This document shows, in pieces, positions 1 to 33,350 of a stretch of DNA of 33,350 nucleotides. Origin of the DNA: a virus. Made by a program: the position numbers and the translations under genes. Location: the IMG/VR virus record IMGVR_UViG_3300020463_000069, positions 1 through 33,350 of that record; one strand, given 5' to 3'. The notes beneath the pieces were generated by a model. The model was not told the DNA's origin, did not search any database, and saw only the letters and a list, made by a program, of their open reading frames with translations. Position 1 is the stretch's first letter. Each line of letters opens with the position of its first letter.

Positions 1-102
1 GAACATAAAAAAAATTATTACACTCTTGTTCAAGGTCATATCTTACAAGGCCAAAAGTCTCTAAAAGAAATGAGAAAAAGAAAACAAATAGAGGGCAATT
101 AG
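1..102 (+). CDS. 3' end of an unknown small gene (cut by window edge)
   Basis: Frame 1 is open from the first base and ends at TAG (100-102), giving 33 residues. The product end is rich in Lys/Arg (MRKRKQ near the C-terminus). The next gene starts 24 bases on in the same direction, so it looks like the tail of an upstream member of the plus-strand cluster. An internal ATG at 82 would give only six residues, so the start must lie left of the window. No family recognised; it could also be chance open frame. Confidence 0.45.
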   Translation, partial: EHKKNYYTLVQGHILQGQKSLKEMRKRKQIEGN

Positions 103-126
103 TCCTCTAACAAGTACTTTAGCTGA

Positions 127-309
127 ATGACAAAACAAAACGAGTCTGATAAACCTTTTGATCCTTATTATGGTCAAGTTTGGTATGATGAAGAATCAAA
201 ACGAACTTACGAATATCTTGCATGTGGCGAAGGATCAGTAAATATACATAATGATCCAATAACTGGATATTGGCAAGAAATCGATTGGGATGATAAAAGA
301 TCATCATGA
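127..309 (+). CDS. small hypothetical acidic protein, 60 aa
   Basis: Begins at ATG 127 (MTKQNESDKPF) and ends TGA 307-309. It is acidic and aromatic-rich: three Trp and five Tyr, with motifs YYGQVWYDEE and GYWQEIDWDD, which reads like a small folded cytoplasmic phage protein rather than noise. No membrane segment or signal. The stop overlaps the ATG of the next gene by 4 bases (ATGA), so the two are probably translationally coupled. No clear Shine-Dalgarno. Function unknown. Confidence 0.65.
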   Translation: MTKQNESDKPFDPYYGQVWYDEESKRTYEYLACGEGSVNIHNDPITGYWQEIDWDDKRSS

Positions 310-404
310 CAAAATCCGAAAAAATTGCAGCAGCAAAAAAACGTATTGCTGAACTAGAACAACTTATTAAAATATGGGAAACCTCAAAAAATAAGTTAGA
401 CTAG
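306..404 (+). CDS. tiny coiled-coil protein, 32 aa
   Basis: Starts at ATG 306, inside the ATGA overlap with the preceding gene, and stops at TAG 402-404. The sequence is Lys/Glu/Ala/Leu-rich (KIAAAKKRIAELEQLIK) with heptad-like spacing of Ile/Leu, so a single amphipathic helix or short coiled coil is expected. The ATGA coupling and the helix pattern argue that it is real despite its size. Function unknown. Confidence 0.5.
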   Translation: MTKSEKIAAAKKRIAELEQLIKIWETSKNKLD

Positions 405-424
405 AAGAAACTATCTCTATCTTT

Positions 425-820
425 ATGGCTTTAAATTTTTATAGTAAACAATTAGCAAAAGAAATATCACTAGATAAATTAACAGAAGTCAAAGGTGCTG
501 AGTTAATTATTTTAAAAGACGAATTAGAATATGCTATTGGTTCTATGGATAAAAGCTTGATTGAAATCAAAGCACAGAAAGAAAGAGACAATGAACCTTA
601 TGACCAAGAATGGCATCAAAGGGTAAGAAGGAAACAAAAAGTCTGTGAAGCTTTTTTATTAGAAATTGCAAAACAAGATGATTTATATGAGATTATTTAT
701 AAAAATTGTTTTACTGAATTATTATCACAAATAATTACTCAAGAAGAATTTACAAAATTAGAATCAGACGCAAAAATAGAAGCCGAATTTAAAATTCTCG
801 AAATGAAAAACAAATCATGA
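425..820 (+). CDS. hypothetical helical protein, 131 aa
   Basis: ATG 425 to TGA 818-820. The product is highly charged and mostly helical by eye: KELAKEISLDKL-type amphipathic stretches, a basic patch around residues 62-70 (HQRVRRKQK), and a Glu/Lys-rich C-terminus. No signal or membrane segment, and two Cys. It lies in the plus-strand small-gene cluster and its stop overlaps the next ATG by 4 bases (ATGA at 817-820), indicating an operon with coupled translation. No family recognised, so no function is offered. Confidence 0.7.
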   Translation: MALNFYSKQLAKEISLDKLTEVKGAELIILKDELEYAIGSMDKSLIEIKAQKERDNEPYDQEWHQRVRRKQKVCEAFLLEIAKQDDLYEIIYKNCFTELLSQIITQEEFTKLESDAKIEAEFKILEMKNKS

Positions 821-1044
821 CTATTCCAAAAGTAAAAGATTTAGAACAATTAAGTTATGTTCCTAATGCTGAAGGTGTTACTAGACCTGATAAAGAAGCA
901 AAAACAAAAAAATATAAATTAAGAGTTATTGGAATGGGAAGCTCTCCTTTGATTTTATCTACTTATGCAGAAAGTAAAGAAAAAGCTATTAAATATGCAA
1001 AAGCGAGGTGGAAAGATTGTTTAATTAAAGTTGTTGAAAATTAA
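817..1044 (+). CDS. hypothetical basic protein, 75 aa
   Basis: ATG 817 (ATGA overlap with the gene before) to TAA 1042-1044. Very Lys-rich, with a middle segment KYKLRVIGMG followed by STYAESKEKAIKYAKARWKD, which looks like a small alpha/beta fold: a beta strand, then an amphipathic helix with regularly spaced Ala and Lys. It could be a small nucleic-acid- or protein-binding module, but that is only inference. It is the last gene of the plus-strand run. Its stop overlaps the stop of the convergent minus-strand gene by 4 bases. Confidence 0.65.
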   Translation: MTIPKVKDLEQLSYVPNAEGVTRPDKEAKTKKYKLRVIGMGSSPLILSTYAESKEKAIKYAKARWKDCLIKVVEN

Positions 1045-1304
1045 ATCTTTTTTTTATTTATATTTGTAGTCTTTTCAATATGTTCACCAGCTTGACTTAC
1101 AAGTTTTAGTAATCTTAAATTATCTTTTGCAAGTGTTGATATAAAGTCAGGCATATCCTCTGGATCTAAAACATCATAAATATCTCTTAAAAAAACTTCC
1201 ACCGCAAATTTTTCTTCTAAAGAAACATTAGCAATCATCCATTGCTCTGGTTTTCGTTTTCTTTTTTTTGTGAACCAATTTGACCAAGGGATTTCCATTT
1301 CCAT
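1041..1304 (-). CDS. hypothetical protein, 87 aa
   Basis: Minus strand, ATG at 1304 to TAA at 1041-1043; a second ATG two codons in (1298) is also possible. The N-terminus has WSNWFTKKRKRK (aromatic then strongly basic), followed by an acidic helical region with EEKFAVEVFLRDIYDVLDPEDMPDF and a Leu-rich C-terminus ending in Lys. Convergent with the 817-1044 gene, with overlapping stops. No Shine-Dalgarno seen. No family recognised; possibly a small DNA- or protein-binding regulator, but nothing proves this. Confidence 0.6.
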   Translation of the reverse strand: MEMEIPWSNWFTKKRKRKPEQWMIANVSLEEKFAVEVFLRDIYDVLDPEDMPDFISTLAKDNLRLLKLVSQAGEHIEKTTNINKKKI

Positions 1305-1401
1305 GATGTTAGGAAATTATGACTTAATATCAATTTATCTTAAATTTTTATTAAGTAAAGTACGTTAACTGCTATTTATATGAATAGCTACAAAAAAAAT
1401 C
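1305..1401. promoter_or_regulatory. AT-rich divergent intergenic region with small hairpin
   Basis: This gap separates the minus-strand gene ending upstream (start codon at 1304) from the plus-strand mini-gene at 1402, so both promoters should lie here. It is nearly all A/T. A 6-bp inverted repeat GCTATT/AATAGC (1371-1388, 6-nt loop) sits just before an A8 run and the 1402 ATG, and a shorter CTTAA/TTAAG repeat lies before it. I could not find a -35/-10 pair with good spacing on either strand. Confidence 0.3.
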
Positions 1402-1476
1402 ATGCCAAAAGGATCCGGGACTTATGGAAGTAAGGTTGGAAGACCCCCGAAGAAAAAGAAAGGTAGTAAAAAATAA
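1402..1476 (+). CDS. 24-aa basic AT-hook-like peptide
   Basis: ATG 1402 to TAA 1474-1476, 24 residues. The N-terminus is MPKGSGTYGSKVG, then RPPKKKKGSKK, i.e. a Gly-Arg-Pro-Pro core followed by a Lys run. This resembles an AT-hook (minor-groove binding, core G-R-P flanked by basic residues). Peptides of this MPKGxGTYGSKVGRPP type are, to my recollection, repeatedly found in marine phages, but I cannot verify that here. It ends one base before the stop of the convergent gene at 1477. DNA binding is inference. Confidence 0.6.
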   Translation: MPKGSGTYGSKVGRPPKKKKGSKK

Positions 1477-1659
1477 TTACTCTGGTAGAGAAGAAACTTT
1501 TCTACTAGGAAATAATTGTTTTTCTAAAAAGTCAACAGCTTGATCATCTAAATTATTAGACGATTGTTTTACAATTACACGCAAAAGATCCAAGACTAAT
1601 TGCTTGCATGCTGATGTAGAAAGAAACCTTAATAGTATAGGTTTTAAAATTTTTAACAT
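1477..1659 (-). CDS. small hypothetical protein, 60 aa
   Basis: Minus strand, ATG at 1659 (MLKILKPILLRFLSTSACK) to TAA at 1477-1479. The N-terminal third is amphipathic/hydrophobic with basic residues and resembles a peripheral-membrane or leader helix; the rest is charged, with SSNNLDDQAVDFLEKQLFP. I recall similar short proteins in marine cyanophages, function unknown. The gene lies directly downstream of a good sigma70-like promoter (1748-1776) and a structured leader, so it is probably transcribed on its own. Confidence 0.6.
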   Translation of the reverse strand: MLKILKPILLRFLSTSACKQLVLDLLRVIVKQSSNNLDDQAVDFLEKQLFPSRKVSSLPE

Positions 1660-1663
1660 TGTT

Positions 1664-1711
1664 TTATGCTAAAGACTTCTCAAGTTTAACTTTATTTGTT
1701 AAATTTAGCAT
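1664..1711 (-). CDS. possible 15-aa leader peptide
   Basis: Minus-strand ATG at 1711 (MLNLTNKVKLEKSLA) to TAA at 1664-1666, ending four bases before the ATG of the 1477-1659 gene. AGAGG lies about 11 bases upstream of this ATG and could act as Shine-Dalgarno. The frame lies wholly inside the leader RNA and overlaps the arms of the ATGCTAAA/TTTAGCAT inverted repeat. It may be a translated leader controlling the downstream gene, or chance. Confidence 0.25.
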   Translation of the reverse strand: MLNLTNKVKLEKSLA

Positions 1712-1723
1712 GAGAGTCTCATC
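1666..1723. repeat. nested inverted repeats in leader region
   Basis: Arms ATGCTAAA (1666-1673) and TTTAGCAT (1704-1711) form a perfect 8-bp inverted repeat. Inside it, AAGTTTAAC (1682-1690) faces GTTAAATTT (1699-1707) with one wobble, so the two pairings compete for the same bases. Directly after comes the 13-bp palindrome ATGAGAGTCTCAT (1711-1723). On the minus strand this is the 5' untranslated region of the 1477-1659 gene; on the plus strand it precedes the terminator at 1743. Mutually exclusive folding could serve regulation. Confidence 0.5.
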
Positions 1724-1742
1724 CTCTTACCCACACACCTAG

Positions 1743-1769
1743 CTCTGACTATATAGTTAGAGTTTTTTT
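1743..1769 (+). terminator. intrinsic terminator, plus strand
   Basis: Stem CTCTGACT (1743-1750), loop ATAT, stem AGTTAGAG (1755-1762, one G-U pair), then T7 (1763-1769). The flanks can add two more pairs. It would end plus-strand transcripts coming from the 1402 peptide gene, about 270 bases upstream, after reading antisense through the 1477-1659 gene. Confidence 0.6.
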
Positions 1770-1776
1770 ATTGCAA
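1748..1776 (-). promoter_or_regulatory. sigma70-like promoter, minus strand
   Basis: Minus-strand -35 TTGCAA (1771-1776), 17-base spacer, -10 TATAGT (1748-1753). Matches to consensus are 4/6 and 5/6. The start point would be near 1741, leaving an ~80-base structured leader before the ATG at 1659. The element occupies the same bases as the plus-strand terminator hairpin. Confidence 0.5.
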
Positions 1777-1815
1777 TTATTTATTTGTTTACGAGTTTCT
1801 TTACAATGTTTGCAA

Positions 1816-1971
1816 TTACATAGTTCTTTTTTTGAAAATTTCTTTTCGATTAATCCACAATCCTGTAAAAACTGAGTGAAACTTGTGTGTTGGATCATTT
1901 CTGCCATCTAATTCATACAATTCTTTTATGACTCTTACTCTTTCATTTTGCAAGTCTGTTTCTTGTGTCAT
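1816..1971 (-). CDS. small hypothetical protein, 51 aa
   Basis: Minus strand, ATG 1969-1971 to TAA 1816-1818. The ATG overlaps the TGA of the upstream minus-strand gene by four bases (ATGA), the coupling used all over this genome, which strongly supports it. Contents: MTQETDLQNERVRVIKELYE, then LDGRNDPTHKFHS, then VFTGLWINRKEIFKK. It is soluble-looking with a basic C-terminus. It probably works with the upstream membrane/coiled-coil protein. No family recognised. Confidence 0.6.
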   Translation of the reverse strand: MTQETDLQNERVRVIKELYELDGRNDPTHKFHSVFTGLWINRKEIFKKRTM

Positions 1972-2198
1972 CTTTTTGGCTTTAATTCTGCAACTGCAAT
2001 ATCTAGTGAATTAAGTCTACCGTAAATATCTCTCATGTCAGCATGCATATCATCCATTTTTTCGCATATCAATTCTACTTTAGTTAATAAACTAACAACA
2101 TCTTCTCGATTCTTTTTACCTCTATAACTAAGGCTTCCAGCAGATACAAAAATAGCAGTTAGTAATGCTCCTCCAGTAGCTGCAATGACTTCTATCAC
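1968..2198 (-). CDS. membrane-anchored coiled-coil protein, 76 aa (candidate lysis accessory)
   Basis: I start it at GTG 2198 (product MIEVIAATGGALL); a longer frame to a TTG at 2273 exists but would overlap the divergent gene by 48 bases and adds an implausible N-terminus. Residues 4-22 form one hydrophobic helix (VIAATGGALLTAIFVSAGS), followed by the basic stop-transfer SYRGKKNR, then a helical region with heptad-like Leu/Met/Ile spacing up to LKPKR. This layout, one N-terminal membrane helix plus a short coiled coil, is common in phage lysis accessory or holin-associated proteins. That role is inference from layout and from the two-helix membrane gene next door. Confidence 0.55.
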   Translation of the reverse strand: MIEVIAATGGALLTAIFVSAGSLSYRGKKNREDVVSLLTKVELICEKMDDMHADMRDIYGRLNSLDIAVAELKPKR

Positions 2199-2213
2199 TT
2201 TTATGTATATAAT
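2185..2213 (+). promoter_or_regulatory. sigma70-like promoter, plus strand
   Basis: Consensus -10 TATAAT (2208-2213), 17-base spacer, -35 ATGACT (2185-2190, 4/6). The start point falls near 2220, so the mRNA would be almost leaderless for ATG 2226 or have a ~20-base leader for ATG 2241. It likely drives 2226-4248 as one operon. Confidence 0.55.
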
Positions 2214-2225
2214 TCTATTAGTATT

Positions 2226-2669
2226 ATGCCAGAAAAAAGCATGAGTGAACAGAAACCTAAAGTTCAACCACAAATACCTAAAGAATTAGATGATGATAAA
2301 CCTGATTACCAAGAAAAAATAATGTTTTTGGTAAGCACCTCTGCTCAAGGAGCTATTCTTGCATGGTGTTTAATCGTCTTATCTCTTGGATATGTAAAAC
2401 TTCCTAATAAACTATTTGGTTTAGATATCCCAGATCAACCTAGAGTGGATAGCACTTTTGCAGCAGGTTTGCTAGGAAATATCTTGGCTGGGTGGGGTGT
2501 ATCTGTTGGTGCTGCAACAGGAGCAAAAAAGAAAAAGAAAGAAGGAGAGAACGGTACTATTGGTAACTCCAATGGCAGTGTTAGTACTATCATAATAAAA
2601 CAACCACTTGAGATCGTTGCGACAAAACCTGACGTAATCAAAGTAGATCCTAATTCATCAAAACCATGA
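2226..2669 (+). CDS. holin-like membrane protein, 147 aa
   Basis: ATG 2226 (alternative ATG 2241) to TGA 2667-2669. A hydrophilic N-terminus (about 32 residues, Lys/Pro/Asp-rich) is followed by two hydrophobic segments, about residues 35-57 (FLVSTSAQGAILAWCLIVLS) and 78-98 (FAAGLLGNILAGWGVSVGA). A Lys-5 run and a hydrophilic C-terminal tail come next. Two membrane helices with both ends charged fit a class II-like holin topology, but size and tail are larger than usual. Together with the divergent 1968-2198 gene it could form a lysis module; no endolysin gene is visible nearby. ATGA overlap with the next gene. Confidence 0.6.
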   Translation: MPEKSMSEQKPKVQPQIPKELDDDKPDYQEKIMFLVSTSAQGAILAWCLIVLSLGYVKLPNKLFGLDIPDQPRVDSTFAAGLLGNILAGWGVSVGAATGAKKKKKEGENGTIGNSNGSVSTIIIKQPLEIVATKPDVIKVDPNSSKP

Positions 2670-3154
2670 AAAAACTTTTTGTATTACTTGCACTAGCAAC
2701 ACCCTTGCCTCTTCTAGCTGACATCAGTCATTCAATCACTAGTTCAGTGTCACTTACTGTTGGTGGTGCTATGACCAGCAGCGATAGAATCGGATCTTCC
2801 TTTTCAATATCAGGCACAGGTGTTGATGTAACTGATGGCACTACTGCTGGAACATTATCTGCTGGAACAATAACAACAGGTGTATATTCGCCAGGTACTA
2901 TTGCAGCTACTCAAAACGCCACAAGTGGAGAATCTTTCAGTTTTTCTCAAAGCTATGTTCAAGCTGATGCTTTGGCTACAGGCGCACCGACTGTAGGAGA
3001 AGTTCCAAACTTTTCTGATACAACAAGTACTGCTGGAGGAACCGTAGGCAGCCTTGCTGGTAGTGTGACCTCTGCTGGAGTCGTAACAATAGCCCCGGGG
3101 GGAGCAAATACTGAAGCAGTTGGACAGGTAATTAGCACATTAATAACAAATTGA
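2666..3154 (+). CDS. exported Ser/Thr/Gly-rich protein, 162 aa
   Basis: ATG 2666 (overlapping the previous stop as ATGA) to TGA 3152-3154. Residues 1-18 are a signal peptide: basic MKK, a Leu-rich core, then PLLA before a predicted cut at Ala18/Asp19. There is no lipobox Cys. The mature part is low-complexity, rich in Ser, Thr, Gly and Ala without Lys, and has no Cys, resembling extended beta-rich surface or fibre-like proteins. An LTVGG motif (residues 30-34) recurs in the next gene. Exported proteins without a structural phage family are unusual; an envelope, surface or lysis-time role is possible but not shown. Confidence 0.7.
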   Translation: MKKLFVLLALATPLPLLADISHSITSSVSLTVGGAMTSSDRIGSSFSISGTGVDVTDGTTAGTLSAGTITTGVYSPGTIAATQNATSGESFSFSQSYVQADALATGAPTVGEVPNFSDTTSTAGGTVGSLAGSVTSAGVVTIAPGGANTEAVGQVISTLITN

Positions 3155-3160
3155 TTTTGT

Positions 3161-3592
3161 ATGATAAAAAAACTATTTTTATTACCTATCTTTATTGGCT
3201 ATCCTGTACACGCTATCCCTGTTGTTCCTAATTTTCAACAAGGAGTTCTTCAGCAACGAGTTGAAACCAAAAGTACAATAGTCGAAGATATAAAATCCTA
3301 TGACATACGCAATGGTTATGAACTGACTGTTGGTGGTACTAATGTTGAAAGCGTTACTGGAAATGTAGCTCCTAAAGGTTGGAGCAAAGTTAATACTTCT
3401 ATAAATGGTGTCGGTACAACTTATGTAAGCCCTAATTTAGATAATAAACCTGAGTTTCAAATCGTAGAACAAGGAGCTACCTTTCAGTATTTCGAATCGA
3501 TGGAAACTCCAGGGATTTCAAATTTTACCCACATAACTAGAGAAACAGTGGTGGAAAGTATTTCAGACAGCACGAGTACGTTTAGCCAATGA
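3161..3592 (+). CDS. exported protein, 143 aa
   Basis: ATG 3161 to TGA 3590-3592. Signal peptide residues 1-18 (MIKK, hydrophobic LFLLPIFIG core, ending PVHA before Ile19). The mature protein has LTVGG at 55-59, shared with the 2666 gene, and NTSING at 78-83, shared with the 3589 gene, suggesting that the three exported neighbours are related or co-assemble. No Cys and no membrane segment after the signal. ATGA overlap with the following gene. No family recognised. Confidence 0.7.
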   Translation: MIKKLFLLPIFIGYPVHAIPVVPNFQQGVLQQRVETKSTIVEDIKSYDIRNGYELTVGGTNVESVTGNVAPKGWSKVNTSINGVGTTYVSPNLDNKPEFQIVEQGATFQYFESMETPGISNFTHITRETVVESISDSTSTFSQ

Positions 3593-4248
3593 AGAGATAC
3601 CTAGCTTTATTGTTTTTGTTTAGTAATCCTGTGCTGGCAAATTCAATAAATACTACCTCGAATTCTAGTGGCTCAGTGGTCAACCAAGCTGTCCAGGTCG
3701 TACCTAGCCGACAGTTTTCTTACACTACAAATGGAATTAGTTGCCAAGGTGCTACCTTAAATATTTCTCCCTTCGTTTCTACAACCTATGGATTTGGCTC
3801 ACCTTACGAACCAGATTTTATGCGCCCAGTGTATTCAACTAGAGATGTTGAGGGAGATACAGATGATGACGGCAATCCAATAGGAGATGGTGATGTTGAT
3901 ACTGGTTATCGAGGAGAAGTTTTATATTTTGAAAAAGTACGTACTGGTATGAGATCATCTAATACATCAATTAATGGAGGAATAACTGCTACTTGGTCTA
4001 TACCATTGGATAGAATTGCTGTTAACGAATGCAGAAAAGCAATGAAAAGTCAGAACGAGCTATACGAAGCAAGTCTTGCTGCCAAGCGTTTAAATTACGA
4101 GATGAGTAGGGCTAAGACTTGTGCAGATAATCTTAAAAATGGGTTCCGCTTTAAATTAGGCACTGCAATGGCTCAGATTTGTGCCGACATTGAGTTAATA
4201 GAACCAGCGAATTTAGAACATACTCACAAAATAAATAGACCTAACTAA
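3589..4248 (+). CDS. exported protein with D-x-D-x-D-G acidic loop, 219 aa
   Basis: ATG 3589 to TAA 4246-4248. Signal peptide 1-17 (MKRYLALLFLF, ending PVLA). The mature protein holds four Cys (52, 148, 178, 198), which could make two disulfides outside the cytoplasm. An acidic loop at 87-104 has a D-x-D-x-D-G calcium-binding pattern at 90-95, and NTSING at 125-130 is shared with the previous gene. The C-terminal third is helical. Together these suggest a folded, secreted, possibly Ca-binding protein. It is last in the operon and followed by a convergent hairpin region. No family recognised. Confidence 0.7.
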   Translation: MKRYLALLFLFSNPVLANSINTTSNSSGSVVNQAVQVVPSRQFSYTTNGISCQGATLNISPFVSTTYGFGSPYEPDFMRPVYSTRDVEGDTDDDGNPIGDGDVDTGYRGEVLYFEKVRTGMRSSNTSINGGITATWSIPLDRIAVNECRKAMKSQNELYEASLAAKRLNYEMSRAKTCADNLKNGFRFKLGTAMAQICADIELIEPANLEHTHKINRPN

Positions 4249-4325
4249 TTCCCACCTTTGGCACTTAAGCCGTCTAAGCCTTTCGACCAATCTTAGACAG
4301 GGATCAACATCCGTTAGATCTAGAA
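4249..4325. other. convergent intergenic hairpin
   Basis: Between convergent genes. GTCTAAG (4272-4278) pairs with CTTAGAC (4292-4298) over a 13-base loop, and flanking CC/GG pairs extend it with one bulge. No U-tract follows on either strand, so it is not a classical intrinsic terminator, but it may protect 3' ends or block read-through. Confidence 0.4.
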
Positions 4326-4346
4326 TCATTCTAGCTTATTTTTCTT
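4320..4346 (+). terminator. weak intrinsic terminator, plus strand
   Basis: The 15-base palindrome CTAGAATCATTCTAG (4320-4334) is followed by a T-rich CTTATTTTTCTT. It would end transcripts of the exported-protein operon. It lies within the last codons of the convergent gene. The stem is AT-rich and short, hence weak. Confidence 0.35.
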
Positions 4347-4982
4347 ATTTGCACTAAATTTCTTTAATTTTGCAATAATTTGCTTAAATAATGGCTTAAG
4401 AACCTTATTTAGAAAAGGTGTTGCAAGTGTTGCTGAAATTGTAGCTACGATTGTTATAGCAAAAGTAGTAGATACAGTATTCAAGGCTGGAAGATATTTT
4501 TCGACTTTTGTAGTTGGAGAATACAATACTAAACATTCTTGAGTTTCTTCAACATACATAAAACCTACAACTTTTTCAGTACCAGCACTATTTAAATCTC
4601 CTATTCTTGGATTATTTCTTTTAGGATCAGGGCATTCTGGCTTTTCAGTTAAAGGTGGTACTTCTGGAGTTTCTGTTTCTGGTATTGGAGGAGTGAAATC
4701 TGTTGGAGGTTTTGGTTCTTCTGTAAGTACTAAATCTTTTTTGTTGTATTGAAGAGGTTCGTAAAAAGGAAGTGGACATATAAAAGCATTGCCAGCAGGG
4801 TCTAATTTAAATAACGAATTATTTTTTGTACCATCTCGTCTTATCGTGACGCATGGCATATCAAAAACAGGAGGTAAAGTTCTAGTTATATGAGTTGTAT
4901 TAGGTACAGACGATTGATTAGGAATAGTAATATTAGGAACACGAGGAATTGATACTGTATTAATAAAATTAATCTTAGGCAT
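4326..4982 (-). CDS. C-terminally anchored protein with Pro-rich stalk, 218 aa
   Basis: I use ATG 4982 because it overlaps the stop of the upstream gene (TGATG); TTG codons just upstream are less likely. Layout: a beta-like N-terminal half with Cys44 and Cys69; a Pro/Glu-rich linker at about 88-122 (EEPKPPTDFTPPIPETE type); a short folded piece with GFMYVEETQECLVLYS; one membrane helix at about 166-190; and a strongly basic C-terminus (KKFSANKKNK) that should stay cytoplasmic. The bulk would then face outward despite the lack of a signal peptide. Third gene of a minus-strand membrane-protein trio. No family recognised. Confidence 0.65.
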   Translation of the reverse strand: MPKINFINTVSIPRVPNITIPNQSSVPNTTHITRTLPPVFDMPCVTIRRDGTKNNSLFKLDPAGNAFICPLPFYEPLQYNKKDLVLTEEPKPPTDFTPPIPETETPEVPPLTEKPECPDPKRNNPRIGDLNSAGTEKVVGFMYVEETQECLVLYSPTTKVEKYLPALNTVSTTFAITIVATISATLATPFLNKVLKPLFKQIIAKLKKFSANKKNKLE

Positions 4983-5527
4983 CAACAATTATTAAAGTCA
5001 CTAGCCATACTTTCACCTAATTTACCACCTTCTCTTCTTGCTGTATTAGTAGCAAAACCAGACAAGAACCAACCTACTATTGGTACGTTAGATAATGAAG
5101 TTACAAGTCCTGTTCCTGTAGCTACTGATGTTCCTATTAGTTGTCCTGTAGATTCTCCTTTTGCTTTTTCTTTTATGCAAGCAATTTGTTTTTCTGTTAA
5201 CTGATTATTATTTTGACTTAAATTAACACCTTCTCCAGCTATCCTTTGAGTTTCTTTTGTAGATAAAGCTTTACTAGCACCTAAAAACCCTGCTGGTTTT
5301 TTACTAGTTTCCATTGATCCTATAATTTTTGGATCATGCATACGATGAATAATTCTATAACCTTGTGTATTAGCTTCTATTTCATAGGTCGAATATTTAC
5401 TAACAGGCAAATCAAACATAGGAAGATTTGGTTTTGAAACTAATAAATTAATTGCATAAAACTGAGAAGAAACAAAAGCAGTTCCAAGTGCTACTGCTAC
5501 TCCTTTAAAAATAATATTAGTATTCAT
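4982..5527 (-). CDS. membrane-anchored protein with Gly-rich C-terminus, 181 aa
   Basis: ATG 5527 to TGA 4982-4984. Residues 5-30 (IIFKGVAVALGTAFVSSQFY) form a signal anchor. The middle is polar, with PNLPMFDLPVSKY, a stretch around IIHRMHDPKIIGSME, and KKPAGFLGASKALS. The C-terminal quarter is Gly-rich and moderately hydrophobic (GQLIGTSVATGTGL, then VPIVGWFLSGF), spaced like a glycine zipper, ending with the last residue Cys181; Cys117 is the only other Cys. I recall comparable proteins in marine cyanophages without known function. Coupled to the next gene by TGATG. Confidence 0.65.
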   Translation of the reverse strand: MNTNIIFKGVAVALGTAFVSSQFYAINLLVSKPNLPMFDLPVSKYSTYEIEANTQGYRIIHRMHDPKIIGSMETSKKPAGFLGASKALSTKETQRIAGEGVNLSQNNNQLTEKQIACIKEKAKGESTGQLIGTSVATGTGLVTSLSNVPIVGWFLSGFATNTARREGGKLGESMASDFNNC

Positions 5528-5533
5528 ATAATT

Positions 5534-5785
5534 TTAAAGTTTAGGCATGGCTGGTACTTTAGGAGTTGTTGGAATAGAACCACCTGTTGTTTTTGGTAAA
5601 GCATTGTCTAAAGCATTAGGCATTAAACTTGGTAACTGTTCCATAATTTTATCGCCTACAAATTTTTTCATTTGTTCTTGCTTTGTCTCATTATTTACAT
5701 ACCAATAAACATAAACAATACCAGCAAAGGCAGTGACAGCAGCAGCCGTATTTAGTATGGTTAATGCAGTTAAAAGTTTTTTCAT
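5534..5785 (-). CDS. small single-helix membrane protein, 83 aa
   Basis: ATG 5785 (MKKLLTALTIL) to TAA 5534-5536; an in-frame GTG at 5824 would give a 96-residue form. Residues 3-28 form one long hydrophobic helix ending in YVYWYV, followed by a charged helical segment (NNETKQEQMKKFVGDK) and a Pro-rich C-terminus (SIPTTPKVPAMPKL). It is the first gene of the minus-strand membrane trio. A TATAAT at 5826-5831 on this strand lies 41-46 bases upstream, but I see no matching -35. Its ATG overlaps a plus-strand ATG (CATG, 5783-5786). No family recognised. Confidence 0.6.
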   Translation of the reverse strand: MKKLLTALTILNTAAAVTAFAGIVYVYWYVNNETKQEQMKKFVGDKIMEQLPSLMPNALDNALPKTTGGSIPTTPKVPAMPKL

Positions 5786-5912
5786 GTTTAGAGATGCGTT
5801 TTTAAAAGCGTTAGTGCCTGTCACTATTATAACCTTTACAGGAATTATGACTTTAGCTCCTCTTTATGTAACTTTAGGAGTTATGACTCGTCAAATTAAT
5901 TCTAGTAAGTAG
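5784..5912 (+). CDS. candidate 42-aa hydrophobic peptide
   Basis: ATG 5784 (MFRDAFLKALVPV) to TAG 5910-5912, directly abutting the ATG of the next gene (TAGATG). The product is one hydrophobic segment (LVPVTIITFTGIMTLAPLYV) with a short polar tail (TRQINSSK), like many tiny phage membrane proteins. Evidence for it: open frame through the whole gap, adjacency to the next start, and membrane-peptide composition. Evidence against it: this gap is where divergent promoters would be expected. Confidence 0.4.
   Translation: MFRDAFLKALVPVTIITFTGIMTLAPLYVTLGVMTRQINSSK
5826..5831 (-). promoter_or_regulatory. possible -10 box for minus-strand membrane trio
   Basis: Perfect TATAAT on the minus strand at 5826-5831, upstream of the 5785 start. 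No recognisable -35 at 16-18 bases, so it would need an activator or an extended -10. It lies inside the candidate 42-aa plus-strand frame. Confidence 0.3.
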
Positions 5913-6554
5913 ATGCAAATAAAATCAATAAGACCATTTAGTGGGGGTTGGTTACAAGCAAAGTTAAATGATGAGGAGTTAAATTATTTATGGGAAATGT
6001 GCAAAACTCCTAAAAAAAATAATTACAAAGACCGTTTAGCTGGACATAATTATAAAAGTCAGCTTATAGAAGATAAAGACGATTGGTTTTGGGATAATGT
6101 TTTAAGTCATTTATGTAATGAATATGCTTGCACTTATGGAAATCTTGGAGATAGCATTCCAACTAGCCAAAATCACCCTTATCATTTACATTCAATGTGG
6201 GTAAATTATCAAAAAGAAAACGAATTTAATCCAAGACATAGGCACAATAATGCACTTTATAGTTTTGTTGTATGGATGAAAATACCAACTGATTTTCACG
6301 AGCAACGTAAATTAGCAATAGCTGAATCAACTGTTGATTCAATTTCAAATTTTTCCTTTGATTTTTTAAATATATTAGGCCAATCACAAACATTTGTTTA
6401 TGAAATGTGCAAAGATGCGGAGGGTACTTTATTATTTTTTCCAGCAGAATTAAATCATACAGTTTATCCATTTTACAACTGTAAAGAAGATCGAATATCA
6501 ATTTCTGGCAATATCGCTATTGATACCAAGAAAATTCATCAAGCTTCGGTTTGA
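5913..6554 (+). CDS. putative 2-oxoglutarate/Fe(II) oxygenase, 213 aa
   Basis: ATG 5913 to TGA 6552-6554. The C-terminal half matches the cyanophage-type putative 2OG-Fe(II) oxygenase family (2OG-FeII_Oxy_5 / TIGR02466 style): NPRHRHNN at 106-113 with His109 and His111, then YSFVVWMKIP, then GTLLFFPAELNHTVYPF with His182, and ERIS-type DRISISGN with Arg194 for 2-oxoglutarate. This is a double-stranded beta-helix fold. Such enzymes hydroxylate protein, sugar or nucleic-acid substrates; the substrate here is unknown. Its 3' end overlaps the convergent next oxygenase by 16 bases. Family call from motifs, activity inferred. Confidence 0.75.
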   Translation: MQIKSIRPFSGGWLQAKLNDEELNYLWEMCKTPKKNNYKDRLAGHNYKSQLIEDKDDWFWDNVLSHLCNEYACTYGNLGDSIPTSQNHPYHLHSMWVNYQKENEFNPRHRHNNALYSFVVWMKIPTDFHEQRKLAIAESTVDSISNFSFDFLNILGQSQTFVYEMCKDAEGTLLFFPAELNHTVYPFYNCKEDRISISGNIAIDTKKIHQASV

Positions 6555-7120
6555 GTAATACATTCAAACCATCCTGTCGCAATATATTTTGTTTGAGTTG
6601 GACTTACAACTCCATGATGAGTATGAGTCCAGTATGCAGGCCATAAAACTAATCTTCCCTCTACAGCATTTGTAGTAATATCATAATTTGTAAAACGAGT
6701 ACCACCTTTATCAGTAACAGTATTTAAATATAACATCCATACTAAAACTCTTGTTGAATTACCATTATTTTCACAATGTGGATAAAAATAGCCCTGTTTT
6801 GGATTGTATTTTTGAATATTATAACGTGGAGTTAATTGCCAAGGAGCTACTACATCATCTATTTCTGGATGTTTTGTTTTATAATCTTGTAAATATTTTG
6901 CTAAAACAGTATTGATAATTGTGTCAGGCAATGTCCAATTATTAAAGTTTAAGGTTAAATCAGTCGAATCTTTGTGTGTTTTATCTATAACACCTTTATT
7001 AAAAATTTTACCTACTGTGCCTGCTCTTAAATACTCACTTGGAGCTTTATCAAAAAACTCAATAATTGACTTACAATTTTGAGGGCTTAGTGCGTTGTCA
7101 TGAATTTCTATAAAATTCAT
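6539..7120 (-). CDS. prolyl 4-hydroxylase-like 2OG-Fe(II) oxygenase, 193 aa
   Basis: ATG 7120 to TGA 6539-6541. The P4Hc-type iron motif is clear: His115-Cys-Glu117 (PHCENN), a distal His in WTHTHHG (probably His168), and Lys178 in TKYIATGWF for 2-oxoglutarate. Length and order (substrate lid, GYFYPHCE, LVWMLYLN, GGTRFTNYD, LVLWPAYWTHTHHG) fit the marine-phage P4H-like family. It probably hydroxylates a peptide or another viral/host substrate in the cytoplasm. ATGA overlap with the upstream gene, so the two are co-translated. Confidence 0.8.
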   Translation of the reverse strand: MNFIEIHDNALSPQNCKSIIEFFDKAPSEYLRAGTVGKIFNKGVIDKTHKDSTDLTLNFNNWTLPDTIINTVLAKYLQDYKTKHPEIDDVVAPWQLTPRYNIQKYNPKQGYFYPHCENNGNSTRVLVWMLYLNTVTDKGGTRFTNYDITTNAVEGRLVLWPAYWTHTHHGVVSPTQTKYIATGWFECITQTEA

Positions 7121-7656
7121 GGGATTCTAAAACCAAAGCTAAAACGATTACACATACTGCCCACGCAATGCCAAAAATAAGGAGGTTTGCTTGGCACATA
7201 AAATTTTCTTAATGTAATTCCTTTGTCGTCATAATCGGTAATAATTTGTTTAGTCATTGGATTTAAATACCTAAAAAATGATTGTTTATTTTTCGTAGCA
7301 TAAGTTATATAAAATCTCCAACAAGGGGTTAAATAATTAGTATGCCAACTCATATATCCAGTTTTAGGATATAAATAATGACCACTAGCGGTAATATTTT
7401 TATTATTAAATATTTTTTGTACTCTAGGTAATAACAATTCAACAGTTTTACTTACATCAAATTCAATAAAATTTTTATCAGTAGAACAATCAAGAAGATT
7501 GTCAGTATTTAAAATATCGACAGATGATTTCCAATCTCTTTTAAATACATATTTATTTTTACAAATGTTTTTAATGCAAATATCATAAAAATCCTGATTT
7601 ACTATATCTGTTATATTGTTTTTATCAAAACAATTACGCTCATAACCAAAAATCAT
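7117..7656 (-). CDS. oxygenase-like beta-helix protein with H-x-N motif, 179 aa
   Basis: ATG 7656 to TGA 7117-7119. The C-terminal half reads like a divergent cupin/2OG oxygenase core: GHYLYPKTGYMSWHTN with His105-x-Asn107 where a classical enzyme has His-x-Asp/Glu, then WRFYITYA, SFFRYLNP, a distal FWHCV with His163, and CNRFSFGF with Arg171. I recall similar proteins in marine phages annotated as hypothetical. The Asn could still ligate iron weakly, or the protein may have lost activity. The N-terminal half (Cys/Lys/Asn-rich) is unrecognised. Overlaps its downstream partner by ATGA. Confidence 0.65.
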   Translation of the reverse strand: MIFGYERNCFDKNNITDIVNQDFYDICIKNICKNKYVFKRDWKSSVDILNTDNLLDCSTDKNFIEFDVSKTVELLLPRVQKIFNNKNITASGHYLYPKTGYMSWHTNYLTPCWRFYITYATKNKQSFFRYLNPMTKQIITDYDDKGITLRKFYVPSKPPYFWHCVGSMCNRFSFGFRIP

Positions 7657-8023
7657 GTTAAAAGGTTTGCATCTTTGTGATATTGATAAAATTTATGGGG
7701 ATTGGAGAATTGATGAAAAGGAATATATTTTAAATTTAAAGAAAATAAAACCATTTTTAACAAAAGAATCAAAGAAATTAATAAATTTTAAGGATATAGG
7801 ACATAAGGGAAAAAACAGCAATTATTTACTTCATAAAGAAAGATATGATGCTGCTGATATAAGTTATCCCTGTATATTAACAGAAGGTCAAAATCCTTAC
7901 AACTGTAAATACAGAATGATAGACGGGAAACACCGTATTACTAAAATGAAAAATATGGGAATAAAAAAATCTATGTTTTATATAGTTGACTTTAATATTT
8001 TTTTTAAACTGTTACAACTCTAA
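7655..8023 (+). CDS. small ParB/sulfiredoxin-like domain protein, 122 aa
   Basis: ATG 7655 to TAA 8021-8023. Residues 71-111 read YPCILTEGQ, then YRMIDGKHRITKMKNMG, then KSMFYIVD, which matches the nucleotide-binding core of ParB-like/sulfiredoxin-like folds (R-x-I-D-G-x-H-R followed by a helix, then a strand). Full ParB partition proteins are much longer; such small stand-alone domains in phages are of unknown function. The start codon shares the CATG with the divergent oxygenase-like gene. The 3' end overlaps the convergent adhesin gene by 20 bases. Confidence 0.6.
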   Translation: MLKGLHLCDIDKIYGDWRIDEKEYILNLKKIKPFLTKESKKLINFKDIGHKGKNSNYLLHKERYDAADISYPCILTEGQNPYNCKYRMIDGKHRITKMKNMGIKKSMFYIVDFNIFFKLLQL

Positions 8024-8738
8024 CTTCACCTCTACCACCAGAACCTGACCTACCAGAGCCACCCCCTGCAGGAACAGAGCCAGCAACTCCAGCACCAGAA
8101 CCACCAGAACCACCACCATAACTTACACCACCACCCGGATAGCCGTGATAAATTCTATAACCAGAACCACCACCCCCACCCATTGTGGATTTCCCTCCAG
8201 CACCTGCTGATTGTCCACCATTACCACCACCGCCACCAATACCATAATATAATCCACTTGAAGCATTTACAGCAGTAGCACTGGTACTGCCATCACTATT
8301 AGACGTTACTCTAACACGACCACCTGCCATGCCTTGTCCAGTGCCATATACATGACCACCTTGCCCTCCAAATTGAAAAGTACTATTTTCTGAATTGCTA
8401 CTTTGTCCACCATTACCACCTCCAGCTTGTGCATTATCGTAGGCAAAACTAGAAAGACCGCCATTACTACTTGTACCTCCACCACCGCCAACTGTTACGG
8501 ATACAGTAGAGGGTAAATCAGACTTGTTGAAAACAAAATACCCAAAACCACCACCACCACCACCACCACTGAAGTTAGTGTTACCACCACCACCTCCTCC
8601 AGCACCCCATATATATACATGAACGATTGTACCTGATGAGGGCTTACTCCAAGTTCCGTTAGAAGTAAAAACTTGTACATCACTTCCTCCGTCAGGGGCG
8701 GTTGTTAATGATGTGCTGTCTCCGAAATGAATTGTCAT
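8004..8738 (-). CDS. glycine-rich tail fibre/adhesin tip protein, 244 aa
   Basis: ATG 8738 to TAA 8004-8006. A short N-terminal segment is followed by VFTSNGTWSKPSSGTIVHVYIWGAG, the hallmark entry of the Gly_rich_2-type phage tail protein domain, and then by many poly-Gly loops (GGGGGG, GGGGGGFGYF, GGNGGQS, GGGVSYGGGSGGSG). This composition is typical of polyglycine-sandwich adhesin tips that touch the host receptor. It is the distal end of the fibre block, the usual place for the receptor-binding gene. It ends in GRGEVRVVTV. Confidence 0.85.
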   Translation of the reverse strand: MTIHFGDSTSLTTAPDGGSDVQVFTSNGTWSKPSSGTIVHVYIWGAGGGGGGNTNFSGGGGGGGFGYFVFNKSDLPSTVSVTVGGGGGTSSNGGLSSFAYDNAQAGGGNGGQSSNSENSTFQFGGQGGHVYGTGQGMAGGRVRVTSNSDGSTSATAVNASSGLYYGIGGGGGNGGQSAGAGGKSTMGGGGGSGYRIYHGYPGGGVSYGGGSGGSGAGVAGSVPAGGGSGRSGSGGRGEVRVVTV

Positions 8739-8755
8739 GGTTTTATAAAAAGAAT

Positions 8756-9082
8756 TTAAGTAAGTTTTTCTTTGTCAATAGCATCTTGAACAGTTTTTTC
8801 AATTTCAGCTATTTTTGTATTGGTGATAGCTGTTGTTATCCAACCTAGAATAATTCCCTGACCTGTTCCTACTCCTTCTTCATTCAGTAATATTAAACTT
8901 TCATAGGATTTAAAATCAGCACCAACAGATGCTTTATTACCACTAAAAGTACAAGTTACTGTTTCTACTTTAATTATTGACCCTTCCGTACCAAAACAAG
9001 CAGCCGTAGCCTCAGTGATGTAATTATCATCATCTGGATTAGTTTTTAAGGTGTCAAGTTTCCAAACAAATGTAGCAGCCAT
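8756..9082 (-). CDS. hypothetical structural/tail-associated protein, 108 aa
   Basis: ATG 9082 (MAATFVWKLDTLKTN) to TAA 8756-8758. Beta-rich start (FVWKLDTLKTNPDDDNYI), then FGTEGSIIKVETVTCTFSG, and a C-terminal helix (ILGWITTAI ... IEKTVQDAIDKEK). Small proteins of this type beginning MA(A)TFxWxL lie next to tail fibre genes in marine phages and may be fibre-associated or virion proteins. Not assigned to a named family here. It sits between the giant fibre and the Gly-rich adhesin, with a TATAAT on its strand at 9133-9138. Confidence 0.65.
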   Translation of the reverse strand: MAATFVWKLDTLKTNPDDDNYITEATAACFGTEGSIIKVETVTCTFSGNKASVGADFKSYESLILLNEEGVGTGQGIILGWITTAITNTKIAEIEKTVQDAIDKEKLT

Positions 9083-9132
9083 GTTTTTTATTCTGAGTAG
9101 GAAGTATCAGTTGCCATTGTCGTTTTTCTTTT

Positions 9133-9138
9133 ATTATA
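9133..9138 (-). promoter_or_regulatory. possible -10 box before adhesin genes
   Basis: TATAAT on the minus strand at 9133-9138, just past the stop of the giant fibre, placing a start near 9126. The -35 position is poor (3/6 at best). It may give separate expression of the 8756 and 8004 genes. Confidence 0.3.
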
Positions 9139-9140
9139 TC

Positions 9141-12100
9141 TTAAACAGGAATCATTGCTATTTTAAATTTTTTGCCTGATCTGTTATTAATCATAAATAT
9201 ATCAGTTTCTCCTTCTTGTAAAGTCCAATCCCCCCAAGAACCATCAACATCATTTGTTTTACCTTCGTTAGAAAAGTGCATATCATTTACATATAAGTTA
9301 TTCCATCTCGCACTTGTGCTACCTAAATTATAAGTATTACCCGATTGAGGAATAATAGTTCTAGCTGTCAATGTGGCAGTTATGGTGTCTGCTGTATCTG
9401 ACCTTAAGAAACTTGCTGAAGAAACACCATCTAAAGTGTCGGCATCAAGACCTGACCCTGCCCCATCTACAGTTTTTATAAGAGTTAATATTTCGCTTGC
9501 TGTTTGATCTGCAGTTGCACTAGCTTCAATGCCATCAAGTTTTGAACCGTCAGCAGCTAAATCTCTACCGTCTACTGTTCCTGATACTGTGATATTTCCT
9601 GTTACGTCAAGACCAGCACCAACATCTAAATTTCCAGCAAATATAGCTTGTTGGTTATCAGCATCAACTGAAAACATTACTTGTGCATCACTTACTCTTT
9701 CAAAGGCAAGAGTATTTGGACTTGTTCTATAAACTAAATCAATAGAGTCTGATGTATCGCCAGTGTTTCTATCAAACCTTATAATATTTGGGCCAGCACC
9801 ATTAAGCTGTATTACAGGATTTGTACCGTCAGATGTTCCAGTAATTGTGCCTGTGAAACTATCATCTGCGTCAGACCTTAAGAAACTAGCTGAATCAATA
9901 CCATCTAAAGTTGCTGCGTTACCACCATCTGCTGAAGTTATATATCCAGCACCATTAGTAATTGCGTTATTATTAAGGGAAATATTTGCAGATCCATCAA
10001 AAGCAACTCCAGCTATGGTTTTTGTTGCTGCAAGTTTTGTTGCTGTAGCAGCGTTTCCAGTACAAGAGGCTGAAGAGCCTGTAGTGTCTTGGTTTAGTGT
10101 TCCTACAACAAAATCTATAGTTCCATCTGAATCTTGGTATGTAACTGTAATACCAGTTTCAGTATTACCTGTGAGCATACCGCCCACGAAATCTTCTACT
10201 TGTTCCTCAGTAAGAGTGGCAGTAATATAACCAGCACCGTTTGTAAGCTGATTATTGTTAGTGACATTAGTAGCAGAAGCAGCAATACCATCAAGTTTAG
10301 ATTTTAAAGTATTTGTAAAATTATTTTGAGTTAAACCGCCATCGCCTACAGACAATTTATTAGTTAAGTTTGTATAGGAAATATCAATACTTGCAGAACC
10401 ATTAAAAGATGTTCCAGCAATACTTCGAGCATTTGTTAATGTCGCGGCTGAACCTGTAATATCTGAACTGATAGTTGCTGGTAATCTATCGTCAGATATG
10501 GTTCCAGCATTAATATTTCCAGCGTTTCTATAGTAAGAACCCTCCTGTCCGTCTAATAAATCTGCGTCTAATCCAGTTCCAGCACCATCATTACCAGAGT
10601 GCCAAAATGTACCTAAAACTGTACCAGAATTATTTTCAACTTGTAACTGATCTGAATTATTATGGAGTCTTACCATCATACCAGTACCAGCCTTTTTATA
10701 AAAACGACCTCCTCCATATAAAAATATACCGTCATCATCATTTGAAAACGTAAGTTCTCTTGAGAATGTTAAAGCTCCAGTAGCTGTATCAGTAGCATCT
10801 GACCTTAAGAAACCAGAAGCTTGAACTCCGTCTAAAGTGTCTGCGTTTGTAGAATCTGTTGATAATTGTAAACCAGTAACAATAAATTCTGAAGATGATC
10901 CGACAATAGTTGTAGTACCAGCTTCATCAACTGTATTAGTGGTAATTCTTAAAACGTCATTTGCTGATAAATAAACAGTAGTATCTACAGTTGCCGATCC
11001 GTAACGTCCCCAAGAACTCTTAACGTCATTAACTGTAAAGTAAAAATCTCTATCTTGTAAAACATCAGCAGAAGTACCGTTATCACCCTCATATATATAA
11101 ACCCTAAATTCTGTTGTTGATTGGGAACCATCTCTTACATGAATTTTAATATCATCTCTATTAGTCCCTTCCTGTACTTGTCCATTGACAACATAGTTAG
11201 CATCAGGCATAGCAGTGCTAAATGTAATGGTGTAATCGCCAGTTGAGTTCCTTGTAACTGAGAAGCCTTCACCTTTAATCTTTGTACCGTCAGAGTTAAC
11301 ATGACCTATAATTATTGGCTCTATTTGTGGTTGAATGTATGTATAAGTATCGGCACTTGAAACAGCACTACCATTTTTTGTTAAAGCAGTTTTAATGGTA
11401 TTTCGTCTACTTGTAGCAGAACTTTGATAAACAACGCTTCCTTTTACTGTGTACCAGCCAGTTGATAAAACTGTAATTGCACCAGAAGAATGACTAAACT
11501 TACTATTATCAGTATTAGATTCTTGGTTGAAATTAATTACAGCAGCAGAACTACCAACAGCAGTAGTAGTATTTGATTTTAAATGACATACATAATGTCC
11601 ACCTGACCCAATACCTGTTAAGTTTGAGCCATCAATAGCTGGTAAAGTTCCAGTTATATTGGCTGCTGGTATTGATGTTAAGTTTGCTGCCGAAGCTGCT
11701 GGTAATGTAGCAGGGAATCTAGCATCTGGTATCGTTCCAGAACTTAAATTAGCTGCATTTAAAGCTGAACCGTCAATATATCCAGCACCGTTAGTAATAG
11801 CATTATTGTTTAGAGATATATTTGCCGAACCATCAAAGCTCACACCAGCTATATTACGAGCAGTAGCAAGGGTAGCTGCGGTAGTAGCTGCAATACCTAG
11901 AGCATCTATATCTGACTTTGTTTGATCTGCTGTGGCTGAAGCCTCTATGCCATTAAGTTTTGAATGATCTGCGTCAGTAAATACGTTTGAATCTGAAGCT
12001 GACTCTACAAGTGTTCTTATCTCTGCTGCTGTTTGATCTGCGGTTGCTGAAGCTTCAATTCCGTCTAGCTTTGCACCATCAGTAGCTATATCTCTGCCAT

Positions 12101-13574
12101 CTACTGTGCCTGTTACAGATATATTCCCACTACCATCAATAGTCATTCTAGTAGAGGTATTTGTCATAAATGACAAGGAATTATTTCCATGGTCATAATC
12201 AATTCTTCCTACGTCATCGTCACTAGAGTCACCAAAAAATATCTGTGAATTTTTATTTGATCCTGTTGCTAGTAGTTGTAAAATTGCATTATGTATATCA
12301 TTTTCAAAAACAAAATTATCTCCATTATTGTTCGCATTAACTTTAAACTGACCGCTTGAATTTATTTCGCCAGTGACACTTATATCCCCTGTTACGTCAA
12401 TACCAGCACCTACGTCTAGATTGCCAAGTATATCAACGTGTCCATCAGCATTTATGTTTAGTCTGTGTGCTGAATTTGTAATATCATAAATAATTAATTG
12501 ACCATCATTATTGGTAATTCTGTAATCACTGTTGTGGTTAGTATCTGTCCAAGTAAGACTTGGATATGTACTTGAAAGTTCTAAATTACCAGTTAACGTA
12601 CCACCAGCAAGAGGTAGTTTGGTTGCTATTGAGTTTGTAACTGTTGTTGAGAAGTTAGCATCATCTCCAAGTGCTGCTGCAAGTTCATTAAGTGTATTTA
12701 ATGTGCTAGGTGCAGAGTCAGCTAGATTTGCTATTGCTGTAGAGACAAAAGATGTTGTTGCAATTCTAGTTGTATTATTGCCAGCCGATTGAGTCGTTGC
12801 TGTTACTCCGTTGGTCAATACACCAGAGCTAGAAGTCAAACCACCGAATAATGTATTTCTTGCAGCAATATCAACTCCATCAACCGTTCCAGAACAAGAA
12901 ATATTCCCTGTTACGTCAATACCAGAGGAAAAATCACAATTTTGAAAGAAATCAAAATGACCATCAGTATTTATTTGAAATCTAGTTGCATTGCCATTAG
13001 TAGTGTCTTGTACTCTAAATCTACCAGCGTCTACTGCTATTCTATAATCTGGATTTCCGTCACCCTCATTAAAACTTAGTATTGGAGTATTAGAATTTAT
13101 TGTAAGAGTATTAGAGTCTAAAGTTCCAGTTGTAGTTATATTTTGGTCAGATAATAAACTTACAATTTCACTAGCTGTTTGATCTGCTGTTGCTCCATCT
13201 TCTACGTTTATGAGTGTTCTTAAAGTAGAAGCTGTCATTGCCTCTAATGTTCCTGTTCCGCTGGTTGAACGACCAACAATTCTAGAAGTAGGAATATGAG
13301 CTATTTTGTCAAAAGTTACAGCATCATCAGCTATTTTCGCAGTTGATATAACTCCATTATCAATAGTTAAAGTATCACCACTATTAGAAACTACAATATC
13401 TCCCTTATCACCATCAGACAGGCCGCCCCCACCACTTACTTCGGCTACAGTGCCGTTATCTTTTTTAAGAAATATTTTACCTGTATCAGTTCTTATCGCT
13501 AATTCACCAACAACTAAATCACTAGCACTAGGATCGCTACCAGAACCTCTTTTATGTTTAATTGTGTTAGACAT
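9141..13574 (-). CDS. giant modular tail fibre, 1477 aa
   Basis: ATG 13574 to TAA 9141-9143, with a perfect Shine-Dalgarno AAGGAGGT at 13581-13588. N-terminus MSNTIKHKRGSGSDPS followed by LVVGELAIRTDTGKIFLKKD is the common fibre attachment start. The body is a mosaic of repeats: DGIEASATADQT-type units (about five variants), IAGVxFDGSANISLNNNA units (three), and TLDGxxxASxFLRSD units (three), interspersed with DVGAGIDVTGNI and predicted beta-helix or triple-stranded segments. The C-terminus (LGSTSARWNNLYVND, then NDVDGSWGDWTLQEGE, then NNRSGKKFK) matches cyanophage-style fibre ends and is shared with the 15539 gene. No S74 chaperone. Likely a homotrimeric host-contact fibre. Confidence 0.85.
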   Translation of the reverse strand: MSNTIKHKRGSGSDPSASDLVVGELAIRTDTGKIFLKKDNGTVAEVSGGGGLSDGDKGDIVVSNSGDTLTIDNGVISTAKIADDAVTFDKIAHIPTSRIVGRSTSGTGTLEAMTASTLRTLINVEDGATADQTASEIVSLLSDQNITTTGTLDSNTLTINSNTPILSFNEGDGNPDYRIAVDAGRFRVQDTTNGNATRFQINTDGHFDFFQNCDFSSGIDVTGNISCSGTVDGVDIAARNTLFGGLTSSSGVLTNGVTATTQSAGNNTTRIATTSFVSTAIANLADSAPSTLNTLNELAAALGDDANFSTTVTNSIATKLPLAGGTLTGNLELSSTYPSLTWTDTNHNSDYRITNNDGQLIIYDITNSAHRLNINADGHVDILGNLDVGAGIDVTGDISVTGEINSSGQFKVNANNNGDNFVFENDIHNAILQLLATGSNKNSQIFFGDSSDDDVGRIDYDHGNNSLSFMTNTSTRMTIDGSGNISVTGTVDGRDIATDGAKLDGIEASATADQTAAEIRTLVESASDSNVFTDADHSKLNGIEASATADQTKSDIDALGIAATTAATLATARNIAGVSFDGSANISLNNNAITNGAGYIDGSALNAANLSSGTIPDARFPATLPAASAANLTSIPAANITGTLPAIDGSNLTGIGSGGHYVCHLKSNTTTAVGSSAAVINFNQESNTDNSKFSHSSGAITVLSTGWYTVKGSVVYQSSATSRRNTIKTALTKNGSAVSSADTYTYIQPQIEPIIIGHVNSDGTKIKGEGFSVTRNSTGDYTITFSTAMPDANYVVNGQVQEGTNRDDIKIHVRDGSQSTTEFRVYIYEGDNGTSADVLQDRDFYFTVNDVKSSWGRYGSATVDTTVYLSANDVLRITTNTVDEAGTTTIVGSSSEFIVTGLQLSTDSTNADTLDGVQASGFLRSDATDTATGALTFSRELTFSNDDDGIFLYGGGRFYKKAGTGMMVRLHNNSDQLQVENNSGTVLGTFWHSGNDGAGTGLDADLLDGQEGSYYRNAGNINAGTISDDRLPATISSDITGSAATLTNARSIAGTSFNGSASIDISYTNLTNKLSVGDGGLTQNNFTNTLKSKLDGIAASATNVTNNNQLTNGAGYITATLTEEQVEDFVGGMLTGNTETGITVTYQDSDGTIDFVVGTLNQDTTGSSASCTGNAATATKLAATKTIAGVAFDGSANISLNNNAITNGAGYITSADGGNAATLDGIDSASFLRSDADDSFTGTITGTSDGTNPVIQLNGAGPNIIRFDRNTGDTSDSIDLVYRTSPNTLAFERVSDAQVMFSVDADNQQAIFAGNLDVGAGLDVTGNITVSGTVDGRDLAADGSKLDGIEASATADQTASEILTLIKTVDGAGSGLDADTLDGVSSASFLRSDTADTITATLTARTIIPQSGNTYNLGSTSARWNNLYVNDMHFSNEGKTNDVDGSWGDWTLQEGETDIFMINNRSGKKFKIAMIPV

Positions 13575-13580
13575 TTACTT

Positions 13581-13588
13581 ACCTCCTT
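13581..13588 (-). promoter_or_regulatory. strong Shine-Dalgarno of giant fibre
   Basis: AAGGAGGT on the minus strand, 6 bases from the ATG at 13574. It fully matches the anti-SD, unlike many genes in this window that have none, and fixes the start of the fibre gene. Confidence 0.75.
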
Positions 13589-13599
13589 GTAAATTAATT

Positions 13600-14688
13600 C
13601 TAATAAGTACCTCCGTCTATGTCGAACCCACTAACAGATCCATTTTCTAGGAATGTTACTAAATCAGAAAATGCAACTTGAACCATTGTTCCATTATCAT
13701 TAACAACCATACGATCTGCTTGAGCTAAAGTTGTTGCTGTTGCTGATGTTGACCCATCAGTACAAGTGTTTAATTCTGTAGTTGTGGAGAGTAATCCATC
13801 AAGTTTGTTTATTTCAGCAGTAGTTACTGTCGCACCGTCTAATTTATTTAATTCTGCGGTTGTAACTGTTGCACCGTCAAGAATTTGAACTTCTGCTTGT
13901 GTTAAATCTGCTAAAGCGGTTGCTGTGCCAGCAGCCATTGTTGCAAGTTCGTCTAACTGTGGGTCATAACTTTGAACGTCTGAACCGATGGCGACTCCAA
14001 GATTTGTTCTAGCCCCACTTGCGTTTGAAGCACCAGTACCCCCATGTGCCACTCCTATATCAGTACCACTCCAAACTCCAGATGTAATAGTGCCGACAGA
14101 AGTTAAGCTAGATGCTAAAACTGTTGAACCAAGTCCTGTTTTTGATAAAACAACAGAACCATCAATACGGAAATTTTTGGATGCAACAAGCTCTAAATGT
14201 TCTGAAGATGTCCAAGAATCTGTTGCATTTAACCAATTAAAAGTATGGTCTGATGTACCCTTTAAAGTAAGTCCACCACCGTTTGCAGTTGTATCAGTAG
14301 GCGAGCTTACCTTACCTAATTCAATATTTTTGTCTGCGACATCAATCGTACTTGAGGAAATCGTAGTGGTCGTACCTTGAACTGTTAAGTTCCCAACAAC
14401 TGTTAAATTTTGGTTAACTGAAAAAGATGGAATTGTAGCACTACTTAAATCAAGAGTTCCTGTAAATGTTTTATTTCCAGATATTGTTTGTGCGCCTGTT
14501 TTATCAACAAAAGCCCCTGACCCTGCTATCGCTTTTATTGATGTTGCAGAACCTCCAGCCCCACCTGACCCGATACCAAGATATAAAGTATCATCAACTG
14601 CGTTATACGCTGGTTCTGTTTCCATCAAAGAAGATGGTGCGCCAGCAGCACCAGACGCTCTTCTTTTGAATCTTAAAATGTTTGCCAT
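13600..14688 (-). CDS. tail fibre protein, 362 aa
   Basis: ATG 14688 to TAA 13600-13602. N-terminus MANILRFKRRASGAAGAP is the basic attachment start seen in many marine phage fibres. It contains LYLGIGSGGAGGSAT, FVDKTGAQTISGNKTFTGTLDLS, then NLTVVGNLTVQGTTTT and DIGVAHGGTGASNAS segments typical of phage fibre beta-structures. Three tandem Leu-Asp-Gly units occur near the C-terminus (QILDGATVTTAELNKLDG style). It precedes the giant fibre in the same operon and probably forms an adaptor or a second short fibre. Confidence 0.8.
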   Translation of the reverse strand: MANILRFKRRASGAAGAPSSLMETEPAYNAVDDTLYLGIGSGGAGGSATSIKAIAGSGAFVDKTGAQTISGNKTFTGTLDLSSATIPSFSVNQNLTVVGNLTVQGTTTTISSSTIDVADKNIELGKVSSPTDTTANGGGLTLKGTSDHTFNWLNATDSWTSSEHLELVASKNFRIDGSVVLSKTGLGSTVLASSLTSVGTITSGVWSGTDIGVAHGGTGASNASGARTNLGVAIGSDVQSYDPQLDELATMAAGTATALADLTQAEVQILDGATVTTAELNKLDGATVTTAEINKLDGLLSTTTELNTCTDGSTSATATTLAQADRMVVNDNGTMVQVAFSDLVTFLENGSVSGFDIDGGTY

Positions 14689-14727
14689 GAGCTTAGTTTA
14701 GGTAAAGGCTAGTGGGAGCAATGGATT

Positions 14728-14955
14728 TCAAAAATTCCCTCCATCGGTGAGAGTAAGTGGAGTAACATCTGCATCAGCCACATAGGAATCCGCAGAAGCT
14801 TTATACCTAATGATACTCCCATCTACTCTATTTGTATCTATTAATTCTAACCCTTTTGCGCCTTGAGGACCTGGAGTTATTACAGAAACTACTTTTGTTT
14901 GCGAATTTACTGATATTTTTTTACTAGGAGCAGTAACTGTTATTTTTTTACTCAT
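14728..14955 (-). CDS. small fibre-associated protein with collagen-like turn, 75 aa
   Basis: ATG 14955 (overlapping the previous stop as ATGA) to TAA 14728-14730. Basic beta-like N-terminus (MSKKITVTAPSKKISVNS), then TPGPQGAKG, a short Gly-x-y collagen-like element used for trimerisation in phage fibre proteins, then a polar tail. It lies between tail-tip and fibre genes and is probably a virion or fibre connector subunit. No named family. Confidence 0.6.
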   Translation of the reverse strand: MSKKITVTAPSKKISVNSQTKVVSVITPGPQGAKGLELIDTNRVDGSIIRYKASADSYVADADVTPLTLTDGGNF

Positions 14956-15302
14956 CTTGAATACCCTGGATATACTGTAATTGTACCTTTGACGTAAGTT
15001 TCTCTTTCTCCAGTTGAGCTAATTAAAACGATATCATATTGTAACTCGTCTGGAAAATGAATAGTTTGATCATCTGTTAATGATAATTTAATTTTACCGT
15101 TAGGTCTATCTGTATAAGTAACAATAAAATCTGCATATTTGAAATCTCTATCTTTATCCCAAGCTTGAGATAAGACAGAAAAACCAGCTAAATCCATAGC
15201 AGTATAACTTCCATCAGTTTGTTCGTTTTCAATAAGATACTCCTGATTCCAATCAGTAGCTCTATAAACATCAAAATCTTGCAATGCTGGTGGAGATGAC
15301 AT
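14952..15302 (-). CDS. tail/baseplate-associated beta-sandwich protein, 116 aa
   Basis: ATG 15302 to TGA 14952-14954. Starts MSSPPALQDFDVYRATDWNQEY, then beta strands (AMDLAGFSVLSQAWDKDR, YADFIVTYTDRPNGKIKLSLT) and ends with ELQYDIVLISSTGERETYVKGTI. This is the pattern of small Ig-like phage proteins related to baseplate upper-protein N-termini (BppU-like) that dock fibres onto the tail. The assignment is by pattern only. Coupled by ATGA to the following small gene. Confidence 0.6.
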   Translation of the reverse strand: MSSPPALQDFDVYRATDWNQEYLIENEQTDGSYTAMDLAGFSVLSQAWDKDRDFKYADFIVTYTDRPNGKIKLSLTDDQTIHFPDELQYDIVLISSTGERETYVKGTITVYPGYSR

Positions 15303-15304
15303 TG

Positions 15305-15496
15305 TTAATCAGTTGGAGCTTCATTAGGAGCATCTTGTGTTGGAGGCTCAATTTTATTATATCCGTTGATTTCACCATTTAAAGAGTCAACTTGTTTTTC
15401 AATTTGTTTGGATTCTGCTTGTAATTCGTTCCATTTTTTGACAAGTTCTTGTCCTTTTGCTTGAGCTTCTGCTCTTAGTTCTGAAATAGTAGACAT
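15305..15496 (-). CDS. short coiled-coil protein, 63 aa
   Basis: ATG 15496 to TAA 15305-15307. Residues 3-47 have clear heptad spacing (ISELRAEAQAKGQELVKKW, then KQIEKQVDSLNGEI), followed by a Pro-rich acidic tail. Likely a trimeric or dimeric coiled coil bridging tail fibre parts, or a small chaperone. A TATAAT box lies 26-31 bases upstream. Confidence 0.6.
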   Translation of the reverse strand: MSTISELRAEAQAKGQELVKKWNELQAESKQIEKQVDSLNGEINGYNKIEPPTQDAPNEAPTD

Positions 15497-15521
15497 AAAT
15501 AAAATAGATATATGTAATCTT

Positions 15522-15549
15522 ATTATATAACGTATTTATTACATTTCCA
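15522..15549 (-). promoter_or_regulatory. possible mid-operon promoter
   Basis: Minus-strand -10 TATAAT (15522-15527), 16-base spacer, -35 TGGAAA (15544-15549, 4/6), in the gap after the 15539-17407 fibre stop. It could boost the downstream fibre genes. The -35 lies inside the fibre's last codons. Confidence 0.35.
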
Positions 15550-17407
15550 CTTCTGTAAGGTTAAATTTATAAATTTTACCATTTCTATGATTTTTTAAAA
15601 ACAAATCATTTTCTCCCTCTTGAATTGTAAAGTCGCCCCATGTGCCGTCAACATCATTTGCCCCACCTTTATTAGATAATTTAAGGTCATTAACATATAA
15701 GTTTTGCCACCTTGCACCAGATGAACCTAAGTTAATAGACCCTGTAGGAACAATACTATGGTCAAAAACAAAATCACTACCATCCATATCTATTCTTCCA
15801 ACATTATCTGCTGTTGAACCATCTGATGTATGAAAATCTATATAACGACCAGCTTCTAAAACTCCACTTCCATCAACAAAAGGTACTACACCCCAACGAT
15901 TACCTGATGAAGACGAACTTAAACCACCTAACTGTGTAGCACTACCACTTAGTGATCCAGTAATTGTTCCTGATACTGTAATACCTGATGCTGTTATATC
16001 TATTACTTTTGTATTATTAACACCAATTCCAATATTATTTGCCCCGATCCTATACATTCCGCAATCTGTATCATTCATAAAACTTACACTTGGATTAGCT
16101 TGCGAGCCATCTTTTGCTTGTAATTGATTTTCTAAAATTACAAGACAATCAGTAGTATCTTGTACTGAGCCACTATCAGTAACATTGCTTCTTAATCCAA
16201 ACCTAAACTCTGCTCCAGAGGTGCTGTCAGTATTAACAGTAATTCTTGCTGAGTTACCAGCTTGCTCTGGAACACCTTGTACATGATTCCATGTGATGTT
16301 TGCATTTCCATAACCGTCATTAACAGTTAAAGCAACACCCCCAGACGCAAGACCAGAGATAATGTGACTACTAGATGCTATAACTCCAGTAACATCGAGT
16401 GGATGTGCTGGAGATGTTTTTTTAACACCTAAACCAGTTGATGTGATACGAAGATAATCACTTGAACCATCTCTACTTCTAAATCTTTGAACGTCCGCAT
16501 CTATATATGAGTCGTTTGCATCAGTACCAAAACGTGCGTAGCCATCATTATTTTCAACTCTTATATATACAGCACTATTTGTTGCTTGTTTAACGTGTAA
16601 CTGATCATCTGGACTTGCATCATCTCCGATACAAACAGCACCACCAGAATCAATAACCATTCTAGTTGCGTTAGTTGTTAAAAATTTCATATCCGCTGCT
16701 TCATTAGCTTCAATTACGAAATCTCCTGTTCCTCTATGAATTAATGATGTACTTGAATTAGCACCACCACTAGCTCTAATAATTCTAAAGCCGTAAGCTG
16801 TATAAGTTTCATCTCCAACTAAATCAATATAAGCGTTTCTATTACCAGTACCCCCCTCACCAAGCTCTAATCTTGAGTCACCACTACCATTGTTTAATCT
16901 AAAATTACCCACAATATCAAGGGTATAAGCTGGATTTACAGTGCCTATCCCGACCTGACCGTTGCTTTCTATCGTTAATCTGTCTTGACTATTTGTAGTA
17001 AATCTAACTTCATTAGCTGCTGGCAAATAGAATCCATTGGCTGGTGCTGTTGTGCCAGTAGCATTAAATCTTGCACCTTGAACTTGACCAGTTGCGGTAA
17101 CACTTACAGCACTTGCTGTTGCTGTTGCTGTTATATCAGCAGCTTCTAAATTTACAAATTTATGTGTACCACTATTACCTTCTAATCTTTCCCAGTTATT
17201 ATTTGCAGAATTTCTACGTTGAAAATATTTTTGGGTTGCGTTCCATCTAATAGACCTTGCACCCCAACTATTTGAACCGTCTGCTGGTAAGCCTGTTACA
17301 GTAACATCTGTTGAATATAAAGAACCTACAACTTCATCTCTACCTTTTAATTCGGTAATAAAGTTAGTATATGTGCTTGTTAAAGCTGGTTTTGTAAAGT
17401 CGGCCAT
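15539..17407 (-). CDS. tail fibre protein, 622 aa
   Basis: ATG 17407 to TAA 15539-15541. A Shine-Dalgarno AGAGGAG sits just upstream, inside the end of gpJ. N-terminus MADFTKPALTSTYTNFI with SIRWNATQKYFQRRNSANNNWERLEG is a fibre attachment start. The middle has repeated beta segments (RLTIESNGQVGIGTVNPAYTLDI, DSRLELGEGGTG, RMVIDSGGAVCIGDDASP). The C-terminus (LGSSGARWQNLYVND, NDVDGTWGDFTIQEGE, LFLKNHRNGKIYKF) is closely related to that of the giant fibre. Directly abuts gpJ. Likely host-recognition fibre or side fibre. Confidence 0.85.
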   Translation of the reverse strand: MADFTKPALTSTYTNFITELKGRDEVVGSLYSTDVTVTGLPADGSNSWGARSIRWNATQKYFQRRNSANNNWERLEGNSGTHKFVNLEAADITATATASAVSVTATGQVQGARFNATGTTAPANGFYLPAANEVRFTTNSQDRLTIESNGQVGIGTVNPAYTLDIVGNFRLNNGSGDSRLELGEGGTGNRNAYIDLVGDETYTAYGFRIIRASGGANSSTSLIHRGTGDFVIEANEAADMKFLTTNATRMVIDSGGAVCIGDDASPDDQLHVKQATNSAVYIRVENNDGYARFGTDANDSYIDADVQRFRSRDGSSDYLRITSTGLGVKKTSPAHPLDVTGVIASSSHIISGLASGGVALTVNDGYGNANITWNHVQGVPEQAGNSARITVNTDSTSGAEFRFGLRSNVTDSGSVQDTTDCLVILENQLQAKDGSQANPSVSFMNDTDCGMYRIGANNIGIGVNNTKVIDITASGITVSGTITGSLSGSATQLGGLSSSSSGNRWGVVPFVDGSGVLEAGRYIDFHTSDGSTADNVGRIDMDGSDFVFDHSIVPTGSINLGSSGARWQNLYVNDLKLSNKGGANDVDGTWGDFTIQEGENDLFLKNHRNGKIYKFNLTEVEM

Positions 17408-20400
17408 TTAAACTCCTCTTACAGTAAAGTCTACAGTTCCAGCAACACCGTTGCCACTATTATCGTACAAAAATACTTTAAACCCATCTTGTGGATTTGC
17501 TGCATCTACAAAATCATAAATAGCATATTTTGCAGTTGAACTTGATCCTTGTATTGTTAATTGAATTGAATCAACGTCAATAAAAGTTTCTGTAAATGTA
17601 ATTTCCTTGCCAGAGACTTGAGATTCTGAAGCAGTTACATCTACTCTACCTTGATCTGTTTTACGTTTTAAAAATGTTTTAACACGAATACTATTTACTT
17701 TAATTAAATCATCGTTATTTGCACCAACAAATGTATATCTAATTTTTATATATCTGAAATTTTGTCCTAAAACATTTGCATTACCTAAACCTTTATCTGT
17801 AAAAGTTGAATTGTCAGGTGAGGTATATATACGAGGTGTAATTGTTAAACCCGACCCAATTGTTTCAGCAGCTACTAATCCAATACTTACTTCAATTCTT
17901 GTGGAGTCAATTGTAGCTCCTGTATCTATAACTTCTTCGTAACTACCTGAGTTTTCACTAGGTAAAGCATAAACAGTGGAGCTACCATAAACACCAAAAG
18001 TCCTAGACGTATCATTGTTATTTGGGTCAAAATGTTGTTTCCAAGTTCTTGATGAATTTATACAAAAGAATAGGCCACCGCCATCAGCAAATCCATTTAC
18101 GATTGTACCGTTAAATGTACTTGCGAAATCTTGTGTTAACACAAAATCAGGGGGTTGATTTACTTCTGCTACAACAGATGCTTGAGTTCCTTCGTTACCA
18201 GCAGTATTAACTGGTTTTAAAATATATTCAAATTGACCGCCCACCTGTTCAAAAACTGTTGTAAAAGTTCCTAGTTTTTGTCCAACTAAAGTGCTTAAAT
18301 TATTTCTATATACGTTGTAATGTTTTATTGGTAATTGATCTACACCAACAGCACTTTCTGTCCATCTTAATAAGACGTTATTATCAATAACTTCATCAAC
18401 TAAAGAACCATTATTATCTGTTACTGCCGATGGCAAAGTAACTATAAAATTTACATCTTGTAACGAACCATCGTTTCCATTTATATCAACAGCCCTAACA
18501 AAATATTTTTGAGTGGTTTCTGTCCAAGTAACTTCCTCTGTGACGGATGTACCATTTTGTTGAAAATCAGCAGTACCCACAGATGTAGCTCCAGCATTTT
18601 CTCTGTAAATTTTATAAAAAGCTATTGGTAATCCATTAACTTTTCCACTAACAGTTGGTAGTGGTACTTCATCCCAACTTACAAAAGCACTAGCCCCTTT
18701 TATTACAGCAGTAAGACTTGTAGGTGCTGGAGATGGACTTACTGATACATCTGGATAGTTTGAAATTCCAGTACGGCCAATATTTCCAAGAGTACTAACA
18801 TCATTTGTCGAATTAGCATCTCTAGCTGCTACAAAAAATCTTCTTGGAGTTGATGTGTTAAGAACACTGTGGTCAACATCTAACAAATAACTCTCAGAAT
18901 TTATTACATCTACAGCCGTAGCAGCACCAAAATCAGTGTTATCAGTAGGACTTGCTTTAATTATATAATCTTTAATTTTAGTAGATCCTTCTGTAGGTTT
19001 TGCCCATGTAAGTCTAATTTTTGAACCCTCATAAGAATAAGTAATATTTGGTGCTGATGCTTTACCAAATACAACAGCAAGTGTTTTATCTGTACTTTCT
19101 CGACCTGTAATATCTCTTGCCCTAACTTTAAATGTTTGATCTGTTGACCATGTTACAGGCAAAGTAAAAGTTAATGAATTTGTTGTAGCTATAACTGTTG
19201 TACCTTGTCTTATTTCATATTCTTTAATTGCAAATCTATTTCCATTAATCACAGACGCACTCCAATTTAAAATGTAATTATCATCTTGATAAGAACCAGT
19301 TAATGTTGATGGAGTATTAGGATTATCAAATGAGATATTTGCTGTTCTAGCAAGGTTACTTTCATTGCCATCATCATCAACAGCTTTAATTGAATATGTT
19401 TGACTTGCATCACCACTTGCTGGAAGGGTAGGTACAACAACTGAAGTTGCCTTGTATTCTCCTAAAAGAGTGCCACTGCCATAAGTCCCTTCGTATATTA
19501 TGTAACCTCTTATATCCAGATCAGCAAACTCAGGACGTATTGCTACTGTTGCAGTCCAAGATAAAACTACTCCTAAATTAGGATCTAAAGATGCTGCAAA
19601 ATCTGGATTAACTTGTGATGGTTTTGCGCTTTTACCTTCAACTTCAAAAGCAGTTTTAGTTAAAGGTGAACTGGATTTTTTACCTGATGCACTAACACTT
19701 CTAACTTCAAAATCAAAGAATGATTTGCCAGTTGAAGTACTTACAGCAATATCATCAATACTAAAACTTGGATTTTGTACTTCTACAGTTTGAAACCCAC
19801 TTGAATCTTTTTGGTATCTAAGTTCATATCTATTAACTCCACTAACAGGTTTCCAAGCCAATAAAACTCTTACCTTAACTTGAGTTCTATACTTATATAA
19901 TTGTTCAATTGGATATGTAAAACCACCTGATACTGGACTAACCGTTCCATCAGATAATATTTCAGTATCTGATGCCCAATCACTAGGGCTAACTGGTATC
20001 AAATCAAGATTAGTAACATCTCTATGTTTAAGAGTTTCTAATGCTTCTACTGCTGCATATTTTGATTCGTTATGTAAAACAGCAGTTACACCATATGTAA
20101 AATCATCACTTTCTTCTACAGATACAACTTTATATAACTGTGATTGTATTGCTGCACTTGTACCATTAGTTTCTATTATCCAAAACGACCCCACGTTAGG
20201 ATCTGTATCTTGAAACGTATCAGTATAAACAGGATTTGGTTGTCTTGTGTTATCTAGAAAAGGTTTATTACCACTAGCATCATTAACTTTCTTTTGAAAT
20301 CTATTAACTACTGTAATCGTTTTTGCTGTCGTATCAATACCATTAGCAGATATAGTCTTTTGGCTTATTTGTCCGTCTGGAAGAATTACAGTTAATTGCC

Positions 20401-22351
20401 CTCCAAGACCACCAGTTAATATTGGAAGATCAATTATATTATCAATTCCAATAACAGTATTATTAACTGATGTTATTTGACCTCCCCTACGAACACCTGA
20501 TTTTACAGGATCTTGAATTTCAATAATTTGGCCGGGAGTAATTAAAGCTCCAGCTTGTATTGTTGTAGTAAATGAAACTATATCTGTTTCTGTTGCAAGA
20601 GTAGTTAGAAACCATTTAGCTAGTCGTCTAGCTTGATGTCTTGAAGTTACTCCAAAACTATCAATCGTTTTAGTAACTGCACCGTACTTAAGAACAGCAT
20701 CATTATCAATTACTTGTTCATATGCTGCATCTCTTAATTCAATATCAAAATATTTAACGACTATAACTGTTGCTCTAGTCTTCGCTCCACTACCAGAATA
20801 AGAAAAACCATCTCTAGTTACGTTTGCATTAGTAAATAAAAACGAAGGATCAATACCAGCTTTATCTTGTATTAGGCTTACACTACCTGAGACATATAAC
20901 GGCATAGCCCTAAAAACTGAACATAAGCTATTAACAGTTTTAAAAACATCTTGTCTCGTCTGTATATTTACATTTAGACTAAACCTTGGCTCTGTAATTG
21001 TAGTAACTACACCAGTACCTGATCTATCTTTAAAGGTTACAAGTTCTGATGAATATACAGATGCTGCGTAAAAGCTGTAAACATCTAACTGACTAGCACT
21101 TATAAAATCTCCACAGCCATATCTTTGACTTGTTAAAAGGTCGAATAAACACCATGCTGGGTCTGTTGTCCATTGTGCTGATCCTAACGTGCCATTAAAA
21201 ACATAATTAGTAGGATAAATAATTCTTCCATTATCTGGGTCAACTGTGACACCATTCGGAATTTTTACTTTTATGCCTTTTATTAAATAAGATCTTTTAG
21301 GTACTGAATTAAATTGTTCTGCATCTATTCTTAACCCAAGAACAGCAGAGTTAGGATAGTTAAATCTTTGACCGAAAGTAACAGTTCCAGTTACGTTTGC
21401 ATCTTCTGTATGTTCAGCTTTTATTACGCTAGGTGAGACAACTGTGGTTATCACCATGCTGGTATTAGTACTATTATTAAATTCACAACCAATACTGTCT
21501 CCTACTTCTAATAAATGATCTGTTGATGAATTGATAGTTACTATTTTCCCTGCACCGCCACTACCATTGTTATGTGTATATGTCCCAGACAAATCAGATG
21601 CTTGATGTTTAATTAACGTATGAGAAGTGACATAAAATTTACTGACATGACTAATGAATCCATCATTATCATTCATGAAAGTTGTATCACTAGCTGAAGT
21701 TCTTATAACTTTAAATCTTGCTGGAAAAGTATCTGCACTGATATCAAAAGCATATTGTTTTTGATAAAGATCAGCAGTTCTACCTTTGATTTTTTGTTGA
21801 ATTGATCCATTTACAGAAAAATCTGAGAACGCACCATTATTAACTGATTTTTGAAATTTAAAAGTAAATTCTGTTCCTTCTGTATCTCCATTGTTTTTTA
21901 TTTTTTGCAGACTAGGAACACTTATTAAAAATAAAACTTGATCTACACTAGGATCAGTAATATTGAACTGTTGACCTGTACTGTCAATTTCTACCCCTGA
22001 TTGAGAATTATTAATAATATTAGATGCTTTTTCAAAGCCAGGTAAAACTGATTGATTTGCTGTTCCATTCTCAACTCGAACAATAACATCATCAAAATTA
22101 ACAGTGCCATCTGAATTTTTTAAAGGAGTGTTATCTAAAAATATTGAACGCATCCAAGCATCTGTTGCTCCTGAAATTGGGTTAACAAATCCTTGATCAA
22201 CTAACCCAGCTATTTCTCCTTCACTTATAAGATCTACAATATGTCCAAAAGATCTACTATTTAAAGAATCTGGATCAGTAGAAGGTGTTCGTGAACCGCC
22301 TCCACCGCCTTTACCTCCACCGCCTCCAGAACCAGCAATAAATTTATTCAT
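17408..22351 (-). CDS. J: tail tip attachment protein, lambda gpJ-like, 1647 aa
   Basis: ATG 22351 to TAA 17408-17410; AGAGG Shine-Dalgarno just upstream. N-terminal poly-Gly stretch (residues 7-20), then SFGHIVDLISEGEIAGLV and SIFLDNTPLKNSDG, the gpJ/TipJ signature. The core (to about residue 800) is baseplate-hub-like and contains LCSVFRAMPLYVSGSVSLIQD and GQIIEIQDPVKSG. About six fibronectin-III-like repeats follow (for example VVLSWTATVAIRPEFADLD, NYILNWSAS, IRLTWAKPTEG, AFVSWDEVP), then a beta-rich C-terminal end. At 1647 residues it is longer than lambda gpJ (1132), mostly through the FN3 array. Last conserved gene of the tail-tip set; binds host surface. Confidence 0.92.
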   Translation of the reverse strand: MNKFIAGSGGGGGKGGGGGSRTPSTDPDSLNSRSFGHIVDLISEGEIAGLVDQGFVNPISGATDAWMRSIFLDNTPLKNSDGTVNFDDVIVRVENGTANQSVLPGFEKASNIINNSQSGVEIDSTGQQFNITDPSVDQVLFLISVPSLQKIKNNGDTEGTEFTFKFQKSVNNGAFSDFSVNGSIQQKIKGRTADLYQKQYAFDISADTFPARFKVIRTSASDTTFMNDNDGFISHVSKFYVTSHTLIKHQASDLSGTYTHNNGSGGAGKIVTINSSTDHLLEVGDSIGCEFNNSTNTSMVITTVVSPSVIKAEHTEDANVTGTVTFGQRFNYPNSAVLGLRIDAEQFNSVPKRSYLIKGIKVKIPNGVTVDPDNGRIIYPTNYVFNGTLGSAQWTTDPAWCLFDLLTSQRYGCGDFISASQLDVYSFYAASVYSSELVTFKDRSGTGVVTTITEPRFSLNVNIQTRQDVFKTVNSLCSVFRAMPLYVSGSVSLIQDKAGIDPSFLFTNANVTRDGFSYSGSGAKTRATVIVVKYFDIELRDAAYEQVIDNDAVLKYGAVTKTIDSFGVTSRHQARRLAKWFLTTLATETDIVSFTTTIQAGALITPGQIIEIQDPVKSGVRRGGQITSVNNTVIGIDNIIDLPILTGGLGGQLTVILPDGQISQKTISANGIDTTAKTITVVNRFQKKVNDASGNKPFLDNTRQPNPVYTDTFQDTDPNVGSFWIIETNGTSAAIQSQLYKVVSVEESDDFTYGVTAVLHNESKYAAVEALETLKHRDVTNLDLIPVSPSDWASDTEILSDGTVSPVSGGFTYPIEQLYKYRTQVKVRVLLAWKPVSGVNRYELRYQKDSSGFQTVEVQNPSFSIDDIAVSTSTGKSFFDFEVRSVSASGKKSSSPLTKTAFEVEGKSAKPSQVNPDFAASLDPNLGVVLSWTATVAIRPEFADLDIRGYIIYEGTYGSGTLLGEYKATSVVVPTLPASGDASQTYSIKAVDDDGNESNLARTANISFDNPNTPSTLTGSYQDDNYILNWSASVINGNRFAIKEYEIRQGTTVIATTNSLTFTLPVTWSTDQTFKVRARDITGRESTDKTLAVVFGKASAPNITYSYEGSKIRLTWAKPTEGSTKIKDYIIKASPTDNTDFGAATAVDVINSESYLLDVDHSVLNTSTPRRFFVAARDANSTNDVSTLGNIGRTGISNYPDVSVSPSPAPTSLTAVIKGASAFVSWDEVPLPTVSGKVNGLPIAFYKIYRENAGATSVGTADFQQNGTSVTEEVTWTETTQKYFVRAVDINGNDGSLQDVNFIVTLPSAVTDNNGSLVDEVIDNNVLLRWTESAVGVDQLPIKHYNVYRNNLSTLVGQKLGTFTTVFEQVGGQFEYILKPVNTAGNEGTQASVVAEVNQPPDFVLTQDFASTFNGTIVNGFADGGGLFFCINSSRTWKQHFDPNNNDTSRTFGVYGSSTVYALPSENSGSYEEVIDTGATIDSTRIEVSIGLVAAETIGSGLTITPRIYTSPDNSTFTDKGLGNANVLGQNFRYIKIRYTFVGANNDDLIKVNSIRVKTFLKRKTDQGRVDVTASESQVSGKEITFTETFIDVDSIQLTIQGSSSTAKYAIYDFVDAANPQDGFKVFLYDNSGNGVAGTVDFTVRGV

Positions 22352-22953
22352 TAAGCCTCTATATCGTTAGTTTCAACTTTCGTTGAAATAGGAATCGAGC
22401 CGACCAAAGTTTTTCCATATACCACAGGAATTGCAGTCCCTGCTCTTGTAGTCTGTTGCACCCCACTAAAAGAAAAAGATTTTATAGGATCTGTTTCTTC
22501 ATCTGGTAGTTCTGGAGTTGGTGTAAGTAAACCAGCAACACCACTTAAGACTAATAACATTCCAATCTTTCCAGACAAAGCCCAAAAATTAATTCCAGCA
22601 CTTCCAAGAATAGGCTCTTTCAATAAACTTATAAAACTCATTTGCCCTCCAAACATCCCCAAACCAATCAAAGCAACTCCAGCTATTATTTTTCCTACAT
22701 TACCAGCACCAGTAACGACAGGTATAATCTTTATATCTAAACCACCGCTAGGGAAATCAAGTAACTCTTCGTCAATATTATGTTCCCCCACATAAACTTT
22801 ATAAAATTGACTAGACATATGTTGTTCTAATCCAGCAAAATTTGCTTTTAAAAAACGTACTGCATCTATTGGTTGATTTATAACAGCTTCGAATTGATTT
22901 TGACCACCACAAAAATTTGCAAGTTCTCCATATAGTCTTACCTTACTTAACAT
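22351..22953 (-). CDS. I: tail assembly protein I, lambda gpI-like, 200 aa
   Basis: ATG 22953 to TAA 22351-22353 (1-base TAATG overlap with J). N-terminus VRLYGELANFCGGQNQFEA and DAVRFLKANF matches the Lambda_tail_I ubiquitin-like domain; then a Gly-rich hydrophobic segment with two hydrophobic stretches (VGKIIAGVALIGLGMFGG; ALSGKIGMLLVLSGVAGLL) and a C-terminus QTTRAGTAIPVVYGKTLVGS typical of gpI. In lambda it is needed for tail tip assembly but its place in the virion is unclear. Neighbours K and J fix the call. Confidence 0.9.
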   Translation of the reverse strand: MLSKVRLYGELANFCGGQNQFEAVINQPIDAVRFLKANFAGLEQHMSSQFYKVYVGEHNIDEELLDFPSGGLDIKIIPVVTGAGNVGKIIAGVALIGLGMFGGQMSFISLLKEPILGSAGINFWALSGKIGMLLVLSGVAGLLTPTPELPDEETDPIKSFSFSGVQQTTRAGTAIPVVYGKTLVGSIPISTKVETNDIEA

Positions 22954-23650
22954 ACCGCAACCTCTTTCCAGTACATTTTACAAGCCATTCCCCATAAAAA
23001 TCTTTTGAACTTAGTCTACCTTCTATATGATGCAATATCATCTGTTGTGGCAATAAAAATATACCAACATGATTTAAACCTTGACTATTTATTGAAAATA
23101 ATAAACTATCACCATGCTCTAATTGTTCATCAGGTTTTAATTCTCTAAAACCTGTATCTTTAAAACATTTATCAAAATATGGATTAACACGAAAACTATC
23201 AGGATCGTTTGGTCTATCCCAATCTCTTAATTTTATGCCTACAGACTCATAATAATCTTTTACTAAAGTCCAACAATCATGAACTCCAAATGCATAATGT
23301 CTACCAATTAAAGGAGCTTTATAACCTGTAGGTTCAAACTCATGCCATTGACCTAATGCAACTGCATATATATACCAAATTTTTTTTGAATTTTCGCAAG
23401 CAGTTAAATCAGCAGAACTTGGAAATGGAGTTTGGGATGGATGTGAATGAAAAACACCAAATATTGTCCCTTGATCTTCTGCATTAGCATAATCTAATGG
23501 ATCAATAATAAAATGATCGTATGTATTAACTGCCATGTTTTTACATCGTATATATCTTTTTCTACCTTTTATAACAACTACTAAACCACAAGCTTCAGAT
23601 GGAAACATGTCCTCTGCGTGTTTTTGTGCTTCAATCTTCCAATTATTCAT
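22943..23650 (-). CDS. K: tail tip protein K: JAMM peptidase plus NlpC/P60 domain, 235 aa
   Basis: I start at ATG 23650 (MNNWKIEAQKHAEDM), the start lambda-type gpK needs; a longer frame up to 23731 overlaps L and adds 27 residues of antisense-like text. The Mov34/JAMM motif is complete: Glu19 (SEACGLV), His68-Ser-His70-Pro, Ser78/79 and Asp81. The second half is NlpC/P60: Cys126 (GVHDCWTL), His194 (LNHVGIF), and a third polar residue near His207/208. Such tail-tip enzymes cut the cell wall or prepare the tip at infection or assembly. Overlaps L by 8 bases and I by 11. Confidence 0.92.
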   Translation of the reverse strand: MNNWKIEAQKHAEDMFPSEACGLVVVIKGRKRYIRCKNMAVNTYDHFIIDPLDYANAEDQGTIFGVFHSHPSQTPFPSSADLTACENSKKIWYIYAVALGQWHEFEPTGYKAPLIGRHYAFGVHDCWTLVKDYYESVGIKLRDWDRPNDPDSFRVNPYFDKCFKDTGFRELKPDEQLEHGDSLLFSINSQGLNHVGIFLLPQQMILHHIEGRLSSKDFYGEWLVKCTGKRLRYVK

Positions 23651-24566
23651 GAAATGATCCGACACCAGGGAATTGTCTAGGTAGAACTTGTCTTGCAGGG
23701 ATCTTGAAATTAGGTAAATCCCATATCGCACTTAACTCAAACTCAACAACTTCTCTATTTTCAACAGACTTACGATCAACAATAAAAACTTGATCTCTAC
23801 TTGTAGCAGCCGTATTTGCAGTAGGATTAACGTAAGCATTATTAATAGTAATATTATTGCCCATATTATTTCCATGTACAGTGCAGTGATATTTTAATGA
23901 TGATGGTGCGTTTGTAGGTACAACAAAAACAGTTTTAGCACCTGATGATCCAGCAGTTCCACTAGCTGTTATACCATCACTATAAGCAGTATCGTTAGTT
24001 TGCCGAAATCCTATAGGATGGTTTGTATTTGTAGAATCACTTTGATCAAAAGTATAAGTTCCACCTTTTACTAAAGTAATTGCTGGTTTTGTTACACCAT
24101 CAAGAGCAAAAACATTACTTCCACCACTTTGTACAACTGTTACGTTATAAGTTTTTGTAACTGGGAAATTAACTGAATCTAGAAACATTGCTAAAGTTTC
24201 TATTCTGGTTAGCTTTGCATTTAACAAATCATTACCAGGTGTGATCTTATTTACCTCAATAAGTATTGTCGAAACTGTAGATAACAAATTACTAACTCTT
24301 AAAACTGGTCTAGCTATTGCATCACTTTGTCCACTTTTTTGATCAAATCCTTCTGCTTCAATAGGCATTGGAGTATAAGTTTTACTGTTAAAAACAATAG
24401 ACCCAGCCCCAGCAGCAGTCATACCAGAATGCCAACAATATGTAGTAGTAACACTATCTGGATTACCTATTGCGTAATGTGTTCCCTCAACAAGTTCAAG
24501 TTCATATAATTGAATTATTGCACTAGGGTTAGGTTTTTGTAATTCACTAATATAAGAATCAGTCAT
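23643..24566 (-). CDS. L: minor tail protein L with inserted cupredoxin-like domain, 307 aa
   Basis: ATG 24566 (ATGA with M) to TAA 23643-23645. Residues 1-137 are the gpL N-terminal fold (YISELQKPNPSAIIQLYELE, then GFDQKSGQSDAIARPVLRVSN, ending in FLDSVNFP). Residues 250-297 are the gpL middle (DRKSVENREVVEFELSAIWD, then LPNFKIPARQVLPRQF). Between them, 138-243 form a cupredoxin-like insert with ligands His183, Cys228, His231 and Met235 (HPIGF; YHCTVHGNNMG). The chain then ends at PGVGSFHE, exactly where lambda gpL goes on with the Cys-rich [4Fe-4S] domain, which is absent; only Cys44 and Cys228 remain. See findings. Confidence 0.88.
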   Translation of the reverse strand: MTDSYISELQKPNPSAIIQLYELELVEGTHYAIGNPDSVTTTYCWHSGMTAAGAGSIVFNSKTYTPMPIEAEGFDQKSGQSDAIARPVLRVSNLLSTVSTILIEVNKITPGNDLLNAKLTRIETLAMFLDSVNFPVTKTYNVTVVQSGGSNVFALDGVTKPAITLVKGGTYTFDQSDSTNTNHPIGFRQTNDTAYSDGITASGTAGSSGAKTVFVVPTNAPSSLKYHCTVHGNNMGNNITINNAYVNPTANTAATSRDQVFIVDRKSVENREVVEFELSAIWDLPNFKIPARQVLPRQFPGVGSFHE

Positions 24567-24931
24567 GGCTCAAATACTTCTCTAAACACCAATTCAATAT
24601 CATTTAAATTGTAAGAAGTTATTGTAACGCTTGGATTTTCACAGACCCATTTACCAGTAGATCCATAAGGTGGAGTCCAAGTAAAAGCTTTTGCACCATT
24701 ATCACCACCAGTAGAAGAAGCTAAAAAATTTAAAATATTAGTAGTTACTGTATCTGTTCTAGCAGTAAAACTTAAAGTATAAGTTCTTCTGGTTGAATTT
24801 ATGCCTCGTTTCAATCGTTGTTCGAAACCATCTCCCATATCTACACGAATAACATCATTTTCAATAGAAAGCTTTGGTGAATAACTGGGGGCTACATCAG
24901 AACCAACGGTAGAAGAATCAAAAGTTGCCAT
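24563..24931 (-). CDS. M: minor tail protein M, lambda gpM-like, 122 aa
   Basis: ATG 24931 to TGA 24563-24565. DGFEQRLKRGINSTRRTYTL, and then AFTWTPPYGSTGKWVCENPS, match Phage_min_tail (gpM), and the C-terminus LNDIELVFREVFEP is the usual end. In lambda gpM joins the tape measure/initiator complex. Overlaps the TMP by TAATG upstream and L by ATGA downstream. Confidence 0.92.
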   Translation of the reverse strand: MATFDSSTVGSDVAPSYSPKLSIENDVIRVDMGDGFEQRLKRGINSTRRTYTLSFTARTDTVTTNILNFLASSTGGDNGAKAFTWTPPYGSTGKWVCENPSVTITSYNLNDIELVFREVFEP

Positions 24932-27693
24932 TATGTATAAAGAATCCCTCCAGGTCGTTTTTGTTTAATAAGCTCGGCTTCTATAGCAGTACCTATCATC
25001 TTGCCAAGCTGATTTGCTTTCATTGTATTACCGTCAGCAGATGTACCACTAGCATTCACAGTTACGTTAACAATATTACCGCCTCCTCCTCCAGTAGCTT
25101 CAACTCCCAACTTTCCTTGAGGTGTACGTTTAAGTGGCATAATTGCTTCTGGATAACCAGCTTCAGCCATCAAACCAACACCTCCATTAGCAAAAGGAAA
25201 TAGAGTTGGTTTTCGAACAACTGTTCCACCTTTAGCAAAAGGCACTATGCCATTTTGTCCATACACATTTCCTTTTGCATTAAAGAAATCATCACCAAAG
25301 ATTGAACCGAATAACGGTTTGGTAATTGCTTGTCTGATAAACATTCTTGTCAAATCACTAATAACAGAATTAGCAAAATCACGAAAACTTAATTTACCTG
25401 TCATCACAAATTTGACTAACGCATCTTCCATTTTCATAAATCCATTTACAACTGTATTTTCCATCAGTAACGCAGTACTCTCTAACTCTTCTTTGAAATT
25501 CTTTAATGGCCCTGCTTTTCCAAATTTATTTTCAGTACCATCTCCTCCAAACGCTCCAAACAATACTTTGTCTCCATCAAAAGTAACAAGATTTTCTTCA
25601 AATACTTTATTTATCTCATCAATGGTTGCTTTTAATTTAACTTTTTCTTTTTCACTTAAATCCATTGGAATGCCTAATCCTTGTCCTCCTTGGCTATATT
25701 TTTTGCCCGAATCTAATTGCTTTTGTAACTCATCTCGTAAGTTCTTAAGAAAATTAGCTGAACTTTCACTACCTGTTTTAAGACTTCGTACAGCATCATC
25801 AAATTTATTCATTTCTTTAATAATTTGTTGAATACCTAAAACAACTCCAAATGATATAGCAAAAATCGGATTCTTTAACATTGCTAAATTTAAAATTTTA
25901 ATTGAAGCTGCAAGTTTTTTCACTGTTGCAACTAACCCTACTAACGTCAACCCCATAGTTTTTAATTTGGTAATTACGGCTGCTGCACCAATTGCAATTA
26001 CAAGACTTAAAATTTCTTTTAAGTTTTTAGCTAATGTTTGTAATAAAGGCATTATTATATTTATTCCACTAACTACTGTTCGACCAATAGAAGCTAAAGT
26101 TGGAACAAAATCAATTAATAAATCTGTAAATAGATTTTGAAACTGTGCGCCTAATGGAACTAATCCTTCTCCAATAGCAATTTTTAATCTATTTTGTTGT
26201 ATTAATAATCTTGCCCCTGCCTCTTCATCACTTGCTGCAATTTTTTCTGCTGTTTCTGTAAAGTCATCACCTAATAAACCAATGAATTTACTTAATTCTC
26301 TCAAGCCAACAGTTCCTTTCTTAAGTGCATCTTGTAAATCAGCAGTTGTTGCATAAATATGCTTGTTAGCTTTTTGAAACTGAGTAACGGCTGCTGGAAA
26401 TCTTTCGCCAAGTTGCCCGGAAAGCTCTTCAGCCGACACACGCCCTTTTGAGAATATCTGAACAACGGCTGTTATGGCCGACTTGGCATCTTCTGCCCCA
26501 CCTGCTGTAGCTTTAATAGCAGCATTAACATTAAGGAACGCTTCGGTTGCGTTGTGTATATTTCCACCAGCACCTATGACCGCAGCAGATATTCTGGTAA
26601 TACCTCTTATAGCTATTTCTTGTGGTACGTTTAAATCGTTGGTTGCTTTAGCAGCAGCAGCTAAAGCTATTTTATACGACTTTTGATCTGGAACTATATC
26701 TCTTAGAGCTATCTTTAATTTGTCTAATTGTGCAGTATATTGAGCAGCCCCTGATATTCCACCAACAATAGGAGATGCAATCTGACTAGCTATTAATCCT
26801 CCAGTAAGAGTTCCTTGCTCAAAATCACCACCTGTCATAGCAGCACCAATACCACCAACTAAACCTCCAGCGAATCCAACACCACCACCTACAAAGGCTG
26901 CCCCTGCTAACCCTCTTATGCCTCCTAAAATATTTTGTTTCCGAGAAAGTCTTCCTAATTGTTTATCAACTGCTGCTATATCTCTTGTTAATTGTTTAAA
27001 CCTTTTGCTACCAATTTCAACACCATTTCTAAGAGTTTCTAAAGCTGCTCTTTGTGCATTTAGAGAATTGACGTTTTTACCTCCAGCTTGTGCAGCAGCT
27101 AAAATATCTTTTCTAACTTTTGAAACAGATTGACCTAATCTTTGGAATTTAGAATCTACCTGAGATAAACCTATTTGTTGAATTTGTTCTGCTAAACCAC
27201 TCATTGGTCTTATCTGGGCATCAGCACTACCTAAAAATGCACGGCCACTTGCAGCCATGTTTGCTCTCTTTGTTATCTCATCTGCACGTTGAGAAAAGCC
27301 TAAAAAACTTCCAGTACCTCTTTCTAAAGCTTCATTACGACCTAAGTTCCCTCTGCGTTGATATTCTTTTATTGCAGCAGTTGTAACCCGATTTAATTTA
27401 GGGTTGCTCATTTCAGAGGATACATTTCTTATCGCTAGTCCTAACTGGTTATATGCAGCACTACCCATTGCGACATTACTACGCAATGTTTTAAGAAGAT
27501 TAATTTGAGCTTTAAACTCATTTTGTGATTTAAATTTAGTTGTATTATTTATTTCTTGAGCAAATGATTTAACTTCTCGTGTCGTTAACTTTAAACCTTT
27601 AGATAAATTATTAAAATCTTTTCCAACACTTTTGAGCAAAGGGAAACCCTTCATCTCAAGTTGTAATAAAATCTTATCTATTTTTTGTGCCAT
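24931..27693 (-). CDS. H: tape measure protein, 920 aa
   Basis: ATG 27693 with Shine-Dalgarno AAGGAG 11 bases upstream; stop TAA 24931-24933. The N-terminal 250 residues are helical/charged; about 260-300 is a Gly-rich hydrophobic segment (GLAGAAFVGGGVGFAGGLVGG). The tape-measure N-terminal domain (TIGR02675 style) runs to about 490 with VSAEELSGQLGERFPAAV. A hydrophobic block follows at about 555-640, and a lambda H C-terminal domain (MEDALVKFVMTGKLSFRDFA, TRMFIRQAITKPLFG) lies near 760-800. At roughly 0.15 nm per residue the tail should be about 135-140 nm (inference). Confidence 0.92.
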   Translation of the reverse strand: MAQKIDKILLQLEMKGFPLLKSVGKDFNNLSKGLKLTTREVKSFAQEINNTTKFKSQNEFKAQINLLKTLRSNVAMGSAAYNQLGLAIRNVSSEMSNPKLNRVTTAAIKEYQRRGNLGRNEALERGTGSFLGFSQRADEITKRANMAASGRAFLGSADAQIRPMSGLAEQIQQIGLSQVDSKFQRLGQSVSKVRKDILAAAQAGGKNVNSLNAQRAALETLRNGVEIGSKRFKQLTRDIAAVDKQLGRLSRKQNILGGIRGLAGAAFVGGGVGFAGGLVGGIGAAMTGGDFEQGTLTGGLIASQIASPIVGGISGAAQYTAQLDKLKIALRDIVPDQKSYKIALAAAAKATNDLNVPQEIAIRGITRISAAVIGAGGNIHNATEAFLNVNAAIKATAGGAEDAKSAITAVVQIFSKGRVSAEELSGQLGERFPAAVTQFQKANKHIYATTADLQDALKKGTVGLRELSKFIGLLGDDFTETAEKIAASDEEAGARLLIQQNRLKIAIGEGLVPLGAQFQNLFTDLLIDFVPTLASIGRTVVSGINIIMPLLQTLAKNLKEILSLVIAIGAAAVITKLKTMGLTLVGLVATVKKLAASIKILNLAMLKNPIFAISFGVVLGIQQIIKEMNKFDDAVRSLKTGSESSANFLKNLRDELQKQLDSGKKYSQGGQGLGIPMDLSEKEKVKLKATIDEINKVFEENLVTFDGDKVLFGAFGGDGTENKFGKAGPLKNFKEELESTALLMENTVVNGFMKMEDALVKFVMTGKLSFRDFANSVISDLTRMFIRQAITKPLFGSIFGDDFFNAKGNVYGQNGIVPFAKGGTVVRKPTLFPFANGGVGLMAEAGYPEAIMPLKRTPQGKLGVEATGGGGGNIVNVTVNASGTSADGNTMKANQLGKMIGTAIEAELIKQKRPGGILYT

Positions 27694-28381
27694 TATTTTT
27701 TAGTCTCCTTATTTATCTCTTTAAGAGCAGCATTCTCCATGATCCGTAATCCTTCTAACATTTCTTCTCTATCCTCAACGTGATAAAGATCAAAGAGTCC
27801 TCCTTGTAATAATAATACCTCATATTTTAATCCTACAAACCCTCCGAAGGAAGTAGACCATTGTGTACTCATTCTAAGAAACATTTCCACAATATCCCAA
27901 TTAAAATCATAGACTTCATAATCATTATTATTTTCTTGTTTCTTGGGCAATTTTGATTCAGCTACTCCTAGTTTTCTTAACAGATCAGCAGATGTATCAA
28001 TAACTTCTTTGCTACCGCCAGCCCAATGAACGGCAGCACCTCTTAGTTTTTTACTTGCAAATTACTATAAAAATCTCTATAACCATCTGTTATTCCTTTG
28101 ACCATATCAGGATCTTCAGAAATTTCTAATAATTCTTTTTCTGAAAATGGAATATCTTTCCCATCTTCATCGGTATAATCAACCCAACCAGCAACAACCT
28201 TTTTTAAAGTTTGCACAGGATCTAAAACTTCTTCTTCAAACTTTTCAAGCTCTGAAGTCTTTAATCTAATAAATTTAACTGTAAAAGTAATTGATTCAAA
28301 TTCACCAATCTTGTCATCAGAAGGTTTAGTGACTTTTACAGGCCAAGGATAGACAGCAAGTTTTTTCTTGATAAATGCCAT
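27693..28381 (-). CDS. GT: tail assembly chaperone fusion gpGT made by -1 frameshift
   Basis: join of 28381-28046 and 28046-27693 (minus strand), 229 aa. The zero-frame product ends at TAA 28043-28045. One slip back on A-AAA-AAC (28046-28052) gives V-K-K-L-R-G-A-A-V-H-W-A-G-G, which runs on without a stop to 27693-27695. The T part carries a DUF1799-like segment (STQWSTSFGGFVGLKYEVLLL). A naive gene call at TTG 27950 covers only part of this and lacks a good start. As in lambda, gpG and gpGT should bind the tape measure before tail polymerisation; the gene sits directly upstream of the tape measure (TAATG overlap). Confidence 0.88.
28011..28052 (-). promoter_or_regulatory. -1 programmed ribosomal frameshift signal
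   Basis: Minus-strand heptamer AAAAAAC at 28046-28052 in the proper frame (xxA AAA AAC), directly before the gpG stop codon. An 8-base spacer (TAAGAGGT) separates it from a 7-bp stem, GCTGCCG (28031-28037) with CGGTAGC (28011-28017), one G-U pair, 13-base loop. Confidence 0.85.
28043..28381 (-). CDS. G: tail assembly chaperone gpG, 112 aa
   Basis: I use ATG 28381 (MAFIKKKLAVYPWPV); a longer frame starts at TTG 28396 but is less likely. Stop TAA 28043-28045. The product is a small beta/alpha protein (SITFTVKFIRLKTSELEKFEEE, PVQTLKKVVAGWVDYTDEDGKDI), typical for the phage tail assembly chaperone (TAC/G) family. The major product of the frameshifting pair; see gpGT. No clear Shine-Dalgarno. Confidence 0.8.
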   Translation of the reverse strand: MAFIKKKLAVYPWPVKVTKPSDDKIGEFESITFTVKFIRLKTSELEKFEEEVLDPVQTLKKVVAGWVDYTDEDGKDIPFSEKELLEISEDPDMVKGITDGYRDFYSNLQVKN

Positions 28382-28436
28382 AAAAATAATAAACAAATAT
28401 ATACCTTCTTATTCTAACTACTTAGTCAACAAAAAT

Positions 28437-29399
28437 CTAAGTGTAAATTAACGAAAATTCGTCATTCCCTGCTGCGCTTGGAACTAATGTATAAGGAATT
28501 TCCATTGTTACAATTCCATCAGAATCTCCATAAGTAATATCACCTAAGTCTGCTTTGGTAGAAGTAAATTGTACTTTATGACCAGCAGAAGTTCCATGTA
28601 AAAACGCTAAATTTCCTAATGTGCCATCTGTCTGTGCAGCAGTAAAGAAATCCTTAACGCCTGGCTTTACAGCATCAATAACAACTGAACCCCCAGCCGC
28701 CCTATCAGTAAGCAAAACTTCTTTAGTGCTTGTACTTCCGATTACTTCTCTATAAATAATACTATTACCTAAATCCATTGATAATGAATTTAAACCAGCT
28801 TGATGTCCATGAATATTAAAACCAGATGTATTACCAGCTTTAAATAATAATGGAGTTGGCTGATCATTGTAAGTAGGAGTTGTCATTGAAGACAAATCTA
28901 TTGGAGTTTCGTAAATTCCAGTAAACGAAAAATTCAGCTTCGGAATTTGTCCAACCGCAGCTTCTAATGAAACATTTCCTCGACACCCTCGAATTTTATG
29001 TAAGACATTCTCATTAGTTGCACTACCACCTATTTCTACAAAAAGAACAACAGAACTAAAAGCTGCACTTACTGGGGTATATGTGACAGATGTCCCCGAA
29101 GCGACAGTTTCACTTAAGCCACACGCAAGTAACGCTTTAGAATAGCCAGGAGCCGTCCCTGCCGCCCCGGAGCCTACTAATTCGCACGAAAACGATACTT
29201 CTACTCTTGAGTTTGCTAATAGCTGTTCTGATGCACCTAGATATGGTCTTACATAATCTCTTGAGACAACATCACTAGCTATTGGAGTAACACTCAATTC
29301 AGTTACCAATACAGCATCTTGTCCAGTAGGAGTAGTGTTATCGTTGTAACTACTTTCTGTCTCAATCAGAACCGACTCTTTCTTTGTCTGTAGTGCCAT
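28437..29399 (-). CDS. V: major tail tube protein, 320 aa
   Basis: ATG 29399 with Shine-Dalgarno AGAGGT about 8 bases upstream (inside the small gene before it); stop TAA 28437-28439. MALQTKKESVLIETESSYN with a beta-rich body (SRVEVSFSCELVGSG, GNVSLEAAVGQIPKLNFSFTG) fits the phage_tube family; the C-terminal IPYTLVPSAAGNDEFSLIYT is the usual end. It follows the terminator gene and precedes G, as lambda V does. Long for a bare tube subunit, so it probably carries an extra beta domain. Confidence 0.85.
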   Translation of the reverse strand: MALQTKKESVLIETESSYNDNTTPTGQDAVLVTELSVTPIASDVVSRDYVRPYLGASEQLLANSRVEVSFSCELVGSGAAGTAPGYSKALLACGLSETVASGTSVTYTPVSAAFSSVVLFVEIGGSATNENVLHKIRGCRGNVSLEAAVGQIPKLNFSFTGIYETPIDLSSMTTPTYNDQPTPLLFKAGNTSGFNIHGHQAGLNSLSMDLGNSIIYREVIGSTSTKEVLLTDRAAGGSVVIDAVKPGVKDFFTAAQTDGTLGNLAFLHGTSAGHKVQFTSTKADLGDITYGDSDGIVTMEIPYTLVPSAAGNDEFSLIYT

Positions 29400-29514
29400 C
29401 AGTTGTTACCTCTGTTTTAGTTTGAAATGGAAGTGTTTGCTTGATAAGCTTGCGTTTACCAGTTTTTGGATCTAGTAGGTAACTCCCACCTTCTCCATGG
29501 TTTTCATTACTCAT
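29362..29514 (-). CDS. small virion-associated protein, 50 aa
   Basis: ATG 29514 (MSNENHGEGGSYLLDPKTG) to TGA 29362-29364. It overlaps the first 38 bases of the tail tube gene in another frame and carries that gene's Shine-Dalgarno, so translation of the two is probably coupled. GGSYLLDPKTGKRKLI is a motif I recall from small proteins preceding phage tail tube genes. The C-terminus is charged. Function unknown. Confidence 0.65.
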   Translation of the reverse strand: MSNENHGEGGSYLLDPKTGKRKLIKQTLPFQTKTEVTTDGTTDKERVGSD

Positions 29515-29559
29515 TGTAATAAAAAAGTAGCATATAGGTATATCTTATCTTGTAATTCA

Positions 29560-29985
29560 TCAAGTTAAATTATTGTAAGAACTTCTGTAATCAATTTCAT
29601 ACTCACAAGTTACTATTCCAGCAGGGGTATCAGCTTCTACAGCTTCAAAAGTAACAGTTGATGGTCTTACATCTATAGATAACCCACCTAAAGTAGGATC
29701 AGTAACTATCTTGGTATGTAAACTTTGTACAGTTGCATCTGCTTTAGTATCTGGAGTTTTATGTCTAACAATAACTACGACTCTAATTCTTAATGTCCAA
29801 CTTAAAATATCAATATTTCCATTTCTAACAGTTGGATCATCTGTAATAAATTCTAAGACGATACTAGGTGTTTCAGACTTAGCTAATGCTGAAACTCGAT
29901 TTCTATATATACGAGTTCCAACACCTGTCGTTCCAGTTAACTGTGTTTTAATTTTTGCTAGTATCTGTTCTCTTTTAGTTGTCAT
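29560..29985 (-). CDS. tail terminator protein (lambda gpU/Z position), 141 aa
   Basis: ATG 29985 (MTTKREQILAKIKTQLTG) to TAA 29560-29562. The helical start, then GTRIYRNRVSALAKSETPSIVLEF, followed by beta strands WTLRIRVVVIVR and CEYEIDYRSSYN, match the tail terminator/minor tail U pattern. It lies between the FII-like connector and the tail tube. In lambda gpU caps the tube and gpZ joins head and tail; only one gene occupies this place here. Shine-Dalgarno AAGGA about 10 bases upstream; ATGA overlap with the gene before. Confidence 0.7.
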   Translation of the reverse strand: MTTKREQILAKIKTQLTGTTGVGTRIYRNRVSALAKSETPSIVLEFITDDPTVRNGNIDILSWTLRIRVVVIVRHKTPDTKADATVQSLHTKIVTDPTLGGLSIDVRPSTVTFEAVEADTPAGIVTCEYEIDYRSSYNNLT

Positions 29986-30269
29986 TCTTCTTCATCCTTG
30001 CTCAACATAATTTTAGAAAACTTACCATCATCTATTTTCATAATAGTTCTTACTGAATAATCTTCACCATTTACTTTCATAGTTTTATCAAAAACAACTG
30101 AAGAGAAATCTGTTGTTTTTACTAATAATTCATATTCAGTAGTTAATATTCTTCCATCGACTACAACTTCGTCAGGTTGATCTAACTGACCTTTATAAAC
30201 TGCATTATCATATATAACCTCATCAACGAAGTCAGAAAAAAATACATCTAACTCTTCAACAAATGCCAT
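29982..30269 (-). CDS. head-tail connector, lambda gpFII-like, 95 aa
   Basis: ATG 30269 (MAFVEELDVFFSDFVDEV) to TGA 29982-29984. Beta-rich: AVYKGQLDQPDEVVVDGR, EYELLVKTTDFSSVVF, VNGEDYSVRTIMKIDDGKFSK. This is the small beta-barrel pattern of Phage_attach (FII), which fills the portal exit and joins the tail. A longer call from TTG 30296 would translate a terminator hairpin, so I reject it. The ATG directly follows a T8 run and has no Shine-Dalgarno. Confidence 0.7.
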   Translation of the reverse strand: MAFVEELDVFFSDFVDEVIYDNAVYKGQLDQPDEVVVDGRILTTEYELLVKTTDFSSVVFDKTMKVNGEDYSVRTIMKIDDGKFSKIMLSKDEEE

Positions 30270-30270
30270 A

Positions 30271-30294
30271 AAAAAAAAGCCCCAATAAAGGGGC
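30271..30294 (-). terminator. intrinsic terminator in mid-operon
   Basis: On the minus strand GCCCC (30290-30294), loop TTTATT, GGGGC (30279-30283), then T8 (30271-30278), directly before the ATG of the FII-like gene. It is the strongest terminator in the window. It should end or attenuate transcripts from the capsid genes. Confidence 0.85.
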
Positions 30295-30301
30295 AATAAA
30301 A

Positions 30302-30682
30302 TTAACCGTACTTTTTAAGACCTAATCCAGTTACAGATAGATCAAATGTAGGAGATGATCCACCAATAGTGAATTTAACTCTTACATATCTTTTGCATTC
30401 ATCAGCACTAATAGATAGTTTTTGTGATGATGCACTACCAGTAACCTGAGTGAAGGCTGCTCCAGACAATGAAGCAAAAGTTGAATTGTCAGCAGAATCT
30501 TCGATAGTTACATCTAATGTTGGAGATGATCCACCACCAGCAGCAGAATCGAGAACAAAAAGGATATCTCCTTCATATTCCTTAAGATCAATACCAGTAC
30601 CATTTCCAGTAGCGGTTTTTGTAGAAGTACCAAGACCTGATAAAAGGTCAAGTCTTTCTAAATTTAATCGGTTGTAGCCCAT
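30302..30682 (-). CDS. small beta-rich head/decoration-type protein, 126 aa
   Basis: ATG 30682 (MGYNRLNLERLDLLSGL), with AAGGA about 9 bases upstream, to TAA 30302-30304; a longer frame from a TTG at 30745 is not needed. Contents: LKEYEGDILFVLDSAAGGGSS, LDVTIEDSADNSTF, FTQVTGSASSQKLSI, CKRYVRVKFTIGG. It looks like a single Ig-like or jelly-roll domain, as in head decoration or head completion proteins, and lies between the capsid genes and the connector. Last gene before the terminator. Family not certain. Confidence 0.65.
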   Translation of the reverse strand: MGYNRLNLERLDLLSGLGTSTKTATGNGTGIDLKEYEGDILFVLDSAAGGGSSPTLDVTIEDSADNSTFASLSGAAFTQVTGSASSQKLSISADECKRYVRVKFTIGGSSPTFDLSVTGLGLKKYG

Positions 30683-30683
30683 G

Positions 30684-30869
30684 TCAGTCGTCCTTAACAA
30701 CGGTTTTAGTTTTAGCTTTAGGCTTTGCTTTTGTTGGTTTAACAACAGGGATAATAGCTTTACCGCTGCCTATAAGCGATCTAGCTAAATCTTGATCCAC
30801 ATCAATGGTTGTGCCAGAGTCCTTATGGACTCCAGCTATCAACACACCTCTTATAAGTTCTACTTGCAT
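30684..30869 (-). CDS. small SH3-like protein with Lys-rich tail, 61 aa
   Basis: ATG 30869 (MQVELIRGVLIAGVHKDSG) to TGA 30684-30686. The N-terminal part with DQDLARSLIGSGKAI matches a common phage small-protein pattern found just after the capsid gene (beta strand, then DxxxAxxLIxxGKA). The C-terminus is a Lys/Pro/Thr repeat (KPTKAKPKAKTKT), possibly nucleic-acid binding. Sits in the place of lambda FI/head completion genes. Function unproven. Confidence 0.65.
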   Translation of the reverse strand: MQVELIRGVLIAGVHKDSGTTIDVDQDLARSLIGSGKAIIPVVKPTKAKPKAKTKTVVKDD

Positions 30870-30870
30870 A

Positions 30871-33333
30871 TTAAGTAGCGAAACAAAATGCTCCAGCCTG
30901 ACGAATAGCGTAGTCTATGTCCTGGAGCGCAATTATCCTGACTGTACCAGCAGTTGCACCAGCGTATGGATCGACTGTTAGATCCAATCCAGACCACATA
31001 CCCACAATGAACTGACTAAAGTCACCGAAGATTGCATCGTTGTTTAGAAGTTGATTTGAAACAATAGCTTCATAACCATTAATTTGATTATTATCAAACA
31101 CAAACATACCTGTGTTTGTAGCTTTTTCTGTTGATTTCAAAGCACCTCTAGCAGAAGCATTAACAAGATACTTCATAGAACCACCCTCTGCATTTGCTAC
31201 TGCAACATCGGTTTCCATCCCAATATATTCTGGAAATGTCCCGAATGTTGTTAAGGACTGAGAGCCAATACCACTTGTATCTTTTAGACCTAATGGCTGG
31301 TTAGAAGAACCTGTTCCGTAGATAGCAGTACGATCTAGCTCAAGAGCAATCTTCTTAGCAATGTCATCTCTAACAAATGCTTCGATGTCTATAGAAGACT
31401 GAAGAAGAGTTTTTCTTGTAAAATCAGTAAAAGCACCAACCGTCTTTGGTGTCATTGAAATCTGCGTAAAGCTCTGCTGACCCTCTGTAGGCGCACCGCC
31501 CTCTCCTACCCAGTAAGCAGAAGTTGTACCGTCTTGCTTCGGAATGCTGATATTCCCTTCTAGCCCAGTAAGCATGGTCACCCCAGCTTGCATGATAGCC
31601 ATTTTATTTCTCAAAATTTCTATGAAAGAACCGCTGAGAAGCTCTGTGCTGACTAGATTTCCTCCATCAGCAGCAGTACCAACATTTAAATCCCTCTTAA
31701 GGACTTCGTTAGGAACTATTAAACCTTTAGCTGGTCTGCCATATCTAGAAGCAGCTTCGTCAGAAACTTCTCTTTCAAATGATGCAGCTTCTTGTGCAGC
31801 CCTATCGCTAGGATTTGCTAAAGCATTGATAGCTCTTAGGAAAGAATATCTTTTTGTTTCTTTCTTTTCTAAAAACTCTTTAGATTCTTTTGTTTCAATC
31901 ATGTCGGTAGAACGAATTGGAGTAGCTTTTTTATTTTTAACAAGATCTAAAATGGCTGATCTTGCTTCTGTAGCAGATTTATTACTCTTAATAAGAGATT
32001 CTGTTAAATCTTCTGCTCCGTATTCTGAGAACTCACGACAAGTTGTAGTGATTTCAGCAACACGAGCATTGTTCTCATCTAAAGCACGTTGTACTTCAGC
32101 TTGAACATCAATTTCTACTGACGGCTTCTGTTCCACCGCAGCTTCTTTAGTTGTTTCTTCCATAGATGGATTAGATTGTGCGGTGGTAACCGCTGAACGA
32201 TCCTCTTTTTGAGAGGAGTTAACATTAATGATAATGTCTTCTTCTTCTAAAGTAACACTTTCTGATGAAATATTCTCTACTAAAGATCTACCAAAGCCAA
32301 CGGAATTGTCTGCCGGGATAGTTGCCAAGCTAACTTCATGGGGTGTCCATTTAGTCGCCCTAAGTCCTGTGTCCGTTTCTTCCACTTCGTCCAGACTGTA
32401 TCCAAACGAGATTCCACGGAATATTCCGTCTTTAACGTCTTCTAAGACTTCTGTAGCAAATTTAGAGCGAGAGAAGCGGATTTTAGCGTAACCGCGCTTG
32501 TCGTTGTCCGAAATATACGCAGATTCCACTACCCCTAGAACGCGATTGGGATCATGGTTGAAGAGAAAAGGTGCTGCTCCATTTAATCTTTCTAGATTTG
32601 CACTTCCTCTTTCGTGGCTTAACACTTCGTCACCAAAAAATCTACGAACTGGAATTTCCGATGAAAACGGAAACTCAAATGTTCTTGCTTTTTTCTGATC
32701 AAAGTCAGTAACTTCTTTTCTTTGAAGCTTATCTTCCGCTGAAATTACTCTGATTGGAGAAATCTTAGTCAAAGTAGAAAACTTATGACCTACCTTTCTA
32801 TCAGTAGCTTCGCCATTCCTATAAAGAGTAATTAAGGCAGCAGGGTCATCTGCTGTTCCTGTGATCGTGAAAGAAGAGTCTGGTACATCAATAGAACCAT
32901 CTCTAACAATACGAGTAATTTTTCCTCGTGCTGTACCTCCGCTTGAAGACCAAGAAACAAAATCCCCTGTCTTCAATGCGTCAGGTGCTGCACGTTCTTC
33001 AGTCTGTTCAGACATAGTACGCTCCCTAGCTTTTTTGATTTGATTAGACTTGGTTCCAGACCAAGACTGCCCTGCGTCTCCGCCCCAAGCAGCCCAACTG
33101 ACCCTCCCATTGCTGGGATAGCCGTCTTCGCCCTTGCGGAAACCTTTGCCCGATTTGTCCGACTCGTGCCGAGCAAACCACGCATTCATAGTTATAACAG
33201 TATCTGGACTTAGCTGGTCACCGCTTAATATTTGTGTTGCTCTTGTTCTTGCATCATCTGTACCTCCATCTTCTCCATCTTTCTTCCATTCTCGATATCG
33301 TTTAGCTTCTACTCTCATTCCCTCCGTGGGCAT
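30871..33333 (-). CDS. capsid polyprotein: Tudor-like segment + S78 prohead protease + scaffold + HK97-fold major capsid, 820 aa or more
   Basis: Stop TAA 30871-30873; ATG at 33333, but the frame stays open to the right edge (codons for VDIDL precede this ATG), so the true start may lie outside. Residues 1-105: segment with ARTRATQILSGDQLSPDTV and GRVSWAAWGGDAGQSW, seen next to phage head proteases. 119-192: DUF2945/Tudor-like piece (GDFVSWSSSGGTARGKI, HKFSTL). 217-350: S78 protease with His260 (FNHD) and Ser309 (GISFGY). 350-510: charged, helical scaffold/delta-like region. 515-820: major capsid (SIPKQDGTTSAYWVGEG, LDRTAIYGTGSSNQPLG). Self-cleavage is expected. Confidence 0.88.
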   Translation of the reverse strand: MPTEGMRVEAKRYREWKKDGEDGGTDDARTRATQILSGDQLSPDTVITMNAWFARHESDKSGKGFRKGEDGYPSNGRVSWAAWGGDAGQSWSGTKSNQIKKARERTMSEQTEERAAPDALKTGDFVSWSSSGGTARGKITRIVRDGSIDVPDSSFTITGTADDPAALITLYRNGEATDRKVGHKFSTLTKISPIRVISAEDKLQRKEVTDFDQKKARTFEFPFSSEIPVRRFFGDEVLSHERGSANLERLNGAAPFLFNHDPNRVLGVVESAYISDNDKRGYAKIRFSRSKFATEVLEDVKDGIFRGISFGYSLDEVEETDTGLRATKWTPHEVSLATIPADNSVGFGRSLVENISSESVTLEEEDIIINVNSSQKEDRSAVTTAQSNPSMEETTKEAAVEQKPSVEIDVQAEVQRALDENNARVAEITTTCREFSEYGAEDLTESLIKSNKSATEARSAILDLVKNKKATPIRSTDMIETKESKEFLEKKETKRYSFLRAINALANPSDRAAQEAASFEREVSDEAASRYGRPAKGLIVPNEVLKRDLNVGTAADGGNLVSTELLSGSFIEILRNKMAIMQAGVTMLTGLEGNISIPKQDGTTSAYWVGEGGAPTEGQQSFTQISMTPKTVGAFTDFTRKTLLQSSIDIEAFVRDDIAKKIALELDRTAIYGTGSSNQPLGLKDTSGIGSQSLTTFGTFPEYIGMETDVAVANAEGGSMKYLVNASARGALKSTEKATNTGMFVFDNNQINGYEAIVSNQLLNNDAIFGDFSQFIVGMWSGLDLTVDPYAGATAGTVRIIALQDIDYAIRQAGAFCFAT

Positions 33334-33350
33334 AAGGTCAATATCAACTC

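Follow-up and report, generated by a model that had tools for sequence, protein, structure and literature searches.

This locus raises the question of whether a cupredoxin-like domain in the middle of a phage tail-tip protein has taken over the role of a lost iron–sulfur domain, or whether it is an accessory module that is gained, lost and exchanged independently of the protein that carries it. The gene lies in a 33,350-nucleotide stretch of viral DNA (IMG/VR record IMGVR_UViG_3300020463_000069), referred to here as the window. A preliminary description, made from the letters alone, placed the gene correctly and did not give its strand; it is read on the minus strand, from 24566 to 23643, the plus-strand reading being full of stops. 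The 307-aa protein is a homologue of lambda gpL. Pfam Phage_tail_L (PF05100) matches it in two stretches (E = 2e-20), the local gene order (tape measure–M–L–K–I–J) is that of lambda, and the full-length structural model (pLDDT 86.4) aligns with the HDI fold of lambda gpL (8iyk_L) with a Z score of 18.7 over 161 residues. The alignment pairs residues 1–290 of the model with residues 4–164 of gpL. The window protein differs from its lambda counterpart in having a cupredoxin-fold insert inside the HDI domain and no C-terminal Fe-S domain (Table 1). Elsewhere in the window, a single 820-aa open reading frame (30871–33333, minus strand) combines a prohead protease (Peptidase_S78) with a capsid protein (Phage_capsid), and a Hva1_TUDOR match precedes both.

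Table 1. Features of the gpL-type gene, in coordinates of the window
Feature	Position	Strand	Evidence
gpL-type tail-tip protein gene, 307 aa, with domain insert	23643..24566	minus	PF05100 E 2e-20 in two stretches; phrog_18 E 3e-32; lambda gpL 8iyk_L Z 18.7
gpL HDI domain, first part (residues 1-130)	24177..24566	minus	insert-free relatives 91-98% identical; structure match
Insert, residues 131-248; close relatives have a GES-type 3-residue loop instead	23823..24176	minus	junction alignment; blastn break at 23824/24177
Cupredoxin-fold core (predicted), residues about 137-244	23835..24158	minus	AlphaFold2 pLDDT 94; cupredoxins dominate Foldseek and VIA-align lists
His183, putative copper ligand	24018..24020	minus	100% in 77 phage domains; codon check
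Cys228, putative copper ligand	23883..23885	minus	100% in 77 phage domains; codon check
His231, putative copper ligand	23874..23876	minus	100% in 77 phage domains; codon check
Met235, putative axial copper ligand	23862..23864	minus	97% in 77 phage domains; codon check
gpL HDI domain, second part (residues 249-290)	23697..23822	minus	
Short C-terminal tail ARQVLPRQFPGVGSFHE and stop, at the place of the lambda gpL Fe-S domain	23643..23696	minus	insert-free relatives end alike; four-Cys block absent

The proposal that an inserted domain interrupts gpL held up: the insert breaks the HDI domain in frame, with junctions FLD/SVNFP on one side and NP/TANTAATSR on the other. Insert-free relatives read FLD-GES-TANTAATSR at this point, a clean in-frame difference of 348 nt, and IMG/VR contains insert-free gpLs of this type that are 192 aa long. 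The syntenic, insert-free relative L004 shares 91.4% identity with the window over 3,876 bp of one flank and 93.3% over 4,400 bp of the other; its alignment breaks at 23824/24177, and across about 8 kb at 91–93% identity just the insert is absent. Two further insert-free relatives, with records of 42.8 kb and 55.5 kb that are possibly incomplete, have no copy of the cupredoxin domain anywhere in these records. Phages of the window's group therefore exist without the domain. The insert is present in 11 of 95 non-redundant complete gpLs, always in one and the same loop. In gpLs of ten other records from marine phages, this loop is occupied by unrelated short inserts (about 20–30 aa) with LLENGS/LLLEDG-type repeats, and it thus looks like an insertion hotspot. 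Three gpL-type open reading frames of 541–548 aa have a long additional C-terminal stretch.

Structure prediction and fold comparison bore out the suspected cupredoxin fold, with a confident model and match lists that cupredoxins dominate. The AlphaFold2 model of the insert, built with 56 sequences as input (pLDDT 94.0, pTM 0.87), is a Greek-key beta-barrel of the cupredoxin type. The best match in the Foldseek and VIA-align lists (Z = 9.8, 106 residues aligned) is the N-terminal domain of the Hyphomicrobium nitrite reductase (2dv6), and two-domain laccases, CueO, AcoP and rusticyanin are also found; the cupredoxin matches of the full-length model cover residues 135–244. In the insert model, the first His lies ahead of a strand, the Cys at a strand end and the second His and the Met after it, which is the usual placement in cupredoxins. 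SO1698, annotated as an aspartic peptidase, is also among the structural matches, so the fold alone is no proof of copper. At the sequence level, the window's domain matched neither PF00127 nor PF13473; some members of its family gave weak, sub-threshold matches to the profiles of Copper-bind, plastocyanin and halocyanin. PDB sequence searches with the single domain and two profiles returned no meaningful copper-protein match, the top rows being noise such as SUMO-2. The domain thus resembles the type-1 copper cupredoxins (plastocyanin, amicyanin, rusticyanin and the 2dv6 N-terminal domain) in its predicted fold and its His-Cys-His-Met order, but differs from them in sitting in a virion protein, in its C-x2-H-x3-M loop and in the lack of a significant sequence match; its metal site is putative. 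The beta-sandwich proteins A0A481Z7Q7, A0A481Z6J5 and A0A481YXP1 of Pithovirus- or Marseillevirus-like giant viruses, found as BFVD matches, also resemble the domain model.

The candidate copper ligands stand where they were first read, with the spacing C-x2-H-x3-M. In 77 phage homologues, made non-redundant at 85%, the four columns rank second, fourth, fifth and ninth of 102 for conservation, which rules out a chance ligand set. All four residues are present in 109 of 109 non-redundant IMG/VR copies; because these were partly picked by motif patterns, isolates found by tblastn alone were also inspected. Full copies among these isolates keep the first His, as well as C-x2-H followed by a Met two to four residues on, and two seeming losses of the Met proved to be alignment shifts (CTAHGGM and CSNHPNM). 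Between C-x2-H and the Met, three residues intervene in the window's clade (x3) and two in the majority of copies from cyanophages and cells (x2); four (x4) occur once. The doubt voiced earlier about the His-to-Met spacing is therefore no serious objection: loop length varies while the ligands stay. It had also been reasoned that close relatives lacking the ligands would speak against the site; the closest relatives indeed lack the whole domain, yet nearly every copy that exists keeps its ligands. The fold does not force them, as one repeat (residues 575–675) of a giant SAR86 protein has lost the ligands and kept the sequence signature of the domain. Phage Syn1 has a partial, degenerate second copy (residues 781–856), and in another cyanophage protein (KJ019035, open reading frame 1750–3234) the match to a second copy falls into two parts, as though this copy had itself received an insert.

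The domain belongs to a widespread family. It matches tail PHROGs, a single tblastn query recovered 96 phage records that carry it (from phages of Synechococcus, Prochlorococcus, Pelagibacter and Methylophilales), and at least 590 stretches in IMG/VR were confirmed to contain it. Its carriers in phages include fibres, gp9-type connectors and baseplate proteins, and many cyanophage tail proteins share the domain in predicted structures. Cultured phages with the domain include the Synechococcus phages S-TIM5 and Bellamy. Besides the tail proteins of cyanophages, pelagiphages and methylophages, marine archaea and bacteria carry the family in surface proteins: it is found in SAR86 giant proteins with RTX or cadherin repeats and in gammaproteobacterial proline-rich proteins similar in type to those of Marine Group II archaea. 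In eleven proteins from these archaea and their relatives, which are lipoprotein-like with a collagen-like stalk, the domain is placed at the C terminus.

We also compared the insert with the gpL bodies that carry it. The gpL gene of L082 (3001–3966) is near-identical to those of L152 and L162, and the cupredoxin-insert alleles are strongly divergent, with many synonymous differences. Between L082 and L152, DNA identity is 93% on both sides of the insert and 67% inside it, where the changed codons comprise 34 synonymous and 31 non-synonymous ones; from these sequence comparisons, the cassette was probably exchanged between the two genes. The insert of the window is nearer to those of L086–L089 (68–69%, compared with 57–58% for the body) than to that of L002 (63%, compared with 82% for the body), so insert and body have separate histories. 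On the tree of gpL bodies, the presence and absence of the insert needs four changes. The gpL inserts fall into three groups on the domain tree, where branches with strong support require no more than one change, and all of them may have a single origin. A recent de novo insertion is unlikely: an insert-free gene shares 97% identity with the window's gpL body, whereas the window's insert is only 63–69% identical to other gpL inserts of its group. These alignments are better explained by exchange with a standing pool of alleles that bear the insert. The domain is thus present, absent or swapped, and occurs in unrelated tail proteins, as expected of an exchangeable tail decoration. Such gain, loss and swapping would be the pattern of an exposed contact cassette.

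Separate parts of this picture are already known, namely gpL, cupredoxins, exchangeable tail decorations and metals in tails. The Ig-like decoration domains of tailed phages are likewise optional, exchangeable beta-sandwich modules in various tail proteins, whereas the cupredoxin-type domain is of another fold family and has a strictly conserved metal-type site. The HxH iron-binding tail fibres (T4 gp37 and alterophage R22Y; PMC11705849) also place metal-site residues in an exposed tail protein, but with a different fold, metal and ligands, and T4 gp37 is backed by a crystal structure whereas the site in the window is predicted. We found no account of a cupredoxin or type-1-copper-like domain in phage tails in the open-licence literature, and judged against that literature the widespread presence of a type-1-copper-like module in phage tails appears to be new.

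The C-terminal domain of lambda gpL has four cysteines and carries a [4Fe-4S] cluster. The preliminary description recognized that this domain is missing here, and the analysis agrees: the match of the model to lambda gpL ends at gpL residue 164, there is no four-Cys region, and the protein has no cysteines other than Cys44 and Cys228. When we searched the gpK and gpI open reading frames by eye for a relocated Fe-S domain, we saw no four-Cys block of this kind. The description went on to propose that the cupredoxin had assumed the role of the lost cluster, one metal replacing another. In keeping with this, the two domains never occur together among the 95 gpLs: the insert is found in none of the 44 with the four-Cys domain and in 11 of the 51 without it (Fisher P = 0.0007, a test that ignores relatedness and so inflates the association). 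Shared ancestry can account for this pattern, and the other 40 of the 51 gpLs that lack the Fe-S domain manage without the insert as well, near-identical phages included, among them the relative that is 91–93% identical to the window over 8 kb. The insert is, moreover, placed in an HDI loop and not at the C terminus. Homologues of gpL without the Fe-S domain, and a C-terminally truncated gpL, were known before (PMC13243795). The insert-free, Fe-S-less relatives largely refute metal replacement, which we consider very improbable.

We instead interpret the insert as an accessory, exchangeable domain of predicted cupredoxin fold displayed from a loop of the gpL ring at the tail tip, a member of a large family, found in the tails of marine phages and in surface proteins of microbes, that keeps a complete His, Cys, His and Met set. 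Its fold and its nature as a swappable module are, taken by themselves, highly probable. An adhesion-type module fits the swapping between near-identical genes and the presence of the family on phage tails and microbial surface proteins, and there is no sign of an enzyme or of a part required for tail assembly. The domain would be exposed and would aid contact with the host surface, a role also suggested for the Ig-like domains that decorate tails. Because little free copper is available in the cytoplasm, where phages assemble, the putative site would either be filled at a later stage or hold another metal; it may take up copper once the virion has left the cell, and the metal would then stabilize or tune the domain. 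We give copper binding by the insert a slight preference over its absence. The full statement, of a dispensable, exchangeable and surface-exposed cupredoxin module with a type-1-copper-like site that binds metal and serves host-surface contact, is a serious candidate that falls a little short of being probable. The main doubt concerns the metal. Copper could be irrelevant, with a site that holds Zn or Cu(I), or merely stabilizes the fold, in a structural or adhesive decoration working like the Ig-like tail domains; presence, absence and swapping are typical of decorations, family members occur in many unrelated surface proteins, and copies poor in ligands exist in cells. However, the strict Cys-His-His-Met set with its single Cys and variable loop is the classic type-1 copper signature, and a purely structural site would be expected to drift, which leaves this alternative possible and tentative. 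By analogy with the Ferrojan horse, bound copper or its redox state might instead meet a copper receptor of the host or trigger infection; a copper or redox signal at infection was also among the ideas of the preliminary description. Iron-binding tail fibres have been proposed to do likewise for iron (PMC11705849), unrelated tail proteins retain the ligands, and swapping is consistent with arms-race exchange; yet cells bear the domain on their own surface proteins, which implies that the site has uses other than bait, and we regard such a role as unlikely. We are equally doubtful of the broader proposition that blue-copper sites are common on marine phage tails, that copper or its redox state is used in host recognition or as an infection trigger, and that the swappable cassettes are determinants of host range.

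The gpL of the window shows that a single loop of the gpL ring can accept a whole domain, and the natural pairs of phages with and without the domain, as well as those in which it has been swapped, make its role directly testable. Interest in the domain would be high if metal binding were proven. If the site binds copper, a widespread domain labelled only as 'virion structural protein' or 'tail fiber' would acquire a meaning, and many ocean phages would have virions that display copper proteins. Phage adsorption would then be tied to trace-metal chemistry, and phages would be added to the copper ligands of seawater.

Follow-up and report, generated by a model that had tools for sequence, protein, structure and literature searches.

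The tail genes of a marine phage raise the question of how the second of two overlapping chaperone-like reading frames is translated, and whether a stop codon standing directly behind the putative slip site between them belongs to the signal. We analyzed the IMG/VR virus record IMGVR_UViG_3300020463_000069 over its 33,350 bases (35% G+C; hereafter the window). Its minus strand carries a lambda-like tail module in which a head gene (30871-33333) is followed by a tail terminator, a tail protein, G, T, a 920-aa ORF and gpM/L/K/I/J-like genes; the lambda letters are names that we presume from gene order and PHROG matches. As in tail assembly chaperones, two overlapping ORFs, the second in the -1 frame, lie between the tail protein gene and the putative tape measure gene (Table 1). 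The T part had been called DUF1799-like from its letters, and this held: it scored 43 bits against PF08809, above the gathering cut-off of 26, and also matched PHROG 680 (E 4.6e-20).

Table 1 Features of the G/T region in the window, in the order of translation.
Feature	Position	Strand	Evidence or remark
Tail protein ORF upstream of G	28437..29399	-	PHROG 290 (tail), E 9.9e-23
Gene G-like ORF, tail assembly chaperone, 112 aa + TAA	28043..28381	-	PHROG 569 (tail), E 6.5e-10; homologues; product of non-shifting ribosomes
Slippery heptamer A_AAA_AAC, in G phase	28046..28052	-	X_XXA_AAC in 318/319 junctions, AAAAAAT in 1
0-frame stop TAA, adjoining the heptamer	28043..28045	-	Abutting in 304/319 loci and 88/102 clusters
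Putative stimulatory stem-loop, 8 bp (5' arm 28038-28031, 3' arm 28017-28010, loop 28030-28018)	28010..28038	-	Codon-preserving shuffles; pairing in relatives
-1 frame T part, 118 codons + TAA, expected only as G-T fusion	27693..28049	-	Open frame 28049 to 27696
DUF1799 domain of the T part	27714..27923	-	PF08809, E 5.3e-11, residues 43-112 of the T-part translation
Large ORF downstream of G-T, putative tape measure protein, 920 aa	24931..27693	-	Position and size only

Three further observations were made in the window. The 820-aa head ORF matched families of both head maturation proteases and major head proteins (PHROG 617, E 1e-157; PHROG 80 and 133), and protease and capsid appear to be fused in it. 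The gpK-like ORF (22943-23731, minus), whose start is listed as GTG, overlaps the gpL-like ORF (23643-24566, minus) by 89 bases, and its true start may be internal. Two ORFs with matches to 2OG-Fe(II) oxygenase families lie on opposite strands, at 5913-6554 (plus) and 6539-7120 (minus).

Gene G ends on the minus strand with GTA AAA AAC TAA, that is, with a heptamer in the right frame and the gpG stop directly after it, as the initial annotation had described. That annotation also gave a 7-bp stem with a 13-base loop behind an 8-base spacer. Stem (28037-28031 with 28017-28011) and loop were recovered as such, but an extra pair, T28038-A28010, lengthens the stem to 8 bp and shortens the spacer to 7 nt. 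Likewise, the -1 frame runs without a stop into the DUF1799 part, for 118 codons rather than the 117 counted earlier.

We then considered how much of this could arise by chance, or by a sequencing error in one contig. The window is AT-rich, and the decamer AAAAAACTRA, expected 1.04 times in shuffles and found once, would by itself be unsurprising. The stem, on the other hand, was reached in 0 of 100 shuffles, and of the 54 XXXYYYZ heptamers that stand in phase in 16 minus-strand ORFs, none but the G/T one comes within 10 codons of the stop of its ORF. Against dinucleotide shuffles, the fold of the 49 nt behind the stop was only moderately better (z -1.58, 14/200 as good); when shuffles kept the T protein and its codons, the window fold at offset +8 (-13.6 against a mean of -6.5) was equalled by none of 200. 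Phase, position and stem speak against an accident, and the decisive support is conservation in relatives, which refutes this explanation and leaves it with practically no probability. The junction cassette is confirmed as an observation.

Our first scans gave 11 distinct relatives (L001-L009, L013 and L014; L010-L012 are contigs of L001-L003), and in all 11 the T frame was open and A_AAA_AAC was followed by a stop, TAA or TAG. In a profile scan of 80 loci, a stop directly followed the heptamer in all 79 readable junctions (L094 is cut), with GGGAAAC in 66 and AAAAAAC in 13, and TAA in 62, TGA in 13 and TAG in 4. Seven GenBank phages and phage T1 agreed (8/8 with heptamer and abutting stop). 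The full survey covered 327 loci including the window, with L010-L012, the lambda locus L022, L171 and L172 excluded beforehand; it does not count T1, HK97 or the relatives of lambda and HK97, which were added afterwards. A tandem-slip heptamer was kept in 319 of the 327 loci (AAAAAAC 217, GGGAAAC 101, AAAAAAT 1). In 14 loci more than one heptamer qualified; the one closest to the stop was then used, and in each of these loci it was X_XXA_AAC at the expected place. The X_XXY_YYZ heptamer of a chaperone-type signal is thus present in the right phase, within the overlap and in the homologues. Homologues with separate G and T and no heptamer, the outcome named beforehand as one that would speak against frameshifting, were looked for and not found.

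The eight loci without a qualifying heptamer are of several kinds. Three (L094, L271 and L300) come from short pieces or sit at the end of a contig. L242 carries AAAAAAC TGA, although its T frame is broken, and in L121 G and T show no overlap. The remaining three (L190-L192, near 1490-1510), which are close to T1-like phages, read A_AAA_GTC_TAA; they have lost the second slip codon and kept the stop and the following Leu-Arg, and perhaps slip by single-tRNA slippage. No AAG heptamer was found in the 319 junctions surveyed, although AAG is more slippery in E. coli. In a separate comparison, the T part of L006 was 87% identical to that of the window and its G 43%, with a sharp fall at the slippery site, as if G had been exchanged there; this apparent mosaic boundary has left heptamer, stop and stem intact.

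The run of six As in the window heptamer could also suggest that the polymerase, not the ribosome, slips and produces a fusion mRNA. However, 101 of the 319 junctions carry GGGAAAC, which is unfit for polymerase slippage on an A run, and the heptamer type changes 13 times on the tree. Since AAAAAAC and GGGAAAC both fit tandem ribosomal slippage, and since the downstream stem is under selection (below), we reject transcriptional slippage as highly improbable.

A further possibility is that T is translated separately, by reinitiation or coupling after the G stop, and GenBank annotators do often draw T as its own ORF with an internal start. In the window, no ATG, GTG or TTG occurs in T before codon 35 from the heptamer, and no ATG before codon 57, which lies inside the DUF1799 domain. 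Across 102 clusters (70% T identity), the first ATG, GTG or TTG comes at a median of codon 30 and the first ATG at codon 54; by codon 10, any start codon is present in 12 clusters and ATG in 4. Differences between relatives in T codons 4-16 fall mostly on the third position (2967, 2949 and 8121 at positions 1, 2 and 3), indicating that the conserved codons ahead of the first possible start are read in the T frame. An independent start would moreover leave the conservation of the heptamer without a reason. We therefore rejected it, its late start codons and the coding periodicity upstream of them making it very improbable.

Next, we tested RNA folding in 45-nt windows against shuffles that preserved protein and codon content in the 102 clusters. 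The signal was strongest at +2 (mean z -1.39, p 7e-13), where 38% of the clusters fell in their own best 5%; it decayed through +8 (z -1.12) and +14 (z -0.26) to about zero, except for a weak bump at +50 to +62. Clustering at 50% gave a similar value (z -1.50, p 2.7e-9, n=68). Each of the seven inner pairs of the window stem can form in between 70 and 101 of 102 distinct close rows of the alignment; the outer eighth, possible in 42 rows, is not a conserved pair. Stems of different sequence occur at about the same place in L016, L017 and L019. The distance from the heptamer to the first paired base ranges from 0 to 15 nt in the predicted folds, so that the predictions do not fix the exact spacing. 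A downstream stimulatory structure, frequent but not universal in chaperone signals, is therefore present here, whereas a Shine-Dalgarno-like upstream stimulator, as in dnaX, gave at most a weak signal (z -0.26, p 0.018, motif in 20/102).

Together, the comparison of relatives showed a tandem-slip heptamer, a stem-loop under selection 7 nt downstream, and a -1 frame under coding constraint without a usable start of its own. The frameshift reading of the initial annotation is backed by the conserved heptamer and by the selected fold. We estimate at roughly 93% the probability that the window junction is a -1 programmed ribosomal frameshift signal of a siphovirus tail assembly chaperone, of the lambda gpG/gpGT kind and of DUF1799 type. 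Most ribosomes would read AAC and terminate at the TAA behind it, with gpG as the product. A few per cent would slip back by one base, with tRNA-Lys and tRNA-Asn re-pairing on AAA AAC while the stem resists unwinding, and would go on to read CTA and make gpGT, which would link the tape measure protein and the tail tube protein. The heptamer had been called ideal, and this did not hold for bacteria: passages of Atkins 2016 (PMC5009743) describe AAAAAAC-type heptamers as weak in E. coli. Tandem slippage on a weak heptamer would yield a small gpGT share, and a weak heptamer suits such a share; the same review gives a molar ratio of 30:1 as crucial in lambda, and two tested HK97-like cases shift at 6 and 7% (Antonov 2013, PMC3711429).

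We then asked about the stop. Its distance from the heptamer was 0 codons in 304 of the 319 loci, 1 in 6, 3 in 1, 7 in 2, 8 in 1, 9 in 3, 11 in 1 and 18 in 1. Some sites stand under two locus numbers, so counts by T-identity cluster matter more: the stop abuts in 144/158 clusters at 90%, 88/102 at 70%, 58/68 at 50% and 35/41 at 40%. The alignment queries started with the heptamer-encoded residues, which could favour heptamer-bearing loci. The PF08809 profile model lies downstream of the heptamer and gives a less biased figure: in its 53 loci (L118-L170), 39 of 52 readable junctions had the abutting stop, with X_XXA_AAC in 51 and AAAAAAT in 1. The stop had been noted as unusually close, which is true against lambda and HK97, where it comes five codons on; within the DUF1799 family it is the rule.

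The abutting stop was far above background. Downstream, 122 of 5100 codons (2.4%) in the 102 clusters are 0-frame stops, against 86% at the first codon. Given a CTN leucine at T codon 3, 13.5% would be expected (binomial p 2.8e-61, a value that ignores relatedness). CTG was followed by A in 50 of 50 clusters, giving TGA where TGG would be Trp, whereas of the 37 clusters with CTA, 27 continue with A, giving TAA, and 10 with G, giving TAG (Fisher p 8.7e-5). This pattern tracks stop codons and not one sequence, indicating that a stop is selected for. Among the clusters whose stop abuts, T codon 4 encodes various amino acids (T, R, K, I, E, S, A and M). On the tree, stop presence changed 8 times and stop identity 20 times; the tree was made without the trait's own columns, from only 116 columns, with many forks unresolved. 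No weak-terminator context was found after the stop, where the base is mixed and belongs to T codon 4. These results suggest that the signal includes a stop immediately behind the slip site.

A stop at this place is not required for frameshifting, as 14 of the 102 clusters have the same heptamer with the stop 1 to 18 codons later. Six loci (L120, L145, L158, L161, L163 and L166) are prophages that group together on the tree (support 92); they retain AAAAAAC and have the stop 8-18 codons on. For judging what the stop does, this group offers a ready-made comparison.

What would the stop do? Since it is the next codon after the slip site, a release factor might compete directly with late (E/P-site) slippage, and the abutting stop could then act as a gate that holds the gpGT share low and steady. 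We tentatively propose, as a possibility short of even odds, that selection maintains the stop behind the weak AAC heptamer of DUF1799 chaperone genes as a functional element of the signal, in which competition between RF1/RF2 and E/P-site slippage sets gpG:gpGT. Sections of Mathew 2015 (PMC4373837) report that a stop after the HIV heptamer cut frameshifting in bacteria and that RF2 overexpression abolished it; part of another study (PMC7544508) describes ribosomes stalled at stops that can shift frame in E. coli. The HIV-heptamer precedent opposes a stop that boosts slippage and so favours, with modest confidence, a gate that keeps gpGT low. If the gate is real, the gpG:gpGT ratio would vary with how much termination capacity the infected cell has, and tail assembly with it.

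The abutting stop may equally be no part of the signal, with only heptamer and stem of consequence and gpG simply having to end there, or with nothing in favour of longer tails, a reading that rivals the gate and leaves the frameshift untouched. We hold this plausible, though also below even odds, and gpG merely ending at the slip site is at least as likely as the gate. The 14 clusters without the stop, six of them in the one prophage tree group, are in its favour, as is a stem signal that is similar in abutting (z -1.41, n=88) and non-abutting clusters (z -1.23, n=14). It is harder to reconcile with 88 of 102 clusters over a 2.4% background and with a stop whose identity changed repeatedly yet remained a stop. 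Five-codon tails are, moreover, tolerated in other chaperone families, in 80/80 lambda relatives and in 79/79 readable of 80 HK97 relatives, which are near-clonal (38 and 31 distinct stretches) and amount to close to two independent observations. A diverse control of PF06223 lambda-type T parts was found in only 2 of 274 genomes and was unusable.

In the literature searched, whose reach did not include the survey of Xu, Hendrix and Duda 2004, we found no family-wide statement on the abutting stop and no paper that joins DUF1799 with frameshifting. The abutting stop is in print for Burkholderia phage KL1 (in part of PMC3483164) and for Acinetobacter phage Loki and, with the same motif, IME_AB3 (in part of PMC5313236); these are single-genome notes, likened to our family by slip site and stop. 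The same heptamers are mentioned for phiCbK and Colossus (a passage of PMC3556154) and for haloviruses HCTV-1 and HCTV-2 (PMC5009743, likewise in part). In the SEA-PHAGES data of the PRFect preprint (PMC10274946), slip site and stop lie 26 nt apart on average. For annotation, an X_XXA_AAC directly before the G stop together with DUF1799 in the -1 frame can serve as a rule, as GenBank records often split such genes. The family, including phage T1, also offers a large natural set for the competition between termination and frameshifting at a bacterial slip site.

Among known systems, lambda G/GT shares the gene order, the -1 direction, the short G with a long fusion and a site before the tape measure gene. 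It differs in its heptamer, G_GGA_AAG (a different one, as had been pointed out), in a stop five codons on, and in a T part of another Pfam family, PF06223 (Phage_tail_T). Escherichia phage T1, whose junction reads A_AAA_AAC_TAA, Synechococcus phage S-CBS1 and Edwardsiella phage eiAU have a related T part and X_XXA_AAC followed directly by a stop, but differ in stem sequence; T1 and eiAU infect enterobacteria. Further afield, cases described in parts of PMC4373837 also have a stop directly after the slippery sequence but involve eukaryotic ribosomes and unrelated genes. Autoregulation of prfB (RF2), as outlined in PMC5009743, is alike in an A-site stop at the slip point and in release-factor competition, and differs in a +1 shift, another slip site and a bacterial gene. 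The window element is thus an ordinary member of a known siphophage kind; what is of wider interest is the family-wide abutting stop, of which single-phage cases were already in print.
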